From assembly GCF_000219625.1 (NCBI RefSeq), contig NC_018202.1:1-64000 (forward strand): a stretch of DNA of 64,000 nt, in the 5' to 3' direction. The stretch's first letter is position 1; the number at the start of each line of letters is the position of its first letter. This stretch comes from Zymoseptoria tritici IPO323. Taxonomy: Eukaryota; Ascomycota; Dothideomycetes; Mycosphaerellales; Mycosphaerellaceae. The position numbers and the translations under genes were made by a program. The notes under the pieces are model-generated. The model searched no databases. It was given only the letters and a program-made list of their open reading frames with translations, and was not told where the DNA came from. Positions 1-64,000 of the stretch are shown piece by piece.

Positions 1-107
1 CCCTAACCCTAACCCTAACCCTAACCCTAACCCTAACCCTAACCCTAACCCTAACCCTAACCCTAACCCTAACCCTAACCCTAACCCTAACCCTAACCCT
101 AACCCTA

Positions 108-108
<1 letters not shown>
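1..108. repeat. Telomere, 18 CCCTAA repeats
   Basis: Eighteen uninterrupted CCCTAA repeats, the C-rich strand of a TTAGGG telomere read from the left chromosome end. The sequence therefore starts at a true chromosome end and everything downstream is subtelomeric. TTAGGG is the usual repeat of filamentous ascomycetes. Confidence 0.98.

Positions 109-168
<60 letters not shown>
109..168. repeat. Variant telomere block, 10 CCCTCA repeats
   Basis: Ten perfect CCCTCA (TGAGGG) repeats follow directly on the canonical telomere. The change is one base per repeat and is fully homogeneous. CpA is kept in every unit although the DNA just inward has none, so this block escapes the mutation process acting on its neighbour. 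It may come from spread of a single variant by recombination or from template misreading; the sequence does not decide. Confidence 0.95.
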
Positions 169-169
<1 letters not shown>

Positions 170-1109
170 CGCCGCGCGCTTACGCGCGCGCCTAACCCTA
201 CGACTTTAACCTACTCTAAACTCTACTACTAATACGTCTTAACCCTAACTCGTACTTTTACCTATTTAACGGGTTACGCTTCGCGTCGATTTTATTAAAT
301 CTATTAACCCTAATACTATTACCTATTTAACGGGTTACGCTTTACGTCGACTTAATTAAACCTATTAACCGGGTTAGCGCTACGCGGATTCGGGTTCTAC
401 CCTATCTACTTCTATATCTTTATTCTATTTACTAATATTCTTATTATATAGGTTACGCTTTATATTTACCTTAGTTAATTAATTTATCTCTATATCGTAG
501 CTCTAAGTAGTCTAAGAAGAATAAGAGATAGTATATACCCTATATTTTATCTATACTCTAGAACTACTAGCTAAAGTATACTATATATATAAGCTATACT
601 TAAAGTATTAATCTATTAGGTTCTCGGCTTTTATATTATATATAATAGAGCCCTAATATATAATACTCTATACTTCTAGGCGCCTATACTATATACTATA
701 TATTTAGAGACCTTTATAGTATATAGTTCTAAGCTACTATAGTATATCTAGATACTAGTATACTCTAAACCGCTATACTCTATATTCTATACTCTATACT
801 TTAGGACCGCTATACTATATACTTAGAAACCGCTATATCTTATATCTCTAGACTACTATACTATATACTTAAAAACCGCTATATCTTATATCTCTAGACC
901 GCTATATCTTATATTCTAAAACCGCTATACTATATACTTAGAAATAGAATAGACTATATAAACCTTTAGTTTTCGTCTTACTCTTCTCTTCCTTTTCTTA
1001 ACCTTCTCTCTTATATTATCTACTCTATTACTACCTTTTATACTCTTTACTACTACTACCTTATATACTCTTTACTACTACTACCTCTTATACTCTTTAT
1101 TACTACTAG
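169..1109. other. AT-rich subtelomeric spacer free of CpA and TpG
   Basis: After a short GC-rich piece (169-190) the sequence becomes very AT-rich. Reading all 941 bases I find no CA and no TG dinucleotide, while CG is retained. This is the end state of RIP. Small internal repeats are visible: a 20-base stretch around ACGGGTTACGC occurs near 250 and again near 311, and units containing CCGCTATA recur between 780 and 945. Just before the start codon of the next gene a TACTACTACC/CTCTTTACTACT motif recurs three times (about 1025-1109). It must hold the promoter of the 1110 gene, but no core element stands out. Confidence 0.8.
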
Positions 1110-4100
1110 ATGTCTTCTACTACTAGTAGTATCTATTATAAGAATATAGATAGAATTAGGCCTCTTACTATAGAAGAATTTAATAAACTACTAGAGGATA
1201 ATAGGCCTTATACTAAGGAGACCTTTAAAGCTATTACTCCTAGTAGTATAGAGTCCTTAGAAGGGTTACCGCTAGACTATAATCCGGATCTAAAGCTATT
1301 AATTTGCTCGGAGTGTTCTACTACTCTTAATAAGGATATTAATAATATAGTAAAACATTTAAAGGTAAGTATAGTCTAGAGAGTATATTAGAAACCCTAC
1401 TAACTATATATAATAGGGACATTCGAATAAGAATAATAAGGAGACTAGAGAATATTATAACTCTACCTCTATTTTAGATTTAATTAAGAGCTTTATAGAG
1501 GGTAAAGATATACTTATTAAAGAGGAAAAGAATTCTAAGGAGTTTCTTAGTAATATAAGCTATAATACCTACTACTATCCTAACCTAGAGCTAAACCTAG
1601 ACGGATATAAATGCCGATTTTGTCTCTATCTTAATCCGAGCGCTAAAGAAGTACGAAGACATCTAAATAAAAAACATAACTATAAAAATACGACTACTCT
1701 TAATCCTAACGTTCTAAGAGAGGTTCCTATTATATCTATTAAAGGATTTAAGGATAATCTAAAGTATAGGTTTATACCTAAGTTTATTAAAGAGAATAGT
1801 AATACCTATACTAGTAGTATATCTAATACGGATCTAAATCTAGATACGTATAAAGACGTCTTTAGTAGTATAAAGAAGGATACGCTTTCTAACGCGCCTA
1901 AGGAATCTAATATAAATAGAGAGGAAGAGTTTTTTAATAGAAGTACCTACTACTTCCGATATCTAGAGGATAAGGACCTAGAACTACTTCTAAATATAAT
2001 AGATCCTAATATCTTTCTTAAGAATAGGCTACTAGCCTTTATCTATTATACGACTATAAATCTAGGCTTAGAGACCTTTAGTTCTATCGAAGATCTCTCT
2101 ATAAATACTAGGAAGGCTCTTAATAATTATAACCCGGGAAATAATAATCTAGAAGTTAAGGCCTTTAAAGAGCTAGATATAGCTACGAGAAAGTCTTACC
2201 TTAAGCCTATCGCTACCTTCTTCGTCTATCTCTATACTATATATCGAGAGCCGGAAGCCTACTACTCTAAGCCTACTATAGAGTCTTCTCTTAGTAGTCT
2301 TTTATTTAAAGTATCTACTATTAGTACGTATTTAATAGAGGATAGTAATAGAGCTAAAGAAGATCTAAAGAGAGTTTTATTAGAGACTCTAGATTATCTT
2401 CTTACTCTAGGAATAGATATAGTATTCTACGAGAATAGTAGCTTTAATAATCCCTTAATAACTTATTTAATTATAGCGAGCTTAGATCCGGCTAAGATCC
2501 TAGCCCTAGAAGATAAGAATACTATTATATTTAGAAAGACTACTTCGGTACAATCTCTACTATCTAAGTTAATCTACTCTAGCCGCCTCTTTACTTTAAA
2601 GTATCTAGTACTTCTAAGTACTACTACTACTAGAGTAGATAACGCTTTAAAGTTTATCGAGTCTAGATTAACTATAAATGCTAGTAACTACTTTACCGAG
2701 TACTATAGCCTTCGGATTAAGCTAAAGTATTATAATTATAATAAGATTAGTAGCTATAAGCCTATAGACGATATAGATCCGGATACTTTAGCTATAGATA
2801 ATATTAAGATTAATATAAATACGCTACGGACCTTATTTATAAAATCTTTAGAAGATCTAGAAGATCTATTCTTTAGAGAAATTATTCTATTTAATAAGAA
2901 GGAGGATAATATAATAGACCTAGACCTAAGTAAGATTCTCGATCGTAAAGATAATAATACGCCTTTAGAGGATCTAACGAGCTCTAAGTACCTAGTAAAA
3001 TATAAGGATATTCTTATTAAGAAGTTTATAAATAAAGATCTCTTACTAGATCCTAATCTAGGTAGTAAGGCTAGTATTAAAGACGGTATTCTAAGCTACT
3101 TTAAAAAGATCTATAACTTCTTAGTATCTTTAGCGCTAAATATCTACTTATTATCGAGTAGTCCCTTACGAGGGAAAGCGGTTATTCTACTTAAGTTTCG
3201 AAATACTAGTCTAGGATCCCTACGAGATATCTTCCTCGATAAGAGTAATAATTTAATAGCTTTAGATACGAGTAACCTCGATAAGAACCGGGACTCTACT
3301 ACCCTAAATACTAATACTATTCGGTTTCTACCTATACGCCTAACGAGGATAATAGTCTACTATATTACTTTTATTATTCCGCTAATAGAGTATCTACGGA
3401 TTAACTATCTAGACGTTATAACCCTAGAAACAAAGCTTTTCTTTAAGCTTTATAATAAGAATATTACGAGCCTTACTCTAAGTAAAGCTCTAAAGGATAT
3501 AACTAAAAAGTACTTTAATAAAGGAATTGGTATTAAAGAGTATAGACATTTAATAACCTATATAATTAAAGAGCGTATACTAGTAGAGAGGCCGGAGCTA
3601 TTAAGCCCTCGATCGAATAAAACGGCTATAAAATTAAGTAATCGAGAACAATCTAATATCGAGGATATACTAGCGGGACATTCTACTAAAGTAGCGAATC
3701 TAAACTACGCTAGAGAAACAAACTACTTTAGTAATAAGACTAGAGATACTACGAACCGAAGCCTAGCTTTCTCTAAGCTATACTTTAACTACTTTAATTT
3801 ACTAGAGGATAGATCGATAAGAGAGATCTTAAAAGATAAAGTAGAGTATATCTCTCGAGTAAAAAGCTATAAGACGGCTAGTAATAAAGAGGATAGTACT
3901 ACCTCTTCTTCTATATCTTCGATCGACTCTAGTAGTCTTAATCTAAGTAATAATTCGGATAATAAAACGCTTACTATTCCTAAGGTACTCGAGTCCTCTA
4001 AAGATAATCTAAGTAACCCTAGCTCGGGTTCTAACAAATCTCTTACCTTTAAGAATATATTTAGTAGTCCTAAGACTCTTTTAACCGAAGAAAATACCCG

Positions 4101-4632
4101 GAAAAATCGACTTACCCCTAAAGCTCTTCGTCTACTTAATAATAAAGTCTATAGCCCTTCGAAAGAAACCCTTATCGAAGATTATATAACGACTATTAAT
4201 ACTAAAGTAGAAAGTAATCCGGTACTAAAGAAAGATAGTAATAAAGGAAAGGCTCCTATTATCTTAAGTAGTAATAGTAATAGTAGCTCTTATAAAAGCG
4301 CTAGTAGCGTATCCTCTAATAATATTAAACCTAAGCTAAAACCCACTAGCTCTAAACCTATAGTTAAGAAACAGTCGAGCTCTAAGGCTATAGAAGATAT
4401 AGATATTCCTACTATTAATATCGAAAAGAACTCGAGTAGTAACTCTAAGGATAAAGAAGATAATAAAGCTATAAGCCGCTCTATATCTAGAGGATCTAAG
4501 CGCTCGTTTAGTAATAGAAGTAGTAGTAACGATAATAATAAGGGATCTTCTAATCCTCCGATAGCTAAAAAGGGTAGAGGTAGGCCTAAGAAGGTTAAGA
4601 CTAATAAGAGGGGACGGCCGAAAAAGATATAG
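1110..4632 (+). CDS. Telomere-adjacent zinc-finger, tyrosine-recombinase-like, AT-hook protein (1156 aa, one intron)
   Basis: Exon 1 is 1110-1364 and exon 2 is 1417-4632; I translated both by hand and met no stop before TAG 4630-4632. Residues 66-87 form C-x2-C-x13-H-x3-H, the last His coming from exon 2, and residues 151-172 form C-x2-C-x12-H-x4-H. Both resemble the paired fingers of fungal OrsD/DUF3505-type and telomere-linked helicase N-terminal proteins. Residues about 655-850 follow that family's pattern: PLRGK (R670), a RFLP block, EYRH (R795), AGHS (H840) and NYAR (Y849). The H-to-Y spacing of nine matches tyrosine recombinases. After about residue 880 it is Ser/Asn/Lys-rich and ends in two AT-hooks (GRGRPKK, KRGRPKK). 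No helicase domain follows. There is no Trp and only the initiator Met, and CpA/TpG survive at 20 sites only. Probably nuclear and DNA-binding; catalysis is inference. Exact family name uncertain. Confidence 0.88.
1365..1416 (+). other. Spliceosomal intron of the 1110 gene (52 nt)
   Basis: It starts GTAAGT, has a perfect TACTAAC branch site at 1398-1404 and ends in TAG at 1416, 12 bases downstream. It is phase 0. Removing it joins HLK to GHS and completes the first C2H2 finger; left in, translation stops at 1377. Length, branch motif and spacing are typical of filamentous fungi. It contains no CA or TG. Confidence 0.9.
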
Positions 4633-4842
4633 GATTATTAGAAAGCTAGAGGCTTAGGGTATATTTATATAGAAGATCTATATATTTCTTACTTCTTCGT
4701 TAGTAGTACTATCTTTCCTTACGCTTTCTTAGTAGTATATCCTTATAATAAATACTAGGAACTCTATAGCTTAAGAGAATATATAATATAGATTCCTAGA
4801 ACTAGAGTAATTAACCTTAAGCTAGCTATAATATACTTAGAC

Positions 4843-6840
4843 TTATCCTATATTTTTAAGGTTTTAATAGTATTTAGGTACGCTAGGAAAATAGTAGCTA
4901 GTCTATAGTATATCTAATAAGCTCTAGATACTTTATTTATAACTTATCTCTCTAAAGATTTCTTAATAATTTATTTTAAGCTCTATAGAATTTCTATTAC
5001 CTAACTACTATTTTTAATAGAGTATTAGGTATCTATATAGCCCTACAAAATTAATAGCTAGTCCCTAATAAATCTAAAAAGCTCTAGAGAATTTCTTTTA
5101 CCCTACCTACCCTAAGACCTACTTACTAATTTATTCTAGGCGCTATAGAGTATCTACTACCTAGCGATTATTTTTTATAGCTTTCTTAGTATCTATATAG
5201 CCTCTTAAAAATAGTAACTAGTCTATAGTAAGTCTAATAAGCTCTAGATAATTTACTTATAACTTATCTTACTAAGAGTTACTTAAGAATTTTTTTTGCG
5301 CTCTATAGAAGTTCTATTCCCTAACTACTATTTTTAATAGCTTACTTAGCATTAATATAGCCCTAGAAAAATAATAACTAGTCCTTAGTAAATCTAATAA
5401 GCTATAAAGAATTTCCTTAACTCTAGACTATATCCGAATTTCTCGCCGATTTATTTTAGGCACTATAGAGTTTCTATTACCCGGCTACTATTTTCTATAG
5501 CTTTCTTAGTATTTATATACCCTTAAGAAAATAGTAGCTAGTCCGTAGTAAATCTACTAAGCTCTAGATAATTTGCTTACAACTTATCTCCCTAAGAATT
5601 GTTTAACGATTTCTTTTAAGCTCTATAAAGTCTCTCCTACTTAGCTACTATTTTCTATAGCTTTCTTTATATCTATATAGCCCTAGAGAAATAGTAAGTA
5701 GTCCGTAGTAAACCTAATAAGCTCTAGATAATTTACTTATAACTTATCTCCCTAATAATTCTTTAACGATTTCTTTTAAGCTCTATAGAGTTTCTATTAC
5801 CCGGCTACTATTTTCTATAGCTTTCTTAGTATTTATATACCCTTAAGAAAATAGTAGCTAGTCCGTAGTAAATCTACTAAGCTCTAGATAATTTGCTTAT
5901 AACTTATCTCCCTAAGAATTGTTGAACGATTTCTTTTAAGCTCTATAAAGTCTCTCCTACTTAGCTACTATTTTCTATAGCTTTCTTTATATCTATATAG
6001 CCCTAGAGAAATGGTAAGTAGTCCGTAGTAAACCTAATAAGCTCTAGATAATTTACTTATAACTTATCTCCCTAATAATTCTTTAACGATTTCTTTTAAG
6101 CTCTATAGAATTTCTATTACCCGGCTATTATTTTCTATAGCTTTCTTAGTATCTATATAGCCTTAAACAAATAGTAGCTAGTCTATAGTTAATCTAATAA
6201 GCTCTAGATAATTTAACTATAACTTATCTTACTAAGAATTCCTCGACACTTTCTTTTAAGCTTTATAGAATTTTTATAACTAAACTGCTATTTTTTATAG
6301 CCTTTCTAGCATCTATAGAGCCCTAGAAAAATAATAACTAGTCCGTAGTAAATCTAATAGGCTCTAGATAATTTCCTTATAACTTATCTCCCTAAGAAGT
6401 ACTCGATAATTTATTTTACGCTCGATAGAATTTCTATACCCTAACTACTATTTTTTTTAGCTTCCTTAGTATCTATATAGCCCTAGAAAAATAATAGCTA
6501 GTCCTTAGTAAATCTAATAAGCTCTAGAGAATTTGCTTAAATCTAGGTCCTATCTAAATTTTTTACTAATTTCTTATAGGCTTTTTAGAATTCCTACTAC
6601 CTAACTGTTATTTTTTATAGCTTCCTTACTATTAGTATAATCTTAGAAAAATAGTAGCTAGTCCTTAGTAAATCTCCTAAGCTCTAAAGAAATCTATTAA
6701 TACTAATCTCTTCTAATATTACCGATCGATTTTTTCTAGGCTCTATAGAATTTCTATTACCTATCTACTCTTTTTCTAACCCTTCTTAGTATCTATATAG
6801 CCTAGGAAAAATAGTCGCTAGTCTCTAGTAATTCTTATAG
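4843..6840. repeat. Satellite with an exact 160-bp period, about 12 units
   Basis: The marker GCTCTAGATAATTT, or a mutated form, starts at 4921, 5081, 5241, 5401, 5561, 5721, 5881, 6041, 6201, 6361, 6521 and 6681: twelve steps of exactly 160 bp with no net insertion or deletion. Units differ by substitutions only. A higher-order pattern is visible, 5461-5780 being nearly identical to 5781-6100 (a 320-bp two-unit repeat). It is AT-rich and almost free of CpA/TpG. No reading frame. The 4633-4842 gap between gene and array holds nothing recognisable. Confidence 0.92.
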
Positions 6841-7374
6841 TAAATATAAAAATAGTAGTAGCTTACTCTTAGGGATCTTCTAATATTTTCTTAGTATTAT
6901 ATAAGTAGTTTATATACTTTTAACGCCCCTTTAACTCTATATAGTATTTAAGAAGGCTACTATTTATTCTAATAACCCTATATATTAACTATAAAGTCCT
7001 AAAAGAGGCTATTTATGTAGATATCTACTCTTAATTTTTCTAAGCTCTAATCTTTTTTTCTAGCCCTCGTTCTATTTTTCTCTTCTTTCTTTAAGTATTC
7101 TAATTCTAATAAAAATACTAGCTAAGGATTCTAAATTATAGTAAGCTCTAGAAAATTATATCTAGAATACCGATTATCTTAAAATAATTTTAGCTTCCTA
7201 AAGAGAGTACTTTTTCGACGTCTCTTAATTTTTCCTTAATCTATAAGCCTTAAGGGCTTATAGAAAATTCCCTAAAGCCCTCTCGAACGACTCGTCGCTT
7301 CGCGAAAAATCGCCTTATAGCTCCGCTCGGGTCGACTTCGTCGACCCGAGCTACGCTATAAGTAGGACTACTAG
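6841..7374. other. AT-rich spacer leading into GC-rich array
   Basis: No gene or RNA seen. The first 400 bases continue the CpA/TpG-poor AT-rich DNA; from about 7280 composition swings to GC-rich within some 50 bases, with CGACTCGTCGCTTCGCG-type sequence and an inverted GGGTCGAC/GTCGACCC pair near 7328-7347. Confidence 0.6.
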
Positions 7375-8439
7375 AGGTGGAGGTAAGCCCCCTTTACCCC
7401 TACCCCTCTCCGGCGCGTCCGGGCGTCCGCGCGGTCCCCGGTGCGAATCGCGGTGAAATCCCTCCCCTCCGGCACGCTCTCCGTGACGTCGACCCCCCCT
7501 AAACGGACAGGGTCACCCCGGGCGGCTCTGACTATGCGCAACCCCTACATATTAGTAACGTAGGGATAGAAGGAGTAGAACTACTAGAGGTAGAGGTGAG
7601 CCCCCTTTACCCTCCACCCCCCTCCGGCGCCCCGGGTGGCATTCTGACGTGCATTGGCGGGCGAGCGGTCTGCCCGCAGTCGCTTTTCTGCGTCTGATGT
7701 TGGAGGTTAGAAACAATCGTCCGGAGGTAAGCCCCCTTTACCCCCCCCCGACTCCCTCCGGCGCGTCTACGCGTCCGCGCGGTCCTGGGTGCGAATCGCG
7801 GTGAAATTCTTCTCCTCGTAAACGCTCTCCGTAACATCGACACCCTTTAAACGGACAGCGTCACCGCGAGCGGCGCGGTCGGTCGCTCGGGCTTAAAGTT
7901 GGTGCATAGGGTTCCCCTTACCTCCCATCCTCCTGGAAACGAATCGAACGTTTCCTGCATCGATGCTAGCAGCGTCTTCCAGACAGGAGAGGCCATCTGA
8001 GCGTATGATCGCTAAGGTTAGGAAACAATCGTCTAGAGGTAAGCCCCCTTTACCCTCCATTCCCGTCCCGCGCGTCCAGGCGTCCGCGCGGTCCTGGGTG
8101 CGAATCGCGGTGAAATTCTTCCCCTCGTAAACGCTCTCCGTAACATCGACACCCTTTGAACGGATGGGGTCGCCCCGGCCGACACGGACCGTTCCACAAC
8201 TCGGCTTTGGCGGTCGATAATGTAAGAACAGAGAGAGAAGGACTACTAGAGGTGGAGGTGAGCCCTGTTTACCTACTACTATACGTCTACGCGTCCGTAC
8301 GGTCCTGGGTGCGACTCGCGGTGAAATCCCTCCCCTCCGAAACGCTCTCCGTAGCGTCGACCCCCCTTGGACCGTCAGCGTTACCGTGAGCGGCGCGGTC
8401 GAGAGCGGCCGCGAATTGGCGCGGTAAAAGCTAGGTAAG

Positions 8440-8560
8440 CTCCCCTATAGCTCCTCGCTTCACTTCGTCCCTCGCTTCACCCGCGAATTGATACTGAAAC
8501 AAGTGATACCCGCCAATGATCTTGAGGTGATTGAAGGAGTAAAGTGTGGTCCACGCGTCC
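8440..8560. repeat. Spacer fragment A of the GC-rich array, copy 1
   Basis: About 120 bp starting CTCCCCTATAGCTCC and running through GATACTGAAACAAGTGATAC to GTCCACGCGTCC. It is nearly identical to 8857-8977. In the second place it follows a core that breaks off after GTGCGAATCG, so the fragment has replaced the rest of that unit. Origin unknown. Confidence 0.75.
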
Positions 8561-8671
8561 GCGCGCTCCTAGGTGCGAATCGGGGTGAAATCCCTCCCCT
8601 CCGGAACGCTCTCCGTAACGTCGACCCCCCCTGAATAGACAGCGTTACCGTGAGCGGCGCGGTCGTTCGCG

Positions 8672-8686
8672 TAGGGTTAGGGTTAG
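8672..8686. repeat. Interstitial telomere-like TAGGGTTAGGGTTAG
   Basis: Two and a half TTAGGG repeats inside the GC-rich array at a unit/spacer junction, in the orientation opposite to the chromosome end. Confidence 0.8.
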
Positions 8687-8707
8687 CCCTTACCGCTCCT
8701 GCCGGTC

Positions 8708-8795
8708 GGACCACCTCACGTCCACTTATCGTCCTCGTCATCAAATTCACCATCGCTCTTACTACTGTCCGGTAAAAGGGCTACTAAAGGTAGAG
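8708..8795 (-). repeat. Spacer fragment B, copy 1
   Basis: An 88-bp fragment matching 10186-10274 with few changes. On the minus strand it reads as a Ser/Asp-rich peptide (SSKSDGDSDDEDDK in the second copy), which looks like a coding exon fragment. Source gene not recognised. Confidence 0.6.
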
Positions 8796-8856
8796 GTAAG
8801 CCCTATTTACCCTCTACTACACGTCTACGCGTCCGCGCGGTCCTAGGTGCGAATCG

Positions 8857-8977
8857 CTCCCCTATAGCTCCTCGCTTCACTTCGTCCCTCGCTTCACCCG
8901 CGAATTGATACTGAAACAAGTGATACCCGCCAATGATCTTGAGGTGATTGAAGGAGTAAAGTGTGGTCCACGCGTCC
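8857..8977. repeat. Spacer fragment A of the GC-rich array, copy 2
   Basis: Second copy of the 8440-8560 fragment, joined abruptly to a truncated unit core at 8848-8856. The junction shows that array growth involved breakage inside units as well as whole-unit copying. Confidence 0.75.
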
Positions 8978-9093
8978 GCGCGGTCCTCGGTGCGAATCGC
9001 GGTGAAATCCGTCCCCTCCGGAACGCTCTCCGTAACAGAGACCCCCCCTAAACGTATAGGGTCACCCCGGCCGGCTCTGACCATGCGGAACCC

Positions 9094-9165
9094 GAAGGAC
9101 TGCTCGTTCTGCTTGGATTGCTCGCTGAGCTTGAAGAGCTGCAGCATTGAGAACCCGGGGTATGG
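9094..9165 (-). pseudogene. Captured fragment of a DIM-2-like DNA methyltransferase
   Basis: On the minus strand this reads PGFSMLQLFKLSEQSKQNEQ, matching the catalytic-loop region of the methyltransferase pseudogene at 25344-28955 (26440-26515). The match covers about 60 bp; then 18 bases coding for TGGSPC are missing and homology resumes at ATATCTCCT. At the two CpA/TpG sites where both large copies now read TAG, this fragment keeps CAG/TGG-strand bases. It is thus a short fossil of the state before mutation. It has no function as a protein. Confidence 0.7.
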
Positions 9166-9352
9166 AATATCTCCTAGGAGGACGGCTGGAGGTAGAGGTA
9201 ATCCCCCTTTACCCTCCATTCCCGTCCCGCGCGTCCACGCGTCCGCGCGGTCCCCGGTGCGAATCGGGGGGAAATCCCTCTCCTCTCGCTCGCTCTCCGT
9301 AACATCGACCCCTACTAAACGAACAGGGTCGCCCCGAGCGGCTCTGACCACG

Positions 9353-9469
9353 CACTCCCCTTCGGGGGAAGAGTGATATCCTTCAGCAGTTTGTGCCGAC
9401 AACGCGGCAGCATATTGTTCTTCGGCGTTCGTGTAGCTTTCCGGGCCAGGCTTCAAGAAAGGACTAGTG
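9353..9469 (-). repeat. Spacer fragment C, copy 1
   Basis: About 117 bp, nearly identical to 9938-10054. On the minus strand it reads as a normal-looking peptide beginning KPGPESYTNAEEQYAAAL and ending SSPEGEC, continuing straight into a repeat unit. It looks like a piece of a real exon. Source gene not recognised. Confidence 0.65.
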
Positions 9470-9937
9470 TAGTTCGAGGTGAGCCCCCTTCACCCTACTC
9501 CCGTCGCGCGCGTCCACGCGTCCGCGCGGTCCTAGGTGCGAATCGCGGTGAAATCCCTCCCCTCCGGAACGCTCTCCGTGACGTCGACCCCCCCTAAACG
9601 AACAGGGTCGCCCCGAGCGGCTCTGACCATTCGAGGCCCTACATATTAGTAACGTAGGAGGAACCACTAGAGGTAGACCCCCTTTACCCTCCACCCTCGT
9701 CCGGCGCGCGGCGCCGAGCTCGACGAAGCGTGTGGCGCATCTGAGCGTATGATCGCTGAGGTTAGGAAACAATCGTCTAGAGGTAAGCCCCCTTTACCCT
9801 CCACCCCCGTCCGGCGCGTCTACGCGCCCGCGCGGTCCTGGGTGCGAATCGCGGCGAAATTCTTCTCCTCGCAAACGCTCTCCGCAACATAGATACCCTT
9901 TAAACGGACAGGGTCGCCCCGAGCGGCTCTGACCCTA

Positions 9938-10054
9938 CACTCCCCTTCGGGGGAAGAGTGATATCCTTCAGCGGTTTGTGCCGACAACGCGGCAGCATAT
10001 TGTTCTTCGGCGTTCGTGTAGCTTTCCGGGCCAGGCTTCAAGAAAGGACCAGTG
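9938..10054 (-). repeat. Spacer fragment C, copy 2
   Basis: Second copy of the 9353-9469 fragment, with the same minus-strand peptide apart from isolated substitutions. Both copies are flanked by full units, so fragment and unit were probably amplified together. Confidence 0.65.
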
Positions 10055-10185
10055 TAGTTCAGGGTGAGCCCCCTTCACCCTACTCCCGTCCCGCGCGTCC
10101 ACGCGTCCGCGCGGTCCCCGGTGCGAATCGCGGTGAAGTTCTTCTCCTCTTGCTCGCTCTCCTAGCCTGGTCCTTAACCGACTCG

Positions 10186-10274
10186 GACCACCTCACGTCC
10201 ACTTATCGTCCTCGTCATCGGAATCACCATCGCTCTTACTACTGTCCGGTGAAAGGGCTACCAAAGGTAGAGGT
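10186..10274 (-). repeat. Spacer fragment B, copy 2
   Basis: Second copy of the 8708-8795 fragment; it carries the clearer acidic minus-strand peptide and lies just upstream (plus strand) of another GAGGTGAGCCC unit start. Confidence 0.6.
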
Positions 10275-10440
10275 GAGCCCTGTTCACCCTCTACTACCCT
10301 AAACGAGTCCGCGCGGCCCTAGGTGCGAATCGGGGTGAAATCCCTCCCCTCCGGGACGCTCCCCGTAACGTCGACCCCCCCTGAACCGTCCGCGTTACCG
10401 CGAGCGACGCGGTCGGTCGCTTAGGCTTAAAGTTGGTGCC

Positions 10441-10796
10441 TGGGGTTTAGGCTGAGGGCTACGACTAGGACCGAGCATCCTAGACCGAGTCTCTTTCCGG
10501 ATACCCTACCGAATCTAGACTTCTTGGACTGGATTATCCCCTCCTTTCTATGGCAACAATCTCTTCATCCACCGCCCCCTTCTCCGCTAGAGCATAGGTA
10601 TCTACCGACACCTAACAAACGTCGTGCTGGGATTGCCTCGCCGGGATCCTAGCTTTAAGCATCTTATCTAGAGAACAATAAGGAGAACGGAGAATGCCCT
10701 AGCTCTACCTCTGTTCTGGATTGAACCGGGAGCTTTATAGTAGGTAGGAATGTACGTACTAAGGGAAATAGCAAGGAGGTACTTAGTACTATTGGC
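10441..10796. other. Spacer, no gene seen
   Basis: Mixed-composition DNA between two repeat arrays. It contains AGAACAATAAGGAGAACGG near 10672, vaguely like an LTR end, but no paired terminal repeat or reading frame supports an element. Confidence 0.5.
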
Positions 10797-11457
10797 TATG
10801 CGATTCCAACGCCGTGGTCCCTTTGTCGACCCAACTAGTATCCGCGGAGATGCCGGCGCCAACACCCTCGACCGAGGCCGTGAAGGCGTTGGTCAGGGTC
10901 GCCCTAGGGGCGGATTTTGAGACGGCGAGGTAGCAAGAATCCGATGGGCAGAGCGGGGTAACCGACCCGCGCGACTCCAACGCCGTTGTCCGTTGGTCGA
11001 TCCGACCATCGCCCGTGACGATATCGTCGCCAACACCCTCGACCAACACCTACCCGGTTTTCGCGGAGGCGTTGGTCAGGGTCGCCCCGGGGGCGAGATT
11101 TGAGACGGCGAGCTAGGAAGAATCCGGAGGGCGAAACGGGGTAACCGACCCGCGCGACTCCAACGCCGTCGTCCGTTCCGCCGTCCGACCTCTCCCCGCC
11201 GAGATATCGCCGCCAGCACCCTCGGACCAACGCCCCCCGGGGTTTCGAGGGCGTTGGGCGTTGGTCAGGGTCGCCCCGGGGGCGAAATTTGAGACGGCGA
11301 GGTAGAACAAAACCGATGGCCCAGGTGGGGTAACCGACCCGCGCGATTCCAACGCCGTCGTCCGTTCGTCGATCTGACCATCGCCCGTGAAGATATCGTC
11401 GCCAACACCCTCGACCAACACCTACCCGGTTTTCGCGGAGGCGTTGGTCGGGGTCAC
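10797..11457. repeat. GC-rich tandem repeat, about 185-bp unit
   Basis: GTCAGGGTCGCC recurs at about 10891, 11076 and 11264, a period of 185-188 bp, each followed by GACGGCGAG, a GGGGTAACCGACCCGCGCG block, an AACGCCGT block and ACACCCTCGACC. The array is cut at about 11457 by a copia element and resumes at about 12815. Both strands contain overlapping open frames that merely follow the repeat. CpA/TpG are kept, as in the other short-unit arrays. Confidence 0.85.
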
Positions 11458-11673
11458 TGGGTGTTTTTCTTATGGTTTCTTGGATGCTTTTGTGGAGGTG
11501 TGTGGTTGCCTCCTTTCCTTTGTACAGATGAGAATAAAATGAGTGTTCTGAGTGTTGTGCTTCTCAGTTTTGTGACAAATGAGATAGTGTGATTCTAGGG
11601 AGGGAATCCTTCTTAGGTAGGAATGCAGGTATTGAGGCATAAATTTGAGAGCAATTTCCCTCTTCTCATTAAG

Positions 11674-11745
11674 GGCTGGTTGGTCTAGTGGTATGATTTC
11701 TGACTACAAATCAGAAGGTCACAGGTTCAATTCCTGTATCAGCCT
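11674..11745 (+). tRNA. tRNA with proline-type body and ACA (Cys) anticodon
   Basis: A full cloverleaf can be drawn. The acceptor GGCTGGT pairs with ATCAGCC in all seven positions (one G-T). Box A is TGGTCTAGTGG and box B is GGTTCAATTCC. The anticodon stem TCTGA/TCAGA is perfect with loop CTACAAA, giving anticodon ACA, and the T stem ACAGG/CCTGT is perfect. Acceptor, D-arm and variable loop match fungal tRNA-Pro, but the anticodon arm is wholly different. ACA reads the Cys codon TGU; the normal eukaryotic Cys anticodon is GCA. Structure is intact, charging unknown. It lies within the LTR part of a copia element, on the opposite strand. Confidence 0.8.
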
Positions 11746-11749
11746 CTCT

Positions 11750-11796
11750 TATGTGTCCATGTTAGCTGCCTAACATGGACACATAAGTATCTTTTT
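11750..11796 (+). terminator. 16-bp perfect hairpin and T5 run behind the tRNA
   Basis: Bases 11750-11765 and 11770-11785 are perfect inverted repeats around a 4-base loop (arm TATGTGTCCATGTTAG). A TTTTT run follows at 11792-11796. The tRNA itself is not followed directly by four Ts, so a Pol III transcript would most likely run through the hairpin to the T5. The hairpin could equally be part of the copia LTR end. Confidence 0.55.
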
Positions 11797-12814
11797 GCTG
11801 GATTTATAGATCCATATATTAGAGGATGGTGTTTGGGGATTTTGGTTTTGTTAGACAGTCTGCAAGCTGCATGTCTGTCCTTACAAACTCCACCTTGATA
11901 CTCCCCTTGTCATGTTGTTCTCTACAGTAATAGTTCCTAAGAGAGACATGTCTCGATCTTTTGGAGTTGGCATGGTTTTCTATAAGGCTAATGGCTAATT
12001 AATTGTCCACTTTGATAAGGATAGTAGAAATGCTTTTAGCCTAGGTAAAGGGCTAGAGCTTATTAATAAGATTCCTTACCTAATTCACTTCTCTTGTTGC
12101 CTTAGTAAGAGAGAGGTACTCTGCCTTAGTGCTAGACAGCACCACTTCTTTCTATAGTTGAGATCTCTAGACAACTAGGCCTCCTGCAATTTTGAAGAAC
12201 ATTCCTAAGGTAGACCTAGATGTGCTAGGATCACTAGCAAAGTTAGAGTCTGAGAATGCTTCAATCTGAATTTGCTCCTTAGTTTTCCTATATATAAGGC
12301 ACTTGTTAATTGTGCCTGCAACATATCTCTAGATGTGTTTGGCTGCCTGAACATACAAAGGTCCTAGGTTCTAAAGGAACCTTGCACAGTAGTTAACAGC
12401 AAAACTAATGTCTGGTCTAGTATAGTTTAACAGATGTTGCAGTTCCCTAATGATCTTGTTAAAGAGATTATAGTCCTCCTTTGTTCCCTTATCCTGGAGG
12501 GGTTTAAGGAGGGTGTTAAGGGGGTACTTGACACTCTTTGCATTGCTAAGACTATGTCCTTAAAGTTTGTCTCTGGAATAGTGTTCCTAAGAGACAGACA
12601 TGGAGCTATCTTTCCCTTCCTTTAGGTAAAGTCTAAGAAAGACATTGGTATTAACAACCTTGATTATATACTTCTGCTCCAATCCCTTAATTAGCTTGTT
12701 AATCTTATGGTCTGACTATCCAAAGATCTGGAAGTCATCTATATAAAGGAGAACAAGGATGCCTTTCCCTTAAAAGAGGCAAGCATCGCTAACAGTTCTT
12801 GTCAGACTAAGGGA

Positions 12815-13010
12815 TTTTAAGACGGCGAGGTAGAACAAAACCGACGGCCAAGGTGGGGTAACCGACCCGCGCGACTCCAACGCCGTCGTCCGTTTCGCCG
12901 TCCGACGTCTCCCCGCGGCGATATCGTCGCCAACACCCTCGACCGAGGCCGTTTAGGCGTTGGTCAGGGTCGCCCCGGGGACGGAATCTTGGACCGTCAA
13001 AGTGGAACAA
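12815..13010. repeat. 185-bp tandem repeat, continuation after copia insertion
   Basis: The GACGGCGAGGTAGAACAAAACC unit seen at 11300 resumes here and runs to about 13010, giving the right flank of the insertion. Confidence 0.85.
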
Positions 13011-13060
13011 TCTAGAGTTGGAGTTAGACCTGGTCAGCATTGACAACTCTACTCTAGGTC

Positions 13061-13510
13061 TTATCTTAGCGATTGGTTGCCCTGTTTAGCAGGCATTGAT
13101 ACAGACGCGGCCCCTAACCGATACGGCACGAGCTCGGCGGACTTGGTAGAGCCGAGCGCGGCTTTGTTGACGGTTATAGCGCGACTAGTCTCGATGTCGA
13201 TGCGATGCTGGAAGGCCTGACGCTGCTTATTTGCTAGGCGTTTGAACAGGGTGAGTAGTGTCTGGCGGGCAGCTTTGTACAGCAGGGTGGCCGAGAGATG
13301 GCCGAGTGAGGCTTGGAGAGTGGAGGCGAGCATACGACGGACTGCGGTCTCGATCTTGGTGAGTATGAACTCAGCAACGTAGTACCACTCGGGGAGGGGC
13401 TGCAGGCAGAGCTTCTGGTCTACAACGGATGAGGTCTCGCCAGCAATGTCTGCGCCGGGAGCGGAGTCGTACTCGTGTTGGACCTGATCCAGCTTGAACA
13501 CTGTGCGCAC
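13061..13510 (-). CDS. Hypothetical protein, 149 aa
   Basis: An open frame with normal composition, starting MRTVFKLDQVQHEYDS and running to a TAG-class stop at 13061. The middle (about residues 45-110) is helix-rich with Leu/Ala/Arg heptad-like spacing and no membrane segment. I recognise no domain. It sits between the end of the 185-bp repeat and an LTR-like sequence, so it could be a surviving piece of a mobile element. CpA/TpG are normal, so it has not been RIP-mutated. Splicing was not assessed; the start may be elsewhere. Confidence 0.4.
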   Translation of the reverse strand: MRTVFKLDQVQHEYDSAPGADIAGETSSVVDQKLCLQPLPEWYYVAEFILTKIETAVRRMLASTLQASLGHLSATLLYKAARQTLLTLFKRLANKQRQAFQHRIDIETSRAITVNKAALGSTKSAELVPYRLGAASVSMPAKQGNQSLR

Positions 13511-13669
13511 CGGTTGCCGAAGTAGTACGGTAGGCTCTAGCTTTGGCTGTAGCGTTTCCGATCGGTCTGTCCGGCTCCTCCGTAACCTACCCTTCTGACG
13601 ACACCTCTAGAGACCCGGACCGATAGCGGTGCTAACACGGCATACTACAGAGCAGGACAAGGGGGGGAT

Positions 13670-14060
13670 TGTCTGGGTCTTTCGCGGAAAAGTATAGTTT
13701 CGGGTATAGCTTAGGCGTTCGGAAGTATAGTAGGAAGCTTTAGGTACGATCGGGGAGAGTAGAAGGTACTAGCCCTACGGCCTCCTCCCCCGTTCCGGTA
13801 GTTAATCTTTCCTTTCTTCCCGGTTCCTCCCGCCCCGACGACGAATTCTTCGAGAATTGTTTAGGGTATATAGGCGAGCTATAGGAAAGAGTTCTCCACG
13901 GTGCTAGGATAGATCCTTCCGAGTATTAAACACCGGAACAAAATAAAGGCCGGCTTCTCCTAATCGTCTTCTATCGTTTGTAATGTTTTAGTACGGGTTC
14001 GTTAACTCGTAGTACTTCTATATCGACGAGGTAACGTCGGAGATTACCGGATAGAGCTAG
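13670..14060 (+). repeat. LTR-like sequence related to 20748-21020
   Basis: This stretch and 20748-21020 share an ordered set of motifs: a GGGGAG block, GACGAATTCTT, then a TTAAAYACCGGRRCRAAATAAAGG block followed by CGGCTTC. AATAAA followed by a pyrimidine-rich tail is what one expects in the R region of an LTR. This copy is the more AT-shifted. No internal retrotransposon domain was found nearby, so both would be solo LTRs if the reading is right. Confidence 0.45.
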
Positions 14061-15139
14061 TATATAAGTCTAGTACGGTAGAGCCTTAATGCGGGGAAGT
14101 TTAACTTTACTCGCTTATCGACTTTACCTCCCGGCTAGTTTTCTTAATCGTAGTCGCTCGGAAAAGATCTTATACTACTGTAGACCGAGGATCCTTATAG
14201 GTCTATCGGCTAGTATCTCCTTAGCCTAAAGCTATAGTATATTAATCCCTCCTTACTTATATTCCCGATACGGCTAACCCCGATAAATATAAACGTAGCG
14301 AAGTATGGTTCGAACCTTTCTAACCTTAGACGGTATAATCCTTGGCGTCTACCACCTCGATTCCAGACGTGGCGCGGACCACTAGTATAAGTCTCAGTAC
14401 CTTCGCCGCAACGGTCGAGGTATATACATCGAGATCGGTGGTCCGAAGATCTCCTCTAGTATAGATCCTCGCCTTAAACTTTGTAGGTTTTCCTCCTCCG
14501 TCTCCCTTCTACTTTAAGACCTATATGAGGGCGAGAGGTTTCGCGGTGGAATTCTCGACCGCTTCCGAGGCATCGGCTTCCTCGAGTGTTCCTCTCTCGA
14601 TTACTCTTACGTATTCCTCTCCCGCGGCCTTGAGCTAGTAGTCTCTAGATCGATGCCGGGGAGCCTCCCTCTGGGTCCTCGGTTCCGGGAAAGGGTCTAA
14701 GATTGGAGGTCCCCATCGTCCTTGGAAGGGAGTCGGCGGTTTCTCTGGGTTCCTGGAATTGGTTTACTCTACTACAAAGACTACGTGTAGAAGTATGCTT
14801 GAGGATAAGAAGCAAGTGTCGACTCCGGGATTCTACGCTCTGTCGTCCTACCTGTCGTCCTATCGACTTACTACCCTCCTGGCGCATCGATAGCGCGCCG
14901 GGTAGTACCGCCGTCCCTACCCCATCCTAGAACCCCTGACCCCGAGCACTCGGCTCTACATCGGGCGGCGTAGCGGCGAACTCAAATCTCTAAAGTGGTT
15001 TATCCCCTCCGCCACGCTCCCGCCTCTCGACCTCCGATACACCCTATATCAACTGCTTAAGATCGCCTATCGGCGCGGAAAAATACCGACTCCCTACTCG
15101 ACATCTCGTCGGTGACCCTAAATGTCCCTCCTTACCGAT
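14061..15139. other. Degraded spacer, no gene recognised
   Basis: From 14061 to about 14640 the DNA is CpA/TpG-poor with many TAG/TAA triplets in all frames, like a mutated repeat. From 14640 to 15140 it is GC-richer and carries only short, mutually overlapping frames. I see no domain. Confidence 0.5.
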
Positions 15140-15715
15140 ATGTGGCGCGCGCGAGAATTCGCTGCCGGCTACCGGTCGTTTAGGTAGCGGCGACGCCCGG
15201 ACGACCTACCTTGCCTCGTGGCCGGATACGACGGCGCCGCCCTTCAACACGTGGTAGAAAACTGCATCGGAGACTTCCGCTACCTCCGCGAGGGAGCACT
15301 CGACCGCGTTGTGTTCCTCGAATTCAATCGCGCCCTCGCTAACCTCGACGCCTGGTACGAGAGCGTTATCTACTTCGCGCGACGACTCGGACCCGCCTGG
15401 GATGAGGTCCTACGATTACCGGACAGGCTGCCTACATCCCTCAGGTCGAACGAAGAATTCGACGAGGACCAGACTCGAAACCAATTGGCCTGGGAGAGAG
15501 CCTGCTGGAACCAGAGGAACACGGTGCTGGTCGAAGTGATCAAGGGCTTAGTCGATCTACGCTTTCACGGATACTTTACCCGGAGACCTCTGGCCTGGGA
15601 CCTGCTCTGCGGCATGATCCTGGCCGACTTTGGAACACCGGCGTTTCGGGACAATGCTCACGAGAGGTAGTCGGCGGAGCTGGCCGAATTCCCCGGGATC
15701 GAGTAATGGGATCGC
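15140..15715 (+). pseudogene. Hypothetical protein, interrupted frame (about 190 codons)
   Basis: One frame reads from about 15140 through 15715. The clean part (15218-15667, 150 codons) includes LQHVVENCIGDFRYLREG, AWYESVIYFARRLGPAWDE and FHGYFTRRPLAWDLLCGM. It has no ATG of its own; upstream at 15185 is a TAG and downstream at 15668 another TAG, after which plausible coding continues. Both fit CAG- or TGG-to-TAG changes. Hydrophobic and aromatic residues are spaced as in a folded helical domain. Family not recognised. It faces the Tet/JBP-like gene (15925-17019) tail to tail. Confidence 0.4.
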
Positions 15716-15924
15716 GCGGACGAGTAGCGATACGGTTTCTGGACGAGGCGGCAGGATACGGGGAGCTAGGGCGTTGGGGTTTCGATTGCAACGTAACCGA
15801 CTGACGGTCCAAGAGGAGTGCTGTGCTGTCGGGTAGATGGTTGCGTCTGGGATGGAAGGGTCTACGATCTTCCACCTTCGGCGCCGGCGAGCATAGTTAG
15901 AGGGTACATGGTTACATCTTCAAT

Positions 15925-17019
15925 CTAAGGGTCTACGGTCTTTGACCTTTGTCTACGCGCCGACTCCGCCGCATCCCAGGGTTGTGCCGTCCACCAGTGA
16001 GCGGCACGGATGGCCCGCTCCTGCATCTCCTGCCTGTTGGCGGCGTAGGTCGGCGAGGCGCCGAGGCAGTCGTTCCGGACCGCCTTCCGCTGATAGTACG
16101 AGAGGCTCTAGCGCTGATCCGCCTCGCAATCGCCGTCGACGGCCGCTGTGGCGTGGGTCAAGCTGTTCGTCTGGAAGATTACGAGGTCGTAGGGCTGGAG
16201 GTGGACGCGGAGCTGGAGCTCAGGCAGGACGAGCCAGCAGCCGGCACCAAAGTTGGCGAGGATGGAGTAGTCCGTGTCGCTGGTGTCCCGGTGCTCCCGC
16301 GGCGAGAAGGTTGTGAAGGGAGTGACTATGCTATATAAGGGGTGGAGGAGGCTATCCGCGCCGGGAAACGTACGCTGGAGGACGGCGAAGACGTCGGCGC
16401 GAGACCGCAGCTCCGCCTCGATCTCCTCCGGTATTCCGTGGCGGTTGGTCCGGCTGTGGAGGTACCGGGCGATGTGGTCCTCCATGTACTGCCGCGCGAA
16501 GAGGAGGACGTTGTCTACCCGATCCCGACGAGTCGTATGGGTAGCGGCCGGTCCGCTGCTCTGTTTCGTGTCGGAGGTCCAGACGGGTGTGGTTTGGCCC
16601 TGTCCCGCCCAGATGCCGAGGTGGTAGACTGGATGTCTTGCCTCGCTGTTCCTCGAATCCGGTCTCCCCGGGATCGCATCGCGCTGCATAGCTTCTACCA
16701 CTTGCCGGCCGCGCTTGACAAGCGCCCCTTGCTGCGCCCTTATGTTCCACTCCGGCTGCCCGATCCGCTGGAGAACGATCTCTCCGCCGAGCGAGAGAAG
16801 GAGATTCCGTCGGTAGACCCGAGGTTTTCCGGTCGAGCTGGAAGGTAGGAGTATACCGTAGCCCCAGACGTCGGTCATTCCGTCGCTGGTGTAGGTGTCG
16901 GGGATGTCGCTATTGTCGCCTCGGCGCACGGAGATGGTCAGGGGATTGGAGACGCTATGGATGATTTCCCGCCGGCCACGCTGCCGCTGGTCGAAGGTAG
17001 TCCACTTCGTAAGGTCCAT
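15925..17019 (-). pseudogene. Tet/JBP-like 2-oxoglutarate/Fe(II) dioxygenase, one stop codon
   Basis: The frame opens at 17019 and reads 303 residues to TAG at 16108, then continues in the same frame (SLSYYQRKAV and on) to TAG at 15925, 364 codons in all. Residues H243-x-D245 in EHRDTSDTDY and H289 in LTHA, with the intervening FGAG, LVLPEL and PYDLVIF strand pattern, form the HxD...H iron site of the double-stranded beta-helix fold. The layout, including a following R and SLSYYQ, resembles fungal Tet/JBP-type enzymes that oxidise 5-methylcytosine, often carried by transposons. The internal TAG lies where CAG would fit. The family call rests on motif order; another 2OG oxygenase is possible. 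Not functional unless the stop is read or spliced past. Confidence 0.55.
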
Positions 17020-17039
17020 GCCGAGCGAGAGGGGGTAAT

Positions 17040-17515
17040 GTAGTCCAGGAAGAACAGTAGGGCAGGAAACCCGGCAGAACGGGAAAGATAGCAGAGGAAA
17101 GATGGCAGAGCAGGAAGCTAGCCGTCCTAGGGAGATGGCAGTCCAGGAAAAAGAACAGTCCAGGAAAAGGAACAGTCTAGGAAAAGGAACAGTCCAGGAA
17201 AAGGAACAGTCTTAGAAAGCTGGTAGAGGAAAGATAGCAGAGGAAAGATGCCGGTGCAGAAAGCTGGCAGTCCCAGGAAAATAGCAGTCCCAGGAAGATA
17301 GCAGTCCCAGGAAGATGGCAGTCCTAGGAAGATGGCAGTCCTAGGAAGATAGCAGTCCTAGGAAGATAGCAGTCCTAGGAAGATAGCAGTCCTAGGAAGA
17401 TAGCAGTCCCAGGAAGATAGCAGAGCAGAAAGATAGCAGTCCTAGGAAGATAGCAGAGCAGAAAGCTAGTAGAGCAGAAAGCTAGTACCGGGAGGAAAAT
17501 TAGGTAGGCTAGGCC
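17040..17515. repeat. 17-bp minisatellite, block 1
   Basis: Units of exactly 17 bp of the type GCAGTCCTAGGAAGATA follow one another, looser before 17280 and regular after it. Most carry CCTAGG or CCCAGG. The spread of CAGG/TAGG and ATGG/ATAG variants mirrors CpA/TpG transitions. No coding potential. Confidence 0.85.
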
Positions 17516-17520
17516 CCAAC

Positions 17521-17797
17521 CTACACAGTGCCAAGCCCAAAACCCTCACCTGCTGCCATCTTTCCACTACTATCTGCATCTCTATTTCTTCTATCTTTCT
17601 TCCTTAACCTGCATACTCTTCTTCTACCTACACCCTTCTTGTCTAAACTACCTGCTAGACTACCTACCAGACTACCTGCTAGATTACCTGCTAAACTACC
17701 TGCCAAACTACCTGCCACACTACCTGCCAGATTACCTGCCAGATTACCTGCCAGATCACCTGCCAGATCACCTGCCAGATCACCTGCCAAACTATAG
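17521..17797. repeat. Linker plus 12-bp minisatellite, module copy 1
   Basis: A linker of about 115 bp is followed from 17645 by 12-bp units (CTACCTGCCAGA and variants). The linker and array recur at 18440-18735. The unit being a multiple of three, one frame reads LPAR/LPAK repeats on the plus strand and LAGN/LAGS on the minus strand. Because both strands are open simply by periodicity, I do not call a gene. Confidence 0.8.
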
Positions 17798-18430
17798 CAG
17801 TCCCAGGAAAATGGCAGTCCCAGGAAGATGGCAGTCCCAGGAAAATGGCAGTCCTAGGAAAATGGCAGTCCCAGGAAAATAGCAGTCCTAGGAAAATAGC
17901 AGTCCTAGGAAAATAGCAGTCCTAGGAAGATGGCAGTCCCAGGAAAATGGCAGTCCTAGGAAGATAGCAGTCCTAGGAAAATAGCAGTCCCAGGAAAATG
18001 GCAGTCCTAGGAAGATAGCAGTCCCAGGAAAATAGCAGTCCCAGGAAGATAGCAGTCCTAGGAAAATAGCAGTCCCAGGAAAATGGCAGTCCCAGGAAAA
18101 TAGCAGTCCTAGGAAAATGGCAGTCCCAGGAAAATAGCAGTCCTAGGAAGATAGCAGTCCTAGGAAGATAGCAGTCCTAGGAAGATAGCAGTCCTAGGAA
18201 AATGGCAGTCCTAGGAAAATGGCAGTCCTAGGAAAATGGCAGTCCTAGGAAAATGGCAGTCCTAGGAAAATAGCAGTCCCAGGAAGATAGCAGTCCTAGG
18301 AAGATAGCAGTCCTAGGAAGATAGCAGTCCTAGGAAGATAGCAGAGCAGAAAGATAGCAGTCCTAGGAAGATAGCAGAGCAGAAAGCTAGCAGAGCAGAA
18401 AGCTAGTACCGGGAGGAAAATTAGGTAGGC
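17798..18430. repeat. 17-bp minisatellite, block 2
   Basis: About 35 units of the same 17-bp repeat as block 1, ending in the same AGAGCAGAAAGCTAG tail before the second linker. Confidence 0.85.
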
Positions 18431-18439
18431 TAGGCCCCA

Positions 18440-18735
18440 ACCCACACAGTGCCAAGCCCAAAACCCTTACCTACTGCTATCTTTCCACCGCCATCTGCAT
18501 CTCTATTTCTTCTATCTTTCTTCCTTAACCTGCATACTCTTCTTCTACCTACACCCTTCTTGTCCAAACTACCTGCTAGACTACCTGCTAGACTACCTGC
18601 CAGATTACCTGCTAAACTACCTACTAAACTACCTGCTACACTACCTACTAGATTACCTGCCAGATCACCTGCTAGATTACCTACTAGATTACCTGCCAGA
18701 TCACCTGCTAAACTACCTGCCTAATTACCAGCCAG
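18440..18735. repeat. Linker plus 12-bp minisatellite, module copy 2
   Basis: Second copy of the 17521-17797 module; its units carry more CTACTAGA-type (CpA to TpA) variants than copy 1. Confidence 0.8.
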
Positions 18736-18749
18736 ACCACTAGCCAAAT

Positions 18750-19593
18750 CACCAGCCTACTACCCTCCTACCCTACAGAAAGAGCAATAGATTATACCCT
18801 GGGACAGCTACACAGCTAACAGGCCTACAAGGAGGAGCTAGGACACTAGGTAGAGATGTCTGCCCTGCTAGGAGCCTAGCTGGACTGGATAAAGGGACTA
18901 GGAAGGGAGGAGGTAGTCCTAGAGAGTGTAAGGATAGGAGTTCAGATAGCAGATAAGCTAGTAGCCTACTACACAGCAGCTCTCTAGCAGATCTAGGCCC
19001 AGGAGAGCCTAAAGAGGGAGAAGGAGCAAGAGAGGGCTAAGGGAGTAGTACAGATGCTAGAGGGTGACTTTAAGTGTAACATTAAGCCCTATAAGGTATA
19101 TAGAGAGATCCTAAAGGGTCTAGTTAAGGCTAGGGAGAATAGGGACCTAGAGGGAGTAGAGTTCTAGCAGGGGCTAGAGGACTAGTACATGTATAGGACA
19201 TAGAGAGAGCAGGAGTACCTAGAGGGGACTTTCTAGCCAGAGCAGCCAGGTAAGGAGGTAGAGCAGAGCTTTGCTAGTCCTCAGGAGCAGTAGGCTTAGT
19301 TCCAGAAGAACAGAGGTAGTTAATACTAGAAGGGTAGGAAGCTAAGGGCCTAGAGGGAGGAGGAGCAGGACAGAAGGGAGGAGAAGTTTAAGGAGGTCTA
19401 GATAGCTAAGCTAGATAAGAGGATACAGGACAGGGAGAGGTACTACTAGCAGGGCCTAGAGCTTATTAGGGGGCAGCAGAGGAAAGAGAGGCAGATAAGG
19501 AAGAGGGGGGAGGAGAGGGAGAGGGAGACCCTAGTAGCAGAGGCCACTAGCAGAGGGTTGGCTAGGTTTGGCAGGTTAAACAGATTGGGGTAG
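18750..19593 (+). pseudogene. RIP-ruined coding frame, Trp/Gln-rich coiled-coil-like protein
   Basis: Reading the frame that starts at 18781, normal-looking protein runs to a TAG at 19591, broken by about 15-20 stops that are nearly all TAG. Stops sit where Trp or Gln would fit, for example YY-stop-QGLEL and LG-stop at the end. The C-terminal half is rich in Arg/Glu/Lys (EEEQDRREEKFKEV, DKRIQDRER), suggesting a coiled coil. No frameshift was needed. The family is not recognised; a retrotransposon capsid-type protein is one possibility. Confidence 0.55.
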
Positions 19594-19960
19594 AGCACAT
19601 CTATTTCCCTTAGATAGAACAGACAATTTGCCTTTAGACAGAACAGTTTACTTCCCTTCGATTAATTTGCCTTTAGACAGAGCAGTTTACTTCCCTTAGA
19701 TTGATTTCCCTTAGGACAGAGCAGATCTATTTCCCTGTAGATTCGTTTCCCTTTCGACAGAACGGATAACTTCCCTTGGATCGATTTCCCTTTGGACAGA
19801 ACAGATCCATTTCCCCGTGGACAGAATAGATAATTTCCCTCCGATAGAGCAGATGACTTCCCTTGGACGGATGAGATCCATTTCCCTTTGGACGGAACAG
19901 ATAGCTCCCCTAGAATAGAACAGATCATTTCCCCGTGGACGAAACAGGACCTGGGCCATC
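19594..19960. repeat. Minisatellite of about 28-30 bp
   Basis: Irregular tandem units containing GACAGAACAG and TTTCCCTT, about a dozen in all, with small length changes between units. No coding potential despite short repeat-driven open frames on the minus strand. Confidence 0.75.
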
Positions 19961-20747
19961 GTCCTTACGGCTTTTAGGACTTCCGGCGGCCGCGTTGTCG
20001 GCGGGTGGTGTCGGACTCGCCGTGTCTACGATCTCGTGCGGTTTCGTCGGTCACGACCCGAGATATCGCCGCCGCAAGTCGCCCCGGCTACCGGCGACGG
20101 CGGGGTGAGGTTGTTATGGATCCAATAGCGGATACGACACAACATAGAGACGCCTAGAGGAATGGATGAGGAGGTGTGGTAGAAGGGGTGTTGTAGATCA
20201 CCCGCCGGTTTAGCTGTGGGGCGGAGGCACGCGACCCTAACTACGTAACGAGTGCCAAGGCGAAGAGTTTTCCAGCGGGGAGAAACTCCTCCCGGTTTTC
20301 TCTCTGCAAGACGATATATATCGACCGATCAAAGGGTGTCCTTCCTCTCGGCTTGAATCTAATCATAACTACTCATAAGCCCGGCGGAACTACTATATAC
20401 ATAGAGAATGGGAAGGATCCGGAGACCCCAAGGCTACAACCCCCACCCCAAAACCGATGTGAGCCTACGAACGGACTTATAACATGTTCACAATGGCCTT
20501 CGGGGTGCCTATTAAGTCGAACAAGTCCGACGGCACCCACTCGACCAGCCTGACCACTATCCCCGACCTCCTAACCCTAACCCAAACCCCGACCCGCTCC
20601 GCGCCTTACCCCTAGCTAGAACTAACCGGCACACATACTACACAGCCGGGACAGTTGGGGGGGGTCGAAAAGGCCACCGAGATCTTTTGGGAGAGCGGCC
20701 TTTCTTAGTTGCTGCATTAGCACATGACTTTTCTTCTGTTTCGCTCA
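19961..20747. other. Spacer with a short telomere-like tract, no gene
   Basis: GC-rich DNA without a convincing frame. CCTAACCCTAACCC at 20571-20584 is a short interstitial telomere-like tract. Confidence 0.5.
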
Positions 20748-21020
20748 AAGGCTTGGATTTTTGGTGTGTTAGGCAGCTCTAGGAGGCTTTGGGACGCCTG
20801 GGATGGATCGGGGAGGGTGGAAGGCACCGGCATCGAAGCCTCCATCCCCGATCTTGTCGTTGTTCTTCAACCCTCTCCTGGTCCTCCCTGCCCGAAGGAC
20901 GAATTCTTTTATGATTTAGGAGGGTAGATAGGTAGACCGGAGGAAAAGTGATTTGGATAGATTCTCCTGAGCGTTAAATACCGGGGCGAAATAAAGGTCG
21001 GCTTCCCTTACTTCTCTCTC
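20748..21020 (+). repeat. LTR-like sequence at the left edge of duplicated segment copy 1
   Basis: Related to 13670-14060 (shared GACGAATTCTT and the AATAAAGG block near 20990). The homology between the two large direct copies starts at 20847, inside this sequence, so the duplication breakpoint lies in a dispersed repeat. Confidence 0.45.
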
Positions 21021-21540
21021 CACTTCCTATAACTTATAAATGCCTCGGGGTTAGTACTAATCCTCGGCGAGTTCTTGTTTTTCTTCTGGCGGATTTTGAA
21101 GTCAAATTTTGATCCCACCTCCGGGAGGTGACGTTGGTCGGCTTCCCAATAGAGCCGATGCACTCTCGAGTTACGTCTTAATATGGAAAATGGAGAGTGA
21201 AAAGTGGGTCTTATCTGTGGGGAAGTTCGACATCACCTCGTAAATTATGTTTGTTTAACTTTACTTGCTCCTGGCTTTCCAAGTCGCGGTTGCTCCATAG
21301 AGGTACCGTGCTGCTGTGGGCAGAGGAGTGTGGTCGATCCATCTGCAGGCATCTCTTTTGTGGGCGGCCACAGTGTGTTAATGCGCCCTTGCTCGACTTC
21401 CGGTCGTGGCCAGCACGGATAAATGTCTATATGGCGAAGGTTTGTGTTAGGCTTGCCTGCGTTAAACGGTATCATCCTTAGTGTCTGACGATTGTCACAG
21501 AAGAGCAACAGAAATCTCCTATTGAGCTTTAGGCGGATGT

Positions 21541-21555
21541 TTAGGGTTAGGGTTA
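21541..21555. repeat. Interstitial telomere-like TTAGGGTTAGGGTTA
   Basis: Two and a half TTAGGG repeats within duplicated segment copy 1; the same tract lies at 47995-48009 in copy 2, so it predates the duplication. Confidence 0.8.
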
Positions 21556-22415
21556 TAGGGTTGTTTCCGAGCTAGATCCTGGGTCTTCCCGCCTCGGTGC
21601 TTTGGAAGACTTCTTCTTGGTCTTTGGTTCCTCCTTGTGGTGGTCCTTAAGGATCTTCTAAGCAGGTGGATCTTCATGTGTGTCGCTTGCACGCTTGCGA
21701 TACCCGGGGTTTTCCCTGCGGGACCTCTTCCACTCCTTCAGCTTCGCCTTATAGACCAGGAACTGTTCTGCATCCTTTGAGACCCGTGCTCGAAGTCTGT
21801 AGTCTACAACAGTAAATTCCGAGCGTTTTTCGCAAATGTTCTTGCCTTTTGCTTCGGTGAGATCTTACTAAGACGGTCGTGTACACTTCCCGTCTTTGCC
21901 TGAAGGTTTGTTGGACGAGCTCGGCCTTGAGTTCATGGCTTTCCTTTTCCGACTGTTCTCGTTGCGGCCGAGTTCTTGTGCTTGTCTTCAATCTTGCCGT
22001 AACCGTGACATCGGAGCAAAGGCTATTCTTCTACCTTTGTTTCTTTCAAATGTTTGGAAGAGTCGAATAGGCTTGTCCGGTGGAATCTCCTTGTCTGGCT
22101 CGTTATGAAGCATCTAGTCTCTTCATGCAGTGGGTGGATTCGCGCGGTCTGGTTCTATAAGACCCGAGAAAATCGTCCTATGGCGGCGTTGTGGCGTTGC
22201 GTGGTTGTTCGTCGAATCGATGTGGTCGAATTGAAGGTCGAAGTGCCGGATTTCCCGTCGGGAGGTGACGTTCGGATTTGAGTTTGCCCCTGGTGGACGA
22301 TGTCCGCAAGTTGCCCGATCCGGTATAGGCCGGCGTTCAAATCCGGGGCTGCAAAGACCGCTTTTGGACTTGGTCGATTTCTGAACCGGCGTTCGGAGCG
22401 TTCTCGAATATTTGG

Positions 22416-23054
22416 GTGTTCTCAGATGTACAGAGTCGAAAGATGCGCTGCTTCCGGGCTCATAACGTTTGGAAAAACGAGTGGGTTGTCGATTATCTAC
22501 CGGTGCGAACGAGGGCTATATATATCCGTAACTACCGCATCCAAAAGGTTCCACGAAGGCGTTGGCCGACGTCGGAAGGTGTTGTATTTGTAGGCAGAAA
22601 CGCGGTGAAGGTTCGATGCATTTCCGACAAAGCGCTTACTAGAGGTTGACCGCTGTCGATTGCTAATGTATACGAGTGTCTCCTTGCTACTCCCCAAGAC
22701 CGTCTCGACCCTCTTGTTAAAGATCAAGCCTGGAACGGAATAGCCTTGACCTATGGAGTCAATAAGACCGACCTGTGTTTCTGCATTCCAGACGGAGTCG
22801 CGGTGATACTCTGGGGACAGATCGATGTCATTTGGTGCGTTGAACAGTCCTATCGGATCTCGTGGAGTATGCTTTCGTTCTTCGCATCGCGGCGGAGTGC
22901 GAGAGACTCGAGAGCTATCCTGGTCGTAAAAGGTCGCCGATTAATCCTCGAACTCTTCGTCACTCGTGTCATCGAGCGTGCCGAGGCGGGTGAGGACAGA
23001 CCTGCACCTCGCAGACTGTCCGACAGAACCGAAATCACCAACGCCATCCCGTGA
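22416..23054 (+). pseudogene. Possible degraded coding frame, unknown product
   Basis: One frame is open from ATG 22416 to 23054 except for a TGA at 22647-22649. It includes VWKNEWVVDYLPVRT, DQAWNGIALTYGVNKTD and GRRLILELFVTRVIERAEAG. In copy 2 (about 48870-49500) the same frame has several extra stops. The TGA could derive from CGA. No domain recognised, and the call could be a chance frame in GC-balanced DNA. Confidence 0.25.
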
Positions 23055-23130
23055 TGTAGGCGTCCACCAAAAAGAGCATCTCGTGCGAGCATGAGAGGAA
23101 CACATCCTGACATGGTCGCACGAAATGAGA

Positions 23131-23206
23131 GGCCGATACGGGGATTAAACCCGTGACCTTCCGTGCACTGCTGTGGACAGAAATCATACCACTTGACCAA
23201 CTAGCT
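23131..23206 (-). pseudogene. Decayed tRNA-like sequence, copy 1
   Basis: On the minus strand the order of tRNA parts is clear: AGCTAGTTGGTCAAGTGGTA (acceptor and box A region), a TCTGT/ACGGA stem around a 12-base loop, and T arm ACGGG/CCCGT with loop TTTAATC. The 3-prime acceptor half is ATCGGCC. Two acceptor pairs are lost by A in place of G on the 5-prime side, the change expected from TpG mutation. It resembles the intact tRNA at 11674. The long loop lacks a U33, so it is unlikely to work. Confidence 0.6.
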
Positions 23207-23798
23207 ATAGATGAGAAACAGGGGATTTCCCCGACCTTATACACACTCACATCAGCACTCGCATTCCAACCCCGGATAGCTCCCCACCTGGGGTCAAAAC
23301 CACTCCGACGAGGACTCCGAGGAGCTCTCCGATCCAGACCTCCCCTTCTCCTCGGAAGGGAACATTTCCCACTTGGATCCGGTTTCTAATGTGAGAAGGG
23401 AGGAGATTTCCTCTTATTCGATGGCATGTATATCGGTTGAAGCTCCAAATTCACCGCAATGTGAATATGCATGTTAACTTTCTACGTAGGATCGGCCGCA
23501 TTCCGGCCAGAACGAGGAGCCAAACCCCTTAAATCGAGAGCAACAGATGCAGAAAATCTCCAGAGATGAGAGTCAAGGTAAGGCGGAAAGTAGGAAAGAA
23601 CACCTCGAGATTCCCGTCACAACCCCAACCCTAAGCACAACACGGCAGCCCACATCGAAGGAAAGGAGAAGCGCTCCTCGGATCTTGCGCCCTTTCCCCC
23701 TATTCCGGAGGAAGACTTCTCCCTTTTACGGCTGCGGGACGAGGTTAGGTCGGCGTTGCGTAGAGGACGGGGGGAGTGCGTACCATTACAATGTGAGC

Positions 23799-24365
23799 CT
23801 AGGCCAGTCCCTGGTTATGGAGATCCATCCTCTGCTTGTGCACCGCTCTCCGGATGAGATTGTCGCGCGCCCTGCCTAGGTAACCGGCCGCCACCCCCTG
23901 CTCCGCGGGAGTGAGGGCTGCATAGCTAGGCCGAAACACGAAGCGGGAGATGTCCCGCTCCGCTTGAGCCCGAGTCTTTCCCTGCACCTGGGGAGTCCGG
24001 CAGAGGTTGGAGAAATCTAGCCAGTTTATGTACTCTACTGTAGCCCTCTTGTAATCCCAAGTCTCCTCGTGGACCGGGGCCCCACATAGCCGAAGAGCAC
24101 CGGGAAGCAGCACCAAGTTGTCCTCATTTTCCTCCGACCCAAAGAGTAGGAATCTGGTCTAGGTGTCATATGCTCCGCCCGGCACACCGGTCATTCCGGG
24201 AATAATAGGTTTGTCCCAGGCGGCGGTCTCGTGGACCTGCCGTAGGAGATCTCTCTTGAATTTGGTCAGACTGGCGGGAGCATGGTTGGGGAAGTTCTGC
24301 TCCATTTGGCGCTCGTCCAGAGTTTGGTTTAGGGCATGCATATTAGGGAAGACCGGAGCAGCCAT
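23799..24365 (-). pseudogene. Small broken gene of unknown family, copy 1 (about 188 codons)
   Basis: From ATG at 24365 the frame reads MAAPVFPNMHALNQTLDE, meets TAG at 24159, then continues in the same frame (RFLLFGSEENEDNLVLLPGA) to TAG at 23799. With the single TAG read through, the product is soluble, without signal peptide or membrane segment. Copy 2 (50253-50819) has more stops in the same frame. It lies downstream of, and on the same strand as, the methyltransferase pseudogene. Function unknown. Confidence 0.5.
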
Positions 24366-24589
24366 GTCGATGATGGTGTGGACGATTGTCGATGTAGGAG
24401 TAGAGTCGTAGTAGAAGGTGTGGGTATGTAGTTGCTAGAGGTGAGGGGTAGTGTGTTGTCGTAAGAGGTGGTAATCGTGGACTGTGTGAAGGTCCAAGGG
24501 AAAGGGAAGGAAAGGATTGCGGAAGTTGATGAAAGAGAGAGGGTTTGAAAAGAAGAACGTAGTCGCTTTTGTGCCCTTGGAGGGGTGAC

Positions 24590-24690
24590 CTGCTAGTGAA
24601 TTCGACTACGTGCCAGCAGTCACTAGCTTAAGGCTTGTGATAGTACGTGAATTGGAGCATTCACCTGCTGGAATCAGCTGGACAATTGCA
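24590..24690 (+). repeat. Direct repeat of about 100 bp, left member
   Basis: GACCTGCTRGTGAATTC starts here and again at about 25025; the roughly 100 bp up to GGAATCAGCTGGAC match well. The pair lies between the small broken gene and the 3-prime end of the methyltransferase pseudogene. It could be the remains of a short terminal-repeat element. Confidence 0.7.
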
Positions 24691-24742
24691 CTTAAGCCCT
24701 TACCTTCCGAGCAATCACGGACCTCCTGGATCACGCTCGTTT

Positions 24743-24823
24743 ATTCGAGATCACGCACACCCACTTGAGAGCATTGGCATATGACCTGAGCCTTTAATTG
24801 AGGTTGTCACGAACGCTTAAGGT
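24743..24823 (+). repeat. Direct repeat flanking the methyltransferase pseudogene, 3-prime side
   Basis: ATTCGAGATCACGCACAC through CACGAACGCTTAAGGT matches 29559-29644 with a few substitutions and short indels. Together the pair brackets the methyltransferase gene, as terminal direct repeats of a mobile or captured unit would. Confidence 0.65.
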
Positions 24824-25024
24824 TACGCATTCACCAAAGGGGAGGATGTTCAAAAACACCAAAAACCTCGCTCAGGTTTACTTGAACCCTTGAAGCCTCG
24901 GGCACCGTTTCACTTGAAGGCTTGTCATTATCATATGACTCGCTCGTTTTAGTTAGTCTATATAGCTTGAGGGCCTTCGCCCTCATAAATCAGTATTATT
25001 CTTTTCCGCTTTTTAATCAGAAGG

Positions 25025-25127
25025 GCGACCTGCTGGTGAATTCCACCCCGTGCCGGCAGTTACCAGCTCGAGGCTTGTGATGGTACGTGAATTCGATTAT
25101 TCACCTGCTGGAATCAGCTGGACGATT
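25025..25127 (+). repeat. Direct repeat of about 100 bp, right member
   Basis: Second member of the 24590-24690 pair, with fewer CpA-to-TpA changes. Confidence 0.7.
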
Positions 25128-25343
25128 ACAATACTTTAGCTACGCTATTGCACTCACTTCGACCTCGAATTTGTACATCTGCTCTATATGTGCGAGCTTT
25201 TATTCTTAGAGCAATTTAAGGCTCTCCTAGAACTCTCCGCCTTCGAGGCTATTAACGTCGCCGACCTCTTCCGGCATGAACAACAGCATTTTGGCGGTAC
25301 GATTGTCCAATTCTTTAATGTTAAGGCGAGCGCTGGGACCAAC

Positions 25344-28300
25344 TTAAGGTGTCGATGGTGCCATTGGGGCTCGTGACTGCTCTTCTTCTTTAAGCGCACC
25401 TCTAGTAGCGACCGAGCTTGAATTTCCTTCGATCTCGACGTCTTCGTCCTTGGTCGGCGTTGCAGGTTACGAAGCCTCTACGGTGATATTAGTTCCCATC
25501 TCTTCTTCGACATGCTCGTCACGGATCTCACTCGCTCTTGGAAACAATAACTGCGATCGAGCTTGCTCCTACGACTCTCGCAAAGACAGACCCAGCACGA
25601 GCGCTACTTTCCTATCAACGCTGTTGCCGACGATCTTGTGTTGCTGAGCAGGGCTACCTATCAGAACCTCCCAGTCTTAATAGCCCTGAGCTCGCCTCGC
25701 TTCTATGACAGTCCAGATCCGATTCTGAGACCAGTGCATAAAACGTCCATTGATGCTATCTCCGATGGCGGTCTTAGTCACGATGGTTGGAAAGAGGCCA
25801 TTTGGGAACATTCGCGAAAACATTCTCGAGTTCTCCTGCCGACGGGTTGCGTTAACGTTGTCGCAGAATGTTAAGGGTTCTCCGCGTAGAAGCCCGAGCA
25901 ATTTGGCCTGTATAAGACCCATCCCGTACGGTCGAGTAGGCACAGCCGCCATCCGGGTTCGGTTTGTTGCCGACTCTAGCGACATGGTCCGATGGTCTGG
26001 GAATTGCGGGCAAAGCTGCGGTTGCGCATCTCCGATGTCTGGCAAGTCGGCGCAAGCCTGCGCCGGAGTGACGTATAGGAACGCAGTAAACTCGTCTTTG
26101 CAACTACCGAAAGGCAGGCCGTTGCTCGAGAGGCTAAGTGCACGACTTCTGAAGCTCATGTTTGGATGACTATGGCTGTGAGGAATTAGCGACAGTAGCG
26201 GCAGACCAGGAGCGGAAGCAGAGATGAACACTTGTGATCGTTGCTGTGGACTGCCGTGCGACCAGGCATCGCCCAGGAATTGCTGAACTTGATAACCAAG
26301 TGCGACCAAGGCCGCAACGATTTATAAAAACACATTCTGATCTTTATTCGGTCCCATCCCGGCCGTCATCGTAACAACGTTCTTAAGGAGGAAGTACCGC
26401 GGGACGTAGAAGTCCACAAATAACACGATCGACGCTACCAGCGAAGCGTTCTACTTAGACTGCTCGCTAAGCTTAAAGAGCTGCAGCATCGAAAATCCGG
26501 GGCATGGACTTCCGCCTGTGAGAATGTGAATATCTCCTGGCCGCGCGATGTTCGACTTTGGGTCGCCCGCCATGGCTCTGGCAAGCAAGTCGTTAACTGA
26601 GCCCAGGAAATACTCCATTCTATCCGGCCGTTGAACGTTTGCCCGGTGGCTATGCAACGCATGTTCATTCCAGTCGGCGGCATACTTGAATCTGGCGATA
26701 CCGGCTTCTTCCAAGCTACGGTCAAAGGTTCCACTACCGCAGAAGAGACTCATCCCGACTATTTTCTCGCCGTGGTGCATATTAGGATTCCATCCTTCTT
26801 TCATCGGTGGGAAACCATCTTGTGCTGCGGAAAGGGCTTCGGCGAGGTAAAAGAAATCGCCAGTCCCGTCTCGGTCGTACAGCGTGACAATGTCTCCAGA
26901 ATCGATTTGGTCTTGACGAAAGCAGCGCACATAGCACTTCCGGATGATTTTGTCGCATGCTTTGTCAAACACGACGTCCGTAAGTACCAGCTCGTTCGGC
27001 CTAGCTTTCGCGCCTGTCTGCTACTCGCTCTTCCGCAAGAATTGACGCAGAACGACGCGCCGCTTCTGGGTATCGAACTCGATAATTTGGGTAGGCTAGA
27101 GCCGGTCCTCGTCAAGGTCGTCATTCCATTCGCGGACGAGGACGGTGTCACCAATTGCATATTTGCTCCGGCACTCGTCGAATATAGGAACGTTATGCTT
27201 GCACTGGTACCTGAAGTCGCTTACTTGAATTGCAACGAAGTCGTATGTGTCTTGCTCGTGAACTGTGCGGAACTTCTGGCGCACGAAGTGTCCTCCCTGC
27301 TAATATGGATCCTTGGCATACCAACATACGTCTACCTTATCCAAGACGCAATCCAGGTCAAGAGCCAATGTGCCGCAGCTGCAGTTGTCGGACAAGAAGA
27401 GCTCATTCGCAAAAGGGTAATAGGCTTTGCCAAGTGTAGTGTCCTTTGGCTTGTACAGCCAGAGAACATCGAGCGAAGTACGATCTTTGCAAGTGTGCAC
27501 GTTCTAAACATAGGCATACCATGCGTGCGCTTTGATCCCCCATTTGGTACTGACATCCGGTGCGACGCATACGACATCCCCTGTGTTCACCATGACTGCT
27601 TTGTTCCCCTCTTGAGATTCGCTTCGGCTCATACTCCTAGGCGTTAAGGTTTGCATTGGCGGTGCACTTAGAGATGCTCGTCGCGGCGTCAGTCTGAGCC
27701 TTGCTTTCAGCTCATCCGACTTCTTTAGCACATTTCGGTCCGTGATCGTCCGCTCTTCTAGCTGGTTACCGAAGTACATATGTCGAAAGCACTGGTAGAC
27801 AAAAGGCGTGACGATCGTTCGCAACTCCTTGTTTGGCTGCGCTGGGATAGCTGTGAGATTATAGGGATCGACTTTACCCTAGATCGGTTGTCAGCACAAT
27901 CTAGACTCTTTGTCATCGATATCCCAGCATTCTTTCCAAAGGAAGCCGACATTTGCAGCAATGGTCGTGCGGAAGTCTTTGAGTTTGCATTCAGCTAGCC
28001 ATTAGTTGAAGCCAGTGTTATCGCCGTGGAGTCTAGTCAGCCATTGGTAAAATCGTCTGCGGAAATGTCCAAGGGTGACCTGCTGGTTGCTGAGGAGGTA
28101 GTCGACGAAGTGCTTCCCGAACCGTGCTAGCTAAAGGAACAGCTCGTAGAATCGACGATATTCCGGTGCAGGCGTTCCCAGCTCGTACCAATGACTAAAC
28201 AGAGCGGACGCTTTCGACTGTAGCTTCGATTGAATGCAGATGCTACCGGCAAAATCTGTAAAGTCTAGGTCGCCATACCTACTGATAGCCAAGATCTCGA

Positions 28301-28955
28301 ACTGTACGCCCTGCACGTAGCGCTTTTTGTTGCCTGCCAACAGAATGCTATCGAAACAGAACTCTGCATAGTTTAATTGCCGCAGTTTCTTAAGAGTGAC
28401 GAGGTCCGATGCGCGTCGTCCGTCCGCCATGTATACCGAGAATTGATTGAGTTTGAAAGTAGCACATTCCGGAGTTTCGGTGCTAGCAGACTTCGCAGCT
28501 GCGAAGAAGCCTACACTCAAGTCTAGGCTTGCTTCGACCTCGTTTATAGGTTGCAAAGGAGGTTTGTATCCGTGGTAAGCGCTTCTCGGAAATGCTAGTC
28601 CTGCAATGGAGATGTGGCTTAAGTAGCGAAGCTGCCGTCGTTTCCCGGAACGAGCTGTGGCCCCAGGCTCTGCTCTAGCAGCAGGCTCGTCCCCTAGTTC
28701 TGTTTCGGTCGCTGGAGGAGTAAGTGTAGTCCTGAGCCTTCGTTGTCTGGGCGTGCGCAGTAGGCCCTGGTCCTCAACTTCCCGATCTCCGACCGTTTGG
28801 CTCGTCTGCTCCTCGCCCGATTCCATCTTATACTGAACCACTCTCTGCACTCCATCTTCTTCTTGTTGTTTCGACTCGCCTCGGTCCTGCTTAGAAGCCG
28901 CAGGACTAATCACAATCGCATTGCTTAGGGAAGCTCTAGCGCGCAAAATGTCCAT
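25344..28955 (-). pseudogene. DIM-2-like DNA (cytosine-5) methyltransferase, copy 1, RIP-inactivated
   Basis: One minus-strand frame from ATG 28955 to about 25344 (about 1204 codons) keeps register throughout and is broken only by a dozen or so TAG/TAA codons. The N-terminal DIM-2-type region (residues 150-275) has FDSILLAGNKKRYVQGVQFE and YRRFYELFL. BAH-like blocks follow at about 375-620 (LWLYKPKDT, NELFLSDNCSC). Motif I is SLFCGSGTFDRSLEEAG (about 738-742), motif IV GGSPCPGFS with catalytic Cys818, then GDAWSHGSPQQR and motif X KIVGNSV (about 1116). The ENV motif VI reads KNV, a G-to-A change. DIM-2 puts 5-methylcytosine on RIP-mutated DNA. The true C-terminus is uncertain. It cannot make a full protein. 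Confidence 0.9.
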
Positions 28956-29558
28956 CTACAATTGTCCATTCTGAAGCCGCGGCTTCTTAGAAGGCCTCGA
29001 AGTAGGTCCTACTACAATGTTGTCCTCGTCATCCTCAATGACAATCGTATCGCCGCTGATCCGTCTCTTCATAGTTGCCGTGCTGCTTAATGCCGTCGTA
29101 TACGAGGTAGTAATAGGGTTAAGAATGCCGCTGTCTCGCTACAAAGGCGCCATGTTCTTTTCGTTGCTCGAAGCAGTCCGTCCGCGGTAAGTGTGCCAAA
29201 TCGCACAATGCGAGTGCTAGAGCTGCAAGTGAAGTCCAAGAGTAAATGCACCAACCATTCACCTTGCAAGCCGTGCACGCAGTGTAATAATCTGCCGAAG
29301 CAAAGAAGAAATAGCAGACCAAGATATCCGCAAAACGAATATCCGTAGAGGTAAAAAGGAATGCGCGCAACTTGCCAGTAAAACGTTGCTTCGTGAGGTA
29401 GTTAATGAAGTGTGGTCTAGAAGCTTTGAAGTGCGACTAAGGATGTTCCAGCTATTAACTTTTGACCGCGCCTACACCTTAATGCCCGTAATAGCCGCTA
29501 TTGCGAATAGCATGTGTTAGCGCTGTCAAATTCAAACAGTGGAAGTGAGACGGATTAT
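28956..29558. other. Upstream region of the methyltransferase pseudogene
   Basis: No separate gene is supported. A short minus-strand frame at 29119-29370 is not conserved in copy 2. An upstream exon of the methyltransferase could lie here (TGCTACTACCTCG near 29100), but no splice pair stands out. Confidence 0.4.
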
Positions 29559-29644
29559 ATTCGAGATTACTTACGCACGCCTACTTGAGGGCGGTGGCAT
29601 GTGACCCGAGTCTTCGCTTAAGTGTTGTTACGAACGCTTGAGGT
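29559..29644 (+). repeat. Direct repeat flanking the methyltransferase pseudogene, 5-prime side
   Basis: Partner of 24743-24823. The interval between the two repeats is about 4.7 kb and holds only the methyltransferase and its flanks. Confidence 0.65.
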
Positions 29645-30167
29645 CCTCCTCGACTGTTCCTTGTCCGGCCACGGCATCGCGCTGGGCCTAGGCCTCTCGT
29701 ATTCGGGGTTTGGCGTCCCTCGCTCTTTCGTATGCTCGGAGAGGGCGGCTCAAAAGTCCTTGCTCTCGCGGATGGTTCTCTACGGCGGTTCTCGCCGCTG
29801 GGGGCGTAGCTTTCGAAGTGGAGGGCTGGACAGCACGGAGGGTTATCCGTGCCTAAGAGAACTGAGGCACCTCTAGGAACTGTGTCCGGTTAGGCTTTGT
29901 TACCCTACCCTGGGCCTAGCTTAGGGTTTCTGCCGAACCCAGCGGAGAGGGATGATCCCTGCGAGTTTACGCTGTCGTTGCCTGTGCCGTGCACTCTCTC
30001 CTCCTCTTCGTAATCTTCCTCCTCGGAGTTCTCTTCTCCGTAACCATTCTGTTTCTAACGAGTTACGAACCGAATCGCAATTCTCCTCCCTACAGCCTTC
30101 TTCCTCCTTACCTCTTCTCTCGCATTGTAGCCGCCTTGATCAACCCGATCCTCCGAAGAGCCTTTGT

Positions 30168-30470
30168 TGTCGCAATCGTAGCGCAGTCGCATCCAGCGCG
30201 ATCGCCTCCTCCCTCCTCAAATCCTCCGTAGTCGCATCTGTCGCAATCGTAGCGTAGTCGCATCCAGCGCGATCGCCTCCTTCCTCCTCGAATCCTCCGT
30301 AGTCGCATCTGTCGCAATCGCAGCGCAGTCGCATCTAGCGCAATCGCCTCCTTCCTCCTCGAATCCTCCGCGGTCGCATCTGTCGCAATCGTAGCGCAGT
30401 CGCATCTACCGCAATCGCCTCCTCCCCAATCGAATTCTCCGCAGTCCTATCTGTCGCAGTCGCCTCCTCC
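30168..30470. repeat. Tandem repeat of about 71 bp, 4 units, copy 1
   Basis: GTCGCAATCGTAGCGCAG recurs at about 30168, 30239, 30310 and 30382. Units contain CAGCGCGATCGCCTCC. The preceding stretch 29645-30167 holds nothing recognisable. The array lies just before the ATG of the next gene. Confidence 0.85.
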
Positions 30471-30501
30471 CGTAACCTTCCCAACCGCCTGCTTGCTAAC
30501 G

Positions 30502-31989
30502 ATGCTCGACGAAGTAGATGGAGTGGTGCGAATTCCCTTGGACATCCTGGACGCGCTCTTCCGGGCGACCGAACAGCGAGCCGGCGATGCGAACGACTTC
30601 GTTATCGTTCGCGCTGACGAGGCCTAGGACCGCCGCGAGGTCTGCTGTCTCTCTCGAGGATCCTAACGCCTTCGGGAACTGTTTGCCGTCTCCGAGGCTC
30701 AGGCTAAGGAGCAACTAAGGCCGCATACGGAGAAAGAGATAGAGACTCGTGTGAACAAGGAGGTCCGCTAGCGCATGTCGCGATATTTCGAAGAGAAGGC
30801 CTGCCGACGGATCTCGTCGGCAGTAGGAGCGGAAAGGCGGGGACAACAACGCCTACGCGCGACCTCCTCGCCTCCGCCGGTGTATACGGAGTATCCCTCC
30901 TCTACGCAGCCGGTACTAGGCAGAGCGGGTAGTAAGGAGACAGCTCCTACGTCGGGAAGAAAGCGAAAGCGGGACAACTGCCGCGCACGGAGCTGCCCAG
31001 CGACGTTACCCCTTCGACACTCTCTTCGTCGAGAGAAGTACTCCAAACCTACTATAGAAGACGGGGTGGAGGAAGACCAGCCGGCGGAGAGCGACGGGGA
31101 AGAAAACGAGCCGGAAGACGAGCAGCTGTTAAAGAAGCGTCGGAAGCCCATTTCGCCGCGGCAGGTAGTGGAAAGCGACGCCAACGAAGACGCCGTCGAC
31201 AACGGCAGCGACGATGGCAACGGGGAGCCCGAGGAGATCGTAGTCGCTAAGGTGAGGGCCGCCTCCTTATTCTATCGCCCAAAAAGGTATCCGAAGCAGA
31301 GGCCGATACAGCTCAAGGTACTAAAGGACCTACTGCCACAGAAGCGCAAGTCTGGCAAGGGGACCCTAAGATCGACCATTTCCCGTGAGACTGTAGACGA
31401 GATAACAGGTCGAGAACCGGGAGCAGCGGCGGAAGCGAGAGAGCAGGACCCTGCGGATCCGGAGGGGAATAGCGGACTGGAGAACGCTAGAGGAGGGCCA
31501 GACCCACCTGGAAGCGATAGAGAAGGGTCAGATCCTCCCGAGAACGCTGGAGGAGGGCCAGACCCACCTGGAAGCGACAGAGAAGGATCAGATCCTCCCG
31601 AGAACGCTGGAGGAGGGCCAGACCCACCTAGAAGCGACAGAGCAGGGTCAGACCCTCCTAGAGGCGATAGAGGAGGGCTAGATCCTCCCGGAAGTACTAG
31701 AGGGACGTCGGATGTTCCGGAGAACACTAGGGAAAGACCAGACCCTCCTGGAAGCGATGGAGGAGGACCAGATCCTCCTATAAGCACTAGAGGGACGTCG
31801 GATGTTCTGGAGAACACTAGGGAAAGACCAGACCCTCCTAGAAGCGATAGAGGAGGACCAGATCCTCCTGTAAGCACTAGAGGGACGTCGGATGTTCCGG
31901 AGAACACTAGGGAAAGACTAGACCCTCCTGGAAGCGATGGAGGAGGACCAGATCCTCCTGTAAGCACTGGAGGGACGCCGGATTCTTAG
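30502..31989 (+). pseudogene. Broken gene of unknown family with Pro/Asp repeat tail, copy 1
   Basis: The frame runs from ATG 30502 (MLDEVDGVVRIPLDILDALF) to TAG 31987, with internal stops at about 30625, 30673 and 30769 at sites where Gln or Trp would fit. Residues about 95-260 are basic and acidic (GRKRKRDN; EEDQPAESDGEENEPEDE), and the tail is a run of 20- and 30-residue repeats such as GGGPDPPGSDREGSDPPENA. The final TAG corresponds to TGG at 58381 in copy 2, so the original protein was longer. The charge pattern suggests a nuclear or nucleic-acid-binding protein. It may be a first ORF of a mobile element; no known domain. Confidence 0.6.
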
Positions 31990-31999
31990 GAAGATACTC

Positions 32000-33223
32000 G
32001 CCAGCCGCCCTGTGGTACGTTGAAACCCTCCGCCCTACACCGTCCGCTACTAACTATCCGAAGCCGGCGCTAAGGCCTAATATACGGAGGGCCTCCTACA
32101 GCTCCGCCAGCATCCTGCGGCGGCAGGCGCCGTGTCTGGTGTGGAGGGAGTGGGAGGCATTTCCCCCACCTACCCGGATTACTGCCTCTAGTGTAACTTT
32201 GTTCAGGACGTCGCTGACAACGCCGGCAGCGCCGAGGACCATCACGTGAGCGCGCAAAGCCTGCGGAAAACACGGGAGGTCGACCTAGGTCTCTAGAAGC
32301 ACTTCGAGAAATGCCTCGCCATCGCTCGTAGGACTATAGGAACGACCGTGATCGACAAGTGGCGAGGCTTTTTGCAACAGAGTCGAGACCTATGCCGGCG
32401 GGACAGGGACGAGGGGGAGACAGCGTTCGTCGAGGACGAGAGGCAGGAGGAGAGGCAGGAGGTGGTCGCCGCAGCATATCGGGAGTACCGTACGGCCGTA
32501 GATTGCGAAGTGGGGATCTGGTGGTCGAACTTTGAGTTTCGCCGCGCGACAGTGCGCCTAGCGGACCAGCTAGACCTCTACAAGAAGCTCCCGCCGCGAG
32601 GATCGTCGCAGACGACGGCGACAGTACTTCCGGACAAAACGCCCTCCGCGAGGGGGGCCCTCTTCCGGGAGATGCGTCCGGACTGGACCAACAGACTCCC
32701 CGCTGGCTTTACGAAAGAGGACGTAGTGCAGGAGGGCCTGGGGACGGAATGGAACGCCTTTGAGCATGCGATCAAGGTAGGGAGGCGCTAGAGGAGGTTC
32801 GTAAGGGTTCTAAACCTTGACGCCCTGCTCCTTATCGACCTCGGGAGGGATCTGTCCTACATCCAGCACACTATCCCGCTTCCCGTTTTTGTCGCCTAGG
32901 TCCATCTCATCCGTCGAGTGCGGCCGGAGATTACGCCGACGGCCGAGCGACTCCAGAGGTGGAGGTACTACGACCGCGCGCGAACTGCCGCGAAACCGTA
33001 TGTGGCGAACCTGCGGCTCGAGATGCGCGGGTATCGCGAGCTATCGCCGACGCAGCAGTTTGAATTCTCGGGCAGCGAGGACGGCGGGCTGCGGACGTAC
33101 GATCCGAGTGTCCTGTCGCAGCCTAGCGATGCAGTGACCGACGTCGACTGGGGTTCGTCGTTTTCGACCTTTCTGAACGACGAGGACGTAGGCGGAAGGG
33201 CTACGGAGGGACAGGATGGTTGA
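32000..33223 (+). pseudogene. Broken gene with C2H2-like motif, copy 1
   Basis: In the frame +1 relative to the preceding gene, coding-like sequence runs from about 32000 to TGA at 33221. It includes PTYPDYCL-stop-CNFVQDV followed by HHVSAQSLRKTREVD, a possible Cys2-His zinc site, and then KHFEKCLAIARRTIGTTV and ADQLDLYKKLPPRGSSQTT. Stops at 32027, 32054, 32081, 32189, 32294, 32789 and near 32897 are TAG, TAA or TGA. An intron or frameshift near 31990 may join it to the previous frame. Family unknown. Confidence 0.55.
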
Positions 33224-33224
33224 G

Positions 33225-36200
33225 AGGAAGCGCGGAGGAGATGAGGTCCAGCGAGTTATCCAAGTATAGATTTGATCCGGACCGGTCCGGCTCCTCTGAT
33301 TCGTCGGCCGCAAACTCTGAGCCCCACGTCTTGGTCAATTGACCAAGGTGGGTCCGTGCCTGGTCACGTGGGCCCAGAAGCGCACTGCTGAACTGTCCCA
33401 CCCGGACTCCTCCCTCCCTTCTATGACCTCCTCCGCGGTAATTGCCTCTATCTCCTGCACAGCGAACTCCTCCGTCTCGTCCGCCTCGACGCGGATTTCG
33501 TTGAATCCGAGTCTGCTCGAGGGTAAAACAAGCTCTTATAGATACGACATGGAAGATTTTTAATGGACAGTTCTTCTCGTAAATGCCCAGTCTCGGAGCC
33601 CGTCTTTGTTGCGAAAGAAACCGTCACAAGGTTCAGAAGTGAGGTTTTCCAAGTATGCGACGAGCGTCGGATTCGTCTTGCTGCCCCGACTTGCCGGCAG
33701 ACCCTTTACGAAGGATTTTCGGGTTTCGACCACAACTAACAACACCCGAGCAAGACATAGTACTGCCGCGGAAGAGGATAGTGAAGAGGAAGCGCGGAGG
33801 AGATGAGGTCCAGCGAGTTATCCAAGTATAGATTCGATCCAGACCTGTCCGGCTCCTCTAATTCGTCGACCGCAAACTCTGAGCCCCACGTCTTGGTCAA
33901 TTAACCAAGGTGGGTCCGTGTCCGGTCGCGTGGACGAATCGGCCGCGACGGGAGGGCCGCTGCGTCCTCCCCTGCCCATTAGCTGGCCGCAAACTCTGAG
34001 CCCCACGTCTTGGTCAATTGACCAAGGTAGGTCCGTGCCTGGTCACGTGGGCCCAGAAGCGCACCGCTGAACTGTCCCACCCGGACTCCTCCCTCCCTTC
34101 TACGACCTCCTCCGCGGTAATTGCCTCTATCTCCTGCACGGCGAACTCCTCCGTCTCGTCCGCCTCGACGCGGATTTCGTTGAATCCGAGTCTGCTCGAG
34201 GGTAAAACAAGCTCTTATAGATACGACATGGAAGATTTTTAATGGACAGTTCTTCTCGTAATTCGGTCTCGGAGCCCGACTTTGTTGCGAAAGAAACCGT
34301 CACAAGGTTCAGAAGTGAGGTTTTCGAAGTATGCGACGACCATCGGATTCGTCTTGCTGCCCCGACTTGCCGGCAGTGAGCTTGTTGTATTGGATTGTAT
34401 TGTATATGAGGGTGGTAATAATACAATACAACGTGTATCTTGGCAACATACAGTGGATATCCACTGTATACAACACTCTCAGACCTCATCGTCCACCACT
34501 GTTGCTTATGAGTCTCCTTAAGCAGTGCAGAAGGTTGTAAAGCCGGCTGTTGTATCGCTCATGAATGAGCTTGTTGTCTGACCATCTATAGACTTCTTAA
34601 TGTCCTCGTCGTCGTCAAATGCTAGTGTTGTTGCTCCGGCTCTTGTTGTCTTAATTGGAGGTCTATATGCACTGCGAAGGAACGCATAAGCCTCGATGAT
34701 GTCGCTATGGAGCTGTGAACGGCGGTAGTTAATCATATCTCTGCCGGAGCTGAATGAGCGCTTAGGGTTGTCGCTCATAAGGGGGACTAAAAGGCAGTCG
34801 AGTGCCATTCGTGAGAGGCATGGCTACTAACGGCAACGAGCCATCCACCAAGCAATAGCGTCGAATAGTAGTGTGCGTTCGCACAACGAGTGTATTTAGT
34901 GCCCTTGATCTTAAAGGAGTCTGGCTGAAGGGCCTTGTCGAATATAGCGCTGCTCTCACAGAGCGTAACATAGTCGGAGGTGCGATCCTTGCGTGGTAGC
35001 AGTTGCCAGCCTGCTGTCGAGGGTGTTAAGGCTGAAGATGAGGCCATGTTGATGGCAATAGTGTTGTTACAATAGTTACAAGAGCAGTGGATTAATGGCT
35101 AACTTCTCAGGTGCAGACTCTGTTTATGCAGTGCAACAACACCGGCGCAGACTCCGAATACACCTCTGAAAACACCACCTCCGAATACACTACTATAAAC
35201 ATGGCCCTTAAAACCATGCCTACTATCACCGGATACAGCTGTATTGTATCCAGCCGTACAGCACGACAATACAATACACCAGCCTTAAGGTGAGGATCTA
35301 CGACAGCTGTATATACGACAATACAATACAATACAACAAGGATACAATACAACAAGCTCACTGCTTGCCGGCAGACCCTTTACGAAGGATTTTCGGGTTT
35401 CGACCATAACTAACAACACCCGAGCAAGACATAGTACTGCCGCGGAAGAGGATAGTGAAGAGGAAGCGCGGAGGAGATGAGGTCTAGCGAGTTATCCAAG
35501 TATAGATTCGATCCAGACCTGTCCGGCTCCTCTGATTCGTCGACCGCAAACTCTGAGCCCTACGTCTTGGTCAATTGACCAAGGTGGGTCCGTGTCCGGT
35601 CGCGTAGACGAATCAGCCGCGACGGGAGGGCCGCTACGTCCTCCCCTGCCTATTGGCTGGCCGCAAACTCTAAGCCCCACGTCTTGGTCAATTGACCAAG
35701 GTGGGTCCGTGCCTGGTTACGTGGACATAGAAGCGCACTACTGAACTTTCCTACCCGGACTCCTCCCTCTCTACTACGACCTCGCCGTCTCCTCCGCTCC
35801 GAACTCCTCCATCTCCTAGACTCCGACGTGGATTTCGTGCAATCCAAATCTGCTAGCGGGCGAATGAAGATCTAATATATACGATATCGAAGATTGAAAA
35901 CAGACAATTCTTCTTGTCATGACCCGCACTCGGAGCTTGTATTAGTTTCGAAAGAACCCGTCGTGAGGTTAAGAAGTTGGGTTCTGAAAGTATACGACGA
36001 GCCTCGAATTCGTCTGTTCGCCCCGACTGGTCGGCAGACCCTTAAGAAGGATTTTCGATGGTTAAGAGGAAGCGCGAAGGAGACGAGGTCCAGCGAGTTG
36101 TCGAAAGAGCCCTGCTCCAGACCCGTCCGGCTCCTCTGATTGGTCGACCGCAAACTCTGAGCCCTACGCCTTGGTTAATTGACCAAGGAGGGTCTATATC

Positions 36201-36360
36201 CGGTCGCTAGGACCAATTGGCGCACCGCTGAACTTCCCGCTGAGACTCCTCCTTCTCTGCTACAACCTCGCCGTCTCCTCCGCTGGGATTGCCTCTATGG
36301 CCTGCACTGCGAACTGCTCTACCTCCTCCGCCTAAACGCGGATTGTATCGCTTTCCGGAG
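33225..36360. repeat. Block of about 550-bp direct repeats with an 18-bp palindrome, copy 1
   Basis: The same sequence (GAAGCGCGGAGGAGATGAGG through TTTACGAAGGATTTTCGG) recurs from 33225, 33785 and 35460, with related parts at 33990-34373 and 36060-36360. A hAT element splits one copy. Palindromes CTTGGTCAATTGACCAAG or one-step variants lie at 33330, 33892, 34009, 35566, 35683 and 36170, always after CTGAGCCCCACGT or a close form. No coding frame is convincing. Confidence 0.8.
34374..35363 (-). mobile_element. hAT transposon deletion derivative, 990 bp, copy 1
   Basis: Terminal inverted repeats CAGTGAGCTTGTTGTATT and its complement bound the element. The 8-bp target duplication CTTGCCGG is at 34366-34373 and 35364-35371, and the unoccupied site exists in the sister repeat at about 33700. 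Minus-strand 34808-34518 encodes the hAT C-terminal dimerisation domain (ALDCLLVPLMSDNPKRSFSS), and 35047-34787 a fragment of the upstream protein in another frame. A full hAT is two to three times longer, so the catalytic middle is gone and the element is non-autonomous. Subterminal ATACAATACA repeats are frequent, as in binding regions of hAT transposases. Confidence 0.92.
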
Positions 36361-36394
36361 CTATGGCTGAAGTCTACCCTTCTCACGATATAGA

Positions 36395-36840
36395 CGATGC
36401 TAGCCGCTGGGCGGATTTCTCGCCCAATGCTGGGATGGGCGGATTTCCAGCCCACCTTGCTGCTGGGCGGATTTCCAGCCCACCTTGCCGCTGGGCGGAT
36501 TTCTCGCCCAATGCCGGGATGGGCGGATTTCCAGCCCACCTTGCCGCTGGGCGGATTTCTCGCCTAATGCCGGGATGGGCGGATTTCCAGCCCACCTTGC
36601 CGCTGGGCGGATTTCTCGCCCAATGCTGGGATGGGCGGATTTCCAGCCCACCTTGCTGCTGGGCGGATTTCCAGCCCACCTTGCCGCTGGGCGGATTTCT
36701 CGCCCAATGCCGGGATGGGCGGATTTCCAGCCCACCTTGCCGCTAGGCGGATTTCTCGCCCAATGCCAGGATGGGTGGATTTCCAGCCCACCTTGCCGCT
36801 GGGCGGATTTTCCGCCTAATGCCGGGATAGGCGGCCTCCG
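36395..36840. repeat. Hairpin-rich minisatellite of two alternating 28-bp units, copy 1
   Basis: Two related 28-bp units alternate: one with GGCGGATTTCTCGCCCAATG, the other with GGCGGATTTCCAGCCCACC. Each has GGGCG/CGCCC or GGGC/GCCC arms able to fold. Open frames on both strands follow from the periodicity and are not genes. Confidence 0.85.
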
Positions 36841-36843
36841 CCT

Positions 36844-37074
36844 AAAAGCAAAACGGAAACTTCCAAGAATTATAGCTTTCTGCTTTCACCTCTCGTATCT
36901 CGCGCACATAGCTAATTTCAAAGATTCTAAGAACACGGAGAGTAACTCCAGTATAAGAAGTTCCTTTCTATGTGTCTATATTTAATTTGAGATCGTTGTT
37001 GTAGTGTCAAAAAAGGTCGAGAAACTTGAGGTGTCGCTGCTAGACTGTGTGTCGGAATTTCCGTTTTGGCTTCT
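36844..37074. mobile_element. MITE-like element between minisatellite blocks, copy 1
   Basis: About 231 bp bounded by imperfect inverted repeats of about 21 bp (AAAAGCAAAACGGAAACTTCC-type, given here only as positions 36844-36864 and 37054-37074). It splits the minisatellite, which resumes at 37085. AT-rich, non-coding. No clear target duplication. Confidence 0.5.
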
Positions 37075-37084
37075 ACACCTTAGG

Positions 37085-37200
37085 TAGATTTCCAGCCCAC
37101 CTTGCCGCTGGGCGGATTTCTCGCCTAATGCCGGGATGGGTGGATTTCCAGCCCACCTTGCCGCTGGGCGGATTTCTCGCCCAATGCTAGGATAGGCGGA
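37085..37200. repeat. Minisatellite, second block, copy 1
   Basis: Four more 28-bp units like those at 36395-36840, right of the MITE-like insertion. Confidence 0.8.
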
Positions 37201-37989
37201 GAGCTGACCTAGCAGCCGAACACGTAAGCGGCATACACCTCCTGCTCGACGCTCAAGAACAGCCACCGCAGAAACCTCTACGGACATAGAAGTCCCACGA
37301 TATAAGAGCCTGCGACGCTAGCGCTACTACGTGCAGCTTTATTACGCTTTCTACCGGGTGCCCGATAAGGAGGGGGTGGTGCTGAATGTAGGCAGGAATT
37401 ACTACGACGGGAGAGCACTACACTACGTCGTCGAGCTCCTCGTTGGTAAAAATACGCGGATGGCGAGTCCAACGTGGATTTAACGGCCTATAGAGGACGG
37501 CTCGGGCACGAGAACGGCACGAGGGAGAACAGATTAACGAGAGTAGGGCGGAGGAGGAGGAGGGAGAAGACGTGGACACAGGAGATTCGAAAGCGAGACG
37601 GTAAGGCAACAGACGAGACCGGAGACGAGCTAGGCAAAGGGAGAGGAAGACGGGAGGATGAAGAGGATATAGGCCCAGTAGGACGGGATGGCATCGAGAT
37701 GAGGACGATGTAACGATGCCTAGAGAGGACGATATAACGATGCCGGGGACAGCCCATTCTCAGACCGGGGAGTGGAGGAAGAGACGACGAGCAGGACGAG
37801 TGAGTACGGAGGGGAGGGTGGCCCTTTATACCACCACCTCGTCGAGTGTAACGATTCTAATCAAGCCGTGGACCCCGGTAGACGGCGAGATAAGAGGATG
37901 GCCATCGACGATGACCATCGACGATCGTGAGGCTGACCCTGCTCGTAATTGTGAGAAGGACGACTACACCCCGGCCCTATAAGAGCCGG
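37201..37989 (+). other. Region upstream of the LINE ORF1
   Basis: Only short competing frames, rich in Arg/Glu/Gly. It probably includes the 5-prime untranslated part of the LINE, but the element's start cannot be fixed: homology between the duplicated segments passes through 37201-37522 and then the window ends. Confidence 0.45.
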
Positions 37990-39918
37990 ATGTGTTCCCT
38001 CCTCTCTAGAGCCTCGCTACCACCTGTTTACGCTCTTGGCCTCAGTTTTCCTCTACGGTGGAGACTTCGAACCATCCGTGAGCACTCTCTGCCTGGGTTG
38101 CCCTCTCCTTCGAGTGCCTCCTACTACCGATCCCGACTCGTTACTTCGCCGACCTCTCCCTCGACGTTCCTCGTAGCTTCCTCCTCCCCTCTACCCTCGG
38201 CGTCGCCCTCTCTGCCCTCTAACCCTTGGATGTTATCCAAACCGTCGACGAGCGCGGTACGGCCCTAGGAAGGTCTGACGGCCTTTGCAGACGCCCTCTG
38301 GGAGCTCTATAAGGGCGTTATCCCGTGCGGCGGCGAGATCGACCACTTTGGCGTCCTAAGGAACAAGACTGGACATCCCGATACGGAAGGACGATACTAC
38401 CGCACCTTCGAGTGCAAGAAGTGTCGTACGAACAAAAGGCGTACCGTCAAGGCGTAGATTAAGAGCGTCACCGCAGAAATCGGCCGGTCGAGACTTACGC
38501 TTGTGGCGCAAACGATCCTGGACTAGCTTCGTGACCGTGGTAAGGATACGGCCCAGCTCGTTGCCTGGATTGAAGATCGACTAGAGGAGCCGGTAACCGC
38601 GCCGGCGAAGCGAGCACTCGAGTCCAAGTCTTCGATCGAGACAGCGTCCGCGGATTGTCGGTTAAGGAAGACGATCCGGCGTGAGGAGGACGTGTTCCTG
38701 GATATTGTCTCCACGGATCTTCCTTCTACGAGCATCCCTTCGACAAAGATTCCGTCGACGAATCTTCCTTCCACGGACATTCCTTCCACAGACATTCCTT
38801 CCACGGACATTCCTTCCACGGACATTCCTTCTACGAGGCTCCCTACCGACATCCCTTTGACTAGGCTGCCTTCGATCGACATCCCCTTAACGATCCCTAC
38901 CGTCCTCGTCCCAGAGACCGACCCTGCCGCGATTCTAGTCGACCCTGTACCGAAGCCCATCGTACAGATACCCTTCTTTCAGAAATACGCCGAGGCCTGC
39001 CTAATCCGCGCGGCGAAGGAGACGAAGCGATCGGTTGACCGCCTCCTATACACCCTGGGCGAAGGTCCTCCTTATCGCTTGGACGAAGGTCCTCCTTATT
39101 GCTCGAGTGAAGATCCTCCGGACCCTCCTGGACCTAAAGACGGCGCGAGCGAGCACCGGAAGGAATCGAGACCCGCCACGAACGGAGCCCCACCGCCTGG
39201 CCGGAACGACGCGCGAGCGGAGTCGATCGAGGAGAGACGGCAGAGGAAGAGTCTTCCGCACCGTTCCGTCGAGGAGAAGCGCGGAGGGAAGAGTGTTCCT
39301 CCCGAGGTACGACCCTACGACCTCTTTCCTAGTAAGGACTACGACCTTCTCTCGCCCTTTTCTACGGCATCCGTCCCTCCTCCCCTCGTGCCCTCTCCGG
39401 ACACGCCCTCTCCCGCAAAGGTAAAGGAGCTTACTCCCTTTCCGTTCTCTTCGTCGGGACGGTAGAGGCCGTGGATCGCGGACCTAGCCGCGCGTGCCGA
39501 ACTAGTAACGCCCTCCCCGAAAGCGAAGACCTTCCGGATTCTCTCCGCGGAGCCGAAGCCACGAACGAAACCGACCTCTCCTTTGGCGGACCGTAAGCGG
39601 AAACCACTCTAACCCCGCTCTGTAAACCTTCCCGGGAGATCGTCTGCGGATTAGGTCCGCGAGTTCGTCGATTGCTATCGAGAAGCCGATAACAAATTTA
39701 AAAGGCGAGTAGTGCGGCAGAAGGCGAAGAGTGCCGGCGTCTTCGACGAGTTCAAAGCCGAGCTGATATGGCAGGGGCTGGAAGAGGAGCCGGCGGGACG
39801 GGAGGATGGCCCAGGCTCGAAGAGAGAGACTCGAGGAGCATCCTCTAAGAGAGAGAGTCGAGAGGCATCCGGGGGAGGCGAGTCCTCTCGCGGGTCGCGA
39901 GACCAGGAGGAATGCTAG
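37990..39918 (+). pseudogene. LINE ORF1, six in-frame stops
   Basis: One frame from ATG 37990 to TAG 39916 (643 codons). Stops at 38269, 38458, 38524, 39463, 39610 and 39652 are TAG or TAA. The N-terminus is Ser/Pro-rich. Residues about 98-160 contain CGGEIDHFGVLRNKTGHPD and FECKKCRTNKRR, a possible zinc-binding module. The middle holds 5-residue IPSTD repeats (38750-38830) from a 15-bp tandem repeat, and the C-terminus is basic. By position it is the nucleic-acid-binding first ORF of the LINE. Confidence 0.65.
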
Positions 39919-42900
39919 GATTGGATGTATTAACATCCGGGGCTTGGGGGATAATAGGTGGCCGATCCTGGCGGCGCTGATTGACGACGACGTCCTTGAC
40001 TACCTCTTTATCGTCGAGACCTGGTTCGTCGAGCATAAGAAGCGCCGAGCGGATCACCGCGTGATTGCGACCACGGTGAAGCCCGATACGGTGCTGAGAA
40101 AGGGTCGCTTGGGCTGTGGGATTCTGGTGATGGGGACGGTACGCGCGCGAAGTTGGCTCACCGGCGAGGCGCAGATCATTGGGACGGACGCCATAACCCT
40201 GCCGACGGACCGGGGAACGATTAGCGGAGTCTACTTTCCCCCCAAGCGGAAGCCGGATGAGGTCCGGTCTACGCTCGACGCGGTTGCCGGCTCCGATGTC
40301 GTTCTCGGAGATATTAACGTCCGCTTTGGTAAGATGTCTCTCCAGAGCAGGAAGGCGTCGCCGCTTCCGAGACAGAAGGTCGTCTCGCGATGGATCGAGG
40401 ACTCCGCGATAACCCATCTGAAGCCGATCCAGGAGCCGATCACGATTGCGGACGCCGTATGCGAGAAACAACTAACGACTGACCACTGCTTTGTCCGCCG
40501 GACGCTGCTGCATGCGACGCTGGCTCTACCGCGACCGACGGAGAAGATGAATACCGACTATGTCTACTAGCTCTACCTCCAGCTGGACCCGACTGCGGGT
40601 ACTCCGGGTGGATTAGCCGTGCCGTATCAACTTCGACGCTATGCGATAAGCCGGCTGAACGACGACGATACGGCGCAGGCGCTCTGCTATGGCTGGGAGA
40701 GAAGGGCGCGGCATCGACAGCATCTGTACCATATGAGCGCCGATGTGGACAAGCAGAATGCGGAAATCGTGTCGCTCTGCCAGCAGGTAAGCGAAGCCGT
40801 GCTCGGACTCGCCTCTACGCGTTGTCGAAATCGTCCTCCGGGTAGACGAAAGGCGGAGGATATAAGTGACAGAGGCGGAGAGAAGAAGAATGGAGGCGGA
40901 GAGAAGAAGGATCGAGACGGAGAGAAGAAGGATGGAGGTGGAGAGAAGAACGACGGGCCTTGAAAGGCAATAACAGACCCGAAGCGAAAGCGAGCCGAGG
41001 ATGATGACAACGCCGCTCGCAAGCCAAAGCCGCTACGCCGCCGTGGCAAGAAGAAGAAGGACTGGCGTCTCAAGGCGATGGCGAAGCCGAATCCGGACGC
41101 CGATGGCGGGACGCTCGAGACGGTCCGTCTCTATAAGAGAGCGCAGCGCCGCGCGAACGAGAACACACCGCTGGTGCCGACCCCGGCGGGGAAGGCGAGA
41201 GGGATGACGGCAATCGATGAGGTGACGGAGGGATTTGCCGGTCGATTCGTCTCGACGGCGACCCTCCCGGTACGGGAGATGTTTCCTGTCGACGATCGAT
41301 CCACCTCGCTCTCCTTCTCGATCGACGAGATAATGCAGGAGCTTACCCACCAGGATGCTACGAAGGCCTGCGGAAACGATGGGGTACACATCCGTCTGAT
41401 AAAAACCCTCGCGACGACGAGCTTCCTCCAGATCCTGGCCGCCCTCTACAATTCCTGTCTCCGGAATGGTAAGACGCTGCGGAGCTGGAACGAAACTGTC
41501 GTCTATCTGGTCGTCAAGGACAAGACCCGACGGGAGGATGGTACAATGCCGGCGAAGGACGCTAACAACGTTCGTCCGATCTCGCTGGTAACGATGTTTC
41601 GAAAGGTCTTCGAGCGCCTACTCCTCCAGCGCTTTGATAGCAGGACATAGGCGAGGATGCATCCCAACCAGGCGGGATTTCGAAGTCACCACTCTACCGT
41701 GACGAACGCCGCGGTCGTCCACGCCCTCCTCGAATCAAGCCGGATTACACACGCCGTGTTCCTCGATTTTCAAGCCGCCTTTGACGTTGTGGATCATGTA
41801 CTGCTCGCGGACGTTCTACGCCGGCGGAGATGTCCAGAGAACATGCTAGCTCTGATTGCGAGCCTCTGCTTTTTCGACGTCTGGTCCTTTGTCGTTTCGG
41901 ATAGTACGGCTTCTCGGTGGTTTCCGCGGACGAGGGGAGTTCTGCAGGGCTCACCCCTCTCGCCCTATCTGTTTAACATCTTCATCGATGGCTTGCTCGA
42001 GGACTTGAATCGACCTGGGACACTCGCCCTGGCCGGCTCTTCCGACGTGATGCCCGCGGCGCCGCCGATTCCTCGCGCGCTGTTCTTCGCCGATGATGGT
42101 GTTCTCCTCGCTAGCGACTTGGACGAGGTACGTCTACTGATCCAGATCCTCGAGTGCTGGTCCTCCGCCAACCGCATCGCCCTGAACATTAAAAAATGCG
42201 CCTATCTGGCTCCGGCGTCTTCGCAGGAGGCAATCTACCTCTTTAGTGCGGAGGTACCGAGGAGAGAGGTATATACCTACCTCGGATTTCCCGTGACGGC
42301 GCGAGGGATTGACTTGAGGAGGCACCTTAAGAGCCGGCTCGAACAGGCCGGGAAACGAAGCGACTTCCTGACCCTCGACGCGGACGGTTGGGGCTTTACG
42401 CATCGCCTGCGAGTCTATTGGCAGTATCTCGCACCGATGTTCGAGTATGGCGCGCCTCTCCTCGCGGCGTTTGCCGAGGACTCTCCTAAGTTCTGGGACG
42501 AGACGACCAAGGACGTTGCGAAGCTGACGAAGTGGATCTCGGGTTATGCTTCTAACCTTCACTTTACTCGCAATCTCCTGGGAATCTCCGCCCTACCCTC
42601 GCGATTTAAGGCACTAAAAACTGGCTTTCAGGTCGTAAAGAAGCACGCTCCGGAAGAAAGTCCGCTGCGGAAGTTGGGATTACTAATCTGGAAACCTAAA
42701 GCGTTCTTCCGGCGCTTGACGGAGGACAAGCTCTACGAGAAGTACCGCAAGACACCCGAGTCCTGGCCTCGCGACCGAAGCCTCAGCGAAGACCGCCGTT
42801 CTATCCAGCGGTTCCTGCGCTAGGAGAGAGAGGAAGATATGGCCGAAGAGGCCAAGAAGTGGAGCCTGACCCGGATTATACCGGGAGAAAGCCGCCTGAA

Positions 42901-43267
42901 GCGGGACTTACGAGGAGCCGATCACTTTTTAAAGGCGCCGCGGTCCTTCCAGAAGCGCTTCCTCCAGTATCGGCGTAGAACCTTCCATACCCATGGTTTC
43001 TGCGTCTGTACGAGCAAATTCATCCGAGGACACGAGACTTGCTACCGGGAAAACAGGACGAGCTGGCTCTTAAGGAAGGAACGACGGGCGAAGCAGAAGA
43101 TGCATAAGAAAATGGGCACTACGAACACGAAGTTTACCGAGGTAGACTTCCTTCTAAATACAGGATGCTGGGAGCGAGCTAACGAGATCCTCGAGCGAAT
43201 CTCGACGAAGATTACGACGGAGGAAGCTGCGGAGGAGGAAGCGGAGGAAGCGGCGGCACAGACCTAG
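39806..43267 (+). pseudogene. LINE ORF2: endonuclease and reverse transcriptase, four in-frame stops
   Basis: One frame of 1154 codons. The endonuclease part (residues about 38-240) has IGCINIRGL, FIVETWF (catalytic Glu), GVYFPP, VVLGDINVRFG and TDHCFV. A Lys/Asp/Gly linker follows (DGEKKDGGGEKK). The reverse transcriptase has NVRPISLVTMFRKVFE, QAGFRSHHST, FLDFQAAFDVVDH (motif A), GVLQGSPLSPYLFN (motif B) and FFADDGVLLA (motif C). The C-terminus has CVCTSKFIRGHETC, a CCHC-type knuckle. Stops: TAG 40568, TGA 40961, TAG 41648 and TAG 42821; the TAGs fit CAG/TGG mutation and the TGA fits CGA. It overlaps ORF1, so the original was probably expressed by re-initiation or frameshifting. Confidence 0.88.
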
Positions 43268-43279
43268 TGCACACTGTCC

Positions 43280-43455
43280 TGAGTAGGACGTTAAAAGGCT
43301 CCGTCCGATGAGTAGGACGTTAAAAGGCTCCGTCCGATGAGTAGGATGTAAAGTGGCTCCGTCCGATGAGTAGGACGTAAAGTGGCTCCGTCCGATGAGT
43401 AGGACGTAAAGTGGCTCCGTCCGATGAGTAGGACGTAAAGTGGCTCCGTCGACCC
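43280..43455 (+). repeat. 29-bp tandem repeats at the LINE 3-prime end
   Basis: Six units of the form GAGTAGGACGTAAAGTGGCT plus CCGTCCGAT. The first two read TTAAAAGG where the rest read TAAAGTGG. They lie 15 bp after the ORF2 stop, as simple or tandem 3-prime tails do in LINEs. Confidence 0.85.
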
Positions 43456-44366
43456 GGGACGTAAAAGCGGAGATTATCCCTCGAGGATAAATTGGGCGTT
43501 TACCCTATCGAAAAGGAGTCTCTTCCCTCGAGATGAAAGTGGGCGTCCGATCGGTAGGACGTTAAAAGGCTGCGCTGCGACGTGGGAGACGTGGGCGACT
43601 GGCAAGGCCCGGACTGGCTCCGCACCGGACGATCAACTCTATCCGGAAGGCCCAGCGGTGGATGTGAGGCGTGTACCCTAGATCTGCGGCTGCTTCCTCT
43701 CAAAGCCGGGGAGCGGGAGGAAGAAAACTAGTACCTCTGCAGAGCAGTAGGAGGCTTGGAGGAATGCGAAGGCGACGGCGTGGTGGGGGGGAGGAGTGGA
43801 CAACGACGATCGCTGGAGGAGGAATTCTGGCCGAAGGGAAGACGGCTCTCCCCAAACCGTTCGGGAAGCACTTGTGGACTGGTGTGCAAGCGGCTCGATC
43901 GGAATCGAATGTCTCCGACAGTGGATACGCCGGACGGAGGGAGGACAGAGCTCTACCGAACGGTCTTAAAGCGGGATGTTCCCCCTCAACGAGACGGGGT
44001 TACAGTTTCGGGCGGATGAGGAGACGCACACCTCGTCCGTCACCTGGGAGGTTTGGAAACCCAAGGTACGATGGACAGTGAGCGATTGCCGGAGCGATAT
44101 TGTGCGTTAGGATGCGGATTAGCCCATCGGTGGTCTCTCTTTTTGGCGGTTTGGTCAACTCGGGAGATGGTAAAAAGGACACCGTAAAACGTGGTTGGGC
44201 TGGGAGTAGCTGCGGTGCCGTGCATCGCGAGGCGCTTTACGTGGGAGCGTAGGTCTGTTTCCTCCCCTCTAAAGACGGCCAAAAGAGCCGGGAGCAAGGG
44301 CTTGGATGGGGCTCCAGTTCAGATCAGGTGCAAAGGTAGACTAGCCTATATAAACAAGTACAATGA
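43456..44366. other. GC-rich spacer, no gene recognised
   Basis: CpA/TpG-normal DNA with only short overlapping frames on both strands. It starts with inverted or variant pieces of the LINE tail (AGGACGTTAAAAGGCTGCG near 43556). Confidence 0.45.
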
Positions 44367-44394
44367 ACCCCTAACCCTACCCTAACCCTAAGGG
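44367..44394. repeat. Interstitial telomere tract (CCCTAA type)
   Basis: Four CCCTAA-like units, one missing two bases, in the same orientation as the chromosome end. It sits exactly at the change from un-mutated GC-rich DNA to the RIP-mutated gene at 44394-47043, so it may mark a former chromosome end or an end-joining event. Confidence 0.85.
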
Positions 44395-47043
44395 CCAGTG
44401 TGTCTGTCTATTCGTATGCTATACAAGAGCCGGTTAATCGAGACCGGCAGGGACTTGTGCTTTCTGAAATAAGTCCTAGGATATCCGATATTCCTCTCGG
44501 ACCCCGAAGCCGTATAGACTATCCTCGTACGACCGGAGCGAGCGGTGGACTGACCGGACTTTATGCTTGAACGCTGCAAAGATGCGACGGCGCTATAGAG
44601 CCTTAGCAGCCTGCCCTCGCCGGGAGACCGCCTAGGCTTTATTAGCTGCACTCTGTGAGAAGGCGAGGCTGCTATATACCGGCTGGGAGAACAGAGGTTC
44701 GGTCGACTAGTCGACTAGTGCAAAGAGATCCTTAATGTTGTTGTACCCTTGCATAAAGGCGACACCGCCTAAACGCTCAGGTGATTCGCGCTTTAATTCG
44801 CCGCGAACCGTAGTACTGTTAAAGGTCCTACTCCACTAGTAGAGCTCTGGCTTTATATTAAGCTAGCTGGCTTAGTATTCGTTGTAGTTCGTACGGCGGA
44901 GTAGAACGAGGGGTTCTCGATGAACCCTCGACCGGTTTGTAGGTTAGTAGGCTAGGTCCTTAAACGCAAGATCTACGAAGGCAGTGTCGAAGTCGATGTA
45001 CTCCTTGTCGAATTGTCGTTTAAGGGACCGGTCGACCACTTGCCGAAGGCTGGCGACAGACGTCTTACGGAGCTCGAGCTTGCAGCCGTAGCGCACTGTA
45101 ATCAGTTCCGCTTCCTGCCAGTCCTCTTCGTCGTCTGCTAGGCGTTCACAAATACGGGTCCAGAGACGCGCGAGCGGTAGTGCCCTAGGACGCCGGGCCT
45201 GATCGCTCGGCTATGTATTTGGAAGGTCGTAGAATAGCTCGCTAAACGACCGGTTGGTCGACCGAATCGACTGCCGCTGGCGAGCGTAGGACCGGTTATA
45301 CGCCTGTTCGAAAGTGCGAGGATAGTGCTAGAGAATGTCGTCTAGGTAGGTGTCTTCGAGGGCAGGTATAAAGATTTCGTTAATAAAATACGCTTGCTAG
45401 ATCCGGTTAAGGTAGCAGCGGCGCTGTTTGTCGACTGCTCGTTGCCGCTTTATAGATAGCAAAGGTAGGTTTGGGAAGAAGATGTAGGTATCGAAGCTAG
45501 TAGCACTAAAGCCACAGGCGAGCCGGAAGTGCTTGCATGTCGTTGGGCGGATGCCTAACCGGCCGATAGGTATATGCCAGTTGCTAGAAAGAGTCTTTGT
45601 AAACCGTGGCTGGTAACAGAACTGGATGCCATGCCGATGGGCTGCAAGTAAGGTTAGTAGTAGGAATAGGGCATTAATGTCCCACCGGCGCGTTATCGTA
45701 AAGGGCTGCTGCTAGTATATTAGACAGGACCGCTCGAGCGATAGGACCGGTCGGTTATCGTCCGGTGCACTAGTACTGCTAGCGAGGAGTCTTTCCTATG
45801 CGATGTAGCGGATCTGGTCTTGACTGTAGACCGGGAGAACTCTATGCTCTGCAATATGTCGCATTATATCGGGAATCGTACATCGTTCCTCTATGTTTAT
45901 ATCTCTATCCGGGGACCGGTCTTAACTCTCCTCATCGCTTTCTCTAGTAACCTCAAGGCTCTAGTTACGGCAGAACTAGCGGAGCGTTTGACCGGTCCCC
46001 TACCTCTCTAGACTAGCGCTATCTCCTATTGCCTAGGAACACTTGCAGCCGCTACAGCGAAAGGCTCTTTAGAGTGTCCGAATAGTATAGGGAGTTGCAG
46101 TGTTCCTCACCTCTTCGCTCTTATCCTAATCTGTCCCTCTACTACCTTATGCGCTCGACCGGTCGCTACTAGCATACGACGACGAATCGTCCTCGACGTC
46201 TCCTTCTTCTTCTTCTCCTACGTCGCTATCGGTAAGCGACCAGTCGTCAGGATCCCGAGGAACAGGCTCCTGTGTCTCGGGCTCGTCGATAACCGGTGTT
46301 GTAGTGTGCCTTGTCCCTACCCTCTCGTCCTCGTCGGTAGCGCTACTACCTAAAGTGACTAACTAGTTGCTATATATATCTAAAAAGTCGTCCTCGACGT
46401 AATCCTCTTCTTGCTCCTCTTCTTCCTCGTCTTCTTCTGCGTAAGCGGTAAGCGACCGGTCGTCGAGGTCGGAAGGGTTAAGGTCCTGATTTGTCTCAAA
46501 TTCGTCGATAACTGGTGATAGAGGGCCAAGCTCCTGGTCCGACTCGAACTCGTCGATAACTGGTAACTCGAATTCGTTAATAACCGGTAGTAGAGGGTCG
46601 GGCTCCTAGGCTGTTTTAGATTCGTCGATAACTAGTAGTAGGGGTACGGCCTGCTAGTTAGCGCGGATACCTATCGCTACAATGCCTCCAACGAGGGTGT
46701 TCTAGTCGGACTCGTCGACCGGTCTATGTAGTAGCGCTGCGTGCGAAGGAGGTTTAGGAGCGATTTTCCGAGGGCTCCTCCTAAGGATAGCTGTCTCCGG
46801 GGCGTCTTCTACGAGCTTAGTCGGACGGTGCTGCTGCTGCTGCGCCGCGCTCGCTACGACGGATGGTCCTACGACGACAGATAGTCCGGCTACGACCGGT
46901 GCCTACGGTTGTAGGGTGTCTACAAGAGCATCCTGTCGTCGCCGTGCGCGAAGCTCTCGCTGAGTCTGCGACCGACGTTCGCGGGTAGTAGCATCGAAGG
47001 CGGCTTGCGACCGCGGAGACCGGTGAACCGCTCGCCTAGGCAT
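44394..47043 (-). pseudogene. Large RIP-degraded gene of unknown family (about 880 codons)
   Basis: From ATG 47043 (MPRRAVHRSPRSQAAFD) a single minus-strand frame can be followed to about 44400 without a frameshift, interrupted by more than 20 stops, nearly all TAG. The frame is also open upstream to 47277. The N-terminal third is acidic and repetitive (PVIDEFE repeats, DDRSLTAYAEEDEEEEE). The rest looks folded: DINALFLLLTLLAAHRHG, RLGIRPTTCKHFRLACGF, EAELITVRYGCKLELRKTS and KRQFDKEYIDFDTAFVDL. Residues lost to stops are where Trp or Gln would fit. No domain I can name; a subtelomeric or transposon-borne protein is likely. 47044-47290 holds no other gene. Confidence 0.6.
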
Positions 47044-47994
47044 CGCTCCGAGCGACCTCTCGTAGGAGGGAATTAAGTAAGAACCAAAGCTGCACCGGGA
47101 GTAGGGCGGTATGTAGGTGCGTCCTCGTCGTCTCGGTGTATTAGAAAAAGTGAGGGTGTGGACCCCGCGACCGGTAGACGAATTAGCGGTCGCGAAAGGC
47201 GGCTTCAGATCGCTGGACCAATCAGCAGTGCCGAAAGCCGGCTTCAGCTTGCGGAGACCGCCCAACCCTAACCCCAAACTACCTTATGGTAGCCTCCATC
47301 CCCGATCTTGTCGTTGTTCTTCAACCCTCTCCTGGTCCTCCCTGCCCGAAGGACGAATTCTTTTATGATTTAGGAGGGTAGATAGGTGGACCGGAGGAAA
47401 AGTAATTCGGATAGATTCTCCTGAGCGTTAAATACCGGGGCGAAATAAAGGTCGGCTTCCCTTACTTCTCTCTCTACTTCCTATAACTTATAAATGCCTC
47501 GGGGTTAGTACCAATCCTCGGCGAGTTCTTGTTTTTCTTCTGGCGGATTTTAAAGTCAAATTTTGATCCCACCTCCGGGAGGTGACGTTAGTCGGCTTCC
47601 CAATAGAGCCGATGCACTCTCGAGTTACGTCTTAATATGGAAAATAGAGAGTGAAAAGTAGGTCTTATCTGTAGGGAAGTTCGACATCACCTCGTAAATT
47701 ATGTTTGTTTAACTTTACTTGCTCCTGGCTTTCTAAGTCGCGGTTGCTCTATAGAGGTACTATGCTACTATAGGCAGAGGAGTGTGGTCGATCTATCTGC
47801 AGGCATCTCTTTTATAGGCGGCCACGGTATGTTAATGCGCCCTTGCTCGACTTCCGGTCGTGGCCAGCACGGATAAATGTCTACATAGCGAAGGTTTGTG
47901 TTAGGCTTGCCTACGTTGAACGGTATTATCCTTAGTGTCTGACGATTGTTACAGAAGAGCAACAGAAATCTCCTATTAAGCTTTAGGCGGATGT

Positions 47995-48009
47995 TTAGGG
48001 TTAGGGTTA
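47995..48009. repeat. Interstitial telomere-like tract, copy 2
   Basis: Same TTAGGGTTAGGGTTA as at 21541, unchanged in copy 2. Confidence 0.8.
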
Positions 48010-49584
48010 TAGGGTTGTTTCCGAGCTAGATCCTAGGTCTTCCCGCCTCGGTGCTTTGGAAGACTTCTTCTTGGTCTTTGGTTCCTCCTTGTAGTAGTCC
48101 TTAAGGATCTTCTAAGCAGGTAGATCTTTATGTGTGTCGCTTGCACGCTTGCGATACCCGGGGTTTTCCCTACGGGACCTCTTCTACTCCTTCAGCTTCG
48201 CCTTATAGACCAGGAACTGTTCTGCATCCTTTAAGACCCGTGCTTAAAGTCTGTAGTCTACAACAGTACATTCCGAGCGTTTTTCGCAAATGTTCTTGCC
48301 TTTTGCTTCGGTAAGATCTTACTAAGACGGTCGTGTACACTTCCCGTCTTTGCCTAAAGGTTTGTTAGACGAGCTCGGCCTTAAGTTTATAGCTTTCCTT
48401 TTCCGACTGTTCTCGTTGCGGCCGAGTTCTTGTGCTTGTCTTCAATCTTGCCGTAACCGTAACATTAGAGCAAAGGCCATTCTTCCACCTTTGTTTCTTT
48501 TAAATGTTTAGAAGAGTCGAATAGGCTTGTCCGGTGGAATCTCCTTGTCTAGCTTGTTATAAAGCATCTAGTCTCTTCATGCAGTAGGTGGATTCGCGCG
48601 GTCTGGTTCTATAAGACCCGAGAAAATCGTCCTATAGCGGCGTTGTGGCGTTGCGTAGTTGTTCGTCGAATCGATGTGGTCGAATTAAAGGTCGAAGTGC
48701 CGGATTTCCCGTCGGGAGGTGACGTTCGGATTTGAGTTTGCCCCTAGTGGACGATGTCCGCAAGTTGCCTAATCCGGTATAGGCCGGCGTTCAAATCCGG
48801 GGCTGCAAAGACCGCTTTTGGACTTGGTCGATTTCTGAACTGGCGTTTGGAGCGTTCTCGAATATTCGGGTGTTCTCAGATGTACAGAGTCGAAAGATGC
48901 GCTACTTCCGGGCTCATAACGTTTAGAAAAACGAGTGGGTTGTCAATTATCTACCGGTGCGAACGAGGGCCATATATATCCGTAACTACCGCATCCGAAA
49001 GGTTCTACGAAGGCATTGGCCGACGTCGGAAGGCGTTATATTTGTAGGCAGAAACGCGGTGAAGGTTCGATACATTTCCGACAAAGCGCTTACTAGAGGT
49101 TAACTACTGTTGATTGCCGATGTATACGAGTGTCTCCTTGCTACTCCCTAAGACTGTCTTGACCCTCTTATTAAAGATCAAGCCTAGAACGGAATAGCCT
49201 TGACCTATAGAGTCAATAAGACCGACCTATGTTTCTACATTCCAGACGGAGTCGCGGTAATACTCTAGGGACAGATCGATGTTATTTAGTGCGTTAAACA
49301 GTCCTATCGGATCTCGTAGAGTATGCTTTCGTTCTTCGCATCGCGGCGGAGTGCGAGAGACTCGAGAGCTATCCTAGTCGTAAAAGGTCGCCGATTAATC
49401 CTCGAACTCTTCGTTACTTGTGTTATCGAGCGTGCCGAGGCGGGTAAGGACAGACCTGCACCTCGCTAACCGTCCGATAGAACCGAAATTACCGACGCCA
49501 TCCCGTAATGTAGGCGTCCACCAAAAAGAGCATCTCGTGCGAGTATAAGAGGAACACATCCTGACATAGTTGCACGAAATGAGA

Positions 49585-49660
49585 GGCCGATACGGGGATT
49601 GAACCCGTAACCTTCCGTGCACTGCTATGGACAGAAATCATACCACTTGACCAACTAGCT
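49585..49660 (-). pseudogene. Decayed tRNA-like sequence, copy 2
   Basis: Counterpart of 23131-23206. Here the T loop still reads TTCAATC (copy 1 has TTTAATC) but the T arm and anticodon region carry other G/A and C/T changes. The same two acceptor pairs are lost, so that damage predates the duplication. Confidence 0.6.
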
Positions 49661-50252
49661 ATAGATAAGAAACAGGGGATTTCCCCGACCTTATACACCC
49701 TTACATTAGCACTTGCATTCTAACCCCGGATGGCTCCCTACCTAGGGTTAAAACTACTCCGACGAGGACTCCGAGGAGCTCTCTAATCTAGACCTCCCCT
49801 TCTCCTCGGAAGGGAACATTTCCCACTTAGATCCGGTTTCTGATGTAAGAAGGGAGGAGATTTCCTCTTATTCGATAGCATGTATATCGGTCGAAGCTCC
49901 AAATTCACTACAATGTGAATATGTACGTTAACTTTCTACATAGGATCGGCCGCATTCCGGCCAGAACGAGGAGCTAAACCCCTTAAATCGAGAGCAATAG
50001 ATGTAGAAAATCTCTAGAGATAAGAGTTAAGGTAAGGCGGAAAGCAGGAAAGAACACCTCGAGATTCCCGTCACAACCCTAACCCTAAGCACAACACGGC
50101 AGCCCACATCGAAGGAAAGGAGAAGCGCTCCTCGGATCTTGCGCCCTTTCCCCCTGTTCCGGAGGAAGACTTCTCCCTTTTACGGCTGCGGGACGAAGTT
50201 AGGTCGGCATTGCGTAGAGGATGGGGGGAGTGCGTACTATTGTAATGTGAGC

Positions 50253-50819
50253 CTAGGCCAGTCCCTAGTCGTAGAGATCCATCCTCTGCTTATGCACCGC
50301 TCTCCGGATGAGATTGTCGCGCGCCCTACCTAGGTAACCGGCCGCTACCCCCTGCTCCGCGGGAGTAAGGGCTACATAGCTGGGCCGAAACACGAAGCGG
50401 GAGATGTCCTGCTCTGCTTGAGCCCGAGTCTTTCCCTGCACCTAGGGAGTCCGGTAGAGGTTAGAGAAATCCAGCTAGTTTATGTACTCTACCGCAGCCC
50501 TCTTATAATCCTAAGTCTCCTCGTAGACCGGGGCCCTACACAGCCGAAGAGCACTAGGAAGTAGCACCAAGTTGTCCTTATTTTCCTCCGACCTAAAGAG
50601 TAGGAATCTGGTCTAGGTGTTATATGCTCCGCCCGGTATACCGGTTATTCCGGGAATAATAGGTTTGTCCCAGGCAGCGGTCTCGTAGACCTGCCGTAGG
50701 AGATCTCTCTTAAATTTGGTCAGACTGGCGGGAGCATAGTTGGGGAAGTTCTGCTCTATTTAGCGCTCGTCCAGAGTTTGGTTTAGGGTATGCATATTAG
50801 GGAAGACCGGAGCAGCTAT
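50253..50819 (-). pseudogene. Small broken gene of unknown family, copy 2
   Basis: Counterpart of 23799-24365. The start ATG has become ATA-class on the coding strand (GCTATG in place of GCCATG on plus keeps CAT, but upstream context is altered) and several extra TAG/TAA codons interrupt the frame. Confidence 0.45.
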
Positions 50820-51797
50820 GTCGATAATAGTGTAGACGATTGTCGATATAGGAGTACAGTCGTAGTAGAAGGTGTAGGTATGTAGTTGCTAGAGGTGAGG
50901 GGTAGTGTGTTGTCGTAAGAGGTAGTGATCGTAGACTGTGTGAAGGTCTAAGGGAAAGGGAAGGAAAGGATTGCGGAAGTTGATGAAAGAGAGAGGGTTT
51001 GAAAAGAAGAACGCAGTCGCTTTTGTGCCCTTAGAGGGGCGACCTGCTGGTAAATTCGACTACGTGCTAGTAGTTACCAGCTTAAGGCTTGTAATAGTAC
51101 GTGAATTGGAGCATTTACCTACTGGAATCAGCTAGACGATTGTACTTAAGCCCTTACCTTCCGAGCAATCACGGACCTCCTAGATTACGCTCGTTCATTC
51201 GAGATCACGCACACCTACTTAAGAGCATTAGCATATGACCTAAGCCTTTAATTGAGGTTGTTACGAACGCTTAAGGTTACGCATTTACTAAAGGGGAGGA
51301 TGTTCAAAAACACCAAAAACCTCGCTCAGGTTTACTTGAACCCTTAAAGCCTCGGGCACTGTTTCACTTAAAGGCTCGTTATTATTATATAACTCGCTCG
51401 TTTTAGTTAGTCTATATAGCTTAAGGGCCTTCGCCCTTATAAATTAGTATTATTCTTTTCCGCTTTTTGATCAGAAGGGCGACCTGCTGGTGAATTCCAC
51501 CCCGTGCCGGTAGTTACCAGCTCGAGGCTTGTGATAGTACGTAAATTCGATTATTCACCTGCTAGAATTAGCTGGACGATTATAATACTTTAGCTACGCT
51601 ATTGCACTTACTTCGACCTTAAATTTGCACATCTGCTCTATATATACGAGCTTTCATTCTTAGAGCAATTTAAGGCTCTCCTAGAACTCTCCGCCTTCGA
51701 GGCTATTAATGTCGCCGACCTCTTCCGGCATGAACAACAGCATTTTGGCGGTACGATTGTCCAATTCTTTAATGTTTAGGCGAGCGCTGGGACCAAC

Positions 51798-54700
51798 TTA
51801 AGGTGTCGATGGTGCTATTAGGGCTCGTAACTGCTCTTCTTCTTTAAGCGCACCTCTAGTAGCGACCGAGCTTGAATTTCCTTCGATCTCGACGTCTTCG
51901 TCCTTAGTCGGCGTTGTAGGTTGCAAAGCCTCTACGGTAATATCGGTTCCTATCTCTTCTTCGACATGCTCGTTACGGATCTTACTTGCTCTTAGAAACA
52001 ATAACTGCGATCGAGCTTGCTCCTACGACTTTCGTAAAGACAGACCTAGTACGAGCGCTACTTTCCTGTTAATACTGTTGCCGACGATCTTGTGTTGCTA
52101 AGCAGGGCTACCTATTAGAACCTCCTAGTCTTAATAGCCCTGAGCTCGCCTCGCTTCTATAACAGTCCAGATCCGATTCTGAGACTAGTACATGAAACGT
52201 CTATTGATACTATCTCCGATGGCGGTCTTAGTAACGATAGTTGGAAAGAGGCTATTTAGGAACATTCGCGAAAACATTCTCGAGTTCTCCTACCGACAGG
52301 TTGCGTTAACGTTATCGCAGAATGTTAAGGGTTCTCCGCGTAGAAGCCCGAGCAATTTGGCCTGCATAAGACCTATCCCGTACAGTCGAGTAGGCATAGC
52401 CGCTATCCGTGTTCGGTTTGTTACCGACTCTAGCGACATAGTCCGATGGTCTGGGAATTATAGGCAAAGCTGCGGTTGCGTATCTCCGATATCTAGTAAG
52501 TCGGCGTAAGCCTACGCCGGAGTAACGTATAGGAACGTAGTGAACTCGTCTTTGCGACTGCCGAAAGGCAGGCCGTTGCTCGAGAGGCTAAGTGTACGAC
52601 TTCTAAAGCTCATGTTTGGATGACTGTGGCTATAAGGAATTAGCGATAGTGGCAGCAGACCAGGAGCGGAAGTAGAGATAAATACTCGTGATCGTTGCTA
52701 TGGACTACCGTGCGACCAGGCATCGCCTAGGAATTGCTGAACTTAATAACTAAGTGCGACTAAGGCCGCAACGATTTGTGAAAACACATTCTGATCTTTA
52801 TTCGGTCCTATCCCGGCCGTTATTATAACAACGTTCTTAAGGAGGAAGTACTGTAGGACGTAGAAGTCTACGAATGACACGATCGACGCTACTAGCGAAG
52901 CGTTCTACTTAGACTGCTCGCTAAGCTTGAAGAGCTATAGTATCGAAAATCCGGGGTATGGACTTCCGCCTGTGAGAATATGAATATCTCCTGGCCGCGC
53001 GATGTTCGATATTAGGTCGCCCGCCATAGCTCTAGTAAGCAAGTCGTTAACTGAGCCCAGGAAATACTCCATTCTATCCGGCCGTCGAACGTTTGCCCGG
53101 TAGCTGTACAACGCATGTTCATTCCAGTCGGCGGCATACTTGAATCTGGCGATACCGGCTTCTTCTAAGCTACGGTTAAAGGTTCTACTACCGTAGAAGA
53201 GACTTATTCCGACTATTTTCTCGCCGTAGTGCATATTAGGATTCTATCCTTCTTTCATTAGTAGGAAACTATCTCGTACTACGGAAAGGTCTTCGGCAAG
53301 GTAAAAGAAATCGCCAGTCCCGTCTTGGTCGTACGGCGTGACAATGTCTCCAGAATCGATTTGGTCTTAACGAAAGCAGCGCACATAGCACTTCCGGATA
53401 ATTTTGTCGCATGCTTTGTCAAACACGACGTCCGTAAGTACTAGCTCGTTCGGCCTAGCTTTCGCGCCTATCTACTGCTCGCTCTTCCGCAAGAATTGAC
53501 GCAGAACGACGCGCCGCTTCTGGGTATCGAACTCGATAATTTGGGCTGGCTAGAGCTAGTCCTCGTCAAGGTCGTTATTCTATTCGCGGACGAGGACGGT
53601 GTTACTAATTGCATATTTGCTCCGGCACTCGTCGAATATAGGAACGTTATGCTTGCACTAGCACCTAAAGTCGCTTGCTTAAATTGCAACGAAGTCGTAT
53701 ATGTCTTGCTCGTAAACTGTGCGGAACTTCTGGCGCACGAAGTGTCCTCCCTACTAATATAGATCCTTAGCATACTAACATACGTCTGCCTTATCTAAGA
53801 CGCAATCTAGGTCGAGAGCCGATGTGCCGCAGCTGCAGTTGTCGGACAAGAAGAGCTTATTCGCAAAAGGGTAATAGGCTTTGCTAAGTGTAGTGTCCTT
53901 TAGCTTATACAGCTAGAGAACATCGAGCGAAGTACGATCTTTGCGAGTGTACACGTTCTAAACATAGGCATACTATGCGTACGCTTTAATCCCCTATTTA
54001 GTACTAACATCCGGCGCGACGTATACGACATCCCCTGTATTCACCGTAACTACTTTGTTCCCCTCTTGAGATTCGCTTCGGCTCATACTCCTAGGCGTTA
54101 AGGTTTACATTAGCGGTGCACTCGGAGATGCTCGTCGCGGCGTTAGTCTAAGCCTTGCTTTTAGCTTATCCGACTTCTTTAGCACATTTCGGTCCGTGAT
54201 CGTCTGCTCTTCTAGCTAGTTACCGAAGTACATATGTCGAAAGTACTAGTAGACAAAAGGCGTAACGATCGTTCGCAACTCCTTATTTGGCTGCGCTAGG
54301 ATAGCTGTAAGATTATAGGGATCGACTTCACCCTAGATCGGTTGTCGGCACAATCTAGACTCTTTGTTATTAATATCCTAGCATTCTTTCCAAAGGAAGC
54401 CGACATTTGCGGCAATAGTTGTGCGGAAGTCTTTAAGTTTGCATTCAGCTAGCTATTAGTTGAAGCTAGTGTTATCGCTATAGAGTCTAGTCAGCTATTA
54501 GTAAAATCGTCTGCGGAAATATCCAAGGGTGACCTGCTAGTTGCTGAGGAGGTAGTCGACGAAGTGCTTCCCGAACCGTACTAGCTAAAGGAACGGCTCG
54601 TAGAATCGACGATATTCCGGTGTAGGCGTTCCCAGCTCGTACCAATAACTAAACAGAGCGGACGCTTTCGACTGCAGCTTCGATTAAATGCAGATGCTAC

Positions 54701-55409
54701 CGGCAAAATCTGTCAAGTCCAGGTCGCCGTACCTACTTATAGCTAAGATCTCGAACTGTACGCCCTACACGTAGTGCTTTTCGTTGCCTGCCGACAGAAT
54801 GCTATCGAAACAGAACTCTACATAGTTTAATTGCCGCAGTTTCTTAAGAGTGACGAGGTCCGATGCGCGTCGTCTATCCGCTATGTATACCGAGAATTAA
54901 TCGAGTTTGAAAGTAGCATATTCCGGAGTTTCGGTGCTAGCAGACTTCGCAGCTGCGAAGAAGCCTACACTTAAGTCTAGGCTTGCTTCGACCTCGTTTA
55001 CAGGTTGCAAAGGAGGTTTGTATCCGTGGTAAGCGCTTCTCGGAAATGCTGGTCCTATAATAGAGATGTGGCTTAAGTAGCGAAGCTACCGTCGTTTCCC
55101 GGAACGAGCTGTAGCCCCAGGCTCTGCTCTAGCAGCAGGCTCGTCCCCTGGTTCTGTTTCGGTCGCTAGAGGAGTAAGTGTAGTCCTGAGCCTTCGTTGT
55201 CTGGGCGTGCGTAGTAGGCCCTAGTCCTTAACTTCCCGATCTCCGACTGTTTAGCTTGTCTGCTCCTCGCCCGATTCCATCTTATACTAAACCGCTCTCT
55301 GCACTCTATCTTCTTCTTGTTGTTTCGACTCGCCTTAGTCCTGCTTAGAAGCCGCAGGACTAATTACAATCGCATTGCTTAGGGAAGCTCTAGCGCGCAA
55401 AATGTCCAT
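51798..55409 (-). pseudogene. DIM-2-like DNA methyltransferase, copy 2, RIP-inactivated
   Basis: Same gene as at 25344-28955, offset 26454, start ATG at 55409. Motif I has become SLFYGSRTFNRSLEEAG, the catalytic motif GGSPYPGFS with Tyr for the essential Cys (TGC to TAC), and the stops are more numerous. In the C-terminal tail it keeps CAA (EALQP) where copy 1 has TAA, so each copy has private mutations and the ancestor was intact at both. Certainly non-functional. Confidence 0.9.
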
Positions 55410-56621
55410 CTATAATTGTCCATTCTGAAGCCGCGGCTTCTTAGAAGGCCTCGAAGTAGGTCCTACTACAATGTTGTCCTCGTTATCCTAAATGATAATC
55501 GTGTCGCCGCTAATCTGTCTCTTTATAGTTGCCGTGCTGCTTAATGCCGTCGTGTGCGAGGTAGTAATAGGGTTGAGAATGCCGCTGTCTCGCTACAAAG
55601 GCGCTATGTTCTTTTCGTTGCTCGAAGCAGTCCGTCCGTAGTAAGTGTGCTAAATCGCACAATGCGAGTGCTAGAGCTGCAAGTAAAGTCCAAGAGTAAA
55701 TGCACTAACTATTTACCTTGCAAGCCGTGCACGCAGTGTAATAATCTGCCGAAGTAAAGAAGAAATAGCAGACCAAGATATCCGCAAAACGAATATCCGT
55801 AGAGGTAAAAAGGAATGCGCGCAACTTGCCGGTAAAACGTTGCTTCGTAAGGTAGTTAATAAAGTGTGGTCTAGAAGCTTTAAAGTGCGACCAAGGATGT
55901 TCTAGCTATTGACTTTTGACCGCGCCTGCACCTTAATGCCTATAATGGCCGCCATCGCGAATAGCATGTATCAGCGCTGTCAAATTCAAACAGTAGAAGT
56001 AAGATGGATTATATTCGAGATTACTTACGCACGCCTACTTAAGGGCGGTAGCATGTAACCCGAGTCTTCGCTTAAGTGTTGTTACGAACGCTTAAGGTCC
56101 TCCTCGACTGTTCCTTGTCCGGCTACAGCATCGCGCTGGGCCCAGGCCTCTCGTATTCGGGGTTTAGCGTCCCTCGCTCTTTCGTATGCTCGGAGAGCGC
56201 GGCTTAAAAGTCCTTGCTCTCGCGGATAGTTCTCTACAGCGGTTCTCGCTGCTAGGGGCGTAGCTTTCGAAGTGGAGGGCTGGACAGCACGGAGGGTTAT
56301 CCGTGCCTAAGAGAACTAAGGCACCTCTAGGAACCGTGTCCGGTTAGGCTTTGTTACCCTACCCTAGGCCTAGCTTAGGGTTTCTGCCGAACCTAGCGGA
56401 GAGGGATAATCCCTACGAGTTTACGCTGTCGTTGCCTATGCTGTACACTCTCTCCTCCTCTTCGTAATCTTCCTCCTCGGAGTTCTCTTCTCTATAACCA
56501 TTCTGTTTCTAACGAGTTACGAACCGAATCGTAATTCTCCTCCCTACAGCCTTCTTCCTCCTTACCTCTTCTCTCGCATTGTAGCCGCCTTAATTAACCC
56601 GATCCTCCGAAGAGCCTTTGT

Positions 56622-56924
56622 TATCGTAATCGTAGCGTAGTCGCATCTAGCGCGATTGCCTCCTCCCTCCTCGAATCCTCTATAGTCGCATCTGTCGCAA
56701 TCGTAGCGCAGTCGTATCTAGCGCGATCGCCTCCTTCCTCCTTAAATCCTCCGCAGTCGCATCTATCGCAATCGTAGCGCAGTCGCATCTAGTACAATCG
56801 CCTCCTTCCTCCTCGAATCCTCCGCGGTCGCATCTGTCGCATTCGTAGCGCAGTCGCATCTACCGTAATCGCCTCCTCCCCTATCGAATTCTCTGCAGTC
56901 CTATCTATCGTAGTTGCCTCCTCC
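56622..56924. repeat. Tandem repeat of about 71 bp, copy 2
   Basis: Counterpart of 30168-30470 with added CpA/TpG transitions. Confidence 0.8.
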
Positions 56925-56955
56925 CGTAACCTTCCTAACTGCCTACTTGCTAACG

Positions 56956-58400
56956 ATGCTCGACGAAGTAGACGGAGTAGTGCGAATTCCCTTAGACATC
57001 CTGGACGCGCTCTTCCGGGCGACCGAACAGCGAGCCGGCAATGCAAACGACTTCGTTATCGTTCGCGCTGACGAGGCCTAGGACCGCCGCGAGGTCTGCT
57101 GTCTCTCTCGAGGATCCCAACGCCTTCGGGAACCGTTTGCCGTCTCCGAGGCTCAGGCTAAGGAGCGACTAAGGCTGTATACGGAAAAAGAGATAGAGAC
57201 TCGTATAAATAAGGAGGTCCGCTAGCGCATATCGCGATATTTCGAAGAGAAGGCCTGCCGACGGATCTCGTCGGCAGTAGGAGCAGAAAGGTAGGGACAA
57301 CAACGCCTACGCGCGACCTCCTCGCCTCCGCCGGCGTATATAGAGTATCCCTCCTCTACGCAGCCGGCACTAGGCAGAGCGGGTAGTAAGGAGACAGCTC
57401 CTACGTTAGGAAGAAAGCGAAAGCGGGACGACTGCCGCGTACGGAGCTGCCTAGCGACGTTACCCCTTCGACGCTCTCCTCGTCGAGAGAAGTACTCCAA
57501 ACCTACTATAGAAGACGGGGTAGAGGAAGACCAGCCGGCGGAGAGCAACGGGGAAGAAAACGAGCCGGAAGACGAGTAGCTATTAAAGAAGCGTCGGAAG
57601 CCCATTTCGCCGTAGTAGGTAGTAGAAAGCGACGCCGACGAAGACGCTGTTAATAACGGCAGCGACGACGGCAATAGGGAGCCCGAGGAGATCGTGGTCG
57701 CTAAGGTAAGGGCCGCCTCCTTATTCTGTCGCCTAAAAAGGTATCCGAAGTAGAGGCCGATATAGCTTAAGGTACTAAAGGACCTATTGCCACAGAAGCG
57801 CAAGTCTGGCAAGGGGACCCTAAGATCGACTATTTCCTGTAAGACTATAGACGAGATAACAGGTCGAGAACCAGGAGTAGCGGCGGAAGCGAGAGAGCAG
57901 GACCCTACAGATCCGAAGGGGAATAGCGGACTAGAGAACGCTAGAGGAGGGCCAGACCTACCTAGAAGCGACAGAGAAGGGTTAGATCCTCCCGAGAACG
58001 CTAGAGGAGGGCTAGACCCACCTAGAAGCGATAGAGCAGGGTTAGACCCTCCTAGAGGCGATAGAGGAGGGCTAGATCCTCCCGGAAGTACTAGAGGGAC
58101 GTTAGATGTTCCGGAGAACACTAGGGAAAGACCAGACCCTCCTAGAAGCGATAGAGGAGGGCTAGATCCTCCTATAAGCACTAGAGGGACGTCGGATGTT
58201 CTGGAGAACACTAGGGAAAGACCAGACCCTCCTAGAAGCGATAGAGGAGGACTAGATCCTCCTGTAAGCACTAGAGGGACGTCCGATGTTCTAGAGAACA
58301 CTAGGGAAAGACCAGACCCTCCTAGAAGCGATAGAGGAGGACTAGATCCTCCTATAAGCACTAGAGGGATGCCGGATTCTTGGGAAGATACCCTAACCTA
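56956..58400 (+). pseudogene. Broken gene with Pro/Asp repeat tail, copy 2
   Basis: Counterpart of 30502-31989. It has lost one 60-bp (20-residue) unit of the tail repeat and has extra stops, but reads TGG at 58381 where copy 1 stops, continuing WEDTLT to a TAG just after. Confidence 0.55.
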
Positions 58401-59620
58401 GCCGCCCTATAGTACGTTAAAACCCTCCGCCCTATACTGTCTGCCGCTAACTATCTGAAGCCGGCGCTGAGGCCCGATGTGCGGAGGGCCTCCTACAGCT
58501 CCGCTAGCATCCTGCGGCGGCGGGCGCCGTGTCTAGTGTGGAGGGAGTAGGAGGCATTTCCCCTACCTACCCAGATTACCGCCTCTAGTATAACTTTGTT
58601 TAGGACGTCGCCGACAACGCCGGCAGCGCTAAGGACTATTACGTAAGCGCGCAAAGCCTACGGAAAACATAGGAGGTCGACCTAGGTCTCTAGAAGCACT
58701 TTAAGAAATGCCTCGCCATCGCTCGTAGGACTATAGGAACGACCGTGATCGACGAGTGGCGAGGCTTTTTGCAAGAGAGTCGAGACCTATGCCGGCGGGA
58801 TAGGGACGAAGGGGAGACGGCGTTCGTCGAGGACGAGAGGCAGGAGGAGAGGCGGGAGGTAGTCGCCGCGGCATATTAGGAGTACCGTACGGCTGTAGAT
58901 TGCGAGGTAGGGATCTGGCAGTCGAACTTTAAGTTTCGCCGCGCGACGGTGCGCCTGGCGGACCAGCTGGACCTCTATAAGAAGCTCCCGCCGCGAGGAT
59001 CGTCGCAGACGACGGCGACGGTACTTCCGGACAAAACGCCCTCCGCGAGGGGGGCCCTCTTCCGGGAGATGCGTCCGGACTGGACTAACAGACTCCCCGC
59101 CGGCTTTACGAAAGAGGACATAGTGCGGGAGGGCCTAGGGACGGAATGGAACGCCTTTAAGCGTACGATTAAGGTAGGGAGGCGCTAGAGGAGGTTCGTA
59201 AGGGTTCTAAACCTTGACGCCCTGCTCCTTATCGACCTCGGGAGGGATCTGTCCTATATCCAGCACACTATCCTACTTCCCGTCTTTGTTACCTAGGTCT
59301 ATCTCATCCGTCGAGTGCGGCTAGAGATTGCGCCGACAGCCGAGCGACTCTAGAGGTAGAGGTACTACGACCGCGCGCGAACCGCCGCGAAACTGTACAT
59401 AGCGAACCTACGGCTCGAGATACGCGGGTATCGCGAGCTGTCGCTAACGTAGTAGTTTGAATTCTTGGGCAGCGAGGACGGCGGGCCGCGGACGTGCGAT
59501 CTAAGTGTCCTGTCGTAGCCTAGCGATGCGGTGACCGACGTCGACTGGGGTTCGTCGTTTTCGACCTTTCTAAACGACGAGGACGTAGGCGGAAGGGCTA
59601 CGGAGGGATAGGATAGTTAA
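58401..59620 (+). pseudogene. Broken gene with C2H2-like motif, copy 2
   Basis: Counterpart of 32000-33223. The possible zinc ligands are damaged (YRL for YCL, YYVSA for HHVSA). The stretch 58949-59188 (ADQLDLYKKLPPRGSSQTT) is well preserved and nearly free of changes. Confidence 0.5.
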
Positions 59621-59624
59621 GAGG

Positions 59625-62600
59625 AAGCGCGGAGGAGATGAGGTCTAGCGAGTTATCCAAGTATAGATTTGATCCGGACCGGTCCGGCTCCTCTAATTCG
59701 TCGACCGCAAACTCTAAGCCCTACGTCTTGGTTAATTAACTAAGGTGGGTCCGTACCCGGTCACGTAGGCCCAGAAGCGCACTACTGAACTGTCCTACCC
59801 AGACTCCTCCCTCCCTTCTACGACCTCCTCCGCGGTAATTGCCTCTATCTCCTACACGGCGAACTCCTCCGTCTCGTCCGCCTCGACGCGGATTTCGTTA
59901 AATCCGAGTCTGCTCGAGGGTAAAACAAGCTCTTATAGATACGACATAGAAGATTTTTAATAGACAGTTCTTCTCGTAATTGCCCGGTCTCGGAGCCTGT
60001 CTTTGTTGCGAAAGAAACCGTTATAAGGTTCAGAAGTAAGGTTTTCCAAGTATGCGACGAGCATCGGATTCGTCTTACTGCCCCGACTTGCCGGCAGACC
60101 CTTTACGAAGGATTTTCGGGTTTCGACCACAACTAACAACACCCGAGCAAGACATAGTACTACCGCGGAAGAAGATAGTTAAGAGGAAGCGCGGAGGAGA
60201 TAAGGTCCAGCGAGTTATCTAAGTATAGATTCGATCTAGACCTGTCCGGCTCCTCTGATTCGTCGACCGCAAACTCTAAGCCCCACGTCTTAGTTAATTA
60301 ACTAAGGTAGGTCTGTGTCCGGTCGCGTAGACGAATCGGCCGCGACAGGAGGGCCGCTGCGTCCTCCCCTGCCTATTGGCTGGCCGCAAACTCTAAGCCC
60401 CACGTCTTGGTTAATTAACCAAGGTAGGTCCGTACCCGGTTACGTAGGCCCAGAAGCGCACTGCTAAACTGTCCTACCCGGACTCCTCCCTCCCTTCTAC
60501 GACCTCCTCCGCGGTAATTGCCTCTATCTCCTATACGGCGAACTCCTCCGTCTCGTCCGCCTCGACGCGGATTTCGTTAAATCCGAGTCTGCTCGAGGGT
60601 AAAACAAGCTCTTATAGATACGACATAGAAGATTTTTAATAGACAGTTCTTCTCGTAATTGCCTAGTCTCGGAGCCCGTCTTTGTTGCGAAAGAAACCGT
60701 TATAAGGTTCAGAAGTGAGGTTTTCCAAGTATGCGACGAGCAGCGGATTCGTCTTGCTGCCCCGACTTGCCGGCAGTAAGCTTGTTGTATTAGATTGTAT
60801 TGTATATAAGGGTGGTAACAATACAATATAACGTAGATCTTGGCAACATACAGTAGATATCCACTGTATACAACACTCTTAGACCTTATCGTCTACTACT
60901 GTTGCTTATAAGTCTCCTTAAGTAGTGTAGAAGGTTGTAAAGCCGGCTGTTGTATCGCTTATAAATAAGCTTGTTGTCTGACCATCTATAGACTTCTTAA
61001 TGTCCTCGTCGTCGTTAAATGCTAGTGTTGTTGCTCCAGCTCTTGTTGTCTTAATTAGAGGTCTATATGCACTGCGAAGGAACGTATAAGCCTCGATAAT
61101 GTCGCTATAGAGCTATGAACGGCGGTAGTTAATTATATCTCTGCTAGAGCTAAATAAGCGCTTAGGGTTGTCGCTCATGAGGGGGACTAAAAGGCAGTCG
61201 AGTGCCATTCGTAAGAGGCATAGCTACTGACGGCGACGAGCCATCCACCAAGCAATAGCGTCGAATAGTAGTGTGCGTTCGCACAACGAGTGTATTTAGT
61301 GCCCTTGATCTTAAAGGAGTCCGGCTAAAGGGCCTTGTCGAATACAGCGCTGCTCTTACAGAGCGTAACATCGTCGGAGGTGCGATCCTTGCGTGGTGGC
61401 AGTTGCCAGCCTACTGTCGAGGGTGTTAAGGCTAAAGATAAGGCTATGTTAATAGCAATAGTGTTGTTACAATAGTCACAAGAGCAGTAGATTAATAGCT
61501 AACTTCTCAGGTGCAGACTCTGTTTATGCAGTGCAACAACACCGGCGCAGACTCCGAATACACCTCTAAAAACACTACCTCCTAATACACTACTATAAAC
61601 ATAGCCCTTAAAACTATGCCTACTATCACCGGATACAGCTGTATTGTATCCAGCCGTACAGCACGACAATACAATACACTAGCCTTAAGGTAAGGATCTA
61701 CGACAGCTATATATACGACAATACAATATAATACAACAAGGATACAATACAACAAGCTTACTGCTTGCCGGTAGACCCTTTACGAAGGATTTTCGGGTTT
61801 CGACTACAACTAACAACACACGAGCAAGACATAGTACTGCCGCGGAAGAGGATAGTAAAGAGGAAGCGCGGAGGAGATAAGGTCTAGCGAGTTATCTAAG
61901 TATAGATTCGATCTAGACCTATCCGGCTCCTCTGATTCGTCGACCGCAAACTCTAAGCCCTACGTCTTGGTTAATTGACCAAGGTAGGTCCGTGTCCGGT
62001 CGCGTGGACGAATCGGCCGCGACGGGAGGGCCGCTACGTCCTCCCCTGCCTATTAGCTGGCCGCAAACTCTGAGCCCTACGTCTTAGTTAATTAACCAAG
62101 GTGGGTCCGTGCCCGGTCATATGGACATAGAAGCGCACTACTGAACTTTCCTACCCGGACTCCTCCCTCTCTGCTACGACCTCGCCGTCTCCTCCGCTCC
62201 GAACTCCTCTATCTCCTAGACTCCGACGTAGATTTCGTACAATCTAAATCTACTAGCGGGCGAATAAAGATCTAATATATACGATATCGAAGATTGAAAA
62301 CAGACAATTCTTCTTGTTATAACCCGCACTCGGAGCTTGTATTAGTTTCGAAAGAACCTGTCGTAAGGTTAAGAAGTTAGGTTCTAAAAGTATACGACGA
62401 GCCTCGAATTCGTCTGTTCGCCCCGACTAGTCGGCAGACCTTTAAGAAGGATTTTCGATAGTTAAGAGGAAGCGCGAAGGAGACGAGGTCTAGCGAGTTG
62501 TCGAAAGAGCCCTGCTCCAGACCCGTCCGGCTCCTCTAATTGGTCGACCGCAAACTCTGAGCCCTACGCCTTAGTTAATTGACTAAGGAGGGTCCGTGTC

Positions 62601-62760
62601 CGGTCGCTGGGACTAATTAGCGCACCGCTAAACTTCCCGCTGAGACTCCTCCCTCTCTGCTACAACCTCGCCGTCTCCTCCGCTAGGATTACCTCTATAG
62701 CCTGCACTACGAACTGCTCTACCTCCTCCGCCTAAACGCGGATTGTATCGCTTTCCGGAG
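59625..62760. repeat. Block of about 550-bp repeats with palindrome, copy 2
   Basis: Counterpart of 33225-36360. Most palindromes have decayed to forms such as CTTGGTTAATTAACTAAG by CpA/TpG changes, which keep them partly self-complementary. Confidence 0.8.
60774..61763 (-). mobile_element. hAT deletion derivative, copy 2
   Basis: Same 990-bp element at the same place in the duplicated segment, so it was inserted before duplication. The left end now reads CAGTAAGC; the target duplication CTTGCCGG is intact on both sides. Confidence 0.9.
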
Positions 62761-62824
62761 CCATAGCTGAAGTCTACCCTTCTCACGATATAGACGATGC
62801 TAGGGCAGGCCGGCTACGGATTAC

Positions 62825-63310
62825 GGGTGTGGGCGGATTTCTCGCCTAATGCCGGGATGGGCGGATTTCCAGCCTACCTTGCCGCTGGGCGGATTTCTCG
62901 CCCAATACTAGGATGGGCGGATTTCTAGCCTACCTTGCCGCTAGGCGGATTTCTCGCCTAATGCCGGGATGGGCGGATTTCTAGCCTACCTTGCCGCTGG
63001 GCGGATTTCTCGCCTAATGCCAGGATAGGCGGATTTCTAGCCTACCTTGCCGCTAGGCGGATTTCTCGCCTAATGCTGGGATAGGTGGATTTCTAGCCCA
63101 CCTTGCTGCTGGGCGGATTTCTCGCCTAATGCCGGGATGGGCGGATTTCCAGCCTACCTTGCCGCTAGGCGGATTTCTCGCCTAATGCCGGGATGGGCGG
63201 ATTTCCAGCCCACCTTGCTGCTAGGCGGATTTCTCGCCTAATGCCGGGATAGGCGGATTTCCAGCCCACCTTGCCGCTAGGCGGATTTTCCGCCTAATGC
63301 TGGGATAGGC
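62825..63310. repeat. 28-bp minisatellite, copy 2
   Basis: Counterpart of 36395-36840 with a different unit number and a new left junction (about 25 bp of unrelated sequence at 62802-62825). Confidence 0.8.
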
Positions 63311-63321
63311 GGCCTCCGCCT

Positions 63322-63552
63322 AAAAGCAAAACGGAAACTTCTAAGAATTATAGCTTTCTGCTTTCACCTCTCGTATCTCGCGCATATAGCTAATTTCAAA
63401 GATTCTAAGAACACGGAGAGTAACTCTAGTATAAGAAGTTCCTTTCTATATGTCTATATTCAATTTGAGATCGTTGTTGTAGTATCAAAAAAGGTCGAGA
63501 AACTTAAGGTATCGCTGCTAGACTGTATGTCGGAATTTCCGTTTTAGCTTCT
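63322..63552. mobile_element. MITE-like element, copy 2
   Basis: Counterpart of 36844-37074, same length, few changes. Confidence 0.5.
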
Positions 63553-63561
63553 ACACCTTAG

Positions 63562-63680
63562 GCGGATTTCTAGCCCACCTTGCTGCTAGGCGGATTTCTC
63601 GCCTAATGCCGGGATAGGCGGATTTCCAGCCTACCTTGCCGCTGGGCGGATTTCTCGCCTAATGCCGGGATAGGCGGAGA
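63562..63680. repeat. 28-bp minisatellite, second block, copy 2
   Basis: Counterpart of 37085-37200. Confidence 0.75.
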
Positions 63681-64000
63681 GCTAACCTAGTAGCCGAACA
63701 CGTAAGCGGCCTACACCTCCTGCTCGACGCTTAAGAACAGCTACCGTAGAAACCTCTACGGACATAGAAGTCCTATAATATAAGAGCCTGCGACGCTAGC
63801 GCTACTACGTGCAGCTTTGTTACGCTTTCTACCGGGTGCCCGATAAGGAGGGGGTAGTGCTGAATGTAGGCAGGAATTACTACGACGGGAGAGCACTATA
63901 CTACGTTGTCGAGCTCCTCGTTGGCAAAAATACGCGGATAGCGAGTCTAACGTAGATTTAACGGCCTATAGAGGACGGCTCGGGCACGAGAACGGTACGA

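Follow-up and report, generated by a model that had tools for sequence, protein, structure and literature searches.

A repeated subtelomeric gene of Zymoseptoria tritici that has lost nearly all CpA/TpG sites and kept its reading frame open

Under RIP, a gene present in many copies is commonly regarded as untenable. Among the closest described genes are the telomere-linked helicases, which are subtelomeric and multicopy and carry an OrsD (DUF3505)-type N-terminal region (PMC4522978, PMC5576322, PMC12857005). For Z. tritici, Dhillon 2014 describes a RecQ helicase family of 13 copies, seven full and six truncated, on nine chromosomes, with a 3.2-kb ORF on chromosome 12 and a CDS of 3,480 bp at a GC content of 34.7% (PMC4522978). 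A RIP-like CpA-to-TpA bias has been reported in repeats of this species (PMC4522978), as well as a mitotic mutator that depends on Dim2: in a strain whose dim2 is live, CA was the site of more than 98% of the C-to-T changes, compared with about 21% in IPO323 (PMC8016269), a strain in which dim2 is described as non-functional (PMC4522978, PMC8016269). Intact genes touched by RIP have been described elsewhere: the histone H3 gene of Pseudocercospora fijiensis is intact and may carry RIP signatures, which is credited to strong purifying selection, and consists of one intact original beside RIP-inactivated copies at a GC content of about 59-61% (PMC6710886); in the Podospora het-d/het-e NWD family, some of whose members are functional, RIP has likewise acted, and the strongly RIPed members are pseudogenes with nonsense mutations (PMC1805685). 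The family investigated here is unlike both of them, as all the full copies found are intact while most of their targets are gone.

The window, that is, the whole stretch of 64,000 nucleotides analysed, would represent the left end of chromosome 17, a dispensable chromosome of Z. tritici IPO323. The gene at 1110-4632 reads away from the chromosome end, with a predicted product of 1156 aa, and lies among the following features.

1..170, no strand: telomeric CCCTAA array with a CCCTCA variant tail (sequence and tandem-repeat scan)
171..1109, plus strand: 5' leader from telomere to gene, CA/TG-free from 231 (0 in 231-1109, compared with about 85 expected)
1110..1364, plus strand: exon 1, codons 1-85, holding C66, C69 and H83 of finger 1
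1365..1416, plus strand: predicted 52-bp intron, GTAAGT...TACTAAC...TAG (sequence)
1417..4632, plus strand: exon 2, codons 86-1156 and the TAG
1305..1422, plus strand: C2H2 finger 1 (C66, C69, H83, H87), split by the intron, with all four of its CA/TG invariant across the 6 distinct full copies
1612..1677, plus strand: C2H2 finger 2 (C151, C154, H167, H172), from weak Pfam matches and homologue columns
3049..3816, plus strand: putative tyrosine-recombinase-like core, from homologue conservation and XerD register
4576..4626, plus strand: two AT-hook-like motifs RGRPKK, codons 1139-1144 and 1150-1155 (sequence; PF02178 at a weak E of 0.64)
4883..6839, no strand: 160-bp minisatellite array 3' of the gene, CA/TG-poor, 12.2 copies with 77% matches

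Finger 1 is completed across the predicted splice junction at 1365-1416; the GTAAGT start and the TATATATAATAG end of this intron are common to all seven full copies of the gene, the TACTAAC being read in the window copy only. Finger 2 is matched by PF23225 (E 3.6e-5) and by PF12013, OrsD (E 0.14), neither of which reaches its own cut-off. With the one 52-bp intron removed, there is no in-frame stop in the 1156 codons, just as the earlier note on this DNA had stated, and the remaining five frames contain 46-236 stops.

A scripted count found 20 CA/TG dinucleotides in 1110-4632 (13 CA and 7 TG), compared with 383 expected from base composition, so that both the earlier note's count of 20 and its estimate of roughly 350-400 were borne out, and its listing of the residues and codon classes concerned was exactly right on recount. 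Eight of these sites lie in the zinc-finger codons C66, C69, H83, H87, C151, C154, H167 and H172; the others are found in the start ATG, in H796 (EYRH) and H840 (AGHS), in Q464, Q830 and Q1071, in two ACA codons and at four codon boundaries. As had also been noticed, the protein contains one Met, at the start, and zero Trp, and the flanking DNA is depleted as well, with the CA/TG-free leader on one side and 17 CA/TG in 4633-7000 on the other, where about 232 were expected; within the intron there is none. Random synonymous recoding of the window protein, with 500 draws each, gave 322 +- 13 CA/TG when uniform (minimum 287) and 287 +- 13 when base-weighted (minimum 251). Since the observed/expected ratios of CpG (1.16), CpC (1.16) and CpT (1.98) show no depletion, the loss, at 0.06 for CpA and 0.04 for TpG, is specific to CpA/TpG, the RIP target. 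If hit, the 20 sites would produce 15 missense, 3 stop and 2 silent changes, compared with about 210 missense, 49 stop and 135 silent targets in randomly recoded unstripped homologues. The earlier note had called this end state immune to further RIP; the fewness of the targets stands, but the immunity does not, as a hit at any of 18 among the 20 would alter or end the protein. In a model with a per-site hit of 0.05 per exposure, 17 harmful sites allow 42% escape and 200 sites less than 0.01%, the hit rates and the round figures 17 and 200 being illustrative and not measured.

Within the genome searched for copies (39,686,251 bases in 21 contigs, C17 having 584,099), the best matches listed comprised 19 rows, of which 13 belong to the stripped family, four come from two helicase genes and two are weak. 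The family is dispersed over nine contigs, with seven full-length copies (C17L, C17R, C12L, C3L, C20L, C20R and C4) and six partial ones (C5, C13R, C12:23968, C6, C3R and C18R). All seven full copies are open and contain 17-25 CA/TG each, compared with 376-384 expected; an assembly frame error is therefore unlikely. It had been supposed that the gene might persist at all chromosome ends, which does not hold: among the best candidates scored, only 6 of the 42 contig ends have a full copy within about 1.1 kb, starting 1.0-1.1 kb in, and the seventh full copy (C4) starts 8.5 kb from its contig end. The window gene is multicopy and subtelomeric, as the telomere-linked helicases are. The copies C5 and C13R are 5'-truncated at codons 271 and 284 and open from there to the end, and the random stops that the earlier note had named as a refutation are found in none of the nine long copies. 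C12:23968 is 59% identical and lies in a 513-codon open frame with 11 CA/TG compared with 143 expected, while C3R and C18R show one stop apiece within a 50-residue match; that of C18R should fall right where this copy is cut off, since from 4491 onward its DNA matches the window's without a difference. The two weak distant rows, C16 and C11, contain 5 and 4 stops. The two ends of C17, with C17L and C17R, form an identical inverted pair over 7330 bp, and the window leader is 99% identical to those of C3L and C20L and 84-88% identical to those of C12L, C20R and C4, a mosaic pattern. The idea that all truncated copies were made by terminal loss was dropped, as CCCTAA repeats abut the truncated gene only at C5 and C12:23968 and not at C3R, C18R or C13R. 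The copy, selection and comparison-gene data all describe a single genome, that of IPO323.

Judged by its sequence, the gene is related to the telomere-linked RecQ helicases but has no helicase part. In the N-terminal region of OrsD-type fingers and core, its homologues P0008 and P0009 (PF12013) show 30% and 28% identity over 83% and 85% of the query, and 13 of the 20 members of set A2 match OrsD with an E of up to 1. Compared with the telomere-linked helicases (PMC4522978, PMC5576322, PMC12857005), the window gene matches the part before the helicase, lacks DEAD and Helicase_C and falls in a separate clade. In the Pfam search, which listed matches up to E 10, exon 2 showed neither DEAD nor Helicase_C, and the label 'RecQ helicase' was rejected for this gene as no helicase domain was found. 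The true helicase genes of the genome are C13L and C8R, in which both domains are present, with open frames of 1696 and 1644 codons; they are partly stripped, at 101 of 577 and 95 of 558 expected CA/TG. The family of Dhillon 2014 and the family of the window are very probably the same genes, with the same seven plus six copies on nine contigs or chromosomes, the window CDS having 3,471 bp and a GC content of 32% where theirs, termed a helicase, has 3,480 bp and 34.7% (PMC4522978). The accessible portion of that paper holds no remark that we found on the loss of CA/TG targets. The claim that no gene of this kind had been described thus fails for the family, published in 2014 (PMC4522978), and stands for its near-complete CpA/TpG loss with an open frame, which is undescribed as far as a search of the open-licence literature reaches. 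The family itself is already in print; its evolutionary state is surprising and, to the extent of that search, unreported.

Selection on the copies is consistent throughout. The pairwise comparison, which spanned 1011 codons (741 where C5 was involved and 728 where C13R was), gave dN/dS of 0.09-0.19 in 28 of 28 pairs, with dS up to 0.15, and the 5'-truncated copies gave the same low values as the full ones. A RIP-dead pseudogene was rejected on these grounds, given the low dN/dS and the lack of in-frame stops in the long copies. The residual sites were compared in the six distinct full copies (C17R, being equal to C17L, was dropped) along the gene's first 3087 bases, where 31 positions have CA/TG in at least one copy, 14 of them fixed and 17 variable. 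The fixed ones, all missense or stop if hit, are the start ATG, the eight zinc-ligand codons, H796, H840, Q464, Q830 and A507; the variable ones comprise nine silent and eight missense sites, six of the latter in ACA codons. The fixed share is therefore 14 of 22 nonsynonymous sites compared with 0 of 9 silent ones (p=0.0013), sites that are not fully independent because the copies share recent ancestry and exchange sequence, as the mosaic leaders show. The copies are thus open and marked by purifying selection, with CA/TG kept mostly where a hit changes or ends the protein. This supports the purifying selection under CpA-directed mutation that the earlier note had proposed: residual CA/TG is better conserved at zinc and catalytic-type codons than at silent sites. 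A retained Gln need not be functional; it can be trapped, because a CpA hit on CAA or CAG gives only a stop. A507 and Q830 are fixed among the copies and not conserved in homologues.

Comparison genes of the same genome, matches to the DNA-methyltransferase domain, present a different picture. Two of them lie in the window itself.

25602..26753, minus strand: methyltransferase domain match with 3 in-frame stops and CA/TG at 1.01 of expectation, probably from a dim2 copy
52674..53207, minus strand: second methyltransferase domain match, with 4 in-frame stops and CA/TG at 0.63 of expectation

Among the best PF00145 candidates listed, 14 of 17 rows have 1-11 stops within 111-384 codons, the three stop-free rows being C5:252875 and C5:253565, which share one frame, and C6:2524984, in a long frame. 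We infer that the 14 stop-bearing rows are the amplified dim2 copies reported in PMC4522978 and PMC8016269. The comparison suggests that ordinary amplified genes break early, whereas the window gene is open at CA/TG of 0.05 of expectation.

The residues that depend on CA/TG were also compared among homologues, some of which are partial proteins on short contigs; the searches scored 8000 candidates sharing most words, and the relatives found are a lower bound. M/W/H/Q/C amount to 103 per 1000 aa in P0015 (1130 aa) and 101 in P0023 (1088 aa), compared with 12 in the window protein. They are conserved at 11 of 107 positions in the window protein compared with 358 of 958 for other residues, a difference that overstates the effect of RIP because the unstripped pair P0015-P0023 also conserves them less (20 of 100 compared with 363 of 888); the same baseline weakens the weight of the Fisher test of the window protein against P0015 (5e-10). 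Of the 20 M/W/H/Q/C columns common to P0015 and P0023, the window protein loses 12 and keeps eight, namely M1, C151, C154, H167, H172, Q464, H796 and H840. Compared with 227 of 356 other shared columns kept, this gives p=0.055, and the comparison by itself is only suggestive. The predicted sequence of P0023 is without finger 1. The helicase-less rows form their own clade of 13 rows with support of 100/100, in which M/W/H/Q/C amount to 6-13 per 1000 in ten rows; P0004 has 32, P0006 has 36 and P0015 has 103. As P0015 nests inside the clade, stripping would either have occurred repeatedly or have been reversed in P0015, and the tree fits both. The stripped state extends to homologues with as little as 31-40% identity (P0016, P0007, P0017 and P0014); the most informative of them is P0016, which is rich in GC-coded residues, with much Ala, Leu and Pro, yet has only 10 M/W/H/Q/C per 1000.

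The core of the protein appears tyrosine-recombinase-like, a reading of moderate strength that rests on motif register. Its residues are R670 (3169), K708 (3283), R795-H796 (3544-3549), H840 (3679) and Y849 (3706), in the R, K, R, H, Y order of tyrosine recombinases (XerD, Cre, lambda Int; Crypton/DUF3504 and Starship captain/DUF3435), with the H-to-Y spacing of 9 seen in XerD. R670, K708, R795, H840 and Y849 are conserved in the helicase-less members with single exceptions (Lys for R670 in the truncated P0013, Arg for H840 in P0014); in helicase members H840 is often replaced, and Y849 is kept in seven of the seven that reach that position. All five catalytic positions fall in register with E. 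coli XerD, compared with a maximum of three in 200 column shuffles; the letters of the XerD catalytic residues were confirmed against the sequence. The profile score was equalled or exceeded by 15 of 200 shuffles, and hhalign against recombinases gave a probability of 0.18 (of 100) at E 0.33. Box II reads KxxR where tyrosine recombinases have HxxR, and there is no significant sequence match to any of them: no recombinase occurs among the 24 PDB matches listed or among the best 25 of 27 Pfam families listed for A2 members, and PF11917 (DUF3435) and PF12012 (DUF3504) are absent both from the matches listed up to E 10 for the window protein and from the best 25 of the 27 A2 families. The residue next to the box II Arg, H796, varies among Gln, Lys and His in relatives, which makes its role less certain. 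The genome's own PF11917 matches are on C14 and C7.

We consider it quite probable that this is a helicase-less, telomere-linked family which has been mutated at CpA and kept open by selection up to saturation. The multicopy state would make the gene a target of CpA-directed C-to-T mutation, by RIP and, where dim2 is live, by the mitotic mutator; either RIP in meiosis or the mitotic CpA mutator that depends on Dim2 may have been at work, or the two together. Copies taking a harmful hit would be lost, recombination between chromosome ends would spread the survivors, and over a long time nearly every tolerable CA/TG would be converted. The end product, with about 18 harmful targets compared with about 260, would pass more exposures with a usable copy left, persistence being a by-product of saturation and selection and not a designed protection. 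The stripping need not be adaptive, because the intron and flanks are stripped too, and the fewness of targets may itself be a by-product. The protein may bind subtelomeric DNA, and possibly cut or join it. Counting against this explanation are the shared ancestry and recombination of the copies, the equally low dN/dS of the truncated ones, the variation of 8 of the 22 nonsynonymous residual sites, the fixed but unconserved A507 and Q830, the stops in C16 and C11, and the lack of a live dim2 in IPO323.

Who benefits from the open frames can be read in two ways. It is possible, and we put it forward tentatively, that the family is a selfish telomeric element, its protein transferring or copying the gene that encodes it from one end to another, with element-level selection keeping the frames open; the multicopy, end-linked distribution, the identical inverted 7330 bp at the ends of C17 with mosaic leaders elsewhere, and the recombinase-like residues are consistent with this, as is occurrence on both core and accessory chromosomes (C17 and C20 being among the dispensable 14-21 of PMC4522978), whereas ordinary end-to-end recombination would account for the spread, and copies at dS 0.15 are still open when unused ones should decay. 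The low dN/dS of every full copy, the start of six of the seven at 1.0-1.1 kb from a contig end and the kinship with telomere-linked helicases would suit a telomere maintenance gene that benefits the host and that selection at the level of the fungus preserves at several ends, a suggestion that we make with similar reserve, as most ends have no copy among the best candidates scored and copies occur on accessory chromosomes. We know of no phenotype for the gene. It is improbable, on the other hand, that the copies are intact merely as the young offspring of one master copy, spread recently while RIP is weak or inactive. The identity of C17L and C17R over 7330 bp and the non-functional dim2 of IPO323 (PMC4522978, PMC8016269) would fit such a spread; dS of up to 0.15 with no stop in nine of nine long copies and dN/dS of about 0.1 does not, and the stripping shared with homologues at 31-40% identity looks old. 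General AT-rich composition without CpA-directed mutation is suggested by the GC content of 32% and can be rejected with very little doubt, since CpG, CpC and CpT are undepleted at the ratios given above while CpA and TpG are nearly gone, and P0016 is stripped in spite of its Ala, Leu and Pro.

Returning to saturation under selection, this may be a way of escaping RIP, as suggested by a repeated gene whose frame is open although about 95% of the targets are gone. It would supply a natural mutational scan marking the zinc ligands and residues of recombinase type, and it opens to experiment what the N-terminal region does in telomere-linked helicases. With more hesitation, and as a proposal that could well prove wrong, one may envisage a 'mutator-saturated' class of telomeric recombinase-like genes, brought repeatedly in several fungal lineages to a near CpA/TpG-free state by RIP and selection, in which a repeated gene would persist indefinitely in a RIP-competent genome, the remaining sites would map the indispensable residues, and the protein might be a telomere-dedicated tyrosine recombinase.

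Mutation of the same kind is visible in the helicase members of the genome, as C13L and C8R differ at 12 of 4932 sites, including six changes of CA/TG to TA, with 11 of the differences nonsynonymous and no stop; these are recent CpA mutations in the family.

In their first 3087 bases, the gene copies were 96-98% identical to the window copy, despite the two tail types observed in their last ~145 codons (C-terminal), one carried by the C17, C12, C3, C5 and C13R (right end) copies and the other by those of C20 and C4. Also, window 36-7365 was found to be an inverted identical copy of the right end of C17 (locus L009) over 7330 bp, so that the two sequences are opposite ends of one contig.

Two truncated gene copies were adjoined by telomeric repeats at the following loci:

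L016:6170-6192, telomeric repeats
L018:3964-3980, telomeric repeats

The same tail sequence precedes the repeats at both loci and was also detected distal to the intact C4 copy. This arrangement suggests that a chromosome end was lost and healed, and that an element was then inserted.

Among the relatives in this genome, the following were recorded:

L020:904-5991 (-), full telomere-linked helicase of C13L, open, CA/TG 0.17 of expectation
L021:3805-8736 (+), full telomere-linked helicase of C8R, open, CA/TG 0.17 of expectation

Both helicases display other residues at the recombinase-type His positions (YRK, ANRS). The helicase-less homologue P0016 (1283 aa) harbors only 10 Met/Trp/His/Gln/Cys per 1000, yet GC-coded residues are abundant; AT-richness and CpA loss are uncoupled in this protein.

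Matches to DUF3435 (Starship-captain type) were noticed elsewhere in the genome:

C14:257637-259051, stops in one of the two rows on C14
C7:96047-96984, stops in one of the two rows on C7
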